Shown here one piece after another: positions 1-64,000 of a stretch of DNA of 64,000 nucleotides. Origin of the DNA: Caldovatus sediminis (lineage in GTDB: Bacteria; Pseudomonadota; Alphaproteobacteria; Acetobacterales; Acetobacteraceae); assembly GCF_014644455.1 (NCBI RefSeq), contig NZ_BMKS01000004.1, positions 62,001 through 126,000 of the forward strand, written 5' to 3'. The notes under the pieces were generated by a model. The model was not told the DNA's origin and made no database searches. It worked only from the letters and a program-made list of their open reading frames with translations. Position 1 is the stretch's first letter; each line of letters starts with the position of its first letter. A program made the translations under genes and the position numbers.

Positions 1-801
1 CCTGTCGCGGCCCGTGAGCCCCGCGAGCGTGCCGATGCGCTGCAGCACGCGCGGCGTCCAGGCCGTGTCGCCCATGCCGTTGCGGCGCGAGAACTCGGCG
101 AGGGCGGCGTCGTAGCGCGCCAGCTCCTCCGCCTCGGCCGGCGCGCCGTAGGTCTCGCGGTGCAGCACCAGGCTGAGGGGCAGGCGCGGCTTGATCTCCG
201 TCCGCACCGCCGGGTCGGGCCAGCCGACCGAGAGCCCGAACGCCGCCATCGCGTTCGGCGGCAGCTTCAGCTCCGCCGCCACCTCCGCCGGCCTGTTGCG
301 CATCGCGCCGATGTAGACGCAGCCGAGGCCGAGCGATTCCGCCGCCGTCACCGCGTTCTGCGCCGCCAGCGCCGCGTCCACCAGGGCGAGGATGAAGGCC
401 TCCAGGTAGGGGACGCCCTCCATCTCCTTCCCGCGCGCCTGGCCGAGGCGCTCCAGCCGCGACAGGTCGGCGATCCAGACCAGCAGCAGCGGCGCGTCGC
501 GGATGAACTTCTGGTTCGCCGCCAGCACCGAGAGCCGCGCCTTGCGCTCCGGCTCCTGCACCGCGACGACGCTCCAGGTCTGCAGGTTGGAGGAGGTGGA
601 GGCGGAGGAGGCGGCGGCGACCAGCGTCTCCAGCGTGCCCGCCGGCAGCGCGCGGTCGGGCAGGAAGGAGCGCACGGAGCGGTGGTTGAGCAGCGTGCGG
701 ATCACCTCGTTGCTCGGCCCGGGGGCCGGCGGGTCCACCGCGCCGTAGCGGGCGCTGAGCAGGTCGGCGATCGTCTCGGCCGCGGCGGCGGTGGCGGACA
801 T
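1..801 (-). CDS. NADPH-dependent nitroreductase-family oxidoreductase (3' end outside window)
   Basis: FMN oxidoreductase of the nitroreductase fold, closest in layout to the NfsA/FRP-type NADPH enzymes that reduce nitro compounds or flavins. The reading frame opens at an ATG at 801 and stays open to base 1, so the C-terminus is missing. The N-terminal FMN signature NHRSVRSF lies at about residues 42-49. It is followed by a segment rich in Ser/Ala and Asn (ASSASTSSNLQTW) and then by VYIGAMRNRP, as in this family. It is separated from the HD-domain gene by about 65 bases on the same strand. The family is clear; the physiological substrate cannot be read from the sequence. Confidence 0.85.
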   Translation of the reverse strand, partial: MSATAAAAETIADLLSARYGAVDPPAPGPSNEVIRTLLNHRSVRSFLPDRALPAGTLETLVAAASSASTSSNLQTWSVVAVQEPERKARLSVLAANQKFIRDAPLLLVWIADLSRLERLGQARGKEMEGVPYLEAFILALVDAALAAQNAVTAAESLGLGCVYIGAMRNRPAEVAAELKLPPNAMAAFGLSVGWPDPAVRTEIKPRLPLSLVLHRETYGAPAEAEELARYDAALAEFSRRNGMGDTAWTPRVLQRIGTLAGLTGRDR

Positions 802-866
802 TCTCGGCTCCGGCGAGGTTGGGACGGGCGCAGTTGTATCCGGCGGGGCCCCGGCGGCAAACGGGG

Positions 867-1490
867 CTACAGCGTGATCGGCCGGCGGTACTTGGCCGAG
901 ACCGTCTCCGGCCGGATCAGCCCGCCGGCGAGCGCCATGGTCCAGTAGCCGATGTCGGCGAGGTGCACGATCGTGCCCTCCAGGCTGCGCACGACCAGCT
1001 CGCCCTCGCCGGAGTGCGCGCCGGCGATGTGCGCGACCTCCTCCGGCAGGCCGACGGTGAGGCAGATGTGCACGCCGTAGGCGGGGTGGCGGATCGAGGG
1101 CAGGCCCGCGGCGCGCGGCGCGGTTTCCCAGCGCCTGCGGTTCTCGGGGTCGAACTCCCAGGGCTTGCCGACGTCGTGGCAGAGCCCGCCGGCGACGACG
1201 ATGTCGCGCTGGATCCGCATCGCCGGGTTCAGCGCGGCCATCTCCTCGGCCATGCGCATGGCGAGGCGCGTGACGCCGCGGATGTGGTCGGTCTGGTCGC
1301 CGCGGACGAGCACCATCGAGCCGGGATTGCCCGCCGGCGGGATGTCGCGGATCGAGCGGAAGCTGCTGCGCGCGATGGCGAGCGCCCAGGCCTCGACCAC
1401 CTTGGCGCGCAGGGCGGCATCGGCGATCTCCTCGACCTCCGGCAGCTCGTGCGCGATCTGGCGCCGCAGCGCGTCCGTCACTTCCGTCAT
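867..1490 (-). CDS. HD-domain protein, putative metal-dependent phosphohydrolase
   Basis: 207-residue protein with an HD-superfamily core. HIRGVTRLAMR supplies the first histidine, LCHDVGKP is the His-Asp pair, and later HPAYGVH and HSGEGE supply further likely ligands. Such proteins hydrolyse phosphate esters or nucleotides, but the substrate here is unknown. The start at 1490 is chosen because AGGAGG stands 7 bases upstream. A longer reading from 1514 has no such site. It lies back to back with a Bug binding-protein gene, so the roughly 65-base space between the two starts holds both leaders. Confidence 0.8.
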   Translation of the reverse strand: MTEVTDALRRQIAHELPEVEEIADAALRAKVVEAWALAIARSSFRSIRDIPPAGNPGSMVLVRGDQTDHIRGVTRLAMRMAEEMAALNPAMRIQRDIVVAGGLCHDVGKPWEFDPENRRRWETAPRAAGLPSIRHPAYGVHICLTVGLPEEVAHIAGAHSGEGELVVRSLEGTIVHLADIGYWTMALAGGLIRPETVSAKYRRPITL

Positions 1491-1555
1491 CGCCACCCTC
1501 CTGGCCGAATGCAACCGGCTGGCCTAGCTTGTCGCCGGGAAACCGGAGGATGTCC

Positions 1556-2536
1556 ATGCACCCGCGCCGAACCTTGCTCCTCGCCGCTCCCGGGATCGCC
1601 GGGACCACGGTCGCCGCGCGCGCCCAGCCGGGCGGCGCCTATCCGGTGCGGCCGATCCGCATGGTCGTGCCCTTCGCGGCCGGCGGCGCCGCCGACCTCG
1701 TGGCCCGCGTGATCGCGCAAGGGATGAGCGAGACGCTGGGCCAGCCCGTCGTGGTCGAGAACCGCGGCGGATCGGGCGGGGTGATCGGGACCGAGGCGGT
1801 GCTCGCCGCGCCGGCCGACGGCTACACCATCGCCTTCCACTCCATGTCCTCGGCGGTGCTGAACGCCGGCCTGTACCGCAACCTCAGCTTCGACATCCGC
1901 CGCTCCTTCCTGCCGGTCTCGCTGGTCGGCACGGTGCCGAACATCGTCGTCGTCAACCCCCGCGTGCCGGCGCGGAACCTGGAGGAGTTCGTCGCGCTGC
2001 TGAAGCGCGAGCCGGGGCGCTACACCTACGCCTCGTCCGGCGCGGGGACGATCGTGCACCTCTCCGCGCACATGCTGGCGCAGATGGTGGGCGCCCAGGT
2101 GGTGCACGTGCCCTACCGCGGCTCCGGCCCGGCGATGAACGACCTGATCGCCGGCACGGTGGACTTCATGGTGGACACGCTGCCGACGGTGATCCCCTTC
2201 GTGCGCGACGGCAGGCTGCGCGCGCTCGCCGTCACCACGCGCGAGCGCAGCGCCGCGCTGCCGGAGGTGCCGACCGCGGCGGAGGCCGGGCTGCCCGGCT
2301 ACGAGACCTACAACTGGCACGCCGTCTTCGCCCCCGCGGGCGTGCCGGAGGGCGTGGTCCCGCGCCTCGAGCGCGCGGCGCGCGCGGCGGCGACCACCGG
2401 CGCCACGCATCGGCGCCTGGTCGAGGTCGGCGTGGACCCGCGCGGCAGCACGGCGGCGGAGCTGGAGGCGTTCTGGGACGAGCAGCTCCGCCTGTGGATC
2501 CCGATCGTGCGCTCCTCCGGCGCGACGGCGGATTGA
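1556..2536 (+). CDS. Tripartite tricarboxylate transporter substrate-binding protein (Bug family)
   Basis: Periplasmic binding protein of about 326 residues. It has a basic/hydrophobic signal peptide (MHPRRTLLL... ending near ARAQ) and the hallmark segment RMVVPFAAGGAAD, then GQPVVVENRGGSGG and YASSGAG. Bug proteins bind small carboxylates or aromatics and hand them to TctAB-type permeases or act as sensors. No permease is adjacent, a common situation for orphan Bug genes. GGAGG at 1545-1549 favours the ATG at 1556 over an ATG at 1550 or a TTG at 1529. It leads a plus-strand run with an HMG-CoA-lyase-like protein, a CoA-transferase and a dehydrogenase, suggesting that it imports their substrate (inference). 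Confidence 0.9.
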   Translation: MHPRRTLLLAAPGIAGTTVAARAQPGGAYPVRPIRMVVPFAAGGAADLVARVIAQGMSETLGQPVVVENRGGSGGVIGTEAVLAAPADGYTIAFHSMSSAVLNAGLYRNLSFDIRRSFLPVSLVGTVPNIVVVNPRVPARNLEEFVALLKREPGRYTYASSGAGTIVHLSAHMLAQMVGAQVVHVPYRGSGPAMNDLIAGTVDFMVDTLPTVIPFVRDGRLRALAVTTRERSAALPEVPTAAEAGLPGYETYNWHAVFAPAGVPEGVVPRLERAARAAATTGATHRRLVEVGVDPRGSTAAELEAFWDEQLRLWIPIVRSSGATAD

Positions 2537-2687
2537 GGGCTTCGGGACGGGGCCGCGACGGCCGGCCGCGGCGCGGGGGCGCGGGTCTGTCGCGATCGGC
2601 GGGGCGCGCTATGCTCGCCCCCGGCGCGCGCGCGGCCGGGGTCGGGGCGGCCGGGCCCCGGGGCGGCAGCAAGGAGAGGCAACAGCG

Positions 2688-3665
2688 ATGTCGGACCGTC
2701 CGAAGTTCGTCGAGTTCCGCGAGGAGGGCCCGCGCGAGGGCTTCCAGATCGAGAAGAAGGTCTATCCGCTCGCCGACCGCGTCGCGCTGGTCGAGGCGCT
2801 GGCCGAGACCGGGCTGAAGTACATCCAGGTCGCCTCCTTCGTCAGCCCGAAGCACGTGCCGCAGATGGCGGATTCGGAGCAGCTCTTCGCCGCGATCCGG
2901 CGCAGGCCCGGCGTGCACTACGCCGGGCTCTGGCTGAACGAGAAGGGCTTCGAGCGGGCGCGGCGGACGCCGAACGTGGACCTCTCGGCGAAGCTGTCGC
3001 TCTACGCCTCGGACGCCTTCGCGTGGAAGAACAACGGCTGCTCGGCCGAGGAGATGCGGGAACGGCAGCGCCGCTGGATGGACCTCTACGCCGAGGCCGG
3101 GCTGCCGATCGACAACGCCCTGGTGATGGCGGCCTTCGGCTGCAACTACGAGGGCGAGATCCCGCCGGCGCGGGTCGTGGAGCTGGCGCGCTGGACCGAC
3201 GCGCTGTGCCGCGAGTACGGGCAGAGGCTGCCGCGCTTCTTCCTCGCCGACACCATGGGCTGGGCCAATCCGGACTCCGTCCGCCGCCTGGTCGGCATGG
3301 TGCGCGAGGCGCTGCCCGAGGTGCGCATCGGGCTGCACCTGCACGACACGCGCGGCCTCGGCGCGGCCAACGTCCTCGCCGCGCTCGAGATGGGGGTGGA
3401 CCTGTTCGACAGCTCGGTCGCCGGCCTCGGCGGCTGCCCCTTCGCGAGCCACGGCGATGCCACCGCGGCCGGCAACATCTGCACCGAGGACATGGTCTTC
3501 CTCTGCCACGAGCTCGGCATCGAGACCGGGATAGACCTCGAGGCGCTGATCGAGTGCGGGCGCATGGCGGAGCGCATCATCGGCCGCAAGCTCTCGGGCC
3601 ACCTGATCCACAGCGGCTCGCTCGCGGCCTACCGCCGCGCGCGCCCGGCGAAGGCGGCGGAGTGA
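2688..3665 (+). CDS. Hydroxymethylglutaryl-CoA lyase family protein
   Basis: 325-residue TIM-barrel lyase of the HMGL-like family, which cleaves 3-hydroxy-3-methylglutaryl-CoA-type thioesters to acetyl-CoA plus a keto compound. Visible motifs are GPREGFQ near residues 14-20, SFVSPKHVPQMAD, ADTMGWANP, the metal-binding LHLHDTRG, and GLGGCPFA carrying the catalytic cysteine. Classical HMG-CoA lyases have Arg-Asp in the first motif. Here it is Arg16-Glu17, which suggests a subfamily with a different CoA ester. A Shine-Dalgarno AGGAGAGG precedes the ATG. The downstream CoA-transferase begins 6 bases after the stop, so the two are very probably co-translated and form an activate-then-cleave module. 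Confidence 0.88.
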   Translation: MSDRPKFVEFREEGPREGFQIEKKVYPLADRVALVEALAETGLKYIQVASFVSPKHVPQMADSEQLFAAIRRRPGVHYAGLWLNEKGFERARRTPNVDLSAKLSLYASDAFAWKNNGCSAEEMRERQRRWMDLYAEAGLPIDNALVMAAFGCNYEGEIPPARVVELARWTDALCREYGQRLPRFFLADTMGWANPDSVRRLVGMVREALPEVRIGLHLHDTRGLGAANVLAALEMGVDLFDSSVAGLGGCPFASHGDATAAGNICTEDMVFLCHELGIETGIDLEALIECGRMAERIIGRKLSGHLIHSGSLAAYRRARPAKAAE

Positions 3666-3671
3666 CGCGGC

Positions 3672-4835
3672 ATGACGGATGACGGCGGCGGCGTGCTCGC
3701 GGGCGTGCGCGTCGTCGAGATCGGCCAGGTCCTCTCCGGCCCCTTCGCCGGCGCGATCTTCGCCGATCTCGGCGCCGACGTGATCAAGGTCGAGAAGCCC
3801 GAGGGCGGCGACGACGCGCGCCAGATGGGCCCCGCCTTCCGCCACGGCGACGCGCTCAACTTCCACGAGTTCAACCGCGGCAAGCGCTCGGTCGTGCTCG
3901 ACCTGAAGGCGGAGGCGGGGCGGGAGGCGCTGCACCGGCTGCTCGGGACGGCCGACATCCTGCTGCACAACCTGCGCCCCGGCGCGGCGGAGGCGCTCGG
4001 CCTCGGGCCGGAGGAGGTCTGCGCCCGCCACCCGCGGCTGATCTACTGCGCGATGGGCGCCTTCGGCCACAAGGGGCCGCTCCGGCTCCGCCCCGGCTAC
4101 GAGCCGCTGTTCCAGGCCTTCTGCGGCCTCTCCAGCATCACCGGCGAGCCGGACGGGCCGCCGGTGCGCATGGGCGCCTCGGTGGTGGACCAGGGCACCG
4201 GCATGTGGACGGTGATCGGCGCCCTCGCCGCGCTGCAGCGGCGCCACCGCACCGGGCGCGGCGGCGTCGTCAACACCTCGCTGTTCGAGACCGCACTGCT
4301 CTGGGCCGGGCAGAAGATCAGCGCCTACGTGAACCAGGGGAAGCTGCCGGAGCGCCACGCCTCGGGCCATCCGAACTTCGTGCCCTACCAGGCCTTCGAG
4401 GCGGCCGACGCGCCGATGCTGGTCTGCTGCGGCAACGACCGGCTGTTCGCGAAGTTCGCCGCCGTCGCCGGGCGCCCGGACTGGCCGGAGGACCCGCGCT
4501 TCGCCACCAACCGCCAACGCCTCGCCCACAAGGCGGAGCTGCTGGCGCAGATCGCCGCGGTGCTGCGCACCCGCCCGCGCGGGGAGTGGCTGGAGCGGCT
4601 GATCGCCGCCGGCGTGCCCTGCGCGCCGATCAACACCATCCCGGAGGTGCTGGCCGAGCCGCAGACCGCGGCGATGGAGATGCTGCAGCCGGTGCCGGGC
4701 GAGGACTTCTCCCTCGTCGCCCTGCCGCTCTCCTTCGACGGCGAGCGCCCGCGCATCCGCCGCGTGGCGCCGCGCCTCGGCGAGCACACCGAAGAGGTGC
4801 TGGGCGGCACCGGCACCAGGGCGGCCGCCGGGTAG
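3672..4835 (+). CDS. CaiB/BaiF family CoA-transferase
   Basis: 387-residue class III CoA-transferase, which moves CoA between a carboxylic acid and an acyl-CoA. The N-terminal signature VVEIGQVLSGPFAG and DLGADVIKVEKP are typical. The aspartate of VVDQGTGMW (about residue 173) sits where the family's catalytic Asp lies. The length is normal for the family. It follows the lyase gene by 6 bases and precedes a zinc alcohol dehydrogenase. The probable role is to activate the acid that the lyase then cleaves. The actual acid is not determinable. Confidence 0.9.
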   Translation: MTDDGGGVLAGVRVVEIGQVLSGPFAGAIFADLGADVIKVEKPEGGDDARQMGPAFRHGDALNFHEFNRGKRSVVLDLKAEAGREALHRLLGTADILLHNLRPGAAEALGLGPEEVCARHPRLIYCAMGAFGHKGPLRLRPGYEPLFQAFCGLSSITGEPDGPPVRMGASVVDQGTGMWTVIGALAALQRRHRTGRGGVVNTSLFETALLWAGQKISAYVNQGKLPERHASGHPNFVPYQAFEAADAPMLVCCGNDRLFAKFAAVAGRPDWPEDPRFATNRQRLAHKAELLAQIAAVLRTRPRGEWLERLIAAGVPCAPINTIPEVLAEPQTAAMEMLQPVPGEDFSLVALPLSFDGERPRIRRVAPRLGEHTEEVLGGTGTRAAAG

Positions 4836-4893
4836 CGCGGCCGGGGACACGGAAGCGCGCGGCCATGCCCGCGCGAAAGGGGGAACGACACCG

Positions 4894-6027
4894 ATGCGCA
4901 TGAAGGCCGCCATCCTGTTCGAGCAGGGCCGCCCGCGCCCCTACGCGGAGACGAGGCCGCTCGTCGTCGAGGAGGTCGAGCTGGAGGGGCCCGGCCCCGG
5001 CGAGATCCTGATCGAGGTCGCCGCCGCCGGCCTCTGCCACTCCGACCTCTCGGCCATCGAGGGCATCCGCCCGCGCCCGCTGCCGATCGTCATCGGGCAC
5101 GAGGGCGCGGGCATCGTGCGCGAGGTCGGCGCGGGCGTCACCGGCCTCAGGCCGGGCGACCACGTCATCACCGTCTTCGTCGCGAGCTGCGGCGAGTGCC
5201 GCTACTGCGTGCGCGGGCGCCCGAACATCTGCGCGAGCGGCTTCGCGGCGCGCTCCGCCGGCACGCTGCTCTCCGGCGCCAGGCGCATCCGCCGGCTCGA
5301 CGGCACGCCGGTCAACCACGGCAGCGGCCTGTCGCTGTTCGCGCAGTACGCGGTGGTGCACCGCCGCTCCGCGGTCAAGATAGACCCCTCCGTGCCGCTC
5401 GAGGACGCGGCGATCTTCGGCTGCGCGGTGATGACCGGCGCCGGCGCGGTGTTCAACACCGCCGGGCTGCGGCCGGGCGAGAACATCGCCGTGGTCGGGC
5501 TCGGCGGCGTCGGCATGAACGCGCTGTTCGCCGCGGTGGCGGCGGGGGCGGAGCGGATCGTCGCGGTGGACACCAACCCGGAGAAGCTCGGTCTCGCCCG
5601 CCAGTGGGGCGCGACCGACACCTTCCTCGCCACCGACCCCGACTGCGCGAGGAAGGTGCGCGAGGCGACGGAGGGCGGCCTCGACACGGTGATCGAGACC
5701 GCGGGCAGCATCCCCGCCATGCAGCTCGCCGCCGCCATCACCGCGCGCGGCGGCAGCACCATCAGCGCCGGCCTGCCGGACGCGAAGGCGACCTTCTCCT
5801 ACCTGCACGCGGAGCTCGTCACCGACGAACGCTCGCTCCGCGGCAGCTACATGGGAAGCTGCGTCGCCGAGCGCGACATCCCGCGCTTCCTCGGCCTCTA
5901 CAAGCGCGGCAAGCTGCCGGTGGAGCGGCTGCGCAGCGGCTTCCTCGGGCTCGAGGAGATCAACGCCGGCTTCGACCGCCTCGCGGAAGGCAGCGTGCTG
6001 CGGCAGATCCTGCGGCCGAACGCCTGA
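4894..6027 (+). CDS. Zinc-dependent alcohol dehydrogenase, class III-like MDR
   Basis: 377-residue medium-chain dehydrogenase. Catalytic zinc ligands are visible at Cys48 (GLCHSD), His69-Glu70 (IGHEGAG) and the cysteine of IFGCAVMTG. The structural zinc lobe is complete (Cys99, 102, 105 and 113 in CGECRYCVRGRPNIC). The Rossmann motif is VVGLGGVGMNAL, with acidic VDTN indicating NAD(H). The overall pattern resembles glutathione-dependent formaldehyde and aryl-alcohol dehydrogenases. A GGGGGA sequence precedes the ATG at 4894. It is the last gene of the Bug/lyase/CoA-transferase run and converges on another dehydrogenase 21 bases away. It probably oxidises an alcohol intermediate of the same pathway (inference). 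Confidence 0.9.
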   Translation: MRMKAAILFEQGRPRPYAETRPLVVEEVELEGPGPGEILIEVAAAGLCHSDLSAIEGIRPRPLPIVIGHEGAGIVREVGAGVTGLRPGDHVITVFVASCGECRYCVRGRPNICASGFAARSAGTLLSGARRIRRLDGTPVNHGSGLSLFAQYAVVHRRSAVKIDPSVPLEDAAIFGCAVMTGAGAVFNTAGLRPGENIAVVGLGGVGMNALFAAVAAGAERIVAVDTNPEKLGLARQWGATDTFLATDPDCARKVREATEGGLDTVIETAGSIPAMQLAAAITARGGSTISAGLPDAKATFSYLHAELVTDERSLRGSYMGSCVAERDIPRFLGLYKRGKLPVERLRSGFLGLEEINAGFDRLAEGSVLRQILRPNA

Positions 6028-6048
6028 CGCGCCCGGCCGCGGGGGGCG

Positions 6049-7125
6049 TCAGGGCGTGATCGCCACCTTCAGCACGCCGTCGCGCTGGTGGCTGAACAGG
6101 TCGTAGGCCTCCTCGATCTGGTCCAGCCTGAAGCGGTGCGTCACCAGCGGCCGCAGGTCGGCGCGGCCGCTCGCGATCACCTCCATCAGCCGCCGCATCC
6201 GCTCCTTGCCGCCGGGGCAGAGCGTGGTGACGATGCGGTGGTCGCCGAGGCCGGCGGCGAAGGCGTCGAGCGGGATGCGCAGGTCGCCGGAATAGACGCC
6301 GAGCGAGGAGAGCGTGCCGCCCGGGCGCAGCACGCGCAGGCACGCCTCGAAGGTCGCCTGGGTGCCGAGCGCCTCGATCGCGACGTCCACGCCGCGCCCG
6401 TCGGTGATCCGGCGGATCGCCTCCACCGGGTCCTCCTGCGTGAAGTCCACGACGTGATCGGCGCCGAGGCGCTTCGCCACCGCCATCCGCTCCGGCACGC
6501 GCTCGACGGCGATGATCGTCGTGGCGCCCATCAGCCTCGCGCCCACCGTGGCGCACAGGCCGATCGGGCCCTGGGCGAAGACCGCCACCGCATCGCCGAT
6601 GCGGATCGCGCCGCTCTCCGCGCCGCCGAAGCCGGTGGACATGATGTCGGGGCACATCAGCACCTGCTCGTCCGTCAGCCCGTCCGGCACCGGCGCGAGG
6701 TTCGCCATCGCGTCGGGCACCCGCACGTATTCCGCCTGGCAGCCGTCTATGGTGTTGCCGAACTTCCAGCCGCCGATCGGCTTCCAGCCGTGCTTCGTCC
6801 CCGCCCCGTCCTGCGCGCAGAAGCCGCAGAGGCAGGCGTTGGAATGGCCCGAGGGCGTGATGGCGCCGGCGATGACCCGCTGGCCCTCGCGGTAGCCCTG
6901 CACGGCGGAGCCGAGACGCTCGATCACGCCGACCGGCTCGTGGCCGATGGTCAGCCCCTTCGCCACCGGATACTCGCCCTTGAGGATGTGGACGTCGGTG
7001 CCGCAGATCGTCGTCGTGGTGATGCGCAGCAGGGCGTCCAGGGGCCCCACCTCCGGAATGGGCTTCTCCTGGAGCTGGATGCGGCCGGGCTCGACGAACA
7101 CGGCGGCTTTCATGGTGCGCGGCAT
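6049..7125 (-). CDS. NAD(P)-dependent zinc alcohol dehydrogenase, secondary-alcohol type
   Basis: 358-residue MDR enzyme of the Thermoanaerobacter/Clostridium secondary-alcohol dehydrogenase branch. Catalytic zinc ligands are Cys41 (ICGTDVH), His62-Glu63 (IGHEPVG) and Asp160 in CPDIMSTGFGGAE, the Asp being characteristic of that branch. The segment CLCGFCAQDG replaces the normal four-cysteine structural lobe. The cofactor motif is VFAQGPIGLCATVGA. AGGAGG lies 9 bases before the chosen ATG at 7125; the frame extends further upstream without support. Convergent with the preceding dehydrogenase and divergent from pcaHG. Confidence 0.88.
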   Translation of the reverse strand: MPRTMKAAVFVEPGRIQLQEKPIPEVGPLDALLRITTTTICGTDVHILKGEYPVAKGLTIGHEPVGVIERLGSAVQGYREGQRVIAGAITPSGHSNACLCGFCAQDGAGTKHGWKPIGGWKFGNTIDGCQAEYVRVPDAMANLAPVPDGLTDEQVLMCPDIMSTGFGGAESGAIRIGDAVAVFAQGPIGLCATVGARLMGATTIIAVERVPERMAVAKRLGADHVVDFTQEDPVEAIRRITDGRGVDVAIEALGTQATFEACLRVLRPGGTLSSLGVYSGDLRIPLDAFAAGLGDHRIVTTLCPGGKERMRRLMEVIASGRADLRPLVTHRFRLDQIEEAYDLFSHQRDGVLKVAITP

Positions 7126-7552
7126 GGCCGGTCTCCTCCTGGTCGGGGCGGCATGGGGAGGCACCGCGCTCGGGGATGCCTTGATCCACCGCAAGGCCTG
7201 AAGGCCGCGCGCCGGCTACTCGCGCGGAAGCGGTGCGGGCCGGCGCGCCCGGGCAAGGGCTGGAGCCGGGGGCGGACGCCCGTGCGCTCCCCGCGGCGGC
7301 GCAGCAATCTCCGCCGGTCCGCCCGAGGTGCCTTTGCGCGAAGGGCCGATGAGAGGACCTCTGCCCGCTCGAATTCCCCGCCCGCCCCCGGCGGCGAGGC
7401 GTCACGGCCCGGCCGGCCCCGCGGCGATCGGGGCCGCGCCGCGGGCGCCGATCCCCGTTGGCAGACGTGCGGCGCGGCCGCAAGCATCTTGGACCGCCGC
7501 CCCCGTTCCGAGGTCGCCCGCAGGTGACCGCGCTACCGCAAGGAGCCCGAGC
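7126..7552. other. Divergent intergenic region between alcohol dehydrogenase and pcaHG
   Basis: 427 bases without a credible gene. It must hold the promoters of the minus-strand dehydrogenase and of pcaHG. I see no clear -35/-10 pair. A Shine-Dalgarno AAGGAG is present just before pcaH. Open frames here have no recognisable product and no ribosome-binding site. Confidence 0.6.
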
Positions 7553-8266
7553 ATGACCGACCCCATCGGCTACCGCCGGCCCGACCCGGCCACGCAGCCG
7601 CCCTACGACGTGCCGGCCTATGGCAGCACGCACCACCGCCACCCGAAGCAGGCGCCGGTGCGGGTGCCGCACACCCTCACCGAGGTCAGCGGCCCGCGCT
7701 TCTCGCCCGCCTGGTACGCGCCGCATGCCGACCTCTCGACGCTGAACGGCAAGGCGGCGCTCGGCGAGCGCATCATCGTCGCCGGCCGCGTGCTGGACGA
7801 GGACGGCCGCCCGGTGCGCGGCGCGATGGTCGAGGTCTGGCAGGCGAACGCCGCCGGCCGCTACCACCACCCCGGCGACCAGCACGACGCGCCCCTCGAC
7901 CCGAACTTCCTCGGCCGCGGGCGGGTCTTCACCGACGAGGAGGGGAACTACCGCTTCACCACCATCCGCCCCGGCGCCTATCCCTGGCGGAACCATCCCA
8001 ACGCCTGGCGGCCGGTGCACATCCACTACTCGCTGTTCGGCGCGGGCTTCGCGCAGCGGCTGATCACCCAGATGTACTTCCCGGGCGACCCGCTGCTCGC
8101 CTACGACCCGATCTTCCTGAGCACGGCGGACGAGGCGGCGCGCAACCGGCTGATCGCCCGGTTCGACCTCGACATCACCGAGCCGGAATGGGCGCTGGGC
8201 TATCGCTTCGACATCGTGCTGCGCGGCCGCGAGGCCACGCCCTTCGAGAACGACGGAGCGCACTGA
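7553..8266 (+). CDS. pcaH: Protocatechuate 3,4-dioxygenase beta subunit
   Basis: 237-residue iron subunit of the intradiol dioxygenase that opens protocatechuate to 3-carboxy-cis,cis-muconate. The four non-haem iron ligands are all present: Tyr104 (GRYHH), Tyr143 (GAYPWRN), His156 and His158 (PVHIHYS). Their spacing matches the classical Tyr408/Tyr447/His460/His462 set. The N-terminal segment with YGSTHHRHPKQ is typical of PcaH. AAGGAG is 8-9 bases before the ATG at 7553; longer upstream readings are unsupported. pcaG starts one base after the stop. The other pca genes (lactonizing enzyme, decarboxylase, pcaQ regulator) are not in the window. Confidence 0.95.
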   Translation: MTDPIGYRRPDPATQPPYDVPAYGSTHHRHPKQAPVRVPHTLTEVSGPRFSPAWYAPHADLSTLNGKAALGERIIVAGRVLDEDGRPVRGAMVEVWQANAAGRYHHPGDQHDAPLDPNFLGRGRVFTDEEGNYRFTTIRPGAYPWRNHPNAWRPVHIHYSLFGAGFAQRLITQMYFPGDPLLAYDPIFLSTADEAARNRLIARFDLDITEPEWALGYRFDIVLRGREATPFENDGAH

Positions 8267-8267
8267 C

Positions 8268-8813
8268 ATGACCGCCGCGACCGCCAGCCAGACGGCGGGG
8301 CCATACTGGCACCTGATCGACTTCCCCGAATGGGCCGACCTGCTGCGGGCCGACGGGCCGAACGCGGGCGTCACCGGCGGCGAGCGCATCGTGCTCACCG
8401 GCCGCGTCACGGACGGCCAGGGCGCGCCCGTCGCGGACGCCATGGTCGAGATCTGGCAGGCCGACCCCGAGGGCCGCTACGACGGCGCCTTCCACGGCTT
8501 CGGCCGCTGCGGCACCGATGCGGACGGCATGTTCCGCTTCGTCACCCTGAAGCCCGGCCCGGTGCCGGGCCGCGGCAACCAGACGCAGGCGCCGCACGTG
8601 GTGCTCTCGATCTTCGCGCGCGGGCTGCTGAAGCAGCTCGTCACGCGGCTCTACTTCGCCGGCGAGGCGCTGAACGAGAACGACCCGGTCCTGCAGGCGA
8701 TCGAGCCGGCGCGCCGCGGCACGCTGATCGCGCGCCGGACCGCGGCGCCCGGCGAATGGCGCCTCGACATCCGGCTGCAGGGCGAGGGCGAGACCGTCTT
8801 CCTCGACGTCTGA
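8268..8813 (+). CDS. pcaG: Protocatechuate 3,4-dioxygenase alpha subunit
   Basis: 181-residue structural partner of PcaH. It has the shared intradiol fold (ASQTAGPYW at the N-terminus, VTDGQGAPVADAMVEIWQADP) but lacks the paired Tyr/His iron ligands, as expected for the alpha chain. FARGLLKQLVTRLYF and the C-terminal GETVFLDV are family hallmarks. The ATG follows the pcaH stop by a single base, so the two are translationally coupled. It ends 7 bases before the convergent Rieske gene. Confidence 0.95.
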   Translation: MTAATASQTAGPYWHLIDFPEWADLLRADGPNAGVTGGERIVLTGRVTDGQGAPVADAMVEIWQADPEGRYDGAFHGFGRCGTDADGMFRFVTLKPGPVPGRGNQTQAPHVVLSIFARGLLKQLVTRLYFAGEALNENDPVLQAIEPARRGTLIARRTAAPGEWRLDIRLQGEGETVFLDV

Positions 8814-8820
8814 GGGCGCG

Positions 8821-9240
8821 CTACGCCTCCACCACCACGTAGTCGTCCTCGACCCGCACCGGGAAGGTCTCCACCACGTAGGGGCCTTCCCGGAGCGCCG
8901 CGCCGCGCTCGACCCGCGCCGGGAAGGCGCGGACGCGGGTGCGGTCCGGGTCGTGCCAGGACCTGCCGGTGCGGATGTCGAACTCCCACTGGTGCCAGGG
9001 GCAGCGCAGGATCTCGCCCTTGCGCCCGTAGCGGAACACGCCCGGCTCGTCGCTCTCGACCAGGCCGCAGAGCTTGCCCTCCGAGAGCCGCCCGCCCTGG
9101 TGCGGGCAGCGGTCGAGCAGGGCGAAGAACTCGCCGCCGAGGTTGAACACGACGATGCGCCGGCCCTGGCCGGCCTCCACCACCTTGCGCGCGCCGGGCG
9201 GGATCTCCGCCGCCGGCGCCACCACGTAGCGCGCCGCCAT
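8821..9240 (-). CDS. Rieske [2Fe-2S] ferredoxin-like protein
   Basis: 139-residue stand-alone Rieske protein. Cluster ligands are Cys45 and His47 (CPHQGG) and Cys80 and His83 (CPWHQWEF). The 32-residue gap between the boxes is longer than usual for a small ferredoxin. No oxygenase alpha-subunit domain is present. The ATG at 9240 overlaps the last base of the upstream amidohydrolase stop, so the genes are coupled. It is a likely electron carrier for an oxygenase. The partner is not adjacent, unless the carrier serves a protein encoded elsewhere. Confidence 0.88.
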   Translation of the reverse strand: MAARYVVAPAAEIPPGARKVVEAGQGRRIVVFNLGGEFFALLDRCPHQGGRLSEGKLCGLVESDEPGVFRYGRKGEILRCPWHQWEFDIRTGRSWHDPDRTRVRAFPARVERGAALREGPYVVETFPVRVEDDYVVVEA

Positions 9241-10352
9241 CAGGCCGCCGGCATGCCGTAGAGCGCGCGCGCGTTGGCGCCGAAGATGTCGCGCCGCCGC
9301 TCCGGCGGGATGAAGGCGGGGAGGGCGGTGCGCGGGTCGTCGAAGTCCCAGTGCGGGTAGTCGCTGGCGTAGAGGATGCGGTCCCAGCCGATCCACTCCA
9401 TCACGTCGAGCAGGTGCTCGGGCCGCTCCGGCTCGTCCATCGGCTGGGTCGAGACGTGGAAGTGCTCGCGCAGGTACTCCGAGGGGGCGCGCCGCAGGTG
9501 CGGCACCTCGTCCTTCAGCTTCCGCCAGTGCTGGTCGAGCCGCCAGCCGACCGAGGGGATCCAGGCGAAGCCGCACTCGATCATCAGGATCCTGAGGCTC
9601 GGGAAGCGCTCGAACACGCCCTCGACGATCAGGCTGATGACCTGGGACTGGCAGGAGGTGGCGTGCTCGCTCACCTCCTCGATGTAGAAGCTCGGCCAGC
9701 CGCCGTTGGTCATCGCCCAGCCGGAGTAGCCGAAGGCGTGGAAGGCGACCGGCAGCCCGGCCTCGCAGGCGGCCTCGTAGATCGGCCAGTAGCGCTTGCG
9801 TCCCAGCGGCTCGGCGGTGCGGCTCATCAGCAGCACCTGGACGAAGCGGCGGTCGCCGGCGCGGCGGCGGATCTCGCGCGCGGACGCCTCGCCGTCCTCG
9901 TAGGGCACGACGACGGAGGCGCGCAGCCGCGGCTCGTCCCTGAGCCAGCGCTCGAGCTGCCACTCGTTCACCGCGTAGGCCATGGCGGCGCTGAAGGCGT
10001 CGTTCTGGTCGCCCTGGCCGGAGGGCTGCAGCGGGTTGAGCACGCCGATGTCGATGCCGTGGAAGTCGAGGTGCTGGGCGCGCAGGAAGTCGAGGTCGGA
10101 GGCCGGCACCTTGCCGGGCGGCCAGGCGTCGCGCCGGCTCGCGAGCGGCGCCGCCTTGGGGAAGGGATAGCCCTTGGCGAAGCCGTGCCGCGGCCGGATG
10201 CCGTAGGTCGAGAGCCGGTGCCACATCTCCGCCGAGAGCCAGGGCCGGTACTCCTCCAGGCTCAGCGGCCGCGGGTGGATGTCGCAGTCGAACAGGCCGA
10301 GCGTCGCGACGGCGGGACGCCCGGGCGCCGCGATGGGGCGGACGACGTTCAT
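9240..10352 (-). CDS. Amidohydrolase family protein (Amidohydrolase_2)
   Basis: 370-residue TIM-barrel metalloenzyme of the decarboxylase/hydrolase branch (ACMS decarboxylase, gamma-resorcylate decarboxylase and relatives). Metal-site signatures are FDCDIHP near residues 21-27, the histidine of VAFHAFGYSG, and LYASDYPHWDFDD near the C-terminus. It is preceded by a paralogue with a 4-base overlap and followed by the Rieske gene with a 1-base overlap, giving a tight three-gene operon. The substrate is unknown; a ring-derived carboxylate is plausible given pcaHG next door (inference). Confidence 0.87.
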   Translation of the reverse strand: MNVVRPIAAPGRPAVATLGLFDCDIHPRPLSLEEYRPWLSAEMWHRLSTYGIRPRHGFAKGYPFPKAAPLASRRDAWPPGKVPASDLDFLRAQHLDFHGIDIGVLNPLQPSGQGDQNDAFSAAMAYAVNEWQLERWLRDEPRLRASVVVPYEDGEASAREIRRRAGDRRFVQVLLMSRTAEPLGRKRYWPIYEAACEAGLPVAFHAFGYSGWAMTNGGWPSFYIEEVSEHATSCQSQVISLIVEGVFERFPSLRILMIECGFAWIPSVGWRLDQHWRKLKDEVPHLRRAPSEYLREHFHVSTQPMDEPERPEHLLDVMEWIGWDRILYASDYPHWDFDDPRTALPAFIPPERRRDIFGANARALYGMPAA

Positions 10353-11419
10353 GACGGCACTCCCTCCTCCCGCAGCCGCGCATAGGTGGCGAGCGGGTTG
10401 TCCACCATGATCCTCGGCAGCAGATCGGCCGGCAGGCCGGGCGGCGCGACGGCGTCGCCGTCGAACTGCCAGTGCGGCCAGTCCGAGGCCCAGAGCAGCA
10501 GCTCGTCCGAGCGCAGGTGGTCGAGCAGCCGGCGCACCAGGTCGGGATCGTCGGGCGCGTCGAAGGGCTGCACCGTCAGGCGCACGTGGTCGCGCACGAT
10601 CTCGGCCGGCGGCCGGTCCACCCAGGGCACCTCGAAGCGCACGCCCTTCCAGGTCTTGGTCAGGCGCCAGAGGAAGGGCGGCAGCCAGCTCACGCCGGAT
10701 TCGAGCAGCACCACCCTGAGGCCCGGGAACTTGGCGAAGACGCCCTCGGTCACCAGGCTCGCCAGCGTGCTCTGGAAGCCCTGCTGGTGCGCGGCGTAGT
10801 CCTCCAGGTACCAGGAGGGCCAGCCGACCGAGGTCACCGGATGGCGGTAGGCGCTGCCGGCGTGGATCGCGAGCGGCAGGCCGTGCCGCTCCAGCGCCGC
10901 ATAGACCGGCCAGAAGGTCCGGCGGCCCGCCGGGACCTCGCCCATCGCCAGGATCATCCCCTGCACGAAGCGCCGGTCCGGGGCGAGGCGCTCGATCTCC
11001 TCCACCGCGTGCTCCGGGCTCGCCATCGGCAGCACGATGGAGGCGCGCAGGCGCGGGTCGCGGTCCAGCCACTCGGCGCGCACCCAGTCGTTCAGCGCGC
11101 GCGCGAAGGCGGCGGACATGTCCTCGCTGAAGGGGAGCTGCACCGGGAAGAGGCAGTTGAGGATGCCGATGTCGGCGCCGAAGCGGTCGAGCGCCTCGGT
11201 CCGGAGCTGCGCCAGGGTGGCGCCGGCGCGCCCGCCCGCGGGGCGCCAGTCGGCGCGCGCGGTGATCGGCGCGTTGGGCGGGTAGGAGGCGCTCTCCAGC
11301 GCCTCCATCCCGCGGTCCTCGACGCTGTCGCGCCAATAGGGCTCGAGATGGGGCGCGAGGGCGGCGAAGCCGGTCACCGCGGGGTGCAGGTCGCAGTCAA
11401 TCGCGCGGGGCCGTGGCAC
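10349..11419 (-). CDS. Amidohydrolase family protein (Amidohydrolase_2), paralogue
   Basis: 356-residue paralogue of the downstream amidohydrolase with the same order of motifs: IDCDLHP at the N-terminus, LAIHAGSAYRHP in the middle and LWASDWPHWQFDGD near the C-terminus. The start is GTG, with GGAGG 8 bases upstream. The stop overlaps the next ATG by 4 bases. Two tandem paralogues plus a Rieske protein suggest either a heteromeric enzyme or two consecutive steps. Nothing in the sequence chooses between these. Confidence 0.87.
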   Translation of the reverse strand: MPRPRAIDCDLHPAVTGFAALAPHLEPYWRDSVEDRGMEALESASYPPNAPITARADWRPAGGRAGATLAQLRTEALDRFGADIGILNCLFPVQLPFSEDMSAAFARALNDWVRAEWLDRDPRLRASIVLPMASPEHAVEEIERLAPDRRFVQGMILAMGEVPAGRRTFWPVYAALERHGLPLAIHAGSAYRHPVTSVGWPSWYLEDYAAHQQGFQSTLASLVTEGVFAKFPGLRVVLLESGVSWLPPFLWRLTKTWKGVRFEVPWVDRPPAEIVRDHVRLTVQPFDAPDDPDLVRRLLDHLRSDELLLWASDWPHWQFDGDAVAPPGLPADLLPRIMVDNPLATYARLREEGVPS

Positions 11420-11547
11420 GACCGGGACCTCCTCCTTCGCCGGGGCCGGCCCGGCGCGCCCCTACCATCGCGGGAAGCGGCCCTTCGGGCAATGGGCGAG
11501 GCCGTCGCGGCCGGTCGGGCCGGGCCGGCCCGCCCCCCGCCGCGCCG

Positions 11548-14295
11548 TCAGGCGGGCTCGACCCGCGCCGCGCAGTACTTGAAGCCGGGGATCCTGCCGA
11601 AGGGATCGAGCCGCGGATCGGTCAGCAGGTTCGCCGCCGCCTCGCGGTAGGCGAAGGGGATGAACACCATCCCTTCCGGCACGCCCGGGTCCTCGCGCGC
11701 CGCGCACTCGATCGCGCCGCGCCGCGTCGTCACGCGCAGCCGCGCGCCGGGGGCGAGGCCGAGCCGGCGCAGCTCCGCCGGCGCGAGCGAGGCGGTCGGC
11801 CCCGGCTCCAGCGCGTCCAGCACCGCGGCGCGCCGGGTCATGGCGCCGGTGTGCCAGTGTTCCAGCTCGCGGCCCGTGCTGAGGACGAAGGGGAAGTCCG
11901 CGTCCGGCATCTCGCCCGGATCGGAGAGGCCGGCGGGCACCAGGCGCGCGCGGCCGTCCGCGGTGGGGAAGCGGTCGCGGAAGACGATCTCCTCGCCGGG
12001 CGAGTCGGGGGCGGGGCAGGGATAGACGACGCTGCCCTCCCGCTCCAGCCGCTCCCAGGTGATGTGGGCGAGGGAGGGCATGGCCCGCGCCATCTCGGCG
12101 AAGACCTCGCGCGGATGCGCGCAGGACCAGTCGAGGCCGAGGCGGCGCGCCATGTCCACGATGATGGCGAGGTCCTGCCGCGCCTCGCCGGGCGGCGCCA
12201 CCGCCTTGCGGCCCATCTGCACCTGGCGGTTGGTGTTGGTGACGGTGCCGTCCTTCTCCGGCCAGGCGGAGGCGGGCAGCACCACGTCGGCGAGCGCCGC
12301 GGTCTCGGTCAGGAACAGGTCCTGCACGACCAGGTGCTCGAGGCGGGCGAGCCCGGCGCGCGCATGCGCCGCGTCGGGGTCGGACATCGCCGGGTTCTCG
12401 CCCATGATGTACATGCCGCGGATCTCGCCGCGCTCCGCCGCGTGCAGGATCTCGACCACGGTCAGGCCGGGGTCGGGATCGAGCCGCGCGCCCCACAGAT
12501 CCTCGAGGAAGGCCCGCGCCGCCGCGTCGTCCGTGCGGCGGTAGTCCGGGAACATCATCGGGATGAGGCCGGCGTCGGACGCGCCCTGCACGTTGTTCTG
12601 GCCGCGCAGCGGATGCAGCCCCGTCCCCGGCCGCCCGACCTGGCCGCAGAGCAGGGCCAGCGCGATCAGCGCGCGCGCGTTGTCGGTGCCGTGCACCGAC
12701 TGGCTGATCCCCATGCCCCAGAGGATCAGCGCCGCCCGCGCCCGCGCGTAGAGCCGCGCGACGCGGCGGAGCTGCGCCGCCGGCACGCCGCAGACGCGCT
12801 CCATCGCCTCCGGGCCGTAGGCGGCGAGGTGCGCGCGCAGCGCCTCGAAGCCCTCGACGCGGGCGGCGACGAACTGGCGGTCGTAGAGCCCCTCGGTCAC
12901 GACCACGTGCAGCAGGGCGTTGAGCAGCGCGACGTCGCTGCCCGGCGCGAAGCGCAGCACCTCTGTGGCGAAGCGGTCGAGGCCGTTGCCGCGCGGATCG
13001 GCCACCACCAGGGTGGCGCCGCGGCGCGCGGCGTCCTTGAGGAAGGTCGCGGCGACCGGATGGTTCTCGGTCGGCCGGGCGCCGATGACGAGGATCAGGT
13101 CGGCGTCCTTCGCCGCGGTGAAGGGCGCGGTGACGGCGCCGGAGCCGATCCCCTCCAGCAGCGCCGCGACCGAGGCGGCGTGGCAGAGCCGCGTGCAGTG
13201 GTCCACGTTGTTCGTGCCGAAGCCGGTGCGCACCAGCTTCTGGAACAGGTAGGCCTCCTCGTTCGAGCCCTTGGCCGAGCCGAAGCCGGCCAGCGCGCGC
13301 GGCCCGTGGGTGTCGCGGATGCGCGCGAGGCCGGCGGCGGCGCGCGCCATCGCCTCCTCCCAGCTCGCCTCGCGGAACTTCGCCCGCGCGCGGGCGGGGT
13401 CGAGACAGTCGGCCGGGTCCTTCGCCGCGCCCTCGATGCGGACCAGCGGCCGCGTCAGGCGATCCGGATGCGCGACGTAGTCGAAGCCGAACCGGCCCTT
13501 GACGCAGAGGCGGTTGCGGTTGGCCGGCCCGTCCCGCCCGACCACCTCGACGAGCCGGTTCCCGCGCACGCGGAAGCCGACCTGGCAGCCGACGCCGCAA
13601 TAGGGGCAGACGCTCGCCACCTCGCGCTCCGCCGGCGCGCCGCGGCGGCCCGTCCCGTCGAGCACGCTCCTCGGCAGCAGCGCGCCGGTCGGGCAGGCCT
13701 GCACGCATTCGCCGCAGGCGACGCAGGAGGAGGCGCCCATCGGGTCGAGCAGGTCGAAGGCCACCGTCACGCCGATGCCGCGGCGCGCCAGGCCGATGAC
13801 GTCGTTGTGCTGCACCTCGCGGCAGGCGCGCGCGCAGAGGCCGCAGGCGATGCAGGCGTCGAGCTGCACCGCCATCGCCGGATGCGACAGGTCGGGCGCG
13901 GGGCGCGCCTCCTCCGCCGGGAAGCGCGATGCGGCCACGCCGAGCCTCGCCGCCCAGCGCGCGAAGCCGCCGGTCGCGTCGCGCGCCGCCGCGTCCGGCT
14001 GGTCGGCGAGCAGCAGCTCGAACACCATCCGCCGCGCGTGCCGCGCCCGCCCGCTCGCCGTGCGCACCGCCATCCCCGGCGCCGGGGCGCGGATGCAGGA
14101 GGCGGCGAGCACGCGCTCGCCCTCGATCTCCACCAGGCAGGCGCGGCAATTGCCGTCCGGCCGGTAGCCCGGGCGCGGCAGGTGGCAGAGATGCGGGATC
14201 TCGACGCCGAGGCGCGTCGCCGCCTCCCAGATCGTCTCGCCGGGCGCGGCCTCCACCTCCCGGCCGTCGAGGGTGAAGCGGATCGCATCGGTCAC
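11548..14295 (-). CDS. fdsA: NAD-dependent formate dehydrogenase alpha (catalytic) subunit
   Basis: 915-residue molybdenum/tungsten bis-MGD enzyme oxidising formate to CO2. Domains in order: an N-terminal 2Fe-2S ferredoxin-like domain (HLCHLP, GNCRACLVE, ASCIRAP, residues 1-80), a histidine/cysteine segment, two 4Fe-4S clusters (CIACGLCARACRE and CVACGECVQACP, about 148-202), then a 4Fe-4S/MGD domain starting at CPYCGVGC (230) with CVKGRFG. The catalytic Cys is Cys371 in HCTRLCHAASV, so this is the cysteine, not selenocysteine, form. The start is GTG in a 4-base overlap with the upstream subunit. The small FdsD subunit and the FdhD chaperone genes do not follow; only 128 bases separate it from the amidohydrolase gene. 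Confidence 0.94.
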   Translation of the reverse strand: MTDAIRFTLDGREVEAAPGETIWEAATRLGVEIPHLCHLPRPGYRPDGNCRACLVEIEGERVLAASCIRAPAPGMAVRTASGRARHARRMVFELLLADQPDAAARDATGGFARWAARLGVAASRFPAEEARPAPDLSHPAMAVQLDACIACGLCARACREVQHNDVIGLARRGIGVTVAFDLLDPMGASSCVACGECVQACPTGALLPRSVLDGTGRRGAPAEREVASVCPYCGVGCQVGFRVRGNRLVEVVGRDGPANRNRLCVKGRFGFDYVAHPDRLTRPLVRIEGAAKDPADCLDPARARAKFREASWEEAMARAAAGLARIRDTHGPRALAGFGSAKGSNEEAYLFQKLVRTGFGTNNVDHCTRLCHAASVAALLEGIGSGAVTAPFTAAKDADLILVIGARPTENHPVAATFLKDAARRGATLVVADPRGNGLDRFATEVLRFAPGSDVALLNALLHVVVTEGLYDRQFVAARVEGFEALRAHLAAYGPEAMERVCGVPAAQLRRVARLYARARAALILWGMGISQSVHGTDNARALIALALLCGQVGRPGTGLHPLRGQNNVQGASDAGLIPMMFPDYRRTDDAAARAFLEDLWGARLDPDPGLTVVEILHAAERGEIRGMYIMGENPAMSDPDAAHARAGLARLEHLVVQDLFLTETAALADVVLPASAWPEKDGTVTNTNRQVQMGRKAVAPPGEARQDLAIIVDMARRLGLDWSCAHPREVFAEMARAMPSLAHITWERLEREGSVVYPCPAPDSPGEEIVFRDRFPTADGRARLVPAGLSDPGEMPDADFPFVLSTGRELEHWHTGAMTRRAAVLDALEPGPTASLAPAELRRLGLAPGARLRVTTRRGAIECAAREDPGVPEGMVFIPFAYREAAANLLTDPRLDPFGRIPGFKYCAARVEPA

Positions 14296-15989
14296 GGCAC
14301 CGCCTCCGGGAAGAAGCGCAGCACGGACAGCACCGGGTTCATCGCCGCCTGGCCGAGGCCGCAAATCGAGCCGTCCGCCATTGCCGCCGCCAGCTCCTCG
14401 AGCAGCGCGCGGTCCCAGCGCGGCGCCTCGAGCAGCCGCGCCGCCTTCGCCGTGCCGACGCGGCAAGGGGTGCACTGCCCGCAGGATTCGTCGCGGAAGA
14501 AGCGCACCAGGTTGCGCACCGCCGCGGCGAGGTCGTCGCGGTCGGACAGCACGACCACGGCGCCCGAGCCGACGAAGCAGCCGTGCGGCTCCAGCGTGCC
14601 GAAGTCGAGCGGCAGGTCGGCCATCGCCGCCGGCAGGATGCCGCCGGAGGCGCCGCCCGGCAGGTAGGCGACGAAGCGGTGGCCCTCCGCCATGCCGCCG
14701 CAGAACTCCTCGATCAGCTCCCGCGCCGTGACCCCGGCCGGCGCCGCCACCACGCCGGGGCGGCGCACGCGGCCGGAGACGCTGAACAGCCGCTTGCCGC
14801 CGCGCCCGCGCCGGCCCGCGCCGGCGAAGCGGGCGGCGCCGTCCGGCGTGCCGAGGATCTCCGGCAGCCACCACAGCGTCTCGACGTTGTGGATCAGCGT
14901 CGGGCGGCCGAACAGGCCGCGCTCGCCGGGGTAGGGGGGCTTGTGGCGCGGGTAGCCGCGCCTGCCCTCCAGGCTCTCCAGCAGCGCCGTCTCCTCGCCG
15001 CAGACGTAGGCGCCGGCGCCGCGGCGCAGGTGGATGGCCGTGCCGGCCGCCATCCCCTCCGCCTGCAGCGCGGCGATCTCGGCCGCGAGGTCGAGGCGCA
15101 GCTCCGCGTACTCGTCGCGCAGGTAGATCCAGCACGCCTCCGCCCCGATCGCGTGCGCGGCGAGGAGCATGCCTTCGAGCACCCGCCGCGGCTCGCGTTC
15201 CAGGCAGTCGCGGTCCTTGAAGGTGCCCGGCTCGCCCTCGTCGGCGTTGACCACGACGTGCCGCGGCCCCGGATGGGCGAGCACCGCGCGCCACTTGCGC
15301 GCCGCCGGGAACCCGGCGCCGCCGAGGCCGCGCAGGCCCGACGCCTCGACCGCCGCCAGCATCGCCTCGCGCGTCAGCCGCCCCTCGCGCGCCGCGCGCA
15401 GCACCGACCAGCCATAGGGGGGCAGGGGCGCCCGCGGCGGCCGCGGCACGCCATGCGCGGCGGCGCCCGCGACCGAGGCGGGCGTGGCGCGCTCGACCCG
15501 GCCGGCCACGGCGCCGTGCTCGACGCTGACGGCCGGCGCGCGGTGGCAGGCGCCCATGCAGGGCGCGGGGACCACGCGCGCCCCGGCGGGCGTGTCGGCA
15601 CGCAGCGCGGCGAGCAGTTCCTCCGCCCCGGCCATGGCGCAGGGCAGGCCGTCGCAGACGCGGATCGTGACCGGCGGCGGCGCCGGGGCGTCGTCCTCGA
15701 CGATGTCGAAATGCGCGTAGAAGCTCGCCACCTCGAACACCTCGACCGGGGCGAGGCGCAGCAGCGCGGCGAGCGCGACGAGACGGCCGGCGCGCAGGCA
15801 GCCCTCGCGGTCCTGGATGGCGTGCAGGTGCTCGATCAGCAGATCGGGGCGGAGCGGCAGGTCGCCGAGCAGGGCCGCCACCGCGGCGCGCGCCTCGGGC
15901 GTCGCCACGCGCCCGCGCGGGCCGGGCCGCGGGGGGCGGCGCGCCTGCCCGTCACCGGCCGGTGAGGGAGCGGCGGCCTTGCCGCGCAT
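14292..15989 (-). CDS. Formate dehydrogenase fused gamma-beta subunit (NuoE-NuoF-like)
   Basis: 565-residue fusion. Residues about 25-175 are a NuoE/FdsG thioredoxin-fold 2Fe-2S domain with cysteines in RVCDGLPCAM and APCMGACHRAP. Residues about 190-565 are NuoF/FdsB with the FMN/NADH-binding GLGGAGFPAARKW, VVNADEGEPGTFKDR, GAGAYVCGEETAL and the 4Fe-4S motif ESCGQCTPCRVGT...CGLG. It passes electrons from the catalytic subunit to NAD+. In Rhodobacter and Cupriavidus the two parts are separate genes. The start at 15989 has AGGAGG 7 bases upstream. It is divergent from the TRAP genes and coupled to fdsA. Confidence 0.92.
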   Translation of the reverse strand: MRGKAAAPSPAGDGQARRPPRPGPRGRVATPEARAAVAALLGDLPLRPDLLIEHLHAIQDREGCLRAGRLVALAALLRLAPVEVFEVASFYAHFDIVEDDAPAPPPVTIRVCDGLPCAMAGAEELLAALRADTPAGARVVPAPCMGACHRAPAVSVEHGAVAGRVERATPASVAGAAAHGVPRPPRAPLPPYGWSVLRAAREGRLTREAMLAAVEASGLRGLGGAGFPAARKWRAVLAHPGPRHVVVNADEGEPGTFKDRDCLEREPRRVLEGMLLAAHAIGAEACWIYLRDEYAELRLDLAAEIAALQAEGMAAGTAIHLRRGAGAYVCGEETALLESLEGRRGYPRHKPPYPGERGLFGRPTLIHNVETLWWLPEILGTPDGAARFAGAGRRGRGGKRLFSVSGRVRRPGVVAAPAGVTARELIEEFCGGMAEGHRFVAYLPGGASGGILPAAMADLPLDFGTLEPHGCFVGSGAVVVLSDRDDLAAAVRNLVRFFRDESCGQCTPCRVGTAKAARLLEAPRWDRALLEELAAAMADGSICGLGQAAMNPVLSVLRFFPEAVP

Positions 15990-16207
15990 GGTCGTTCCTC
16001 CTGCCTCGGTTCGTTGCGCGCCGCGACGGCGCGGGCCATCAAGGTAGTATGCGCCCGGCGCGGTGCAAACGAGGCGGCGCGAACGGCGGGCACGGCGCGT
16101 GCGGGCCGGCGCGTCCGCCGTTGACCCCGGAAGCCGCCTCGCCCAAACCTGCGCCGGAACGGACCCTGTGCGGCATCGCCGCCGCAACCCTCCGGGAGAA
16201 CGACGCC
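15990..16207. other. Divergent intergenic region between formate dehydrogenase and TRAP genes
   Basis: 218 bases with a local AT-richer patch (AAGGTAGTATG around 16042-16052) in otherwise very GC-rich DNA. It is probably part of the promoter for the formate dehydrogenase operon and/or dctP. I could not assign a convincing -35/-10 pair on either strand. Confidence 0.4.
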
Positions 16208-17227
16208 ATGCCGAGCCGCCGCGGCCTCCTCCTCGCCGCCCTGCCGGGCGCCGCCATCCTCGCCGCGCCGGCGCTGCTCCGCGCCGCGCGGGCGCAGGGC
16301 GCGCCGGCGACCATGCGCCTCTCGCACCAGTTCCCGCCGGCGCACCACAACGCCCGCGTCATCGCCGCCTTCGCCGAGGACGTGGCGCGGCGCTCGGGCG
16401 GCAGCGTGCAGGTGCAGGTCTTCCCCGCCGAGCAGCTCGCCAAGGCGGGCGAGAACTTCCCTGGCGTCGCGCGCGGTGCCTTCGAGGCGGCGGCGGCGGT
16501 GAACTTCCAGTGGGGCACCACCATCCCGGAGATGAACGCCCCGACCATCCCCTACCTCTTCACCGACCTCCCGCGCATCCGCAGGTTCATCGCCGGCTCG
16601 GAGGCGGCGAAGTTCCTCGAGGGCCTGCTGGAGCGGCGCCAGGTGCGCAACCTGATGTGGCTCTACACGACGCGGATGAGCATCTTCACCTCCAACCGCA
16701 AGCCGATCGTCTCGGTCGAGGATTTCCGCGGCCTCAAGATCCGCGGCCTCAACCCGCTGACCGACCATGCGCTGACCGCGGTGGGGGCCGCGCCCTCGGC
16801 CATGCCGGGGCCCGAGGTGCCACAGGCGCTGCAGTCGGGCGTGCTCGACGCCGGCCTCACCGACGTCTCCGCCGCCGTCTCGCGCCGCTTCTACGAGATC
16901 CAGCGCTACGGCACCGTCGCGCCCTACTTCGCCGTCATCAGCCATGTCTACGTCAACCCGCGCTGGTGGAACGGCCTGCGGCCGGAGCAGCGCCAGGCGA
17001 TCGAGGCCGCCGCGCGCCAGGCGGAGCAGGACCAGATCGGCGTCACCGAGGAGACCGCCGCCGCCGCGGTCGGCGAGCTGCGCGCCAAGGGCATGACCAT
17101 CCACGAGCAGACGCCGGAGGAGGCCGAGGCGTGGAAGGCCCGCATGCAGCCGCCGGTGATGGAGGCGTTCCTCCGCCTCGCGCCGGAGAACGGGCGGCGC
17201 GTGCTCGAGCTGATGCAGGCGCTGTGA
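16208..17227 (+). CDS. dctP: TRAP transporter substrate-binding protein DctP
   Basis: 339-residue periplasmic binding protein. It has a signal peptide (MPSRRGLLLAALPG... to about ARAQG), then MRLSHQFPPAHHN, VFPAEQL, and KIRGLNPLTDHAL, which includes the usual carboxylate-binding arginine region. GGGAGA lies upstream of the ATG at 16208; the longer reading from 15962 would add a non-secretory leader. It is followed directly by dctQ (4-base overlap) and dctM. The ligand is probably an organic anion, not assignable more narrowly. Confidence 0.92.
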   Translation: MPSRRGLLLAALPGAAILAAPALLRAARAQGAPATMRLSHQFPPAHHNARVIAAFAEDVARRSGGSVQVQVFPAEQLAKAGENFPGVARGAFEAAAAVNFQWGTTIPEMNAPTIPYLFTDLPRIRRFIAGSEAAKFLEGLLERRQVRNLMWLYTTRMSIFTSNRKPIVSVEDFRGLKIRGLNPLTDHALTAVGAAPSAMPGPEVPQALQSGVLDAGLTDVSAAVSRRFYEIQRYGTVAPYFAVISHVYVNPRWWNGLRPEQRQAIEAAARQAEQDQIGVTEETAAAAVGELRAKGMTIHEQTPEEAEAWKARMQPPVMEAFLRLAPENGRRVLELMQAL

Positions 17228-17778
17228 GGGCGGCGACGGCGGCGCTGGAGCGTCTCGCGGCCTTCGCGGCGCGGCTCGCGGCCGCCCTCGCCGCGGTCGC
17301 GACGGGGCTGTGCCTGGTGCTGATCTGCGGGTCGGTCGCGGCGCGCTACCTGTTCGGCATGCCGCAGCCCTGGATCGACAAGACGGCGGGCTGGCTGGTG
17401 GTGGCCCTGGTCCTGCTTGGCGCGCCCGAGGCGCAGCGGCGCTTCGAACACATCGGGGTGGACGTGCTCGTCAACCGCGCCGGCCCGCGCCTCGCGCGGT
17501 GCACGCGCCTGCTCGGCGTGCTGGCGGTGGCCGTGGTCGCGGCGGTCCTGCTCGACGCCGGCATCGAGGCGGTGGCGTTCGGGCGCCTCGTCGGCCTGAT
17601 GACCGACGTCGAGGGCGTGCCGCAGTGGTGGATCCACGCCCTGCTGCCGACCGGCGCGGCGGTGCTGTTGCTGGTCGCGCTGGTCCAGGCGCTCGCCCTG
17701 CTGACCGGGCGCGAGCCGCCCCACCTGCCGCGCCGCGGGGAGGCGATCCCGCGCGACACCCTGGTGCGCGGGGAGTAG
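17224..17778 (+). CDS. dctQ: TRAP transporter small permease DctQ
   Basis: 184-residue inner-membrane protein with four predicted transmembrane segments and the family-typical VAARYLFGMPQPWIDK after the first segment. The start is GTG at 17224, overlapping the dctP stop by 4 bases. Its frame has no upstream ATG with a ribosome-binding site. It forms the small subunit that binds DctM. Confidence 0.88.
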   Translation: MRAATAALERLAAFAARLAAALAAVATGLCLVLICGSVAARYLFGMPQPWIDKTAGWLVVALVLLGAPEAQRRFEHIGVDVLVNRAGPRLARCTRLLGVLAVAVVAAVLLDAGIEAVAFGRLVGLMTDVEGVPQWWIHALLPTGAAVLLLVALVQALALLTGREPPHLPRRGEAIPRDTLVRGE

Positions 17779-17785
17779 CGCGGGC

Positions 17786-19066
17786 GTGACCTTCCTGCTG
17801 CTGCTCGCGGCGCTGATCGCGCTGCTCTATCTCGGCCTGCCGATGTTCGCGGCGCTGTTCCTGCTGCCGCTCGCGGTGCTGCTGTGGACCGAGGGCGGCG
17901 TGCCGGCGCTCGGCGAGCTGGTGGTCGGCAAGCTCGACGGCTACCTGCTGGTCGCCATCCCGCTGTTCCTCCTGATGGCGCATATCATGGTGCGCGGGCG
18001 GGTGGTGGATGACCTCTACGCCGCCGCCTTCGCGCTGCTGCGGCGGGTGCGCGGCGGCGTCGGCATCGCCACGGTCGCGGCCAGCACCGTCTTCGCCGCG
18101 ATCAGCGGCTCCTCGGTCGCCACCGCGCTGACGGTGGGCAAGATCGCCATCCCGCAGATGCTGCGCTACGGCATGTCGCGCCGCGGCGCCTTCGGCGTGG
18201 TGGCGGGGGGCGGCACGCTCGGCATCCTGATCCCGCCCTCGGCGCCGATGGTGCTCTACGCCTACGTGACGGAGAGCTCGGTCGGCGCGCTGTTCCTCGC
18301 CGGCGTGGTGCCGGGGCTGATGATGGCGGCGATGTTCGCGGCCTGGGTCTTCCTCACCGAGGGCCACGCCAAGGCGCCGCCCGGCGACCCGCCGCCGGCG
18401 CGCGCCGCCGTCGCGCTGCGCCGCGCCGGCTGGAGCCTGAGCCTGCCGGCCTTCGTCCTCGGCGGCATCTACTTCGGCGTCTTCACCGCCACCGAGGCGG
18501 CGGGCACGGGCACGCTCTGGGCGCTTCTCGTCGCGGCGCTGGTCTACCGGGCGCTCGGCCTGCGCGACCTGCTCGACGGCGTGCAGGAGGCGACGCGCAC
18601 CTCGGCGATGCTGCTGATGATCATCGCCGGCGCCGCGATCTACGGCTACATGCTGACCAAGCTGCGCGTGCCGCAGGAGCTGGTGGCGCTGGTCGCCGAT
18701 CTCGGTCTCGGGCCGGTCGAGTTCCTGGTGGCGATGATGGTGCTGCTGTTCCTGCTCGGCCTGGTGCTGGAGAGCTTCTCCATCATCCTCCTCACCATGC
18801 CGGCGATCCTGCCGGTGATGGCGGAGCTCGGCATCGACAAGGTATGGTACGGGGTGCTGCTGACGCTCAGCCTGGAGATGGCGCTGATCACGCCCCCGGT
18901 GGCGTTGAACCTGATGGTGATCAAGGCGATCAGCGGCGCCTCGATCGGCGAGGCGAGCCGCAGCGTCCTGCCCTACATGGTGATGCTGGCCATCGGCACG
19001 GCGCTGCTGATCGCCTTCCCGGGCATCGCGCTCTGGCTGCCGCGCCAGGCCGGCTACGCGGGCTGA
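17786..19066 (+). CDS. dctM: TRAP transporter large permease DctM
   Basis: 426-residue membrane protein with about 11-12 hydrophobic segments. It carries the signature region STVFAAISGSSVATALTVG and GILIPPSAPMVLYAYV, followed by TEAAGTGTLWALL. It is the sodium-coupled transport subunit of the dctPQM system. The start is GTG at 17786, 7 bases after dctQ. The gene is complete and of normal length. Confidence 0.92.
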   Translation: MTFLLLLAALIALLYLGLPMFAALFLLPLAVLLWTEGGVPALGELVVGKLDGYLLVAIPLFLLMAHIMVRGRVVDDLYAAAFALLRRVRGGVGIATVAASTVFAAISGSSVATALTVGKIAIPQMLRYGMSRRGAFGVVAGGGTLGILIPPSAPMVLYAYVTESSVGALFLAGVVPGLMMAAMFAAWVFLTEGHAKAPPGDPPPARAAVALRRAGWSLSLPAFVLGGIYFGVFTATEAAGTGTLWALLVAALVYRALGLRDLLDGVQEATRTSAMLLMIIAGAAIYGYMLTKLRVPQELVALVADLGLGPVEFLVAMMVLLFLLGLVLESFSIILLTMPAILPVMAELGIDKVWYGVLLTLSLEMALITPPVALNLMVIKAISGASIGEASRSVLPYMVMLAIGTALLIAFPGIALWLPRQAGYAG

Positions 19067-19126
19067 GCGCCGTCCTCGCGCGGGGGGGTGGCGCCCGCCC
19101 CCCGCCGCGCGGCCCGCTGCGCGCGT

Positions 19127-19148
19127 GGCGCGCCGGGCCCGGCGCGCC
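19127..19148. terminator. Perfect 22-bp palindrome between convergent genes, candidate bidirectional terminator
   Basis: GGCGCGCCGGG followed immediately by CCCGGCGCGCC: an 11-bp perfect inverted repeat with no spacer, centred between the convergent dctM and ahpD genes. No T-run follows on either strand, so it would not be a classical intrinsic terminator. In such GC-rich genomes hairpins without U-tracts may still terminate. A protein-binding palindrome is the alternative. Confidence 0.4.
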
Positions 19149-19200
19149 GTCCCCGGGGCGGATCACGCCCCCGCCGGTTCCAGCCGTCCGCGATCCGCTG

Positions 19201-19767
19201 TCACGCCGCCCGGGCGATGCCGGGGGCGTCCGGGGCGAGGCCGCCGAGCGCCGCCTCGCCGTCGAGCGCGGTGGCCACGGCATGCACCGTCGCGGCGATG
19301 CGCACGGCGGCCTGCACCTGCTCCTTCGAGAGGCCGGCCTCGCGCACCACCCTGTCGTGGGCTTCCATGCACATGCCGCAGCCGTTGATGGCGGAGACGG
19401 CGAGCGACCAGAGCTCGAAATCCGCCTTCTCCACGCCGGGCTTCGCCATGACGTTCATGCGCAGCTTCGCCGGCATGGTGCGGTAGTCGCCGCCGACGAG
19501 GTGGGTGAAGCGGTAATAGACGTTGTTCATGCCCATGATCGCCGCCGCGGCCTTGGCGGCGTTCAGCGCCTCCGGCGAGAGGCGCGGGGCGAACTCGGCG
19601 ACGACGGCCGCGGTGACCTCGGCGTTGCGCGCCGCGAGCGCCGAGGCGACGAAGGTCCCGGCGAGCTGCTGCGGCGTCAGCGACGGCTCCGCGGCCAGGC
19701 TGCCGAGGTTCAGCTTGAGGTCCTTGGCGTATTCGGGCAGCCGGTTGCGCAGCGCTTCGAGCGACAT
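19201..19767 (-). CDS. ahpD: Alkyl hydroperoxide reductase AhpD (carboxymuconolactone decarboxylase fold)
   Basis: 188-residue AhpD. The proton-relay/disulfide site [21 protein letters not shown] contains the Glu, the CxxC and the His of the family. AhpD re-reduces AhpC, typically with electrons from dihydrolipoamide dehydrogenase/SucB. It lies 124 bases downstream of ahpC on the same strand, the usual order. Length is normal (about 175-190). Confidence 0.94.
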
Positions 19768-19891
19768 GACGGAGGCTTCCTTCGGGGTTCGGGAGGGACG
19801 CAGGGATGGCCCGGCAGCCCCCGGCCTCGGACCCCGCCCGCGCAGCGGGCGGGGGCCAGGCCGGCGCGGCGGCCGGATCGCCGGCCGGCGG

Positions 19892-20467
19892 CTACGCCGC
19901 CTGCTCGAACAGCGCCTCCGGGTCCAGCGTCGCCTTGCCCTTCTCCCAGTTGCACGGGCAGAGCTCGTCGGTCTGCAGCGCGTCGAGCACGCGCAGCACC
20001 TCCTGCGGGTTGCGCCCGACGTTCAGCCCGTAGACCGAAACCCACTGGATCGTCCCCTGCGGGTCCACGATGAAGGTCGCGCGCAGCGGCACGCCCTCGG
20101 CGCGGTCGAGGATGCCGAGCGCCTCCGACAGCTCGCGCTTTACGTCGGCGAGCATCGGGATCGGCAGGTCGCGGATGTCGTCGTTGTGCAGGCGCCAGTT
20201 CAGGTGCACGAACTCGCTGTCGGTGCTGACGCCGTAGACCACCGCGTCGCGGTCCGCGAACTCGCCGGCCAGCCTGCCGAAGGCCGCGATCTCGGTCGGG
20301 CAGACGAAGGTGAAGTCCTTCGGCCAGAAGAAGACGATCTTCCACTTGCCCGGGTCGGACTCGCCGGTGATCTCGGTGAAGGACCTGCCGGGGCCGCCGA
20401 GGCCCTCCTTGCCGCCCTTCACGGCGGTTAGCCTGAAGGCAGGGAACGTGTCGCCGACGGTCAGCAT
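19892..20467 (-). CDS. ahpC: Peroxiredoxin AhpC
   Basis: 191-residue typical 2-Cys peroxiredoxin. The peroxidatic cysteine is in FTFVCPTE, and resolving cysteines are in [10 protein letters not shown]. It reduces hydrogen peroxide and organic hydroperoxides and is recycled by AhpD. The ATG at 20467 begins [11 protein letters not shown], the normal start; the open frame to 20587 reads through promoter-like DNA. It is expected to be under OxyR control, consistent with the operator-like repeat upstream. Confidence 0.94.
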
Positions 20468-20522
20468 GCGTTCGCTCGCTCTGGTTTCGGGAAGGGGACG
20501 CCGGTCGTGGCGCCCTGCGACG

Positions 20523-20591
20523 CATATGCTGCGCCGCAAAAGAGCGAGCAAATGAATAGTTTCGTTCGCGATGATCGGATATTTCAATCAT
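20523..20591 (-). promoter_or_regulatory. ahpC promoter with candidate OxyR operator
   Basis: On the minus strand TTGCTC (20546-20551) and CATATG (20523-20528) are separated by 17 bases and form a plausible -35/-10 pair. Upstream, ATGAT-N11-ATCAT (20571-20591) is an inverted repeat of the T-N11-A type bound by LysR-family regulators. Its centre lies about 65 bases upstream of the inferred transcription start, the usual recognition-site position. An AATGAATA element (20551-20558) recurs in front of oxyR. The assignment to OxyR is inference from neighbourhood. Confidence 0.5.
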
Positions 20592-20631
20592 GGCCGCCCG
20601 GCCCTGCGGGGGCCGGGCGGCGGCAGCGCGG

Positions 20632-21543
20632 TCAGCCGCTGGCCTTCTGGTAGAGCTTCTGCGCGATCTCCAGGATCTCCTCCGGGTGGTAGTCCGGAAT
20701 GAAGGCCTGGGCGACGCCCTCGAGCTGGTACTGCGGGCCGCCCTGCGGCGGTCCGTCCGTCACCTCCAGCGGGCCGGAGCCGTCGAGCGCCTGGCCCTGC
20801 CAGATGCCGCGGATCTCGTCGTAGTCGGTGGTGCTGAAGCGGTAGAGGCGGCGGTGCGAGCCCTCCTCCAGGAACTTCCGGCTCTCCGGGATCTCCTCCG
20901 CCCGGATGTTCGGGATCGGCAGCATCTTCTTCATGTCCACCCCGGTGAGCTTCTCCAGCGCCCGGGCATAGGCCTCCGCGTGCACGCCGCCGCGCGTGAA
21001 CAGGTAGCCGAGCATGCGCCGCGCCGCCGGATTGTCCGTCATCTGGTAGACGCGGAGCTTCACCGTGCGCGCGCCGTTCTCCAGGAAGAAGTTGTGCAGC
21101 AGGTCGAGGATCAGGTTGCCCGAGTTGAATATGTAGTCGCCCCGCCATGGCTGGCCGAGCGCGTTCGCCGCCATGATCCCGTGCGGGCCGTTGATGTGGA
21201 AGTTCGGGCCGGCGCCGGCGGCGGTCTTGAACGGGTCGGCGAAGGGCGCCTCGCCCTTGCCGGTGTCGCCCTTCGGCGCGACGCCGTGGAGCAGGGCGTT
21301 CACCGTCGCGCCGACCAGCTCGATGTGGCCGAGCTCCTCGGTCGCGATGTTGGCGATCAGCGCGTAGAACGGCCGCAGCTTGTCGCGCTGGCGGAAGTTG
21401 AAGCTCTGGTACATGTAGGTGTTGAGCGTCGTCATCTCGCCGAAGCGCCCGCCCATCAGCTCCTGCACCGCGGCGGCGGCGCTCGGGTCCGGCTGGGTCG
21501 GCATCGGCATCTCAACCTGCAGCCGGTCGATCCTCAGGAACAT
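20632..21543 (-). CDS. Manganese (non-haem) catalase
   Basis: 303-residue dimanganese catalase, disproportionating hydrogen peroxide. The four-helix-bundle metal ligands are visible: Glu36 (GRFGEMTT), Glu70 and His73 (TEELGHIE), and the second Glu/His pair in the C-terminal half, with GGVHAEAYARALE. Spacing fits the Lactobacillus enzyme (35/66/69). A Shine-Dalgarno GGGAGG precedes the ATG at 21543. It is divergent from oxyR across 146 bases and upstream of ahpCD on the same strand, giving a compact peroxide-defence block. Confidence 0.92.
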   Translation of the reverse strand: MFLRIDRLQVEMPMPTQPDPSAAAAVQELMGGRFGEMTTLNTYMYQSFNFRQRDKLRPFYALIANIATEELGHIELVGATVNALLHGVAPKGDTGKGEAPFADPFKTAAGAGPNFHINGPHGIMAANALGQPWRGDYIFNSGNLILDLLHNFFLENGARTVKLRVYQMTDNPAARRMLGYLFTRGGVHAEAYARALEKLTGVDMKKMLPIPNIRAEEIPESRKFLEEGSHRRLYRFSTTDYDEIRGIWQGQALDGSGPLEVTDGPPQGGPQYQLEGVAQAFIPDYHPEEILEIAQKLYQKASG

Positions 21544-21689
21544 GGCTTCCCTCCCTCGCGAAGCCGCGGCGCGTCGGAGCGGCCGTTGGTTCGCCGGGGG
21601 CCGCCCGACCGGCCGCGGCGGGGCAAGGGTGGCCATCGGCGCTCTGCCGTGCCAATGAATAATACTGCAAATTTCCATCGAGCGGACCG
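21544..21689. promoter_or_regulatory. Divergent control region of Mn catalase and oxyR
   Basis: 146 bases. An unusually AT-rich stretch, AATGAATAATACTGCAAATTT (starting 21654), stands out from the GC-rich background just before oxyR. The AATGAATA block is identical to one in the ahpC promoter. Divergent LysR-regulator/target arrangement predicts that OxyR binds here to control both the catalase and itself. Confidence 0.45.
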
Positions 21690-22595
21690 ATGACTACGCT
21701 GCCGTCACCACGCCAGCTCCGCTACCTCGTCGCGCTCGCCGAGCACGGGCATTTCGGCCGCGCCGCCTCGGCCTGCGCGGTCACGCAGTCCACCCTCTCG
21801 GCCGGCATCATCGCCCTCGAGGAGCAGCTCGACGCCGCGCTGCTCGAGCGCACCGGCGCCAAGCGCCCGGTGTTCACCCCGCTCGGCCTGGAGATCGTGG
21901 CGCGCGCCCGCACCGCGCTCGGCGCCCTGGAGGCGGTGGTGGAGACCGCCGCCGCGGCGCGCGAGCCGCTCAGCGGGCCGCTGCGCCTCGGCATCATCCC
22001 GACCATCGGGCCCTTCCTCCTGCCGCGGCTGATGCCGCGGCTGCGCGACCGCTTCCCGCGCCTGAAGCTGTGGCTGCGCGAGGATTTGACCGAGCGCCTG
22101 GTCGAGGCGCTGGAGGGCGGCCGCCTCGACCTGCTGCTGCTCGCCCTCCCCTGCGCCTGCGGCGAGGCGGAGACGGAACCGCTCGGAATGGACCCCTTCC
22201 TCGCCGCCCTGCCCGAGGACCACCGCCTGGCCGCGCGCGAGCGGGTCCCGGTCGCGGCGCTCGGCGCGGAACGGCTGCTGCTGCTCGAGGACGGCCACTG
22301 CCTGCGCGAGCACGCGCTCGACGCCTGCGGCCTGCCGGGCGCGGCCGCCGGCGAGGCCTTCGCCGCGACCTCGCTCTACACCCTCGTGCAGATGGTCGCG
22401 AGCGGGCTCGGGGTGACCCTGGTGCCGCGCCTCGCGATCCGCGGCGGCGTCCTCGCCGGCGCCGCCGTCGCGGTGCGGCCGCTGGACCGCGAGGTCGGGC
22501 GCACCCTGGGCCTCGCCTGGCGCGCCCGCAGCCCCCGCGCGGCCGAGTTCCGCGGCCTGGCGCCGGCCATTGCGGAGGCGATCGCCGCCGAGTAG
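21690..22595 (+). CDS. oxyR: Hydrogen peroxide-inducible LysR-type activator OxyR
   Basis: 301-residue LysR regulator. The N-terminal winged helix is residues 1-60 (RQLRYLVALAEHGHFGRAA, AVTQSTLSAGI). The effector domain contains the redox pair Cys204 and Cys213 in LEDGHCLREHALDAC, with the same 9-residue spacing as Cys199/Cys208 of E. coli OxyR. This makes it a true peroxide sensor, not a generic LysR protein. It is divergent from the Mn catalase. It senses peroxide by disulfide formation and activates catalase and ahp genes. Confidence 0.94.
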   Translation: MTTLPSPRQLRYLVALAEHGHFGRAASACAVTQSTLSAGIIALEEQLDAALLERTGAKRPVFTPLGLEIVARARTALGALEAVVETAAAAREPLSGPLRLGIIPTIGPFLLPRLMPRLRDRFPRLKLWLREDLTERLVEALEGGRLDLLLLALPCACGEAETEPLGMDPFLAALPEDHRLAARERVPVAALGAERLLLLEDGHCLREHALDACGLPGAAAGEAFAATSLYTLVQMVASGLGVTLVPRLAIRGGVLAGAAVAVRPLDREVGRTLGLAWRARSPRAAEFRGLAPAIAEAIAAE

Positions 22596-22626
22596 CAACG
22601 ACGGGGCCGCCGGAGGAGGACGCGAC

Positions 22627-23880
22627 ATGGCCGCTGCCGAGACGACCGATGCGGAGGGCCTGAGCGCGGCGCAACGCCATCTGCGCGACCGCGCCCGCGA
22701 GCTGGCGCGCGAGGCCGCGGCGCAGGCCGCCGAGACCGACCGCGCCGAGCAGTATCCCTGGCCGATGGTCCGCCGCATGGCCGAGGCCGGCTTCCTCGGC
22801 ATGACCATCCCGCGCGAATGGGGCGGGGCCGGCCTCTCCTACTTCGACGCGGTGCTGGCGATCGAGGAGTTCTCCAGGGCCTGCGCCGTCTGCGGCCGCA
22901 TCGTCGTCGAGGCGAACATGGGCGCGATCGGCGCGGTGATGGCCTACGGCACGCCGGAGCAGAAGCGCCTCGCCGCCGATCTCGTGCTCGCCGGCGACAA
23001 GCCGGCGATCCTCATCACCGAGCCCGAGGCCGGCTCCGCCGCGACCGAGATGCGCACCCGCGCGGTGCGCCGCGGCGACACCTGGGTGCTCGACGGCGAC
23101 AAGACCTGGATCACCGGCGGCGGCGTCTCCCGCCTGCACCTGGTCTTCGCCCGCGCCGTCGAGGACGGCGAGGAGAAGGGCATCGGCGGCTTCCTCGTGG
23201 TGCGCGAGGGCGACGCCCCGCCGCCCGGCATGAGCGTGCGCCGCATCCCCTCGATGGGCCTGCGCGGCATGCCGGAGGCGGAGATCGCGCTGCGCGGCGT
23301 CGCGGTGCCCGACGCGATGGTGCTGCGCCCGCCCGGCGGCTTCCCGCGCGGCTTCGGGCGGCTGATGGACGCCTACAACGGCCAGCGCGTCGGCGCGGCG
23401 ACGGTGGCGCTCGGCCTCGCCGCCGGGGCCTACGAGCATGCGCTCGGCTACGCCAGGCGGCGCCGCCAGTTCGGCCGGCCGATCGCGGAGTTCCAGGGCC
23501 TCTCCTGGATGCTCGCCGACATGGCGATCGAGATCGAGGCGGCGCGGGCGATGGTCTGGCGCGCCGCGCGCAGCGCCGGGCCGGCCGGCTTCCCCGACCG
23601 GCTGGCGGCCGCGCAGGCGAAGGTCCTCGCCTCCGAGATGGCGATCCGGGTGACCAACGCCGCGCTCCAGGTCTGGGGCGCGGCCGGCTATTCGCGCGAC
23701 AACCCGATGGAGCGCTACGTCCGCGACGCGCGCATGTTCGCCATCGCCGGCGGCACCGCGCAGGTGCTGCGCAACCAGGTCGCGGAGCTGATCCTCGGCC
23801 GCAAGCTGCCGCAGACGCGCGAGGGCGTGCTGCGGCTCGCGGCGGAGGAGGCCGCGGCCGGGCGCGCCGCGGCGGAGTAG
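22627..23880 (+). CDS. Acyl-CoA dehydrogenase homologue lacking the catalytic Glu; 3-sulfinopropionyl-CoA desulfinase-like
   Basis: 417-residue flavoprotein with a complete acyl-CoA dehydrogenase fold ([11 protein letters not shown] and [10 protein letters not shown] bind FAD and substrate; [30 protein letters not shown]). The catalytic base is missing from both known places. The C-terminal YEGT motif reads AGGT (Gly375), and the isovaleryl-type position reads Gln253 in NGQRVGA. Arg91 and Gln253 are each offset by 7 from Arg84 and Gln246, which I recall as diagnostic of the Advenella 3-sulfinopropionyl-CoA desulfinase. GGAGGAGG precedes the ATG at 22627; oxyR ends 31 bases upstream. Dehydrogenase fold certain, desulfinase role an inference. 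Confidence 0.85.
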
Positions 23881-24034
23881 GGCAGGGAAGGTCGTCGGGC
23901 CGCGGGCGGCGGGGGAAGCGGTCACCCGGGATGTCCTCCTCGGCATGGCGCTTTCGGGGGGAGCATCGAGGATCGTCCCGATGCGGCCGACGGGTTCCTC
24001 CCGCCCGGTCGTGCCCGGGTTCCGACCGCTCGGC

Positions 24035-24062
24035 TTGACCCGGACTGCCGCCGACCCTAGAA
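24035..24062 (+). promoter_or_regulatory. rpmJ promoter candidate
   Basis: TTGACC at 24035-24040 and CTAGAA at 24057-24062, separated by 16 bases and ending 26 bases before the L36 start. The same TTGAC-N16-CTA pattern occurs in front of tRNA-Val and of the superoxide dismutase in this window. Confidence 0.55.
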
Positions 24063-24088
24063 GCCGCAGCCTTGCGAGGTGGCCCGAG

Positions 24089-24214
24089 ATGAAGATCGTC
24101 AACAGCCTGAAGACCGCCAAGACGCGGGACAAGAATTGCAAGCTCGTGCGCCGCAAGGGGCGGGTGTACGTCATCAACAAGCTGAAGCCCCGGCTGAAGG
24201 CCCGCCAGGGCTGA
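24089..24214 (+). CDS. rpmJ: 50S ribosomal protein L36, zinc-ribbon-less form
   Basis: 41-residue basic protein ([33 protein letters not shown]). Only one cysteine (Cys17) remains of the CxxC...C/H zinc ribbon of canonical L36, as in the alphaproteobacterial/YkgO type. The size is normal. GAGGTGG precedes the ATG at 24089. It is a single-gene unit with its own promoter and a following hairpin. Confidence 0.95.
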
Positions 24215-24220
24215 GGCGCC

Positions 24221-24263
24221 GCCGGGGCGGCATGCCCCGGCCATCGGCCCCCCGCGAGGGGGC
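24221..24263 (+). terminator. Double hairpin downstream of rpmJ
   Basis: GCCGGGGC-GGCAT-GCCCCGGC (24221-24241, 8-bp stem and 5-base loop) is followed by a second hairpin GCCCCC-N5-GGGGGC (24247-24263). There is no T-run, but two strong GC stems starting 7 bases after the stop codon are a credible terminator for the short L36 transcript. Confidence 0.55.
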
Positions 24264-24687
24264 TCGATCCTCCCCCTCTGCTTCCGGGGCGCGGCGGATG
24301 GGGGCGCCAGCGTCTCGGACCCGACATCGCCGCCGCTTTGCGTCCCGGTGCCGCGCAGGCGCCGGCCGGGCAGGACCGCATGGGCGACGACGGCGATCTC
24401 CGGCCCGATCAGGTGGCCCACGACCAGCAGGGGCCCTTCGGCGATCGGCAGCCCGATGCCGGTCGCCGTGCCCTGATGGGGCCGCCCGTCCGCGCCCTGG
24501 CCCTGGACGCCGCGGCGGGGAGGAGGGGGCGCATGGTTCCCGGTCGTCGCCGCGCCCGCCGGCCGCCGCAGCGGAGGGCCGAGGCTGCGCCGGCCGATGC
24601 CGGGGCGCGACGCCCCGCCCGCCAGGCCACGCTTGCCCGGCCGCGGCGCGATGCGCATCTTCCGGGCGAAGCCGGAGGATCGTCGCC
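24264..24687. other. Intergenic region upstream of glcD
   Basis: About 420 bases with no recognisable gene. Open frames cross it on both strands but have no homology signature or ribosome-binding site. It presumably contains the promoter of the glc operon; no clear hexamers were found. Confidence 0.5.
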
Positions 24688-26145
24688 GTGATCGCCCTGC
24701 CGCCGCCGAAGCCCGAGGTCCTCGCCCGCCGCGAGGCGATCGTCGCCGCGCTGCGCGCGATCGTTCCCGGCGAGGGCGTCATCAGCGCCCCGGTCGAGCT
24801 CAAGCCCTACGAGACCGACGGCCTCACGGCCTACCGGCAGCCGCCGCTCGCGGTGGTGCTTCCCACCAGCACCGGACAGGTCGCCGCCGTGATGCGCTAC
24901 TGCCATGCGAACGGCATCCGCGTCGTGCCGCGCGGGGCCGGCACCTCGCTCTCCGGCGGCGCGCTGCCGCTCGCGGACGCGGTGGTGATCGGCCTGATGC
25001 GGATGAACCGCATCCTCGAGGTGGACTACGACAACCGCCTCGCCGTGGTGGAGGCGGGGGTGACCAACCTCGGCATCACCGCCGCGGTCGCGGAGCGGGG
25101 CTTCTTCTACGCCCCCGACCCGTCCTCGCAGCTCGCCTGCATGATCGGCGGCAACGTGATGATGAACTCGGGCGGCGCGCACTGCCTGAAGTACGGGGTG
25201 ACGGCGAACAACCTGCTCGGGGTGAAATTCGTCACCGTCGAGGGCGAGGTGGTGGAGATCGGCGGCCGCCACCTCGACGCCGCGGGCTACGACTGGCTCG
25301 GCCTGATCACCGGCAGCGAGGGCCAGCTCGGCATCGTCACCGAGGTCACGGTGCGCATCCTGCCCAGCCCGGAGGGGGCGCGGGCGATGCTCGCCGCCTT
25401 CCGCTCGATCGAGGTCGCCGGCGCCGCGGTCGCCGCCATCATCGGCAGCGGCATCATCCCGGTCGCGCTCGAGTTCATGGACCGCCCCTGCATCCACGCC
25501 TGCGAGGCCTTCGCCCACGCCGGCTACCCGCTGGACGCCGAGGCGATGCTGATCATCGAGGTCGAGGGCAGCGAGGCCGAGCAGGACATGCTGCTCGGCC
25601 GCATCCGGGCGATCTGCGGCCGCTTCGACCCGATCTCGCTGCGGGTCGCGCGGACCGCCGAGGAGAGCGCGGCGATCTGGAAGGGCCGCAAGGGCGCCTT
25701 CGGCGCGGTCGGCCGCATCTCGCCCGACTACCTCTGCATGGACGGCACCATCCCGACCTCCGAGCTGCCGCGCGTGCTCGGCCGCATCGGCGAGATGAGC
25801 CGCGCCTACGGCCTCCAGGTCGCCAACGTCTTCCACGCCGGCGACGGCAACCTGCACCCGCTGATCCTGTTCGACGCCAACGACCCCGAGAGCACGCGCA
25901 AGGCCGAGGCCTTCGGCGCGGACATCCTCAGGCTCTGCGTCGAGGTCGGCGGCTGCCTCACCGGCGAGCACGGCGTCGGCGTCGAGAAGCGCGACCTGAT
26001 GGGCGTGCAGTTCCTGCCGCACGAGCTCGCCCAGCAGCGGCGGATCAAGGGCGCCTTCGACCCGGACTGGCTGCTGAACCCCTCGAAGGTCTTCCCGCTG
26101 GAGGGCGAGGGCGCCGCGCCCGCGCCCGCCGCCCGCGCGGCATGA
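24688..26145 (+). CDS. glcD: Glycolate oxidase FAD subunit GlcD
   Basis: 485-residue FAD-linked oxidase of the vanillyl-alcohol-oxidase fold. The FAD-binding PCMH domain has VVPRGAGTSLSGGALPL and IGGNVMMNSGGAHCLKYG. The C-terminal half has FHAGDGNLHPLI and the signature GEHGVGVEK. It oxidises glycolate (or D-lactate) with GlcE and GlcF. The start is GTG at 24688, supported by GGAGG 9 bases upstream. The glcE start overlaps the stop (ATGA). Confidence 0.93.
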   Translation: MIALPPPKPEVLARREAIVAALRAIVPGEGVISAPVELKPYETDGLTAYRQPPLAVVLPTSTGQVAAVMRYCHANGIRVVPRGAGTSLSGGALPLADAVVIGLMRMNRILEVDYDNRLAVVEAGVTNLGITAAVAERGFFYAPDPSSQLACMIGGNVMMNSGGAHCLKYGVTANNLLGVKFVTVEGEVVEIGGRHLDAAGYDWLGLITGSEGQLGIVTEVTVRILPSPEGARAMLAAFRSIEVAGAAVAAIIGSGIIPVALEFMDRPCIHACEAFAHAGYPLDAEAMLIIEVEGSEAEQDMLLGRIRAICGRFDPISLRVARTAEESAAIWKGRKGAFGAVGRISPDYLCMDGTIPTSELPRVLGRIGEMSRAYGLQVANVFHAGDGNLHPLILFDANDPESTRKAEAFGADILRLCVEVGGCLTGEHGVGVEKRDLMGVQFLPHELAQQRRIKGAFDPDWLLNPSKVFPLEGEGAAPAPAARAA

Positions 26146-27341
26146 GCGCCGCGCTGCTCGCGCCGGACTCGGAGGAGGAGGTCGCCCGCGCCGTCGCCGC
26201 GGCAGCGGCCGCCGGCGAACCCCTCGCGATCGAGGGCAACGGCACGAAGCGCGCCCTGCTGCGCCCGGTCCAGGCGGCGCGCACCCTCTCGACCCGCAAC
26301 CTCCGCGGCATCACGCTCTACCGGCCGCAGGAGCTGGTCCTCTCGGCCCGCGCCGGCACGCCGCTGCCGGAGATCGAGGCGGCGCTCGCCGAGAAGGGCC
26401 AGCACCTGATCGCCGAGCCGCCCGACACCCGCGCCCTGTTCGGCGCCGAGCTGCCGGCGACCCTCGGCGGCGTCGTCGCCGCCAACCTCTCCGGCCCGCG
26501 CCGGATCGCCTGGGGGGCGATGCGCGACCACGTGCTCGGCGTGCGCTTCGTCAACGGCGCGGGCGAGGTGATCCGCTCCGGCGGGCGGGTGCTGAAGAAC
26601 GTCACCGGGCTCGACCTCTGCAAGCTGCTGACCGGCAGCTACGGGACGCTCGGCGTGCTCACCGAGATCACGCTCAAGGTGCTGCCGGCGCCGGAGTCCA
26701 CGGGCAGCCTGGCGCTGCGCGTCGCCGACCTCGCCGCCGGCGTCCGCGCCCTGTCGGCCGGCCTCGGCAGCCCCTTCGGCCCGACCGGCGCGGCGCTGCT
26801 GCCGCAGGGCGCCCCCGCGTTCGGGCTGGAGGGGCCGACGGCGGTGCTGCGCATCGAGGACTTCGCCGAGCCGGTCGCCTACCGGCTCGGCCGGCTGCGC
26901 GACCTGCTCGCGCCCCTGGGCGCGCCGCGCCTGCTCGATGCCGAGTCGAGCCGCGCGCTGTGGCGCATGGTGCGGGAAGCCGGCCTGCTCGGCGCCACGG
27001 CCGCCGAGGCGGTCTGGCGCGTCTCCGTCCCCCCGACCGCCGGCCCGGCGGTCGCCGACGCGTTGCGCGCGGCCTTCGCGGCGCGGCTGCTACTCGACTG
27101 GGGGGGCGGACTCGTCTGGGTCGCCGGGCCGGCGACCGAGGCGGCGCACGCCGCCGTCATGGCCGCGGCCCGCGCCGGCGGCGGCACCTGGACCCTGTTC
27201 CGCGCCCCCGAACCCCTGCGCGCGGCCGTGGAGGTCCTCCCGCCCGAGCCGCCGCCGCTCGCCGCCATCGCCGCGCGGGTGAAGGCGGCCCTCGATCCGA
27301 AAGGCGTGCTCAATCCGGGCCGGATGCGCGCCGGGGCGTGA
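26142..27341 (+). CDS. glcE: Glycolate oxidase subunit GlcE
   Basis: 399-residue FAD-binding partner of GlcD. The PCMH domain includes LAIEGNGTKRALLRP, ELPATLGGVVAANLSGPRR and the hallmark VLKNVTGLDLCKLLTGSYGTLGVLTE. The C-terminal LDPKGVLNPGRM is typical of GlcE. It is translationally coupled to glcD by a 4-base overlap. Length is slightly above the usual 350-370. Confidence 0.92.
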   Translation: MSAALLAPDSEEEVARAVAAAAAAGEPLAIEGNGTKRALLRPVQAARTLSTRNLRGITLYRPQELVLSARAGTPLPEIEAALAEKGQHLIAEPPDTRALFGAELPATLGGVVAANLSGPRRIAWGAMRDHVLGVRFVNGAGEVIRSGGRVLKNVTGLDLCKLLTGSYGTLGVLTEITLKVLPAPESTGSLALRVADLAAGVRALSAGLGSPFGPTGAALLPQGAPAFGLEGPTAVLRIEDFAEPVAYRLGRLRDLLAPLGAPRLLDAESSRALWRMVREAGLLGATAAEAVWRVSVPPTAGPAVADALRAAFAARLLLDWGGGLVWVAGPATEAAHAAVMAAARAGGGTWTLFRAPEPLRAAVEVLPPEPPPLAAIAARVKAALDPKGVLNPGRMRAGA

Positions 27342-27446
27342 TCGCCGCCCCGGCTTTTCGTTACGTTTACCGATTGCGGAATATGCTGCCCTGGCGTCCG
27401 ATGCGTGCTATCGTTTGATATAGTTCCACCCAGGGTTTCAGAGGTC

Positions 27447-28274
27447 ATGGCGCGGACCGTCCTCGTCGGCCTCACGCTCGTCTTCACCGCCTTCCCGGTC
27501 CTCGCGGCCCTGGGGTTCTGGTTCCTGTTGCCCGATCCGCGGGCGCTGCTCGACGCCGGGCCGGGGGAGCTGGGCGCCCTGCTTGCCGGCCTCTTCGCCC
27601 CGCCCGCGCTCGCCTTCCTCGCCGCCGCCCATCTGCTGCAGCGGCGCGAGCTCGGCCTGCTGCGCGACGCCGTGGCGCGCAGCGCCGAGGCGCTGACGCT
27701 CCAGCAGCAGCAGCTCGGCGTCGCCATCCGCGAATACCGGGCCCAGACCGAGGTGCTGCGCGCCCAGGGCGAGATCGTCCAGGAGGGCGTGCGCGTCGGC
27801 CGCCGCCAGATCGAGGCGATCGGCCAGCACGCGCAGGAGACGCGCGCCCTGCGCCTGGCCGCCGAATGGAACCTCACGGTGCGCGAGCTGACCCTGCTCC
27901 TCACTGCCATGTTCCGCCTCGCCTTCGGCTGGCGCCGCATGGGCGGCGACCCCGACGAGCCGACGCTCGAGGAGGTGCCGCTGCCCGGCCCGGAGGAGCT
28001 GGCGCTGCGCATCCTGCGCATGCTCCCCGCCGCGCCGCGCGAGGGCTGGACGCTCGAGATGGACCCGCGCTTCGCCCGCCACGCCCGGCGCTACCTGGAG
28101 GTCTACGAGCGCTTCCTGGCGCGCCTGCCGCGCCGCGAGGCGGCGGGCGGCGGCATGATCGACCGCAGCTTCTTCGAGGCCTCGATCTACGGTCAGATCC
28201 ACGCCCGGCTGTCGCTCCTGCCCCGGCCCGCCGAGGCAGAGGCCGAGCCGGAGCTCGGCGCCGCCGCCGACTGA
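27447..28274 (+). CDS. Unknown membrane-anchored coiled-coil protein between glcE and glcF
   Basis: 275-residue protein not recognised. Two hydrophobic segments lie at about residues 4-27 and 40-62, separated by an acidic loop. A Gln/Glu/Arg-rich, probably coiled-coil region follows (about 65-140, ALTLQQQQLGVAIREYRAQTEVL). The remainder is soluble, with an acidic Ala/Glu tail. The start at 27447 is preceded by AGAGGT. A GTG at 27405 would add 14 residues. Preceded by an AT-richer 100-base gap, so it may have its own promoter. It splits the usual glcDEF order. A role in anchoring or scaffolding is conceivable but unproved. Confidence 0.75.
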   Translation: MARTVLVGLTLVFTAFPVLAALGFWFLLPDPRALLDAGPGELGALLAGLFAPPALAFLAAAHLLQRRELGLLRDAVARSAEALTLQQQQLGVAIREYRAQTEVLRAQGEIVQEGVRVGRRQIEAIGQHAQETRALRLAAEWNLTVRELTLLLTAMFRLAFGWRRMGGDPDEPTLEEVPLPGPEELALRILRMLPAAPREGWTLEMDPRFARHARRYLEVYERFLARLPRREAAGGGMIDRSFFEASIYGQIHARLSLLPRPAEAEAEPELGAAAD

Positions 28275-28651
28275 GCCGCGCGCGCCGCCCCGGCGCCGGT
28301 CGCGGTCCAGCGCCGCGCCATCTCCTGCCAGAGCGTCGCGCCACCGCGACCGGGACGGCGGCGCTCCCCCGGCACCCGTGCCGCCTGGTCCCGGCGCGGC
28401 GCGCCGCAGGGCGCCGTTCGCTCCTCGCCCGACTGCAGCATCCGACTGTCCTCCCCTCCGGACGGCGCCAGGAGATCGGTCCGGAGGGGCATCGGAAGGG
28501 CCGGCCGGGGGCGGGGGCGTGGCAGGCGGGGCGAAATCTTGGCGGGGGGCGGAGCGGCGCGCGCCCGGCCGGCTCCCGCGCGGTTGGCCGCGCGCGCGCC
28601 GCGCGGCTACTAGTGGGGCAGGGCGCATGCCGCCCGTGCGAGGTTCACCGG
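28275..28651. other. Intergenic region upstream of glcF
   Basis: 377 bases without a credible gene. TTGGCC (28584-28589) and TACTAG (28608-28613), 18 bases apart, may form a glcF promoter 38 bases before its start. A 99-codon minus-strand frame over the left part has no recognisable domain and is not called. Confidence 0.4.
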
Positions 28652-30004
28652 ATGCAGACCAGCTTCACGCCCGAGCAGCTCCGCGACCCGGACCTGCGGG
28701 AATCCAACCGGATCCTCCGCACCTGCGTGCATTGCGGCTTCTGCACCGCGACCTGCCCGACCTTCGTGCTGCTCGGCGACGAGCTCGATTCGCCGCGCGG
28801 GCGCATCTACCTCATCAAGGACATGCTGGAGAGCGGCCGCCCGCCGACGCCGGAGGTGGTGAGGCACATAGACCGCTGCCTCTCCTGCCTCTCCTGCATG
28901 ACCACCTGCCCCTCCGGTGTGCACTACATGCACCTGGTGGACCACGCCCGCCGCACCATCGAGGAGACCTTTCGCCGCCCGCTGCCCGAACGCCTGCTGC
29001 GGCGCCTGCTGGGCCTGCTGCTGCCCTATCCGGCGCGGTTCCGGGCGGCGCTGCGCGCGGCACGGCTCGGCCGGATGCTGGCGCCGCTGCTGCCCGGCGG
29101 CTCGGTGACGGCGGAGCGGCTGCGCGCGATGCTCCGCCTCGCCCCCGGCGCGGTGCCGGCGCCGAGCCCGATGCAGCGCCCGCAGGTGCACCGCGCCCAG
29201 GGGGAGCGGCGCGGCCGCGTGGCGCTGCTCGCCGGCTGCGCGCAGCAGGTGCTGGCGCCCTCGATCAACGAGGCGACGATCCGCCTGCTCACCCGCATGG
29301 GCGTCGAGGTCGTGGTGACGCGCGGGCAGGGCTGCTGCGGCGCGCTCGACCACCACATGGGCCGCCACGCGCCGGCGATGCGCCTGGCCCGCGCCAACAT
29401 CGCGGCCTGGAGCGCGGAGATCGAGGGCGGGGAGGGACTCGACGCCGTGGTGGTCAACGCCTCCGGCTGCGGCACCATGGTGAAGGACTACGGCTTCCTG
29501 TTCCGCGAGGAGCCCGCGCCCTGGGCCGAGCGCGCGGCGAAGGTCGCGGCGATCGCGATGGACGTGAGCGAGGCGCTGGAGCGCTTCGGCTACGCCCCGA
29601 CGCGCGAGCCGCCCGGCCTGACCGTCGCCTACCAGGCTGCGTGCAGCCTCCAGCACGGGCAGCGGATCACGGCGCTGCCGAAGGACCTGCTGAAGCGCGC
29701 CGGCTTCGCGGTGAAGGAGCCGGCGGAGGCGCATCTCTGCTGCGGCTCGGCCGGGACCTACAACCTGCTGCAGCCGGCGATCGCGGCGACGCTGCGCGCG
29801 CGCAAGCTCGGCCACCTGGAGCGCACGCGGGCGGACCTGATCGCCACCGGCAACATCGGCTGCCTGACGCAGCTCTCCGGCGGCGCGCTGCCCGTCGTCC
29901 ACACGGTGGAGCTGCTCGACTGGATGGCCGGCGGACCGCGGCCGGAGGCGCTGGCGCGGCTGCCGAGGCGGGCGGAAGCGGCCGCGGCGCCCGCGATCGG
30001 CTGA
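28652..30004 (+). CDS. glcF: Glycolate oxidase iron-sulfur subunit GlcF
   Basis: 450-residue protein with two N-terminal 4Fe-4S motifs (CVHCGFCTATCPT and CLSCLSCMTTCPSG) and two C-terminal CCG-type cysteine-rich motifs (GQGCCGALDHH and HLCCGSAGTYN) of the heterodisulfide-reductase fold. It transfers electrons from GlcDE to the membrane quinone pool. GAGG stands 8 bases before the ATG at 28652. A short hairpin GCCCC-N7-GGGGC begins 1 base after the stop. Confidence 0.93.
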   Translation: MQTSFTPEQLRDPDLRESNRILRTCVHCGFCTATCPTFVLLGDELDSPRGRIYLIKDMLESGRPPTPEVVRHIDRCLSCLSCMTTCPSGVHYMHLVDHARRTIEETFRRPLPERLLRRLLGLLLPYPARFRAALRAARLGRMLAPLLPGGSVTAERLRAMLRLAPGAVPAPSPMQRPQVHRAQGERRGRVALLAGCAQQVLAPSINEATIRLLTRMGVEVVVTRGQGCCGALDHHMGRHAPAMRLARANIAAWSAEIEGGEGLDAVVVNASGCGTMVKDYGFLFREEPAPWAERAAKVAAIAMDVSEALERFGYAPTREPPGLTVAYQAACSLQHGQRITALPKDLLKRAGFAVKEPAEAHLCCGSAGTYNLLQPAIAATLRARKLGHLERTRADLIATGNIGCLTQLSGGALPVVHTVELLDWMAGGPRPEALARLPRRAEAAAAPAIG

Positions 30005-30105
30005 GCCCCCGCCGCCGGGGCAAGGCGGGCGCTCCGCGGGCCGGCGCCCTTGCCGCTCAGGCGCGGCCGGTCGCGGGCCGGGCCCCGCCCGTCCGGGCGT
30101 GCTGG

Positions 30106-30429
30106 CCCCGGGCGGGAGATCCCGGTCAGGGCCTCGCCGGCGGGCCGAGCCCCCGCGGCCATGGCGATGTCGCCGGGCGAGACGATGCCGGCCAGGCGCT
30201 TGTCGCGCATCACCGCGGGCAGGCGGTGCACCCGGATCTCGCCCATGTTGCGCGCGACATGCGCGAGGTCCTCGTCCTCGAAGCGATACTCCACTTCGGG
30301 GGTCATCACTTCGTGCACTCGCGCGTCGGGGTCCTTGCCCCCGGGCGATGGCGCGGATGGCGAGGTCGCGGTGCGGGCGGCGTCGCGGATCGTATCGTCG
30401 GGATGCGCGAGTCGCACCGCGCGCCTCAT
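30106..30429 (-). pseudogene. Degenerate CBS-domain protein gene
   Basis: The second half of a CBS-domain protein is readable: DARVHEVMTPEVEYRFEDEDL, HVARNMGEIRVHRLP, LAGIVSPGDIAM, ending near GEALTGISRPG. The first CBS motif is wrecked. After DTIRDAAR about 20 residues expected in this family are absent. The following DNA encodes DLAIRAIARGQGP in another frame, returning to frame through a one-base change in a C/G run (about 30334-30346). The normal terminus after SRPG is lost too: the frame runs on into sequence antisense to glcF. Such CBS proteins bind adenine nucleotides in stress responses. Decay inferred by memory of family sequences. Confidence 0.6.
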
Positions 30430-30478
30430 CGTCTGCCTCTTCTGCCGTTGGCAGCCCTGCCGGGCAGCGGTCGGCGGT

Positions 30479-30997
30479 TCAGGCGCCCGCCTTTCCCCGC
30501 GACGCTTCGGTCTCGCGAGCCTCGGCCGCCGACATCTTGGCGCCCCGCGCACCGGTGCCCGCTGGCACGGCCCCGAGCGGCCAGAACGCCCGGATCGGCT
30601 GCGGCAGGGCGTCGAGCACCTTGAGCACCTGCCCGCGGTCGAGGTGGCGGCAGAGCACCCGCAGCACAGCGTGCGTGGCGTCGCGCGCGTCCAACGGTCG
30701 CACGCCGGCGAGCTTCTCGTTCACCCGCGCGAGGAACCTGTCAAGGTCCCGCAAGCGCGCCGGCTGCACCGCCGGGCGCCACTGGTCGTAGTAGGCGCCG
30801 CGCACCAGCAGCGGAAGCTGCGCGCTGAGATGGGCGGCAAGCTCGATCGGGAGACGGTCGCGGAGCGTTCGCAGCTCCGCCGGGAGCGCGCGTTAGGCGG
30901 CCTGACGGTCAGGCCCGAGCTCCGCCATGATCTCGTCGAGCCAGATGTGGGTGGTCTGCAGGGTCCGGTCGAAGGCCTCGAGCCCGGTGGCGGCCAT
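30479..30997 (-). pseudogene. DUF2267 protein gene interrupted by an in-frame stop
   Basis: Starting at ATG 30997 the frame reads MAATGLEAFDRTLQTTHIW...GPDRQAA and hits TAA at 30893-30895. Reading on in the same frame gives RALPAELRTLRDRLP, AAHLSAQLPLLVRGAYYDQW and a normal DUF2267 C-terminal half to 30479. In homologues the stop position is a Tyr (AAYRAL), so a single TAC-to-TAA change explains it. A 3' fragment could restart at an internal ATG (30805). It sits next to the decayed CBS gene; CBS and DUF2267 genes often cluster in these bacteria. Confidence 0.75.
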
Positions 30998-31517
30998 GGC
31001 GTCGCTCCCTTCTCTCCGGATCTCTCTCCGGATCGGCTCCGCCTTCCGCGGGCCCGCCGGCAGCCGGTGGCGGGGTGAGGCGGGACGAACGCCGACGGAC
31101 GGGCGCGGTTCGCGGCGGCGCCGAAAGGGGCGGCGGTCGGGACGGTGCCGGCGGGCAGCCCTGGCGGGTAGGGCCGGGGCCAAGGCCGGTCGGTCGCGCC
31201 ATTCCTTGCCGGCGGAGGGCCATGCCGGTGGAATCGGCGCGCCGCCCGGGCGCCTCGCCCCGGCTGAGGGCGCGGCGCGGTCCGCGGCGACGGCGAAGCG
31301 CGCGGGGAGGGCGGCCGCGCCCGCTTGGTAGGGGTCCGTGCGGCCTAGGAATCGTGCGGATCGCTCGCCTCTCAGCCTGCCCTTGCAGGACGGGGGGCAG
31401 GGGGTGGATAAGCGCGCCACGGCGCCGGCCCAGTGTCCTGGCCGGCATCGGGCGCAGCATGCGGAAGCGCAGCGTGCAGAAGGGGGTCGGGACGGCCCCG
31501 ATCCGTGGGAGGCGCTG
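30998..31517. other. Intergenic region upstream of the winged-helix/TPR regulator
   Basis: 520 bases with no supported gene. Long open frames on both strands are the consequence of high GC and show no motif. It must contain the regulator's promoter and the former promoter of the DUF2267 gene; no clear hexamers found. Confidence 0.5.
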
Positions 31518-33287
31518 ATGCGACTGGTCTTCGCCGGCCACGAGATGGACCTGCGCCGGCAGGAACTGCGCCGCGCGGACGGCGGGCTCGTGCACGTCGA
31601 GCCGCAGGTGTTCGACCTGCTCGTGCACCTGGTGCGCAACCGGGACCGGGTTGTCAGCAAGGACGAGCTGTTCGAGACGATCTGGAACGGACGCATCGTC
31701 TCCGAGGCGGCGCTGAGCAGCCGGATCAACGCCGCGCGCAAGGCGGTCGGCGACGACGGCGACCGGCAGGAGCTGATCCGCACCATCCATCGGCGCGGCT
31801 TCCGCTTCGTCGGCGAGGCGCGAGAGCTGGCGGAGCCGGACGGCGGCGGCGCCCCCGTGGTGGCGCCCCCGGCGGCCGTGCCCTCGCCGGCGGAGTCGGC
31901 CGTGGCGGCAGAGGGCGCCGAAGCCCGGTCCGCGCCCGCGGAAGGCGGCAGCGCGGCCTCCCGCAGGCCTTCGGTCGTCGTCCTGCCGGTGGCCAATCTC
32001 GGCCAGGACCCGGACACCGAGTATTTCGCCTACGGGCTGACCGAGGACATCATCCGCCTGCTCGCGCGCAACCCCTGGCTAGACGTCCTGAGCCGCCACT
32101 CCGCCGCGCAGTTCCGCGGCCGGGAGGTGGGCGCGCGCGAGATCGGCGCCACGCTCGGCGTGCGCTACCTGGTGCAGGCCAGCGTCTGGAAGCGCGGCGA
32201 GCGGGTGCGGATCGCCGCCGACCTGATCTGCGCCGCGACCGCGCGGCAGCTCTGGTCCGAGCGCTACGACCTGCGGCTCGCCGACATCTTCGACATCCAG
32301 AGCGCGATGGCGCAGCAGATCGCGGCGGTGATCGAGCCCGAGCTCGGGCGCGTCGAGCGCGAGACGGCGGCGCGCAAGCCACCCGGCAACCTCGACGCCT
32401 GGGACTGCTATCAGCGCGGCCTCTGGCATCTCTGGGGCTTCACCACGCCCGGCCTGGCGGAGGGCGAGGCGATGTTCCGCCGCGCGATCGAGCTCGACCC
32501 GGACTTCGCGCGGGCGCATGGCGGGCTTTCCTACGTGCTGCTGCAGAGCGCCGTGCTGCGCGAGCCGGAGGAGCGGCCGGCCCTGCTCGAGCAGGCGATG
32601 CGGCACGCCCGCCAGGCGGTCGCGCTCGACGAGCGCGACTGCATGAACCAGTGCGTGCTGGGCCGCGTCCATGTGATGCGGCGCAACTACGAGGAGGGGA
32701 TCGCGGCGCTGGAGCTGGCGATCCAGCTCAATCCGAGCTTCGCGCAAGGCTACTTCGCCCTCGGCCACGCCATGATCTGGTGCGAGCGCGAGGACGAGGG
32801 AATTGCGCTGATCGAGCGCGCGACGGAGCTGAGCCCGTGCGACCCGCACCTCTCGACCTTCCACGACCTGCGGGCGATGGCGCACTACGCGCTCGGCGAA
32901 TACGACGCGGCGCTGGCCTTCGCGCGGCGCGCCGTCCGTGTGCCGAATGCGAGCTACCGCGCCTTCGCGACGCTGGCGGCCACGCTCGGCCAGCTCGGAC
33001 GGCCCAAGGAGGCCGCGCCGGTGCTGGACGAACTGCTTTGCCGCAAGCCGGGCTACAGCTGCGCCTATGCGCGCGGCGAGTTCTTCTTCTGCGCGAACGA
33101 AACGCTGGTGGAGCGCTTCGTCGAGGGGCTGAGGCGGGCCGGCCTCCCGGAGGAAGCGCCGTCCCGGCCGTCGCCCGCGGCGGCCGGGGTGCCGGCCGCG
33201 GCGGGGGTCCCGCGCATCCGGCCTCGGGCGGCCGCCGATTCTGGTGCCGGTGCCGCGGCGGCAGCGGCGCCGATGCGCGGGCGGTAG
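31518..33287 (+). CDS. Winged-helix (CadC/OmpR-type) regulator with TPR domain
   Basis: 589-residue one-component regulator. Residues 1-97 are an OmpR-type DNA-binding domain (FDLLVHLVRNRDRVVSKDELFETIW, SRINAARKAVGDDG, IHRRGFRFVG). A Pro/Ala-rich linker (about 105-150) follows. Then a FlgO/adenylate-cyclase-associated-like domain (RPSVVVLPVANLGQDPDTEY, YGLTEDIIRLLAR, to about 275). Then tetratricopeptide repeats (about 300-545, for example AIELDPDFARAHGGLSY, AIQLNPSFAQGYFALGH). The C-terminus is low-complexity Ala/Pro/Arg. No transmembrane segment, unlike CadC. GGAGG lies 6 bases before the ATG. It converges with the OsmC/flavoprotein cluster; its target and signal are unknown. Confidence 0.85.
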   Translation: MRLVFAGHEMDLRRQELRRADGGLVHVEPQVFDLLVHLVRNRDRVVSKDELFETIWNGRIVSEAALSSRINAARKAVGDDGDRQELIRTIHRRGFRFVGEARELAEPDGGGAPVVAPPAAVPSPAESAVAAEGAEARSAPAEGGSAASRRPSVVVLPVANLGQDPDTEYFAYGLTEDIIRLLARNPWLDVLSRHSAAQFRGREVGAREIGATLGVRYLVQASVWKRGERVRIAADLICAATARQLWSERYDLRLADIFDIQSAMAQQIAAVIEPELGRVERETAARKPPGNLDAWDCYQRGLWHLWGFTTPGLAEGEAMFRRAIELDPDFARAHGGLSYVLLQSAVLREPEERPALLEQAMRHARQAVALDERDCMNQCVLGRVHVMRRNYEEGIAALELAIQLNPSFAQGYFALGHAMIWCEREDEGIALIERATELSPCDPHLSTFHDLRAMAHYALGEYDAALAFARRAVRVPNASYRAFATLAATLGQLGRPKEAAPVLDELLCRKPGYSCAYARGEFFFCANETLVERFVEGLRRAGLPEEAPSRPSPAAAGVPAAAGVPRIRPRAAADSGAGAAAAAAPMRGR

Positions 33288-33311
33288 CGCGCCGCCCGCC
33301 GCAGGCCGGCC

Positions 33312-33515
33312 TCAGGCGACGAAGGGCGTCTCGGCGACGGCGCGCTTCCACCACCCCGTCTGGGTCAGCTCGGGCACCATCGCCGCCGCGAGGCCCAGCG
33401 GGCGCGGCGCGGCGCGGTCGGCCAGCGCCTTGCCGGCGACGTGACGGGTCCATTCGGGGCCGGCCCAGCGCTGGGGGCCGATCTGCGTGGCGGTGCCGGT
33501 CTTGCTCGTGCTCAT
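33312..33515 (-). CDS. Small protein of unknown function (67 residues)
   Basis: 67 residues, not recognised. Contains RWAGPEWTRHVAGKALADR and ends in GWWKRAVAETPFVA; tryptophan-rich (four Trp). AAGGAGA stands 7 bases before the ATG at 33515, good support for translation. It is the last gene of the minus-strand cluster, 51 bases after the MaoC-like gene. No signal peptide or membrane segment. Confidence 0.7.
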   Translation of the reverse strand: MSTSKTGTATQIGPQRWAGPEWTRHVAGKALADRAAPRPLGLAAAMVPELTQTGWWKRAVAETPFVA

Positions 33516-33566
33516 CGTCCGTCTCCTTTGTGCTCGGCGCCGCCCTCTCGGCGGCGTGGGCAAACC

Positions 33567-34091
33567 CTATCCGGTGCGCGCCCCGGGGTCTTTCGGCCGG
33601 GGTGGCGATTCCCTGGAGATGTCCTGGAGATCCGCCCGGCGGAGCGGCACCGTGTAGGTCGTCGCCTTGCCCGTGAGGCAGGGCGCGCCGCTTGCGTCGC
33701 GCACGCTGGTCTCGAGCGTGCAGATCGGCTTGTCGTCGCGCACCGAGGTCACCTCGACGCGCGCGGTGATCTCCTCGCCGACGCGCACCGCCTTCACGAA
33801 GCGCCACTCGACGCCGAGGAACACCGTGCCGGGGCCGGGCAGGTCCTCGGCGACGACGGCGTTCAGCAGGCCGGAGGTGACGCCGCCCTGCACGATCAGC
33901 CCGCCGAATGGCGTGGCGGCGGCGAGGTCGGCGTCGAAGTGGAGCGGGTTCCGGTCGCCCGTCATCGCCGCGAACATCTCGACGTCCTGCATGCTCGTGC
34001 GCCGCGTCCGCTCGGCGACGGCGCCGGGGACCGGCTTGCCGCGGATGGTCGCGGCCCAGGGACCGGCGGGGATATTGGAGGTGGTCGTCAT
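33567..34091 (-). CDS. MaoC-like dehydratase (hot-dog fold)
   Basis: 174 residues with the R-specific hydratase motif: FAAMTGDRNPLHFDADLAA supplies the catalytic Asp/His, followed by GGLIVQGGVTSGLLNAVVAEDLPG. Such proteins hydrate enoyl-CoA or act on related thioesters. The ATG at 34091 overlaps the stop of the upstream flavoprotein by 4 bases, so the two are coupled. Confidence 0.88.
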   Translation of the reverse strand: MTTTSNIPAGPWAATIRGKPVPGAVAERTRRTSMQDVEMFAAMTGDRNPLHFDADLAAATPFGGLIVQGGVTSGLLNAVVAEDLPGPGTVFLGVEWRFVKAVRVGEEITARVEVTSVRDDKPICTLETSVRDASGAPCLTGKATTYTVPLRRADLQDISRESPPRPKDPGARTG

Positions 34092-35284
34092 GCGGCGATC
34101 TCCCCGGTGAGCGGCGACGCGGCGGCCCGCGGGGCCGGGCCGAGCGCGACCAGGTGCTCGACCTCCGGCCGCATCGCCTTGTTGAGCGCCAGATGGTGCC
34201 GCTTCACCGCCTCGATGTCCCACTCGAAGGACGCGATCGCCTCCGTCGCCTCGAACAGCGGCATCGAGAGGGCGTTGCGCGTCCGCTCGTAGGCTGCGAA
34301 CGCCTCCTCCGTCCCCTCCGCCGCGGCGGCGGCGAGCAGCTCGGCGTCGCGGAAGGCGTCGGTGATGCCGTGCGCGGTCAGCGGATCCTTGAAGTAGGCG
34401 GCGTCGCCGACGAGGGCCCAGCCGGAACCGTAGGGCCGCCGCAGGAAGCCCCGCCGCCCGGCGAAGGCCCAGAGCCGGCCCTCCAGGCGCGCTCCGGCCA
34501 CGGCCTCGGCGAGCGCCGGCGAGACCTCAGCCACGACCTCGCGGAACCCGGCGGCCATGTCCTGGCGCAGCGAATCGCGGAAGCGCGCCGGCGGTATGGC
34601 GGCGAAGACGCAGTGCGCGCCGTCGTTGGTCGCGATCGCCCCGGCGCTCGACCCTGGCCGGAACAGCCAGTTGTAGGCGGTGCGCCAGCCGAGGCCCGAC
34701 CAGTAGCCGTAGATCACCGCCGTCGTGTGCCGCGCCTCGCGCGTCACCGGCGCCTCGACCTGCCGGGCGACGGTCGAGGCGATGCCGTCGGCGCCGACGA
34801 CGAGGTCGGCCGCGATCTCGACCCTCCGCCCCTCCGGGTCGGCCAGCACCGCGCCGGCGATGCGTCCGTCGGGGCGGCGGACCAGCTCGATCAGCGAGTG
34901 TCCGTGGCGGACCTCCGCGCCGGCGCTCCAGGCCGCGTCCACGAGCAGGGCGTCCAGCACGGTGCGGCGCGGCGCGTAGAGCGCGTCCACGCCGTCGCTC
35001 GGGCGGATGTCGATGTCCACCACCTCCTCGCCGTAGTGGAAGATGGTGTTGCGCACGGCGGGCGTGCCCAGCGCGGCGAGGCGCGGCAGCAGGCCCCAGC
35101 GGTGGAGCTGCAGCACGCCGCCGCGCATCAGCGCGTGGGTGGACAGGGTGTCGCTGCCGTAGGCGCCGCGGTCCACCGCCAGCACGCGCATCCCGCGCCG
35201 CGCCATCAGCATCGCCGTGGCGGCGCCGGCGCAGCGCGCGCCGATCACCAGGGCGTCGTACGTCGCGCTGCTCCTGCTGCGCAT
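34088..35284 (-). CDS. FAD-dependent oxidoreductase/monooxygenase (group A type)
   Basis: 398-residue flavoprotein. FAD motifs: the N-terminal dinucleotide fold YDALVIGARCAGAATAMLMARRG with AVDRG, and the distal GWALVGDAAYFKDPLTAHGITDAF (GD motif). The family includes geranylgeranyl-reductase-like and aromatic monooxygenases. The substrate is unknown. ATG at 35284 is 9 bases from AAAGGA; an ATG at 35293 is an alternative. It follows the FMO-like gene closely and overlaps the MaoC-like gene. Confidence 0.87.
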   Translation of the reverse strand: MRSRSSATYDALVIGARCAGAATAMLMARRGMRVLAVDRGAYGSDTLSTHALMRGGVLQLHRWGLLPRLAALGTPAVRNTIFHYGEEVVDIDIRPSDGVDALYAPRRTVLDALLVDAAWSAGAEVRHGHSLIELVRRPDGRIAGAVLADPEGRRVEIAADLVVGADGIASTVARQVEAPVTREARHTTAVIYGYWSGLGWRTAYNWLFRPGSSAGAIATNDGAHCVFAAIPPARFRDSLRQDMAAGFREVVAEVSPALAEAVAGARLEGRLWAFAGRRGFLRRPYGSGWALVGDAAYFKDPLTAHGITDAFRDAELLAAAAAEGTEEAFAAYERTRNALSMPLFEATEAIASFEWDIEAVKRHHLALNKAMRPEVEHLVALGPAPRAAASPLTGEIAA

Positions 35285-35301
35285 CTCGGGCATTCCTTTC
35301 G

Positions 35302-36555
35302 CTAGGCCGCCGCGCGGCCGGGGGTGGACAGGTGGCGGAGCAGGTGCTGGGCCAGCTCCTCGGCATCGGGGCCGGCGCCATCGAGGAAGCTCGACTTGCG
35401 GCGCCGCAGGAACCGGAGGCCGAGCGCGTAGAGGCCCGGCAGCGGCGTCACGCCGCCCTCGTGGACGATCTCGCCGGTCTCGGGGTCGAGCGCGCCGGGC
35501 AGCGGCTTCAGCCAGCGGTAGTCGCGCGTGAAGCCGGTCGCCCACAGCACGGTGCCGATGCCCTCGGCCACGAGGTCGAGCGCGGCGGGGGAGGGCGGCA
35601 ACTCGATCGGCCGCAGCGCCTCCGGCTCGGGCGGCGCGCCCAGGGCGTCGGCCAGCGGGTCGATCCGAGCGGCGAGGCGCTCGAGCGTGCGCTGCGCGGC
35701 GCCGACGCTCTCCGCCAGGTCGTCCTGCAGGCGCAGCACGGTGCCCTCGATGCCGACGCTGCGGCCGAGGACGCGCACGCCCTGCGCGTGGAGCGCGGCG
35801 AGGTCGAGGCTGCGACCCTGCGGATCGCCGACCAGCTGCATCGAGGGCTGCGCGCGGGCGCGCGCGATGTCCCTCACCTGGCCGCAGCGCTCGTCGAGCA
35901 CGCCGATGCGGTCCATCCACCAGAGGATGTCGCGGCCGCGGTAGCGCCGCGGCAGCCGGGTGTGCCGACCGACCGAGAGCGCGACGCTCCGTCCCGCGCG
36001 CCGCAGCTCGTCGGCGATCTGCGCGCCCGAGGCGGAGGCGCCGACCACCAGCACGCCGCCCTCCGGCAGGGCCGAGGGGTTGCGGTACTGCGTCGGCGTG
36101 AGCTGATGGATCGAGGGCGGAAGTTTCCGCGCCATCGCCGGCACCAGCGGCACGTCGCAATACCCGGTGGCGATCACCACCGCGCGCGACCGCCAGGTGC
36201 CGCGGTCCGTCTCGACCTGGTAGTCGCCGCCGGGCGCGCGCCGCACGGCGAGCACCGTGGTCTCCTCCTCGACCGGCGCGGCGGAAGAGCGGGCGTAGGA
36301 TTCGAGGTAGGCGACCACCTCCGGCATCGTCATGAAGCCGTCGGGGTCAGGGCCCTGGTAGGACCAGCCGCCGGGCAGGCGGCTCATCCAGTTCGGGGTG
36401 AGGAGGCGGAGCGAGTCCCACCGCTCGCTGCGCCAGCGCTCCCCGACACGGCCGCGCTCGAGCACGACATGGTCGATGCCGCGACGGGCGAGGCAGTGGC
36501 TCATGGCGAGCCCGGCCTGGCCCGCGCCGATGACGACCGCGGTGACGCGCTTCAT
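35302..36555 (-). CDS. Flavin-containing monooxygenase-like protein (CzcO family)
   Basis: 417 residues. N-terminal FAD fold VVIGAGQAGLAMSHCLARRG, then WDSLRLLTPNWMSRLPG and an NADPH fold VLVVGASASGAQIADELRRAG. A distal VLWATGFTRDYRWL (ATGF motif) completes the FMO/CzcO pattern. It probably oxygenates a soft nucleophile or acts as a reductase. Second gene of the minus-strand cluster headed by an OsmC-like gene. Confidence 0.87.
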   Translation of the reverse strand: MKRVTAVVIGAGQAGLAMSHCLARRGIDHVVLERGRVGERWRSERWDSLRLLTPNWMSRLPGGWSYQGPDPDGFMTMPEVVAYLESYARSSAAPVEEETTVLAVRRAPGGDYQVETDRGTWRSRAVVIATGYCDVPLVPAMARKLPPSIHQLTPTQYRNPSALPEGGVLVVGASASGAQIADELRRAGRSVALSVGRHTRLPRRYRGRDILWWMDRIGVLDERCGQVRDIARARAQPSMQLVGDPQGRSLDLAALHAQGVRVLGRSVGIEGTVLRLQDDLAESVGAAQRTLERLAARIDPLADALGAPPEPEALRPIELPPSPAALDLVAEGIGTVLWATGFTRDYRWLKPLPGALDPETGEIVHEGGVTPLPGLYALGLRFLRRRKSSFLDGAGPDAEELAQHLLRHLSTPGRAAA

Positions 36556-36614
36556 GATGTCACGTTCCTGGAGCGGGTTGCGTCCGCCGGCCGGCGGCTC
36601 GCGTCCGCCGGCCT

Positions 36615-37199
36615 TCAGCCGGCGTTCACCGCGATGGAGACGGGGACGCCGTTGGTGAGGACGTCGAAGACCGCGGAGCGGGCCTGGGACTGCCGGACGA
36701 TCGCGGCGAGCGTCTCGGGAGGGGCGTCGCCCTTGATGTCGAACTTCGCCCGGATCCCCTGGTAGCCGTTCCGGACCTTGTCCGAGAGGCCGAGGATGCC
36801 CTGGAGGTCGATGTCGCCCTCGAGGGTGCAGGTCACCTCGTCCAGCTTCACGCCGCGCGCCGCGGCGATGTTGCCGATGCCGGCGGTGAGGCAGGTGGCG
36901 AGGGCGTGCAGGAGCCACTCGACCGGCGTCGGGCCGTTGTCGGCGCCGCAGAGCACGGCCGGATGGTCGCCGTCCGCGGTGAAGGCCATCTTGTGGCTGT
37001 GCTCGCCGCCGGCGCCGGCGAAGCCGGACATCGTGGTCTGGGTGTGCGTGCCGCCCATCCATTTGCCCTGGGCGCGGAACTGGAACTTGGCGAGCTCCGG
37101 CTGGCCGGCGACGACGCCGATCGTGGCGAACAGGGCGGGGGTGTCCACGCCGTTGAGGGGGACGGGGGTGCGCTTCGGGGCGGCGGTCCGCATGTTCAT
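36615..37199 (-). CDS. OsmC family protein
   Basis: 194-residue OsmC/Ohr-superfamily protein. It contains GPTPVEWLLHALATCLTAGIGNIAAARG with the family cysteine, and the C-terminal AVFDVLTNGVPVSIAV. The second cysteine of a peroxidase site is less clear, so peroxidase activity is uncertain. AGGAG is 9 bases before the ATG at 37199. It heads the five-gene minus-strand cluster, so the promoter lies between 37200 and 37620. Confidence 0.88.
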   Translation of the reverse strand: MNMRTAAPKRTPVPLNGVDTPALFATIGVVAGQPELAKFQFRAQGKWMGGTHTQTTMSGFAGAGGEHSHKMAFTADGDHPAVLCGADNGPTPVEWLLHALATCLTAGIGNIAAARGVKLDEVTCTLEGDIDLQGILGLSDKVRNGYQGIRAKFDIKGDAPPETLAAIVRQSQARSAVFDVLTNGVPVSIAVNAG

Positions 37200-37620
37200 G
37201 GCCTGGTCTCCTGGACGCCTGGGGCGCGGGGCGGGGCTTGGTCCGGCCGCGCGCGGGGTTGCACGGTGGTCGCTGCTGCGTGGCCTGGTCGGGGGGCTGC
37301 GGCGGTGCGCCGCGGCGTGGCCGCTCAGGACACGGCGGAAGCTACGCAGGCGGGGCCGGCCAAGCTTGGAGAGGGGCTTGGGAATTTCTTGGGAAGGGCT
37401 GGATTCTTCCGGGGCAGGCCTCCGGTGCGGCGGGGGCGCCCTTTGCCGGGTGAGGGTCGCGGCTCGGAGAGGGGGGTGTTCGGCGCGCCGCGCGGGGCGT
37501 TAGGCTCGGCGCGGCACCCTCGCCGGGGAAAGGCGGATGCCGGCCGCTGCCGCCTTTGCGGCCGGCCGGCCGGCCGATCAGGGCCGGGGCCACCGGCGGC
37601 GGAGCAGGAAGGACAGCACC
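37200..37620. other. Divergent intergenic region with tandem CTTGGGAA repeats
   Basis: 421 bases between the OsmC-led cluster and the luciferase-like genes. The direct repeat CTTGGGAA-TTT-CTTGGGAA (37377-37384 and 37388-37395) has an 11-base period, one helical turn. A related CTTGGAGA lies just before it. This is the expected form of a regulator site but none is known to me with this sequence. No gene is supported here. Confidence 0.45.
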
Positions 37621-38472
37621 ATGCGCATCGGCGTCTTCCACTTCCCCACCGACTACGGCATCGGGATCGCCGAGCTGGCGCGGGCGCTCGAGGACCGCGG
37701 CTTCGAATCGCTGTTCGTGTGCGAGCACACCCACATCCCGACCAGCCGCCGCAGCCCCTTCCCGGGCGGCGGCGCGCTGCCGAAGCGCTACGCCCACACC
37801 CACGATCCCTTCGTCGCGCTGTCCTTCGCCGCCGCCGCGACGCGGCGCCTGCTGCTCGGCACCGGAATCTGCCTGGTGCCGCAGCACGACCCGATCGTGA
37901 CGGCGAAGAGCGTGGCCAGCCTCGACCTGCTCTCCGGCGGCCGCTTCCTCTTCGGCATCGGCGCCGGCTGGAACGCCGAGGAGATGGAGAACCACGGCAC
38001 GCGCTTCGAGACGCGCTTCCAGGTGATGCGCGAGCGCGTCCTCGCCATGAAGGCGCTGTGGACGCGGGAGGAGGCGGAGTTCCACGGCCGGTTCGTGGAC
38101 TTCGACCCGGTCTGGTGCTGGCCCAAGCCGGCGCAGCGCCCGCACCCGCCGATCCTCCTGGGCGGCGAGACCGACCACACGCTGCGCCGCGTCGTCGCGT
38201 TCTGCGACGGCTGGATTCCCCGCGCCGGCCGCGGCGACTTCGACCCGCAGGACGCGATGGCGCGGCTGCGCCGCGCGGCGGAGGCGGCGGGACGCGACCC
38301 GGCGAGCCTCCCGGTCACGGTCTTCCGCGGGCCGACCGAGCCGGCGGCGCTCGCCGCCTACCGGGAGGCGGGGATCGCGCGCGTCCTACTGGACGTGCCG
38401 GACCTCGACCGCGACGCGGTGCTCCGGCTGCTCGACGGCTACGTGCCGCTGCTCGCCGCCGCGGGCGGCTGA
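37621..38472 (+). CDS. Luciferase-like (LLM) flavin/F420-dependent oxidoreductase
   Basis: 283-residue TIM-barrel enzyme of the bacterial luciferase superfamily, the shorter TIGR03619-like form. Signatures: FESLFVCEHTHIPT near the N-terminus, PFVALSFAAAAT, LGTGICLVPQHDPIVTAKSVASLD, GRFLFGIGAGWN and HPPILLGGETDHTLRR. Members use FMN or F420. AGGAAGGA precedes the ATG at 37621. It is followed 16 bases later by a second LLM gene. Confidence 0.87.
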   Translation: MRIGVFHFPTDYGIGIAELARALEDRGFESLFVCEHTHIPTSRRSPFPGGGALPKRYAHTHDPFVALSFAAAATRRLLLGTGICLVPQHDPIVTAKSVASLDLLSGGRFLFGIGAGWNAEEMENHGTRFETRFQVMRERVLAMKALWTREEAEFHGRFVDFDPVWCWPKPAQRPHPPILLGGETDHTLRRVVAFCDGWIPRAGRGDFDPQDAMARLRRAAEAAGRDPASLPVTVFRGPTEPAALAAYREAGIARVLLDVPDLDRDAVLRLLDGYVPLLAAAGG

Positions 38473-38488
38473 GGGCGGGGCGCCGGTC

Positions 38489-39433
38489 ATGGCCCGCCGC
38501 GTCGCGATCGGCGTCGGCCTCGCGGAGTTCCCCTTCGCCACGGCCGCCGGCTACTGGCGCTGGGTGGATCTGTGCGAGGCGAGCGGCGGCGTGGACTCGC
38601 TCTGGCAGGCCGATCGCCTCCTCGGCCGGACGCCCGTCCTGGAATGCCTGGCCGCCGCGGCGGCGCTCGCCGGCCGCACGCGGCGGCTGAAGTTCGGCAT
38701 GAACGTGCTCTCGCTCGCCTTCCGCGATCCGGTGCTGGTGGCGAAGCAGTGCGCGACCATTGACGTGCTCTCCGAGGGCCGGCTGCTGCCGGCCTTCGGC
38801 ATCGGCAGCCCGCTCGCGCCCGAGTGGGGGGCGCTCCACCTCGACACGCGCACGCGCGGCGCCCGCACCGACGAGGCGCTGGAGGTCATCGCCCGCCTGT
38901 GGCGCGAGGAGCGGGTGGACTTCCAGGGCCGCCACTTCCGCCTCTCCGGCGCCGCGATCGCGCCGCGCCCGGTGCAGGCCGAGCTGCCGATGTGGATCGG
39001 CGGCGGGTCCGATGCGGCGATCCGGCGCACCGCGCGCCTCGGCACCGGCTGGCTGGGCGGGCCGGAGACGCCGGCGGAGGCCGCGCGCATCCTCGCCGCC
39101 ATTCGCGCCGCCGCCGCCGAGGCCGGCCGGACGATCGCCGAGGACCACTACGGCGCCGGCTTCGCCTTCCATTTCGGCCGCCCCGACGACCCGGCGCCGC
39201 GGCGCGCGATGGAGGCCTACCGGGCGCGCACCGGCCGCGACCCGCTCGCCCGTTTCGCGATCGGCGACGCGGAGGCGATCCTCGCGCGCCTCGCCGAATA
39301 CGTGGCCGCGGGCGTGTCGAAATTCGTCCTGCGGCCGGTCGGCGCCGACGAGGCGGAGGTGCTGGCGCAGACCCGGATGCTGGTCGAGCGGGTCCTGCCG
39401 CTCGCCGCCGCGCGCTGGCCGAGGCCGGCGTGA
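38489..39433 (+). CDS. Luciferase-like (LLM) flavin/F420-dependent oxidoreductase, second copy
   Basis: 314-residue LLM protein: SGGVDSLWQADRL, RLKFGMNVLSLAFRDPVLVAKQ, TIDVLSEGRLLPAFGIGS, then LPMWIGGGSDAAIRRTARLG. It differs clearly from its upstream neighbour, so this is not a recent duplication. The two are probably co-transcribed. The cofactor (FMN or F420) cannot be decided from sequence alone. Confidence 0.87.
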   Translation: MARRVAIGVGLAEFPFATAAGYWRWVDLCEASGGVDSLWQADRLLGRTPVLECLAAAAALAGRTRRLKFGMNVLSLAFRDPVLVAKQCATIDVLSEGRLLPAFGIGSPLAPEWGALHLDTRTRGARTDEALEVIARLWREERVDFQGRHFRLSGAAIAPRPVQAELPMWIGGGSDAAIRRTARLGTGWLGGPETPAEAARILAAIRAAAAEAGRTIAEDHYGAGFAFHFGRPDDPAPRRAMEAYRARTGRDPLARFAIGDAEAILARLAEYVAAGVSKFVLRPVGADEAEVLAQTRMLVERVLPLAAARWPRPA

Positions 39434-39449
39434 CGTGAACGGCGACGGG

Positions 39450-39917
39450 TCAGCCCTCGGCCGAAAGGTCGCCCCAGCTCACGGTCCGCGCGATGCGGAG
39501 CGCGATCACCGGCCGGTCGGCGAGGCGCATCGGCGCGAGTTGGGGGTAGCGGGCGCGCAGCAGGGCCTGCGCCGCGTCGTGCTCCGGCCCCGCCGCCAGG
39601 ATCTCCGCCCGGCCGCGGAGCATCACCCAGCCGAGGCGCGACCAGTCCTCGTCGTAGCGGTCGAAGACGATGGCGGCGGCCGGGTTCTCGGCGATGTTGC
39701 GCAGCCGCTTCAGCGGCGCGCCGGGCCGCCGCTTCGGCTTCTCGTCCACGGTGACGTAGAGCGCATCGCCCGAGAGCGCGAAGCAGACCGGCACCACATG
39801 CGGCGCCGCCGCGCGGTCGGCGGTGGCGAGCCGGCCGACCCGCTGGCGCTCGATGAAGCGGCGCTCGCGCTCCGGCAGGACCGGGGACGCGGCCGGCGGG
39901 GATGCGGGCGGGTCCAT
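39450..39917 (-). CDS. PPOX-fold protein, putative F420-dependent oxidoreductase
   Basis: 155 residues with a pyridoxamine-phosphate-oxidase-like split barrel: FIERQRVGRLATADRAAAPHVVPVCFAL, LYVTVDEKPKR, LRNIAENPAAAIVFDRYDEDWSRLGWVMLRG. This order is that of the TIGR03668 subgroup, named for F420 use. Convergent with the two LLM genes, 16 bases apart. It may bind F420 or FMN; the co-location strengthens the F420 idea without proving it. Confidence 0.85.
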   Translation of the reverse strand: MDPPASPPAASPVLPERERRFIERQRVGRLATADRAAAPHVVPVCFALSGDALYVTVDEKPKRRPGAPLKRLRNIAENPAAAIVFDRYDEDWSRLGWVMLRGRAEILAAGPEHDAAQALLRARYPQLAPMRLADRPVIALRIARTVSWGDLSAEG

Positions 39918-40045
39918 GGGGCCGGGCAGGGTAGGGGCGCGGCCGGGCGAACGGCAACCCGCCCGCCGGGCCGGCCAGGCGAGGGCCGCGCGGCAACGGC
40001 CCCCCGGCCCGGCGCGCTATCCCATGCCAGCAGAGGATCAGGGCC

Positions 40046-40705
40046 ATGACCGCCACCTCCGAACAGCGACTGTTCCTCGCCCTCGCGACCCTCGTCCGCG
40101 CCTTCGCCGAGGGCGGCCTCCCGGCCGTGCCGGAGACGGAGACCGCGCCGCGCGGCGCCACCGCGGCGGCCGGCGAGGCGCCCGGCACCGCCGCCGGCGC
40201 CGACATGCCCGCCTTCCTCGCGGCGATGGACGAGGAGGAGCGCGAGGCGCTGGGCGAGGCGGCCCTCGCCGTCGCCTTCGGCGCCTTCGCGGCGGGCGGC
40301 CGCGAGACCGGGCCGATGCAGGCCCTGCTCGCCGCGCTCGGCCTGATGGCGGTCCTCGCCGGCGAGGAGCCGGACCCGCCGGCGGAGATCCTCGGCATCG
40401 CGGCCGAGGACGCCCGCGTCGAGGCCGAGATCGACCGCGCGGGCGAGGCGCTGGACGCGGAATTCGGCCGCGAGGCCACGGCCGAGGCGGTCACCGCCGC
40501 GCTGGAGGCGCGCCTTCTCGGCACGGCGATCACGCTCGCCGGCTGCACCCTGCCCGAGGGGGTGGAGGGTCCGGCGGCGGTCCGTCTGCGGGCCGCGCGC
40601 TGCCTGGCGCGGCTGGCGGCCGGGCTGCTGGCGATGAATGCCGCCGCCGGCACGGCGGGGAGGCCCGCGGCGCCGCCGCCGCAGGGCGCGGCGGGCGGGG
40701 CGTGA
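40046..40705 (+). CDS. Hypothetical alanine/glutamate-rich protein
   Basis: 219 residues, unrecognised. Very rich in Ala and Glu and predicted mostly helical, with two weakly hydrophobic stretches (GAFAAGG and ALLAALGLMAVLAG). No signal peptide, cysteines few. The start follows a weak ribosome site (CAGGGCC). Codon pattern is consistent with coding (strong third-position GC). Flanked by unrelated genes on the opposite strand. Confidence 0.5.
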   Translation: MTATSEQRLFLALATLVRAFAEGGLPAVPETETAPRGATAAAGEAPGTAAGADMPAFLAAMDEEEREALGEAALAVAFGAFAAGGRETGPMQALLAALGLMAVLAGEEPDPPAEILGIAAEDARVEAEIDRAGEALDAEFGREATAEAVTAALEARLLGTAITLAGCTLPEGVEGPAAVRLRAARCLARLAAGLLAMNAAAGTAGRPAAPPPQGAAGGA

Positions 40706-40836
40706 GGGGGCGCGCGAGGGCGGCAATCCTCGGCGACGGCGGGCGGCCCGGGCCGTCGCGTTCCTGACCGTGCCCGCGGTCGGCGCGGCGGCGGCCGCGC
40801 TGGTCCGGCCGCGCCCGCGGGCGCGGATGCCGCGGC

Positions 40837-41949
40837 TCATCGCGCGGCCGGGCGCTGCGCGCGCGGCTCGGGCTCGCCCGACCAGCAGGCGTGGATCCAG
40901 GCGACGATCTCCGGCCACAGCCGCGCATGCGCGGCCGGGCCGACGAGGGGGCCGAGGTGCTGCAGGGCGGCGCCGCGCTCGGCCTCCTCGTGGCGCAGCA
41001 CGCGCCGCGGCAGCGCCGCCGGCAGGGCGGCGAGGCCGGCGAGGATGGACTCCGGCGGCACCACGCGCCCCGGCGGGTTGACGACGGCGAGCACCGGGCT
41101 GCGCAGCCGCTCCAGCCCGACGCGCCGGCCGCCGATCTCGAGCGTGCCCGCGGCGAGGCGGTCCTCGCGGTAGAGCCGCTCCACGACCTCCTCGAAGAGC
41201 CGGCCCGGCATCGCGAGCTCGTCCAGCAGCCAGCGCTCGACGCGGGCGCGGATGGCGAGGGCGAGCGGATCGGCGAGGCTTGCGCCGAGGTCGGCCCAGC
41301 GCTGGAGCACGAAGGTCTCCGGCGCCGCGGCGGTGGCGAGCTGGGCGACGAAGGCGCCGGGCACCGGGCTTCCGGCCAGGCGGCGCAGCCGGCGCGCATG
41401 CGGCGCGGCCGCGGCGGCGCGCGCGAGCGGCCCGCCCCGCTCCGGCCCGAAGGCGAGCGGCGCGTCCACCAGCACGAGGGCGCGCGCGCGCTCCGGCCGC
41501 AGCGCCGCGAGGATCGCGGCGAAGGTGCCGCCGAGCGAGTGCCCGACGAGCACGGCCGCGCCCTCGCCGGTCTCGCCGGCGATCGCGTCGAGCGCCGCGA
41601 GGGGCAGGCGCTCGGCGTAGTCCGCGAGGCCGAAGCGATCCTCCGCCGCGCCCGGGTCCAGCCATTCGAGCAGATAGACGCGCAGGCCGCCGCGCAGGCA
41701 GCGGCGCACGACGCTGACCGGGGGCAGGAGGTCCCAGAGGTAGGCGCGCTTGATCGGCGCCGGCAGGACCAGCAGCACCGGGCGCTTCGGGTCCCGTCCG
41801 GGGGGCTGGTAGGCCCGGAGCCGCGCTCCGGGCATCGCGGCGGCGACGCGCGAGGGCGTCTCGGCCGGGCCGAGCCCGATCGCGTCGAGGACGCGCCCGG
41901 CCCGGCGTCGGGCCTCGTCGAGCAGGGCGTAGGCGCTGGGCGCGGGCAT
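40837..41949 (-). CDS. Alpha/beta hydrolase related to PHA synthases, serine nucleophile
   Basis: 370-residue alpha/beta-hydrolase. The nucleophile elbow is GHSLGG (Ser138). The N-terminal RPVLLVLPAPIKRAYLWDLLP, LRVYLLEWLDPG and C-terminal LQHLGPLVGPAAHARLWPEI are laid out like class III polyhydroxyalkanoate synthases. These carry cysteine in the elbow, so this is more likely a hydrolase than a polymerase. No strong ribosome site is visible before the ATG at 41949. It may be the tail of the dehalogenase/TctAB block or independent. Confidence 0.78.
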   Translation of the reverse strand: MPAPSAYALLDEARRRAGRVLDAIGLGPAETPSRVAAAMPGARLRAYQPPGRDPKRPVLLVLPAPIKRAYLWDLLPPVSVVRRCLRGGLRVYLLEWLDPGAAEDRFGLADYAERLPLAALDAIAGETGEGAAVLVGHSLGGTFAAILAALRPERARALVLVDAPLAFGPERGGPLARAAAAAPHARRLRRLAGSPVPGAFVAQLATAAAPETFVLQRWADLGASLADPLALAIRARVERWLLDELAMPGRLFEEVVERLYREDRLAAGTLEIGGRRVGLERLRSPVLAVVNPPGRVVPPESILAGLAALPAALPRRVLRHEEAERGAALQHLGPLVGPAAHARLWPEIVAWIHACWSGEPEPRAQRPAAR

Positions 41950-42289
41950 CGGGCGTCGCCGGGATTCGAGGCGGCGCGGCCTGGGCGGCGGCGCCTTGCC
42001 GTGGGATAGCCCGCGGCGCAGGCCCTGGCGAATGGGGCTTGGCGCGCGGGCGGCCCCGGCATGGCGGCGCGCACGGCACGCCGCGATGACGCGGAGCCGA
42101 GCGGCGACGCGCACGCCGCGCCCCCTCTGTCCGGCGACGGCCTCGCGCGCGGGCGGCGAGCCGCGCCGAGGCCGAGCCGGGAACCACCCCTGCCGCCGCG
42201 GCGACGCCGAGGCCGCTCGTGCCGACGCCCGGCGCTCGGCCGCGCCTTCGTCCTGCGGAGGATCGGGCCGGCGCGCCGCGACCGCCGGG
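41950..42289. other. Intergenic region between MmgE/PrpD and alpha/beta hydrolase genes
   Basis: 340 bases, no supported gene on either strand. The size suggests that the hydrolase gene may have its own promoter. No hairpin or promoter hexamers stood out. Confidence 0.45.
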
Positions 42290-43705
42290 CTACCGCGCGG
42301 CCAGTGCCCGCGCCGTCTCGCGCACCGGCGCGCGGTCAATGGCGAGGATCGCCTGCCGGGCGCGCTCCGCCCGCGCCGCGTCGAACGCCATGCCGGCCGC
42401 GGCGAGGAACTTCGCCGAGGCGGCGGCCTCGTCCAGCGCCCGCTCGCCGGCGCCGCTGTTCACGCGCACATGCCGGCGCAGCCGCCGGCCGTCCGCAAGT
42501 TCGACCTCCACGCCGCCGGAGAAGTAGGCGGGGAAGGCCGTGTCGGGATCGGCCTCGCAGCGCGTGCGGGCGCAGAGGGCGAGGATGCGCGGGTCGCGCA
42601 GCGCCTCGGGCGCCAGCTCCTGCAGCCCGAAGCGTCCGCGCAGCAGGCAGGTGGCGATGACGAAGGGCGCGCTGAACTTCGCGGCGTAGTCGGTCCCGGG
42701 CCGCGCCTTCTCCGCCGCCGGCTCGGCGACGATCGGCAGGGTCGGGCCGGGGATCAGCACGCGGACGGCGGCGATCGCCGCCGGGTCCGGGATCTCGGCG
42801 TGCAGCGCGATGGCGGCGTCGGCGGCGCCGTGGACGAAGTGGCAGACCGGATAGGGCTTGATCGCGCTCTCCGCGAGCAGCCAGCGCGTGCCGAGGCCCT
42901 CGGTCAGCCGCGCCACCTCGGCCTCCCCGGCATGGGCCTGGAGGTGCGTCTCGAACAGGCCGAAGCGCCCCTCGTAGGGTCGCGCCGGGCCGACGAAGCC
43001 GTGCTGCGCGAGGCGGGCCGCGGTGATGCCGGCGACCGCGCCCCAGCCCGGGTGGAAGCGCTTGGTCCAGGCGCCGTCCTCGAGGAACACCTGCAGCCCG
43101 CCGGCGGTGGAGGAGACGATGCCCTGCGCCGCGGCGATCCGCTCCGCCGTCAGCCCGAGCAGCTTCCCCGCCACCACCGCGCTGCTGAAGTGCGAGACGA
43201 TGCCGGTCGCGTGGAAGCCCGCGTGGTGGAAGCCGCCCTTCGCCGCCGCCCCGATGCGGATCGCGACCTCCATGCCGGCGGCGTAGGCGACGAGCAGGTC
43301 GCGCCCGTGCGCGTCCAGTGCCTCGCCGAGCGAGAGCGCGCAGGGCAGGCAGGCCGCGGTGGCGTGCACGATGCTCGCGAGGTGCGTGTCGTCGAAGTCG
43401 AGGCCGTGGACGAGGATGCCGTTGGCGAGCGCGGCGTCGCGCACCGGCAGCCGCTCGGCGCGGCCGATCACGGTGCAGTCGCCGCCCTCCGTGCCGGCGA
43501 GGGCGACGAGGCCGGCCACCGCCCGCCCGGCGAAGGGATAGGCGTTGGCGGCAAGCCCGACGCCGAGCCCGTCGAGGATCTGGATGCGCGCCCGGGCGCG
43601 CACCGGCTCCGGGATCGCGTCGTAGTCGAGGCCGGCGGCGAACTCGGCGATGCGGCGCGCCGGCGCGGCCTCCGCCGCTCCCGTGCCCTGCGCGATGGCG
43701 TCCAT
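42290..43705 (-). CDS. MmgE/PrpD family protein
   Basis: 471-residue member of the 2-methylcitrate dehydratase/cis-aconitate decarboxylase family. Typical segments: LDGLGVGLAANAYPFAGRAV, ANGILVHGLDFDDTHL, GFHHAGFHATGIVSHFSSAVVAG, KRFHPGWGAVAGITAARLA and KPYPVCHFVHGAADAA. The family dehydrates or decarboxylates tricarboxylates or acts on smaller hydroxy acids. GGGAGGAA precedes the ATG. It is 22 bases downstream of an epimerase gene and in the same unit as a TctAB-type permease. Confidence 0.88.
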   Translation of the reverse strand: MDAIAQGTGAAEAAPARRIAEFAAGLDYDAIPEPVRARARIQILDGLGVGLAANAYPFAGRAVAGLVALAGTEGGDCTVIGRAERLPVRDAALANGILVHGLDFDDTHLASIVHATAACLPCALSLGEALDAHGRDLLVAYAAGMEVAIRIGAAAKGGFHHAGFHATGIVSHFSSAVVAGKLLGLTAERIAAAQGIVSSTAGGLQVFLEDGAWTKRFHPGWGAVAGITAARLAQHGFVGPARPYEGRFGLFETHLQAHAGEAEVARLTEGLGTRWLLAESAIKPYPVCHFVHGAADAAIALHAEIPDPAAIAAVRVLIPGPTLPIVAEPAAEKARPGTDYAAKFSAPFVIATCLLRGRFGLQELAPEALRDPRILALCARTRCEADPDTAFPAYFSGGVEVELADGRRLRRHVRVNSGAGERALDEAAASAKFLAAAGMAFDAARAERARQAILAIDRAPVRETARALAAR

Positions 43706-43727
43706 GCCCGTTCCTCCCGGCGCGCGG

Positions 43728-44720
43728 TCAGGCGCGCAGCGAATCCCGCCAGGCGACGTAGCGCCGGATGCCCTCCGCGAGCGGGACGCGCGGCACCCAG
43801 CCGATCTCCCGCTCCGCCCTGGCGCGGCTGAAGCCGAGATGCGTGCCGCCGGCGGAGCGGACGGCGCGGCTGTCCTCCCGGTACTCGGGCTCGAGATGCG
43901 TCGCGCCGCAGGCCTCGAGCACCAGCCGCGCCACCTCCGCGAGCGTGGTGTCCACCCCGGTCGCGAGGTTCATCACCTGGCCGTGCGAGGCGCTGGTCAT
44001 CGCGGCGAGGCAGCCCGCGGCGACGTCGGAGACGTGGATGTAGTCGTGCACCTCGCGCCCGTCGCCGGGGATGACCGGGCGCTCGCCGCGGCGGACGCGC
44101 TCGTAGGTCTCGGCGATGAAGTTGGCGTTCACCGCCCGCGCGTGCTGGCGCTCGCCGTAGACCGAGGCGAAGCGCAGCGCGTTGAACTCGACGCCGTACT
44201 TCTGCTCGTAGAGCCGGCCGAGCGCCTCGCCGAACAGCTTGCTCACGCCATAGACCGCGCTGACGGGGGAGAGGCCGGCGACGACGGTGCCGGCCTCCTC
44301 GGTCAGCGTCTCCGCCTCGGCGTTGCCGTAGGCGGCGACGGAGGAGGCGAAGACCACGCGCCGGACCCGCGCGATCCGCGCCGCCTCCAGCGTGTGCAGC
44401 AGGCCCATGGTGTTGACGGCGACGCCGAGCGGCGGGTTCTGCGCCATCGGCAGGGTCAGGAAGCCGGCGAGGGCGAAGATCCCGTCCGCGCCCTGCGCCG
44501 CGTCGATCGCCTCGTTCAGCCGCAGCAGGTCGCCGCGGATCAGCCGCGCGCGCGGCTCGTCGGCGAGGTGCGCGATCGTCTCCGGCGTGCCGAGCGAGAA
44601 GTTGTCGAGCAGCCGGACCTCGCGCGCGCCGGCGGCGAGCAGCGCGTCGGCGAGGTGCGAGCCGATCAGGCTCGCGCCTCCGGTGATCAGCCAGGTCGCG
44701 CCCTTCGCCTCGATCGGCAT
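43728..44720 (-). CDS. NAD-dependent epimerase/dehydratase (extended SDR)
   Basis: 330-residue extended short-chain dehydrogenase: TWLITGGASLIGSHLADALL for NAD binding, SSVAAYG and the catalytic Tyr/Lys pair YGVSK, then VYGERQHARAVNANF and IPGDGREVHDYIHVSDVA. The pattern is UDP-glucose-epimerase-like, but context is a transport/catabolic block with no sugar genes, so the substrate may be a non-nucleotide. GGAGG lies 5 bases before the ATG at 44720. Confidence 0.87.
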   Translation of the reverse strand: MPIEAKGATWLITGGASLIGSHLADALLAAGAREVRLLDNFSLGTPETIAHLADEPRARLIRGDLLRLNEAIDAAQGADGIFALAGFLTLPMAQNPPLGVAVNTMGLLHTLEAARIARVRRVVFASSVAAYGNAEAETLTEEAGTVVAGLSPVSAVYGVSKLFGEALGRLYEQKYGVEFNALRFASVYGERQHARAVNANFIAETYERVRRGERPVIPGDGREVHDYIHVSDVAAGCLAAMTSASHGQVMNLATGVDTTLAEVARLVLEACGATHLEPEYREDSRAVRSAGGTHLGFSRARAEREIGWVPRVPLAEGIRRYVAWRDSLRA

Positions 44721-44837
44721 GCGATCCTCCGTGCTGCCTCTGGCGCCGCGTCCTGCGGGCGGCCGGGACCCTACCGGGCGCGGGCGCCAGGCGCAACGCG
44801 GCGGCGGGTGCCGGGTGACGGCGGGCGCGCGCCGCCT

Positions 44838-46808
44838 TCAGCGCAGCGGCCAGGGAAGGTCGTACAGCTCCTGCAACAGGCCGCCGGGGAAGATCAGGCT
44901 CAGCGCATGCGCGAGCAGCAGGATGGAGCCCGCCGCGGCGGCGGTCAGCACCGCCGTCTGCAGCCAGCCGCAGCGCGCGACGACGCGCAGGAAGCCGAGG
45001 AAGAAGGCGACCAGCGCGAGGAAGAAGCCGATCAGGGCGACTAGGCCGACGAAGCCGATGATCCAGAGCAGGAAGGGCCATGGCCCCCAGTCCCGCGCCT
45101 CCGCCTCGGAGTCGAAATTCGCCGTTCCCGCCGCCACCGGCCCGCGGAGCTGGGCGACGAGCACCGCCAGCGTGGCCAACGCGCCCACCGCCGCGACGCC
45201 GACCGGCATGATGAGGGCCAGGTAGGAGACGGCGAGACCCTGCTGCAGCGTGACGCCGAACAGGGCGAGGACGAACAGTGAGAACAGGATCTGCGGCCAG
45301 AGGCGGCGGGCGCGGGCCGTCTCCGCCTCGCCCTCCGTGTTGACGCCGCCGCCGCCGGGCCGGCGGCGGAAGCCGGCCCATACGGAGAGGAGCGTGACCG
45401 CCAGGATGACGAGGACGAGCGGCCGCGTCAGGAACGACCAGCCGTAGAACTGCACCGCCTGGTACAGGTAGCGCTCGGCCAGCAGAGCGAGCACGAAGCC
45501 GATCAGGAAGGCGGGACGCGACCAGCCGAACCGCCGGAGGAAGATGCCGATCAGGCCGATGGCCAGCAGGGCGAGGAGGTCGTTGAGGCTCCGCGTCGCC
45601 TGGAAGGCGGCGAAGAAGATCACCATGATCATGAACGGCGCCACGAGCGCGTAGCGGATCGCGGTGAGGCGCGCGATGCCGGGCGCGAGCGCGATGCAGA
45701 GCCCGGTGCCGACGACGTTCGCGAGCGCGAGCGACCAGATGACCGTATAGGTCACGCCGAGGTCGCGCTCCGCCATGGAAGGGCCCGGCTGCAGCCCGAG
45801 CAGCATCATGCCGGCCAGGAAGATCGCCATGGCGCCGGAGCCCGGGATGCCGAAGAGCAGCGTGGGCAGCAGCGCGCCGCCCTCCTTCGCGTTGTTCGCC
45901 GATTCGGGCGCGATGACGCCGCGGATGTCGCCCTTGCCGAAGCGCGCGTTGTCCCTGGTCGTCTGGACGACATGCCCGTACGCGATCCAGTCCACCACGC
46001 TGCCGCCGAGCCCGGGGATCGCGCCGACGATCGCGCCTAGCCCCGCGCAGCGCAGCGCGAGCCACTTGTTCCGCCAGGTGTCGGCCACCCCCTGCAGCCA
46101 GCCGCGGCCGAGCGCCGCCTGCCGCGCGATCGACGATCCGCCGCGCAGCAGGTCCAGGATCTCCGGCAGGGCGAAGATGCCGAGCGCGACGATGACGAGC
46201 GGCAGGCCGTCCATCAGGTAGAGCGAGCCGAAATCCATTCGGTACTCGGCCGTGGCCGGCGCCGAGCCGATCATGCCGAAGGCGAGGCCGAGGCACGCCG
46301 CGGCGATCCCCTTGGCGAGGTTGGCGCCGGAGAGGATGCCGACCATCGAGAGGCCGAACACGGTCAGCATGAACAGCTCGGCCGAGCCGAAGGCGAGGAT
46401 CAGCGGCCGGGCGATCAGCACGAAGCCGGTGAGCACCGCAGCGCCGAACAGCCCGCCGATGAGCGAGGCGAAGAAGGCGGCCGAGAGCGCGCGCGCCGCC
46501 TCGCCCTGCTTGGCGAGCGGGAAGCCGTCGAGGATCGTGGCCTGGGACGCGGACGAGCCCGGGATGCCCATCAGCACCGAGGTGAAGGTGTCCGAGGTGG
46601 GGATGATCGCGACCAGCCCGATCAGCATGGCCAGCGCCGATGTCTGGTCCATGCCGTAGATGAAGGGCAGCAGCAGCGACAGCCCGGCGATGCCGCCGAG
46701 TCCCGGCAGCACGCCGATCAGGAGCCCGAGGGCCACGCCGATGAGGAGGAAGGCGAAATGCCCCGGCGTCAGCAGGCTCAGGAGGGCGTCGAGAAGGGGG
46801 GCGATCAT
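44838..46808 (-). CDS. Tripartite tricarboxylate transporter permease, TctA-TctB fusion
   Basis: 656-residue membrane protein. Residues 1 to about 490 are TctA (LPGLGGIAGLSLLLPFIY, TSVLMGIPGSSASQATILDG, GAIVGAIPGLGGSVVDW, LLPTLLFGIPGSGAMAIFLAG). The last ~140 residues hold about four extra hydrophobic segments separated from TctA by a hydrophilic linker with GGGGVNTEGEAETARARR. That is the size and topology of TctB. Normal TctA has about 500 residues, so this appears to be a natural fusion. No separate TctB gene is nearby. The start is ATG at 46808 with a weak ribosome site. Confidence 0.88.
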   Translation of the reverse strand: MIAPLLDALLSLLTPGHFAFLLIGVALGLLIGVLPGLGGIAGLSLLLPFIYGMDQTSALAMLIGLVAIIPTSDTFTSVLMGIPGSSASQATILDGFPLAKQGEAARALSAAFFASLIGGLFGAAVLTGFVLIARPLILAFGSAELFMLTVFGLSMVGILSGANLAKGIAAACLGLAFGMIGSAPATAEYRMDFGSLYLMDGLPLVIVALGIFALPEILDLLRGGSSIARQAALGRGWLQGVADTWRNKWLALRCAGLGAIVGAIPGLGGSVVDWIAYGHVVQTTRDNARFGKGDIRGVIAPESANNAKEGGALLPTLLFGIPGSGAMAIFLAGMMLLGLQPGPSMAERDLGVTYTVIWSLALANVVGTGLCIALAPGIARLTAIRYALVAPFMIMVIFFAAFQATRSLNDLLALLAIGLIGIFLRRFGWSRPAFLIGFVLALLAERYLYQAVQFYGWSFLTRPLVLVILAVTLLSVWAGFRRRPGGGGVNTEGEAETARARRLWPQILFSLFVLALFGVTLQQGLAVSYLALIMPVGVAAVGALATLAVLVAQLRGPVAAGTANFDSEAEARDWGPWPFLLWIIGFVGLVALIGFFLALVAFFLGFLRVVARCGWLQTAVLTAAAAGSILLLAHALSLIFPGGLLQELYDLPWPLR

Positions 46809-47364
46809 GCCGCGGCGGGCCTTCGGAGCGGGGCGACGGAGGGCGCGCGGAGCAGCGGCGCCGGACGGACTTTCGCCGCGTCGCGCCAGGCGCCGGAAGG
46901 CCGATGCCTGCCGGACACGGTCGGTCGCGTCTCGTCCACGGTTCCGTCCTCCCGGCGGGAGAGCCCGCGCATCCGCCGGCGGCGCGGCACGCCAAGCCTG
47001 GGCTGCGGTTGCCGGTTCCCGTCGTCCGCCCCGATTCGGCCGCTCCCCGCCGGAGCGGCTTGCCGGGCGCACGTGCCTTGGTCAAGGGCGGTCTTTCGCG
47101 TGCCGCGCAGGGCCCCGTTCCGGTCCGGATCGCGCCGGCCTGCGGTTGGTCCGGACGGCGGGTGGAAGCGGCGCGGGCGGGAGGCGTCCCGGAGCGGATC
47201 GTGGACCGCCGGAAACGGCCGGGAGCGCGGATCCGCTCGACAGGCAGCGCGCGGGGCCGTCGCCGCGCGCGGCCGACGGGGCGGCGGCGGGCCGAGCGGA
47301 GCCGAGGATCGGGCCGCGCCACGAGGCGCGCCGCGCCGACAGCGCCGGCGCGGCGCGTGCGCGC
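46809..47364. other. Intergenic region between Bug gene and TctA-TctB gene
   Basis: 556 bases. Open frames on both strands are Arg/Ala/Pro-rich with no domain. The distance suggests that the permease has its own promoter or a long leader. I found no convincing hairpin, hexamer pair or RNA motif. Confidence 0.5.
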
Positions 47365-48480
47365 TCACAGGCGATGGTTGAAGCGGCGCAGGAGCCAGTC
47401 GCGCACCCAGCCGCGGGTCTCGTCGCTCATGGTCGTGGCCGCGGCGTAGGCGCGGTCGCAGGCCTCGCCGGTCACCTCGTTGTACTCGCCGATCACCGAG
47501 ACCCGCTTTTCCAGGTACTCGGGGTCGGAGAGCGTCCGGGCGAAGGCGCCGCGGTAGGCGTCGAGGATCGCGGCCGGCGTCTCCTTCGGCAGCACGACGA
47601 ACTTCTGCGCCGCGAAGCCGGCGACGAACAGGGTCCGCCAGGCCTCCCAGGCCGGACCGGAGGGCGGGGCGCCGAGCGCGGCGGTGGCGAACTCGGCGAA
47701 GTGCGGCAGGTCCGGGAAGTTCGGATCGCGCACCAGCTCGCCCTGCGCGTTCAGCGCGCCCCAGGACCACAGCGGAACGGCCTTGCCCTCGCGCACCAGC
47801 GGCATGACCTGGGCGTTGAAGGCGGAGGTGGTCTGGTAGTCGACCGGCGTCTCGCCGCGCTCGAAGGCCAGCCGGCCGGCCCCGCGCCCCTGCATGCCGA
47901 AGACGATCTGCACGTCGAGGCCCAGGATCTCGAAGGCCAGCGCGGGGACGATGTCGAGCGAGGTCGGCCCCTGGCTGCCGTACTTCAGCCCCTGCGCCGC
48001 CTTGAACTTCGCGAAGTCGGCCACGCCGCGCACGCCGAGCTCCGGCCGCACGTAGAAGACGCCGCCGGTCGGGCCCGCCAGCACCGGCGCCCAGGCCTTG
48101 TAGTCGTAGCGCACGCGCGGATCGCCGAGCAGGTAGGGGAACTGGATCGAGCCGGTGGTGCCGAGGATCATCAGCCCGTCCGGCCGCGCCCGGGCGGCGA
48201 ACTGGTTGGTGCCGTTGATGCCGCCGCCGCCGGTGATGTTGCGGACGACGACGGTCGGCTGGCCGGGCAGGTGCCTGCTCAGGAAGGGCTGGTGGAAGCG
48301 CGCCCAGGTGTCCGACCCGCCGCCGACGGCGAGCGGGATGATGAACTCGATGGTCTTCCCGGCGAAGTCCTGCGCCTGCGCGGCGCGGCCCGGCAGCGCG
48401 CCCGCGGCGGCAAGCCCGGCGGCACCCAGCCGCAACAGGTCGCGGCGGCCAGGCCGCCCCAGGGACAGGATGGTGGTCAT
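47365..48480 (-). CDS. Tripartite tricarboxylate transporter substrate-binding protein (Bug family)
   Basis: 371-residue Bug protein, longer than usual (320-335). Signal peptide with twin-Arg-like start (GRPGRRDLLRLGAAGLAAAG... to about AQAQ). Then TIEFIIPLAVGGGSDTWAR, VVVRNITGGGGINGTNQF and LKYGSQGPTSLDIV. It lies 79 bases downstream of the dehalogenase-like gene and upstream of the TctA-TctB gene, so it probably supplies that permease. Confidence 0.88.
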   Translation of the reverse strand: MTTILSLGRPGRRDLLRLGAAGLAAAGALPGRAAQAQDFAGKTIEFIIPLAVGGGSDTWARFHQPFLSRHLPGQPTVVVRNITGGGGINGTNQFAARARPDGLMILGTTGSIQFPYLLGDPRVRYDYKAWAPVLAGPTGGVFYVRPELGVRGVADFAKFKAAQGLKYGSQGPTSLDIVPALAFEILGLDVQIVFGMQGRGAGRLAFERGETPVDYQTTSAFNAQVMPLVREGKAVPLWSWGALNAQGELVRDPNFPDLPHFAEFATAALGAPPSGPAWEAWRTLFVAGFAAQKFVVLPKETPAAILDAYRGAFARTLSDPEYLEKRVSVIGEYNEVTGEACDRAYAAATTMSDETRGWVRDWLLRRFNHRL

Positions 48481-48559
48481 GAGCGCTTCTCCCGCTTGTC
48501 GGTGTCTCTGCCGTGGCGCCGGCCCGGGCCGCTCCGCTCCGGCCGATCCGCCGGCCACA

Positions 48560-49453
48560 TTAACGGCCGGCCGGCGCCGCGCCAAAGAACCCGAGGAACC
48601 GGGCGAGCGTCTCCTCGGGTGCGTGCTCGGGCACGTAGTGGCCGCAGTCGAGCGGCCCGCCCGTGACGTCCTCGGCGTAGTCGCGCCAGACGGCGAGAAC
48701 GTCGCCATAGACCCGCCCCGTGTGGCTCTCGGCGCCCCACAGGACCAGGGTCGGGCAGGCGACGCGGCGGCCCCAGTCCGCCTCGTCCATCGCCCGGTCG
48801 AGCGTCGCCGCGGCGCGGTAGTCGGCGCAGGAGGCGCGGATGGTCTTGGGGGTGAAGCAGCGCACGTACTCGGCGAAGGCTTCCGGCGCGAAGATCGAGA
48901 TGCCCACGCCGGGCCGGCCGATCTTGCGCTCCATGAACCAGTCGGGCGGCACCGACTCCATCATCCGCTCCGGCAGGTCGTTGCCCTGGGGCATGAACAG
49001 CCAGTGCCAGGAGCCGAGCGCCCACTCCGCGGAGGCGTTCCGCCAGATGTGCCGGTTCGGCAGGATGTCGAGCAGGGCGAGCCGCTCCACCCGCTCCGGA
49101 TGGTCGAGCGCCATGCGGTGCGCGGTGCGCGCGCCGCGGTCGTGGCCCGCGACCATGAACCGCTCGTGGCCGAGGGCGCGCATCACCTCCACCTGGTCCT
49201 GGGCCATGGCGCGGAAGGTGTAGTTCGCCGTGTCCCTGGGATCGGGGCCGACGCTGTCGCCGTAGCCGCGCAGGTCGGCCGCGACGACGTGGAAGCGCTC
49301 CGCGAGCCGCCCGGCGATGCGATGCCAGGCGACGTGGGTCTGCGGATTGCCGTGCAGCAGCAGGAGCGGCGGCCCGTTGCCGCCGTGGCGCAGATGGATG
49401 CGCGCGGCGCCGCCGGCGGTCGCGATCTCCGTTCGCTCGAAGCCCTCGAACAT
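48560..49453 (-). CDS. Fluoroacetate dehalogenase-like alpha/beta hydrolase
   Basis: 297-residue alpha/beta-hydrolase. The residue set known from the Rhodopseudomonas fluoroacetate dehalogenase is present: nucleophile Asp105 with Arg106 and Arg109 in GHDRGART (D110/R111/R114 there), the acid Asp129 in LLDILP, the halide site His150-Trp151 in SWHWLFM (H155/W156) and Tyr212 in CADYRA (Y219), and the base His272 (GHYVPEH; H280). These enzymes hydrolyse the C-F bond of fluoroacetate to glycolate. Some homologues with this set work on chloro- or bromoacetate. GGAGG precedes the ATG. Divergent from a Bug gene. Glycolate would feed GlcDEF (24.7-30.0 kb). Confidence 0.88.
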   Translation of the reverse strand: MFEGFERTEIATAGGAARIHLRHGGNGPPLLLLHGNPQTHVAWHRIAGRLAERFHVVAADLRGYGDSVGPDPRDTANYTFRAMAQDQVEVMRALGHERFMVAGHDRGARTAHRMALDHPERVERLALLDILPNRHIWRNASAEWALGSWHWLFMPQGNDLPERMMESVPPDWFMERKIGRPGVGISIFAPEAFAEYVRCFTPKTIRASCADYRAAATLDRAMDEADWGRRVACPTLVLWGAESHTGRVYGDVLAVWRDYAEDVTGGPLDCGHYVPEHAPEETLARFLGFFGAAPAGR

Positions 49454-49747
49454 CGTCCGTTCCCTCCGCCGCGCCCGGCATTCCCGGCCCCGAGGCGGCG
49501 CGTGCTCCTCAGGCTCGGCCGCCGGCGCCTTCGCGTCCCGGCCCGGGAAGCCTAGCACCGCCCGTGGCCGGCGGCGCGGCCGCGGACGCGCCGGGCGAGG
49601 CGGGGAGGGACGTCGCGGGACGCACCGCCTCGGTGGGGGGAGGCCGTGCGCCGCGCCCGCCCGCCTGCCCCGTCGAGGGTGGCGGGATCCGGCCCTCGCC
49701 GGTAGTCTCTCGCGAAGAACGGACTTCACCTGGGAGGGGATCGTCCC

Positions 49748-50743
49748 ATGCTCGGACGTCGTGCTTTCTCGCTCGCTGCCGCCCTGGCGCCGCTCGCCGC
49801 GAGCGGGCTCGCCGCGCCGCGCCCCGCCGGCGCCCAGGCGGCGGCCTGGCCGAGCCGGCCGCTCCGCATGGTGATCCCCTGGCCGCCGGGGCAGGCGACG
49901 GACCTGATCGGGCGGGTCGTCGCGCAGTTCCTGACGAACGCCCTCGGCCAGACCGTGGTGCCGGAGAACCGGCCCGGCGCCGGCGGGCAGATCGGCACGG
50001 ACGCGGTGGCAAAGGCGGCGCCGGATGGGCACACCCTGCTCGCCGCCTCGATCGGGCCGATCACCTTCCAGCCGCTGGTGCAGCGCACGCCCTACAACGT
50101 CGAGCGCGACTTCGCCCCGGTCGCGAGCTTCGGCGCGGCGCCCTACATGCTGCTGGTGCGCCCGAGCTTCCCGGCGACGGATGCGCGGTCCTTCGTGGCG
50201 CATGTGAAGGCCAACCCGGGCAAGTACAGCTACGCCTCCTCCGGCATCGGCGGGGCGCAGCACATGGTGACCGCGCTGTTCAACGCCCGGGCGGGTCTCG
50301 ATGCGCTGCACGTGCCGTTCCAGGGCAGCGGCCCGGCGATGGCCGCCTTCCTTGGCGGGCAGGTGGACTACGCGATCGAGACCCCGGCCGGCGCCGGCGC
50401 GCTGGTGCGCCAGGGGCAGCTGCGCCCGCTCGGCCAGACCCTCGGGCGTCCGAGCGCGCTGCTGCCCGGCATTCCGCCGCTCGCCGAGGCGGCCGACCTG
50501 CCCGGCTACGACATCGGCGGCTGGAACGGGCTGATGGTGCCCGCGGGCACGCCGCAGCCGATCATCGACCGCCTGCTCGCCGAGGTGGAAAAGGGCCTCG
50601 CGACGCCGGAGGTGACGGAGCGCTTCGCCGCCATCGGCTTCGAGGTGTCACCGCGCGGTCCGGACGGCTTCCGGGCCATGCTGCGCGAGCTTCGGGAGAC
50701 GTTCGGCCCGCTGATCCGCCAGCTCGGCATCCGCGCCGAGTGA
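49748..50743 (+). CDS. Tripartite tricarboxylate transporter substrate-binding protein (Bug family)
   Basis: 331-residue Bug protein with signal peptide (MLGRRAFSLAAALAPLAAS... to about AGAQ) and signatures RMVIPWPPGQATDLIGR, VPENRPGAGGQIGTDAV, YSYASSGIGGAQHM and LHVPFQGSGPAMA. GGGAGGGG precedes the ATG at 49748. Divergent from the dehalogenase-like gene and 50 bases before the sirtuin gene. Confidence 0.9.
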   Translation: MLGRRAFSLAAALAPLAASGLAAPRPAGAQAAAWPSRPLRMVIPWPPGQATDLIGRVVAQFLTNALGQTVVPENRPGAGGQIGTDAVAKAAPDGHTLLAASIGPITFQPLVQRTPYNVERDFAPVASFGAAPYMLLVRPSFPATDARSFVAHVKANPGKYSYASSGIGGAQHMVTALFNARAGLDALHVPFQGSGPAMAAFLGGQVDYAIETPAGAGALVRQGQLRPLGQTLGRPSALLPGIPPLAEAADLPGYDIGGWNGLMVPAGTPQPIIDRLLAEVEKGLATPEVTERFAAIGFEVSPRGPDGFRAMLRELRETFGPLIRQLGIRAE

Positions 50744-50793
50744 GGCGCCGCGGCCTGCCGCCCCCGACGATGGAGGAGGAGGAAGGGCGCGTG

Positions 50794-51552
50794 ATGCCCA
50801 CCGCCGACCCGGGGATCGCCGCACTGCGCGAGATGATCGCCGCCGCGCGCCGCGCCGTGGTGTTCACCGGCGCCGGCATCAGCACGGAGTCCGGCATCCC
50901 CGACTTCCGCAGCCCGACCGGCATCTGGACGCAGATGCGGCCGATCTACTTCCAGGAGTTCGTCGGTTCGCCGGAGATGCGGCGCGAGGCCTGGCGCCGG
51001 AAATTCGCCTCCGACCCGGTGCTGCGCGCCGCCCGGCCGAACCGCGGCCACCGCGCCGTGGCGCGGCTGGTGAGCATGGGCAAGGCGAGCGCCGTCATCA
51101 CCCAGAACATAGACGGGCTGCACCAGGCCTCCGGCGTGCCGGCGGACAAGGTGATCGAGCTGCACGGCAACTCCACCTACGCGCACTGCCTGGAGTGCGG
51201 CGAGCGGTACGAACTCGACGCGCTGCGCGAGGCCTTCGAGCGCGACGGCGACGTGCCGGACTGCGGGGCCTGCGGCGGGCTCGTGAAGACGGCGACCGTC
51301 AGCTTCGGGCAGGCGATGCCGGAGGCGGCGATGATCCGGGCGGAGGCCGAGACGCGGGCCTGCGACCTGTTCCTCGTGCTGGGCTCCTCGCTGGTCGTCT
51401 ATCCGGCGGCGGGCTTTCCGGAGATGGCCAAGCGGAACGGCGCGCGGCTGGTGATCGTGAACAACGAGGAGACGCCGCTCGACGACATCGCCGACCTCGT
51501 GATCCACCGCGGGATCGGCGAGGTCATGGGCACCGTCGTCGGCAACAACTGA
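50794..51552 (+). CDS. NAD-dependent protein deacylase (Sir2 family)
   Basis: 252-residue sirtuin. NAD pocket GAGISTESGIPDFRSPTGIW (residues 26-45), TQNIDGLHQ, and catalytic His124 in ELHGN. Zinc ligands Cys132/Cys135 and Cys157/Cys160. The Tyr/Arg pair typical of the desuccinylase class is not evident, which favours a deacetylase. AGGAAGG precedes the ATG at 50794; the GTG at 50791 and ATG at 50770 are alternatives. Probably co-transcribed with the Bug gene. Confidence 0.92.
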   Translation: MPTADPGIAALREMIAAARRAVVFTGAGISTESGIPDFRSPTGIWTQMRPIYFQEFVGSPEMRREAWRRKFASDPVLRAARPNRGHRAVARLVSMGKASAVITQNIDGLHQASGVPADKVIELHGNSTYAHCLECGERYELDALREAFERDGDVPDCGACGGLVKTATVSFGQAMPEAAMIRAEAETRACDLFLVLGSSLVVYPAAGFPEMAKRNGARLVIVNNEETPLDDIADLVIHRGIGEVMGTVVGNN

Positions 51553-51900
51553 TACCGGCCATCGGCAAGGCGTCTCGCAGAGGTCGCGGCGGGCCAGGCC
51601 GTTCTCCAGCCGTCACCGAGACGCCGCCGGCCGGCGCGCGGGCGCCGCCTGTCGCCAGGGCGTCCGGGGCGTCCATCCAGGGCCGGGACCGCAGCCGGCC
51701 CCCTTCGTGCTGCGGCCGTCGGCCGGCGGCGACAGCGTGGCGGGAGGAGGGATGGCGTCCCGCCGGGAGGCTGCCGTCGCCTCCCCGCGGTCCGCGGCAG
51801 GGTTCCTCGATCCTGCGGGCGCGTTCAGGCCGCAGGCGGGCCCGGAACGCTTCTCGCGCCGGGCCGAGGTTGCGACGCGCCGATGCGGCCGGGACAGGAA
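51553..51900. other. Intergenic region between sirtuin gene and tRNA-Val
   Basis: 348 bases with no gene that I can support. Open frames on both strands lack ribosome sites and recognisable domains. Confidence 0.5.
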
Positions 51901-51975
51901 TGGTGGGCGCGGCAGGGATTGAACCTGCGACCCCCCGCGTGTGAAGCGGATGCTCTCCCGCTGAGCTACGCGCCC
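51901..51975 (-). tRNA. tRNA-Val (anticodon CAC)
   Basis: 75 bases including an encoded CCA. The 5' acceptor arm GGGCGCG pairs with CGCGCCC. The D-arm GCTC...GAGC, anticodon stem CCGC/GCGG around loop TTCACAC (CAC = Val), and T-arm GCAGGTTCAATCCCTGC are all complete. It has its own promoter 12 bases upstream. Confidence 0.95.
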
Positions 51976-51987
51976 GAGGGACCGCAC

Positions 51988-52015
51988 GGATAGGTGTGCG
52001 CACGGGCCAAGTCAA
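51988..52015 (-). promoter_or_regulatory. tRNA-Val promoter
   Basis: On the minus strand TTGACT (52015-52010) and CTATCC (51993-51988), 16 bases apart, end 12 bases before the mature tRNA 5' end. This is a strong sigma-70-type match for this genome. Confidence 0.65.
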
Positions 52016-52136
52016 GCCGCAGGGGCTGCCGGCGCCGGTGCTCGCGCCGCGTTGCGCTTGACTCCGGCGCCGCGCTCCCGCCCGATGGGCGCGCATGGCC
52101 TGGCGCCGCCCTTTCCCCGCTGCCGCCGCCGGCGCG

Positions 52137-52913
52137 ATGCGCGCCCTCCTCGCGTCGTCGGCCGCGCTGCTCGCCCTGGGCGCGACGGCGAGCGCCGAGG
52201 CGGTCTTTCCGGCCCAGTACCGCGTGTTCGCCGCAGGCATGCCGGTCCTCGACATCGAGGCGCGGGTCGAGCTGGGGGCCGAGACCTACCGCCTCAGCGC
52301 CCGCATGCGCACGCGCGGCCTTGTCGCCCTCGCCGCGCCGGGCGAGCATGTCAGCGAGGCGACGGGCCGGCTGCGCGGCACCGAGGCGCTGCCCTGGCGC
52401 TACCTCTCCGAGGGGATCTGGCGTGGCCGGCCACGGCGCCTCGCGCTCGACTGGCACGGCGTCGAGCCGGTTCTGCGCCTGCATGATCCGCCCGGGCCGG
52501 GCGAGCACGAGCCGGTGCCCGCGGAACTGCGCCGCGGCACGCTCGACGCGCTCTCGGCGCTGGTGCGGCTGGCGCGGGTCGTCGCCGCCACCGGGCGTTG
52601 CGAGGCGGCGGCAGCGGTCTATGACGGGCGCCGGCGCATGGACTACGTGCTGCACACCGCCGGGCGCGACGTGCTGCCGCCCTGGCGCGACGCGTGGGCA
52701 GGGGAGGCGCTGCGCTGCGGCTTCGAGGGCCGCCAGGTCGCGGGCTTCCGCCGCGATCGGGACGCCGGCGAACAGGCCCGGCCGCAGCGCGGCGAGGCGT
52801 GGGTGGCGCCGCTCGTCCCCGGCGGCCCGCATGTGCCGGTGCGGCTCTCGTTGCCGACGCCCTGGCTCGGCACCGTCGAGGCCTATCTCGTCGCCGGCGC
52901 GCCGCCGCGCTGA
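52137..52913 (+). CDS. DUF3108 family exported protein
   Basis: 258 residues. N-terminal signal peptide (MRALLASSAALLALGATASAEA) then YRVFAAGMPVLDIEARVEL and a beta-rich body with LRTRGL-like repeats typical of DUF3108 outer-layer proteins of unknown function. An upstream ATG (52095) would add 14 residues ahead of the signal. No strong ribosome site discriminates. The 3' end overlaps the convergent HAD gene by 31 bases. Confidence 0.75.
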   Translation: MRALLASSAALLALGATASAEAVFPAQYRVFAAGMPVLDIEARVELGAETYRLSARMRTRGLVALAAPGEHVSEATGRLRGTEALPWRYLSEGIWRGRPRRLALDWHGVEPVLRLHDPPGPGEHEPVPAELRRGTLDALSALVRLARVVAATGRCEAAAAVYDGRRRMDYVLHTAGRDVLPPWRDAWAGEALRCGFEGRQVAGFRRDRDAGEQARPQRGEAWVAPLVPGGPHVPVRLSLPTPWLGTVEAYLVAGAPPR

Positions 52914-53575
52914 CGGTCCCGCGCCGCCGCGAGCGCGCGCGGCAGCAGCGCGGGCAGCTCGCCCGGCGTTCGGGCGAGGGCCGCCGCACCTTCCGCCATC
53001 ATGGGCGGGCCGTAGCCCCAGGTGGCGAAGACGCAAGGCAGGTCGGCCGCGAGGGCGGCGGCGACGTCGTTGCGGTGGTCGCCGACCATCACCGCCGCCG
53101 CCGGGGCACCCCCGGCCAGGCGCAGTGTCGCCAGGAGATGGCCGGGGTCGGGCTTGCGCACCGCGAAGCTGTCGCCCGCGCCGATGGCGGCGAAGCGCCC
53201 GAGCAGGCCGAGCGCCTCGAGCAGGGCGCGGGTCGCCGCTTCCGGCTTGTTCGTGCAGACCGCGAGGCGCCAGCCGGCGGCCGCGAGGGCGTCGAGCGCT
53301 TCGGGGATGCCGGGAAAGGGACGGGTCTGCACCGCCGAATGCGCCGTGTAGTCGGCGAGGAAATCCGCGAGCGCATCGGCATCGAAGCTCCGGCCGCGCG
53401 CGGCCAGCGCGCGCTCGACCAGGGCCCGCGCGCCGTCGCCCACCATGGCAACGATCTCGGCCCGCGCGAATCCCGGCAGGCCGAGCCGGGCCATCAGGCG
53501 GTCGGTCGCGGCGTGCAGGTCCGGGGCGCTGTCGACCAGCGTCCCATCGAGGTCGAACAGGGCGGTTCGTTGCAT
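52883..53575 (-). CDS. HAD-IA hydrolase, phosphoglycolate phosphatase-like
   Basis: 230 residues. HAD motifs in order: LFDLDGTLVDSAPD (nucleophile Asp), VCTNKPEA (Ser/Thr motif), RKPDPGHLL (Lys) and MVGDHRNDVAAA (acidic motif IV). The overall pattern is Gph-like; phosphoglycolate as substrate is likely but not certain. The start at 53575 lacks a well-spaced ribosome site. Confidence 0.85.
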   Translation of the reverse strand: MQRTALFDLDGTLVDSAPDLHAATDRLMARLGLPGFARAEIVAMVGDGARALVERALAARGRSFDADALADFLADYTAHSAVQTRPFPGIPEALDALAAAGWRLAVCTNKPEAATRALLEALGLLGRFAAIGAGDSFAVRKPDPGHLLATLRLAGGAPAAAVMVGDHRNDVAAALAADLPCVFATWGYGPPMMAEGAAALARTPGELPALLPRALAAARDRQRGGAPATR

Positions 53576-53686
53576 TCCTCGCCGCTTAAGGGAGGCGCGG
53601 CGGCCGCGCAATCGGGCTCCGCCGGGGCGGGCGTGGCGCCGGGACGCGACGCGGCTGCCGAGGGAGCGGCAGGCGAGGGCTCGCGG

Positions 53687-53761
53687 TGGTGGGCCGGCTG
53701 GGACTCGAACCCAGGACCATCCGATTAAAAGTCGGATGCTCTACCGCTGAGCTACCGGCCC
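53687..53761 (-). tRNA. tRNA-Lys (anticodon TTT)
   Basis: 75 bases including an encoded CCA. Acceptor GGGCCGG/CCGGCCC, D-arm GCTC...GAGC, anticodon stem ATCCGA/TCGGAT around loop CTTTTAA (TTT = Lys), T-arm CTGGGTTCGAGTCCCAG. A TTGACA at 53878-53873 on the minus strand could be a distant -35, but no good -10 follows. Confidence 0.95.
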
Positions 53762-53904
53762 GGACCGCGGAGTTCCGGCCCGCGGAGCCCGGATGCCCGG
53801 CGGCCTGCCGCCCCGCGGTCGGCCGGACTGCCGCCGCGCCGGAGTCCCGCAAGAGCGCCCCGGGCCGTGGCCTGTCAAGCCCGGACCCGCTCCGCCCGCG
53901 CGGG

Positions 53905-54516
53905 TCAGCCGGGCGCGTCGGCGACGATCGTGGCGCGCCGGATGCGGTCCGGATCGCGCACCTGCCCGTGCTGGCCGGCGCCGCGCTTGATGCGGTCCAC
54001 CGCCTCCATCCCCGACACCACGCGCCCCCAGATCGTGTACTGGCCGTCGAGGTACGGGGCCGGGGCGAACATGATGAAGAACTGGCTGTTGGCGCTGTCG
54101 GGGTCGGCGGTGCGGGCCATGCCGCAGGTGCCGCGCACGAAGCGCGCCTTGGAGGGCGGCGAGAACTCGGCGGGCAGGTTCGGGAGGTCGGAACCCCCGG
54201 TGCCTGTTCCCGTGGGATCGCCGCCCTGGGCCATGAAGCCCTCGATCACGCGGTGGAACGGCGTGCCGTCGTAGAAGCCGCGGCGCGCGAGGGTCTTGAT
54301 CCGCTCGACATGGCGGGGGGCGAGGTCGGGCAGCAGCTCGATCGTGACCGTGCCGTCCTTGAGCTCCAGGCGCAACCGGTTCTCGTCCTCCGCCGCCGGC
54401 TGCGGGGCGGTCGCCGCCGATGGCCCGGCCGCCGTGGCGGGCTCCGTCGCCGGTTCCCCGGCCGGCGCGTCGGGGGCGGGCGTGGCCGGGATGCTGTCCT
54501 GATGTTCGCTCGTCAT
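53905..54516 (-). CDS. Peptidylprolyl isomerase (cyclophilin), cytoplasmic-type copy
   Basis: 203 residues. The N-terminal 45 are disordered Ala/Pro/Glu-rich without a signal peptide. The cyclophilin domain follows: RRGFYDGTPFHRVIEGFMAQGG, FSPPSKARFVRGTCGMART, SANSQFFIMF and YTIWGRVVSGM. The active-site Arg, Phe and His-equivalent residues are in place. It is a tandem paralogue of the next gene, 65 bases apart. Confidence 0.9.
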   Translation of the reverse strand: MTSEHQDSIPATPAPDAPAGEPATEPATAAGPSAATAPQPAAEDENRLRLELKDGTVTIELLPDLAPRHVERIKTLARRGFYDGTPFHRVIEGFMAQGGDPTGTGTGGSDLPNLPAEFSPPSKARFVRGTCGMARTADPDSANSQFFIMFAPAPYLDGQYTIWGRVVSGMEAVDRIKRGAGQHGQVRDPDRIRRATIVADAPG

Positions 54517-54581
54517 GGCGCTGGGCGCTCCTGTGTCTCGGCGTCGTCGGCCGGAGGCGGGCCGCCCGGCGGCCCCGCCGC

Positions 54582-55193
<612 letters not shown>

Positions 55194-55194
55194 G

Positions 55195-55723
55195 TCAGCC
55201 TCCGTCGGCCCTGCCGGACGACGCCTCCGCCGCCCGGCCGACCCGGGCGAGGGTGCGCTCGAGCGTGCGCCTCGGCACGAAGCTCGAGATGTCGCCGCCG
55301 AGATGGGCGATCTCCTTGACGAAACGCGAGGAGATGAACTGGTTCGTCTCGCTCGCCATCAGGAACACCGTCTCGATCTCGGGATCGAGGCGGCGGTTCA
55401 TGCCGGTCATCTGGAACTCGTAGTCGAAGTCGCTCACCGCGCGCAGGCCGCGGATGATCATCCGCGCGCCGATCTGGCGCGCGAACTCGATCAGCAGGCC
55501 CTCGAAGGGGATGACCTCGATCGCGGTACCGGTGCGCGCGGCGATCGTCTCGGTCTCCGCCCGGACCAGCTCGACGCGCTCCTCGAGCGGGAAGAGGGGG
55601 CCCTTGCCGATGTTGATCGCGACACCGACGACGAGGCGCGAGCAGAGCCGGGCGCCGCGGCCGATGATGTCGAGATGGCCGTTGGTGACCGGATCGAAGG
55701 TGCCGGGGTAGAGGCCGACCCGC

Positions 55724-55731
<8 letters not shown>
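55195..55731 (-). CDS. coaD: Phosphopantetheine adenylyltransferase
   Basis: 178 residues. The nucleotidyl-transferase motif [16 protein letters not shown] (TxGH-like) is at the N-terminus. [15 protein letters not shown] and [14 protein letters not shown] are conserved CoaD segments. It makes dephospho-CoA from phosphopantetheine and ATP. It overlaps the end of gyrA by 8 bases. Length is slightly above the usual 160. Confidence 0.95.
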
Positions 55732-58573
<2,842 letters not shown>

Positions 58574-58634
58574 GCTATCGTCCTAGCAGAAGGAGCCGGC
58601 CCGCCGCGCGACGGCGGTGGCGGGCCGGTGAATG

Positions 58635-59147
58635 TCAGAACGGGATTTCGTCGTCCAGATCGGACCCGCCGCCGCCCCTGGACGACCGGTCCCAGCCCTG
58701 GCGGCCGCCGCCCCGGTCGCCGCCATGGCCGCCGCGCGACGAGGCGCCGGCCGGGGCGCCGCGCTCGTACTCGCCCGCCTCGCCGCCGCTCTCCGTGCGG
58801 CTGTCGAGCAGCACCAGCTCGCCCCGGAAGCGCTGCAGCACGACCTCGGTCACGTAGCGCTCCTGGCCGTCCTTGTCGGTGTACTTGCGGGTCTGCAACG
58901 AGCCCTCGAGATAGACCTTGCGGCCCTTGCGCAGGAAGCGCTCCGCCACCTCGCCGAGCCGCTCGTTCCAGATCACCACGCGGTGCCATTCGGTCCGCTC
59001 CTGGCGCTCGTTGGTCTGGCGGTCGTTCCAGGTCTCCGAGGTGGCGACCCGCAGCTCGACGACCTTCTGCCCGCCCTGGGTATTCCGCACCTCCGGGTCC
59101 CGCCCCAGATTGCCCACCAGGATGACCTTGTTCACGCTGCCGGCCAT
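58635..59147 (-). CDS. ssb: Single-stranded DNA-binding protein
   Basis: 170 residues. OB-fold at residues 1-112 ([54 protein letters not shown]). A Gly/Arg-rich linker follows, then the acidic tip DLDDEIPF, which binds partner proteins. Divergent from uvrA across 224 bases; the two often share an SOS box. Confidence 0.96.
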
Positions 59148-59312
59148 GCCGCACGGTTCCTTGCTCTCGCGCCACGACCCTAGCCCGGGGCGGGCCGTGC
59201 GGCCAGCCTGAGCCTGGACGGGGGGACCCCTCGCCACCACGCGGCGGGGCCCGGTCCGCCCGGGTCACGGGAACCCCTTCCCGCAGCGACAAATATGGTG
59301 CCAAATCGCCCG

Positions 59313-59327
59313 GAACACAACGCGAAC
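59313..59327. promoter_or_regulatory. LexA (SOS) box, alphaproteobacterial GAAC-N7-GAAC
   Basis: GAAC at 59313-59316 and GAAC at 59324-59327 as a direct repeat spaced by 7 bases, the known alphaproteobacterial LexA site. It lies 45 bases before the uvrA start, in the shared uvrA/ssb control region. Repression lifted on DNA damage is expected. Confidence 0.8.
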
Positions 59328-59371
59328 CTGGACGATCCGGCCGGGCCGCCAACCCCTGCGATGGACCCACG

Positions 59372-62272
<2,901 letters not shown>

Positions 62273-62345
62273 GGCGCGGCCCCCCGGCGCGGTCACGATC
62301 GCGCGCGGGGTGCCGGTCGGGGGCGCCATGCCGGGCAGGCCGCCG

Positions 62346-63170
62346 TCAGGCGCGTCGGCGCAGGGCGGCCCAGGTGACGGCGAGCCGGTCGGCCAGGGGG
62401 CGGCCCGGCCGCGGGGGGGCGGCGAGGCCGGAGCGCCGCAGGCGCCGCGCGTCGCGCCGCGCCAGCACCGCGGGCAGCGCCGCGGCGATCCAGGCGGCGG
62501 GAAGGCGCCCGGCCGGCGGCGCCGCCAGGCCGCCGCCGTCGAGCAGATCGCGGGCGAGGGCGCGCCAGGCCGGCGCGCCGGGGTCGCGCGCGGCCGCCTC
62601 GGCCGACAGGCCGTGCGCGGCGAGCAGGTCGGCGGGCAGCAGGCAGCGCCCCTGCCGGGCCAGGGCGGGCGCGGCGCGCAGCACGCCGGCGGCGCCATAG
62701 GCCACCCCGCGCGCCTCCAGCCCGGGCAGCGCCTCCGCCGGCGCGCCGAGCAGGCGGCCCGCGGCGATGGCGAAGCGGCCGGCGGTGCCGCGCAGATAGG
62801 CGTGGAAGCCCTCGCGTGTCGGGAAGGGCAGCTCCTCCGTCTCCGCCTCGCGCGCATCGGCCATCGCGGCGAGGTCGGCGGGATCGAGCGCGCCGGCGCG
62901 GATCGCCATCGCCAGCGGCCCGGCCACCTCGTGGCGCGGCGGCGGGCGCGCGGCGGCCTCCGCCACCGTGTCGCGCCACCACTGCAGGCGGATCAGCGCC
63001 GCCATCGGGCGCGAGGCCATGGCGCGGGCGCGGGCGAGCTCGGCGTTGTAGGCGATCAGCGCGAACAGCGCCTCGCGCCGCTCCGCCGGCGCGAAGAGGG
63101 CGCAGAGGAAGCGGTCCGGATCCTGCTCGCGCGCGATGCGGGCGAGCGGGGAGAGGGCGGGAGCGGCCAT
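62346..63170 (-). CDS. Squalene/phytoene synthase-family protein (NDUFAF6-like)
   Basis: 274 residues. The fold is visible (FAPAERREALFALIAYNAELARAR, LIRLQWWRDTVAEA, YLRGTAGRFAIAAGRLLG), but the first aspartate-rich motif of true synthases is replaced by NAELARAR. This is like mitochondrial NDUFAF6 and alphaproteobacterial homologues, which assist complex I assembly. A synthase activity is therefore doubtful. Convergent with uvrA (73 bases). Confidence 0.75.
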   Translation of the reverse strand: MAAPALSPLARIAREQDPDRFLCALFAPAERREALFALIAYNAELARARAMASRPMAALIRLQWWRDTVAEAAARPPPRHEVAGPLAMAIRAGALDPADLAAMADAREAETEELPFPTREGFHAYLRGTAGRFAIAAGRLLGAPAEALPGLEARGVAYGAAGVLRAAPALARQGRCLLPADLLAAHGLSAEAAARDPGAPAWRALARDLLDGGGLAAPPAGRLPAAWIAAALPAVLARRDARRLRRSGLAAPPRPGRPLADRLAVTWAALRRRA

Positions 63171-63471
63171 GCGGAGCGGCTCATGGCGGCGCGGCGGCCC
63201 GGGCGCAAGCGCGGACGGGCCGGCCGGAGCGGCGCCGGGCGGGCGAGGGCCACGGCGCATGCGCGCCCCGCGTGCCGGGCGGGAACCGCGGCCGCGCGAA
63301 CACGCGCGACAGCGGCGGGCGCGCGACGCGCGGCGGCGCCCCGGACGGCCGGTGCCGGCTTTGCTTGACGCCCCATCGGGCGACGCCTAGCTCTGGCCGC
63401 GGCGGCCGGGGGAGGGCGCGAGGTCCGTCCTCCGGCGCGCGCGCACGCAGCAGAACACGGGAGAGACTCCA
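63171..63471. other. Divergent region between phytoene-synthase-like gene and sod
   Basis: 301 bases; the left part holds nothing recognisable. The right part has the sod promoter: TTGACG (63365-63370) and CTAGCT (63387-63392), 16 bases apart, 80 bases before the sod ATG. Confidence 0.55.
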
Positions 63472-64000
63472 ATGCCCTTCAGCCTGCCGTCCTTGCCCTA
63501 TTCGCACAACGCGCTGGCCGCCCGGGGCATGTGCCAGGAGACGCTGGAGCTGCATCACGGCAAGCACCACCAGGCCTACGTCACCGCGCTGAACGGCCTG
63601 ATCGAGAGCAAGGGCCTGCAGGGCAAGAGCCTGGAGCAGATCGTCGCCGAGGCCGGCAGGCAGGGCGCGGACGGGCTGCCGGTGCTGAACCAGGCCGGGC
63701 AGCACTGGAACCACTGCCTGTTCTGGCAGGTGATGTCGCCCGATGGCGGCGGCGACAAGCTGCCCGGGCATCTGAAGAGCAAGATCGAGCAGGACCTCGG
63801 CGGGCTCGCGCAGTTCAAGGAGGCGTTCAAGCAGGCCGGCGCGACGCAGTTCGGCTCCGGCTGGGCGTGGCTGATCGTCGCGCCGGACGGCAGGCTGAAG
63901 GTGACGAAGACGCCGAACGGCGCGAATCCGATCTCGACCGGCGAGGGCACGCCGATCCTCGGCTGCGACGTGTGGGAGCACTCCTACTACCTGGACTTCC
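63472..64000 (+). CDS. Fe/Mn superoxide dismutase (3' end outside window)
   Basis: At least 176 residues; truncated by the window edge. Metal ligands visible: the His of LELHHGKHHQAYV (His27-like), the His of GQHWNHCLFW, and Asp/His in CDVWEHSYYLDF. QFGSGWAWL is conserved. The cofactor, Fe or Mn, is not certain from these motifs. GGGAGAGA precedes the ATG at 63472. Confidence 0.95.
   Translation, partial: MPFSLPSLPYSHNALAARGMCQETLELHHGKHHQAYVTALNGLIESKGLQGKSLEQIVAEAGRQGADGLPVLNQAGQHWNHCLFWQVMSPDGGGDKLPGHLKSKIEQDLGGLAQFKEAFKQAGATQFGSGWAWLIVAPDGRLKVTKTPNGANPISTGEGTPILGCDVWEHSYYLDF

Follow-up and report, generated by a model that had tools for sequence, protein, structure and literature searches.

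A fluoroacetate dehalogenase-family hydrolase beside a tripartite tricarboxylate transporter in Caldovatus sediminis and its relatives

The window, a stretch of 64,000 nucleotides (G000:C4:62001-126000) of the 4.797-Mb, 43-contig genome of Caldovatus sediminis, contains five minus-strand genes in the order hydrolase, BugA, fused TctAB, epimerase and MmgE/PrpD. The features, in window coordinates, are:

48560..49453, minus strand: alpha/beta hydrolase of the fluoroacetate dehalogenase (FAcD) family, HGNP subfamily, 297 aa (alignment, PDB match, tree); nucleophile D105, R106/R109, D129, H150/W151/Y212 and H272, together with N36, R180 and P181
47365..48480, minus strand: BugA, a divergent TctC-type periplasmic binding protein (family profile)
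46809..47364, minus strand: 556-bp gap between BugA and TctAB
44838..46808, minus strand: fused TctA-TctB permease, 656 aa, differing in type from the permeases of the congeners C. aquaticus and HOG26 (profile, tree)
43728..44720, minus strand: NAD-dependent epimerase/dehydratase family protein (family profile)
42290..43705, minus strand: MmgE/PrpD superfamily protein (family profile, nearest solved structures)
49748..50743, plus strand: BugB, an ordinary TctC/Bug protein, divergent from the hydrolase (family profile)
50776-51552: Sir2 protein, downstream of BugB

Calculated from these coordinates, 79 bp separate the hydrolase from Bug, 556 bp Bug from TctAB, 117 bp TctAB from the epimerase and 22 bp the epimerase from PrpD. 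Alignment and family profiles bear out the genes and active-site residues that an earlier note on this DNA had named. At the edges of the locus, a tRNA-Val gene accompanies the Sir2 gene downstream of BugB, and a PHA-synthase-like gene, which scores under all family cut-offs, lies at the 40837 end.

Residues D105, R106, R109, D129, H150, W151, Y212 and H272 of the hydrolase align with the corresponding positions of fluoroacetate dehalogenases. The protein has the nucleophilic aspartate, both carboxylate arginines, the acid aspartate and the base histidine of the FAcD family, and H150, W151 and Y212 form its His-Trp-Tyr halide pocket. The first six of the eight residues are present in 110/110 rows of an alignment of the window sequence, four references and 105 locus sequences (some from the same contig twice); Y212 and H272 are present in all 109 rows with a letter at those positions. 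The likeness to FAcD is not due to chance, since the best PDB match has E = 2.6e-94. The best solved relatives, with identities over aligned segments, are Alr0039/NOS0089 (3qyj, 53.7%), DAR3835 (8sdc, 44.7%), 9c9f (47.1%) and RPA1163 (3r3u, 45.5%); 9c9f, which we take to be DeHa4, is deposited as a fluoroacetate dehalogenase. The hydrolase passes no NCBIfam model cut-off. Assignment as a haloalkane dehalogenase was rejected, as the best score is 60.8 bits against a curated NCBIfam cut-off of 241. The HGNP motif alone is held in common; it is a haloalkane dehalogenase motif, in which the Asn binds halide.

In a midpoint-rooted tree of 98 non-identical rows, in which the references are aligned segments rather than full proteins and have long branches, the hydrolase falls in an 82-row group (support 100/99) that includes none of the four characterised references. 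Similarity to the window's hydrolase was the basis on which the 98 tree sequences and 84 locus sequences were chosen, and some of the loci come from metagenome bins, on short contigs and under names that may be incorrect. Several pocket positions mark the clade. Position 36 is Asn in 81/81 members (outside: Y 11, F 2, N 2, H 1 of 16), position 148 is Ser, Gly or Ala in 82/82 (outside: Tyr in 12/16), position 154 is Met or Asn in 82/82 (outside: Leu in 16/16), and position 180 is always basic (Lys in 79, Arg in 3, 82/82). At the position of Trp185 in RPA1163 (181 here), Trp occurs in 0/82 clade members and in 9/16 sequences outside; the window's hydrolase has Pro181. Trp185 of RPA1163 sits in the substrate pocket and is restrained upon binding (PMC11465415). 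Because this lid tryptophan is lost and Lys/Arg180 is added, we read the pocket of the HGNP clade as opened and provided with an extra base, which suggests a substrate larger than haloacetate and probably one with a second carboxylate. A lid tryptophan does not define the family: 9c9f, which lies outside the clade, has Arg at this position and was deposited as a fluoroacetate dehalogenase, so the loss of Trp185 does not in itself exclude fluoroacetate.

The earlier note had proposed a haloacid uptake and degradation cassette that delivers glycolate to GlcDEF, which we take in its haloacetate (fluoroacetate) form. Every FAcD catalytic and halide residue is kept in the hydrolase, and NOS0089 and DAR3835 are described as defluorinating fluoroacetate and difluoroacetate (PMC11022551). 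One relative (L067) has a malate synthase G gene immediately upstream, another (L107) has a type II haloacid dehalogenase gene (143 bits, cut-off 125.4) at a distance of ~10 bp, and the C. sediminis genome has two adjacent CrcB genes. However, pocket residues 36, 148, 154, 180 and 181 are unlike those of characterised enzymes, and the CrcB pair is ~58 kb upstream on the same contig; neither the window nor any of 96 hydrolase loci gave a CrcB match. A search of the window and 7 further stretches, that of the CrcB pair included, gave no fluoride riboswitch at the Rfam threshold. Nor did we see, among the neighbouring genes as read, the fluoroacetyl-CoA thioesterase or aconitate methyltransferase that accompany CrcB in the cluster of Caballeronia sp. 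S22 (PMC11812338). As for glycolate, the GlcD-like gene (G000:C4:86853-88088, window 24852-26087, plus strand) reaches 480 bits, under the glcD cut-off of 567.9, GlcE and GlcF were judged from translations only, and these genes, 20 kb away, fall outside the flanks read; the proposed link between them and the hydrolase is not supported. The changed pocket and the lack of nearby CrcB genes or fluoride riboswitches have weakened the case for fluoroacetate as the substrate, and we regard a fluoroacetate cassette as distinctly unlikely.

Gene order in relatives is informative about the extent of the unit. An enzyme with 74% identity or more turned up in seven genomes, and in six of them the hydrolase directly precedes BugA and fused TctAB: the window, C. 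aquaticus (L104/L063; hydrolase 90% identical), the MAG HOG26 (L103/L064), Roseomonas RH59 (L105), Roseomonas AR75 (L119) and G152 (L065). The first match past the enzyme begins 66-234 bp on. In the seventh, Humitalea rosea (L106), an isomerase stands directly after the hydrolase instead of BugA. The same isomerase, of 4-oxalomesaconate tautomerase type, follows TctAB in L105, L119 and L065; the L119 protein passes the 4-oxalomesaconate tautomerase cut-off (462.4 vs 440), and the L065 gene is among those missed by ORF picking, the gene counts from which are lower bounds. At two loci with a 67% identical enzyme (L111 and L112) an isomerase comes immediately after the hydrolase, the ORFs overlapping by 4 bases in L112. 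Both have a divergent gene for an isopropylmalate/tartrate-type dehydrogenase; in L111, TctAB-BugA lies in addition on the opposite strand. In L119 and L065 the gene for a GntR-type regulator precedes the enzyme, ending 20-40 bp short of it. We rejected the idea that the window's genome has the operon isomerase elsewhere as a relocated copy, since the best candidate (C2:523143, 478 bits) is only 54-55% identical and unlinked.

Across 200 genomes of the family, an FAcD relative (E <= 1e-40) occurs in 108 and BugA (E <= 1e-60) in 15, and hydrolase and BugA are adjacent in 4. The earlier note had said that scattered homologues lacking the transporter would count against its proposal, and this check went partly against it. 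Most of the 108 relatives are indeed away from this Bug-TctAB; the closest enzymes are kept beside it, in 6/7 genomes. In the stretches read, ten other BugA-TctAB loci (L083, L085-L093) lack the hydrolase, and the transporter can therefore do without it. As at least six of these ten have the isomerase after TctAB, the transporter-isomerase pairing is the wider core, which the hydrolase joins in one lineage.

The epimerase and MmgE/PrpD genes, which had been counted as part of the block, do not follow this pattern. HOG26 has an epimerase counterpart in the same place (95% identical) and no PrpD match, its contig ending 1.3 kb past the epimerase. No epimerase match was found in the stretch of C. 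aquaticus read, and PrpD is reduced there to a C-terminal remnant (residues 309-470) in two frames. The proposed order Bug-TctAB-epimerase-PrpD is therefore conserved beside the enzyme in its Bug-TctAB part, and the tail is not. The nearest solved structures to the MmgE/PrpD protein are IDS-epimerase, Bacillus IRG1 and cis-aconitate decarboxylase. We rejected it as a 2-methylcitrate dehydratase, as it scores 47.4/950, 29.8/575 and 28.8/458 bits against the curated PrpD cut-offs; scores so far under them (29.8 vs 575 bits) likewise leave the suggested halo-citrate (fluorocitrate-type) chemistry without footing.

The transporter genes are of uneven likeness to their families. BugB (P0006) is a clear TctC/Bug match (188.2 bits, E = 2.7e-55, cut-off 27), and BugA (P0002) barely reaches the same cut-off (27.3 vs 27 bits). 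The large permease TctA is clear (399 bits vs 28.9), and the C-terminal part of the fused protein gives a full-length but weak TctB match (13.6 bits vs 29.1, E = 0.078). The window's BugA groups with that of the two congeners (100/99). In contrast, its TctAB groups with other genera (98/98), and that of the congeners belongs to a different type (100/100), with 57-58% identity between the two. At the DNA level, hydrolase and BugA are 87-89% identical to their counterparts in the congeners, and the alignable part of TctAB is 74% identical. The BugA-TctAB gap is 556 bp in the window versus about 80-90 bp in the congeners, estimated from match ends; it contains no significant match to the congeners' permease. 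The genome has no second fused TctAB, its other TctA matches being at most 34% identical. From these comparisons, the permease of C. sediminis appears to have been replaced in place by a distant type. Alternatively, the difference could reflect deep paralogy with losses.

Association with Bug genes extends to the wider clade. We counted genes per 100 flank-bins of 2.5 kb (0-2.5, 2.5-5, 5-7.5 and 7.5-10 kb) at 84 clade loci. Bug density fell from 22.9 through 7.9 and 12.2 to 2.2. The other densities were 4.6, 2.4, 1.9 and 1.1 for TctA; 4.6, 4.7, 2.8 and 0 for PrpD; 3.3, 2.4, 0 and 0 for PrpF-type genes; 5.2, 1.6, 1.9 and 0 for tartrate-dehydrogenase-type genes; 4.6, 1.6, 0 and 0 for GntR; 3.9, 0, 0 and 0 for AbrB; and 0, 1.6, 0.9 and 2.2 for Ldh2. 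Control families gave 3.9, 2.4, 3.8 and 5.5 (SDR), 7.2, 1.6, 1.9 and 4.4 (CaiB), 1.3, 7.1, 5.6 and 3.3 (ABC), 4.6, 3.1, 0 and 1.1 (ECH) and 2.0, 0.8, 1.9 and 1.1 (AMP ligase), so that density rises towards the enzyme in two of the five (CaiB, ECH) as well. These figures describe a gradient, not a p-value, and an inflated one, as the queries were drawn from these very loci, which are related to one another. A Bug gene lies within 2.5 kb of the hydrolase at 24/84 clade loci, and many members of the clade lack all such neighbours.

Could the hydrolase stand beside a transporter operon by chance only? The window's genome has 101 TctC-type matches in 4.797 Mb, or ~5 expected per 100 bins of 2.5 kb, and hydrolase and this BugA are adjacent in only 4/200 family genomes. 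With Bug genes this abundant, a lone Bug neighbour means little, and the window's single BugB gene, taken alone, proves little; its counterpart in C. aquaticus is 93% identical and in the same place. Background does not account for the Bug neighbours as a whole, however, at ~5 expected versus 22.9 near and 2.2 far per 100 bins. The same order recurs in 6/7 closest genomes, across at least two genera and two permease types 57% alike, and an isomerase is found directly after the hydrolase in the seventh genome and two outgroups. We consider chance adjacency very unlikely. The pairing of dehalogenase and Bug-TctAB as a unit, as put forward in the earlier note, is supported, and more strongly than a single window could have shown; the border had been drawn too wide and the substrate too narrow.

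Relatives on plasmids bear on the substrate. Clade members, their signature checked, lie on Phyllobacterium and Neorhizobium plasmids amid genes annotated as tartrate dehydrogenase, isopropylmalate-dehydrogenase-type, PdxA and MmgE/PrpD, and the Neorhizobium plasmid also has an annotated TctA beside the clade member. In Jannaschia, an FAcD relative outside the clade directly precedes a tartrate dehydrogenase gene. The stretches from an archaeon and a Sphingomonas plasmid, also with relatives outside the clade, show no such neighbours (one of the six stretches read is without annotation). That tartrate dehydrogenases and isomerases adjoin relatives points to a larger di- or tricarboxylate, with a 2-halo or epoxy group, as a possible substrate. 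It also raises the possibility that the enzyme is not a dehalogenase at all, and is an Asp-nucleophile hydrolase of an epoxy- or ester-type di- or tricarboxylate, for example an epoxysuccinate hydrolase that makes tartrate. Tartrate-dehydrogenase-type genes adjoin clade members L111, L112, L167 and L176 in addition to those annotated on the two rhizobial plasmids, and the one in L167 scores above the tartrate dehydrogenase cut-off (497.8 vs 470.4), although the TIGR02089 name is a family label rather than a tested function. There is a precedent in the cis-epoxysuccinate hydrolases CESH[L], which are related to L-2-haloacid dehalogenases (PMC10869282). Yet the His-Trp-Tyr halide pocket is invariant and not obviously needed by an epoxide hydrolase, and no tartrate dehydrogenase gene adjoins the window's gene. 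We consider this reading unlikely.

We favour, at about even confidence, a member of a distinct FAcD subfamily that is the first gene of a unit with BugA and fused TctAB, the unit importing and hydrolysing a carboxylate. The residues, the clade with its pocket signature and the conserved gene order are observed; catalysis, transport direction and specificity, co-transcription and substrate are inferred from sequence. In the proposed scheme, BugA would bind the carboxylate in the periplasm and TctAB would import it. In the cytoplasm, Asp105 would attack the alpha-carbon of a substrate held by Arg106 and Arg109, the leaving group would enter the His150-Trp151-Tyr212 pocket, and His272 and Asp129 would drive hydrolysis of the ester, releasing a 2-hydroxy acid to central metabolism. 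The substrate of the unit is probably a substituted organic acid, imported and then degraded, and fluoroacetate is not the likeliest candidate.

A more far-reaching idea, to which we give only tentative credence, is that the HGNP clade represents an enzyme of its own on the FAcD scaffold, which hydrolyses di- and tricarboxylates with a 2-halo or 2,3-epoxy group. Lys/Arg180 would hold the second carboxylate and Asn36 would be an extra halide or oxyanion ligand; tripartite tricarboxylate transporters would feed the enzyme, and tartrate- or malate-like products would pass to neighbouring dehydrogenases and isomerases. If true, the clade would be the alpha/beta-fold counterpart of the step from HAD-type haloacid dehalogenases to epoxysuccinate hydrolases, and the presence of an FAcD relative in 108/200 Acetobacteraceae-family genomes, despite the rarity of fluoroacetate, would be explained. 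The clean-up of PFAS and pesticides calls for enzymes able to cleave carbon-halogen bonds, but the natural substrates of most FAcD relatives are not known. A clade with kept catalytic residues, a changed pocket and a carboxylate importer narrows the search to a short list: 2-halosuccinates, epoxysuccinates, 2-halopropionates and haloacetates. Should halo acids be what the importer carries, it would belong to a transporter type that our limited literature search did not find described for them.

The enzyme shares with NOS0089/Alr0039 (Nostoc; 3qyj), RPA1163, DAR3835 and 9c9f the fold, the catalytic Asp-His-Asp, both carboxylate arginines and the His-Trp-Tyr pocket. These references are 44.7-53.7% identical to it and lie outside its clade; they have HG[YFH]P, Leu154 and mostly Trp185, whereas the window's hydrolase has HGNP and Met154. 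Other Acetobacteraceae operons of BugA, TctAB and isomerase, the ten loci above, have the same BugA and fused TctAB, without the hydrolase in the stretch read. The haloacid operon of Burkholderia MBA4 reportedly combines a HAD-type dehalogenase with an MFS permease. As in our locus, a dehalogenase gene there adjoins an importer gene (PMC3931356, PMC3552994), and Dehp2 is termed MFS in PMC6371555; unlike MBA4, C. sediminis has an FAcD-family enzyme with a tripartite tricarboxylate transporter. The fluoroacetate cluster of Caballeronia sp. S22 (PMC11812338) likewise places an FAcD homologue in a catabolic cluster. Its thioesterase, methyltransferase and CrcB, the last not found beside the dehalogenase in the window or 96 loci, contrast with the carboxylate importer found here. 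CESH[L] is similar in that a haloacid-dehalogenase-related scaffold works near tartrate metabolism by a two-step ester mechanism (PMC10869282); it has a HAD fold rather than the alpha/beta hydrolase fold, and the likeness is by description, not by sequence. Our limited literature search found no paper joining a hydrolytic dehalogenase with a tripartite tricarboxylate transporter.

At the unit formed by the fluoroacetate dehalogenase-family hydrolase, the TctC-type binding protein BugA and the fused permease TctAB, a permease of a distant type appears to have been substituted in place (window 44838-47364), with the hydrolase and BugA retained. At the 5' edge of this apparent exchange lies a gap of 556 bp. 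Across the whole genome, TctC/Bug binding proteins (101 matches, 100 above cut-off) far outnumber TctA permeases (8 matches). Two adjacent CrcB fluoride-exporter genes (G000:C4:51319-52081) lie about 10 kb ahead of the window; they share a contig with the hydrolase, at a distance of about 58 kb.

The 40837 end of the stretch described in the note carries the following gene:

Window 40837-41949: PHA-synthase-like alpha/beta hydrolase

Its product scores 114 bits against class III PhaC, far under the cut-off of 365. In Caldovatus aquaticus (L063, about 8664-9148), a C-terminal MmgE/PrpD remnant is split over two reading frames.

Around other hydrolases of the clade, a second arrangement recurs at six loci (L082, L100, L167, L176, L195 and L196), drawing in differing combinations on genes for an AbrB-type membrane protein, MmgE/PrpD, a GntR/FCD regulator, TctA and tartrate-dehydrogenase-type proteins. 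Two further homologues of the hydrolase have other neighbours:

L107, 2238-3110: fluoroacetate dehalogenase relative
L067, 1981-2856: fluoroacetate dehalogenase relative

Upstream at L107 are two genes that, by eye, encode ABC-type permeases. The L067 relative is immediately preceded by a malate synthase G gene, and at L107 a convergent gene for a HAD-family type II haloacid dehalogenase ends about 10 bp past the relative.
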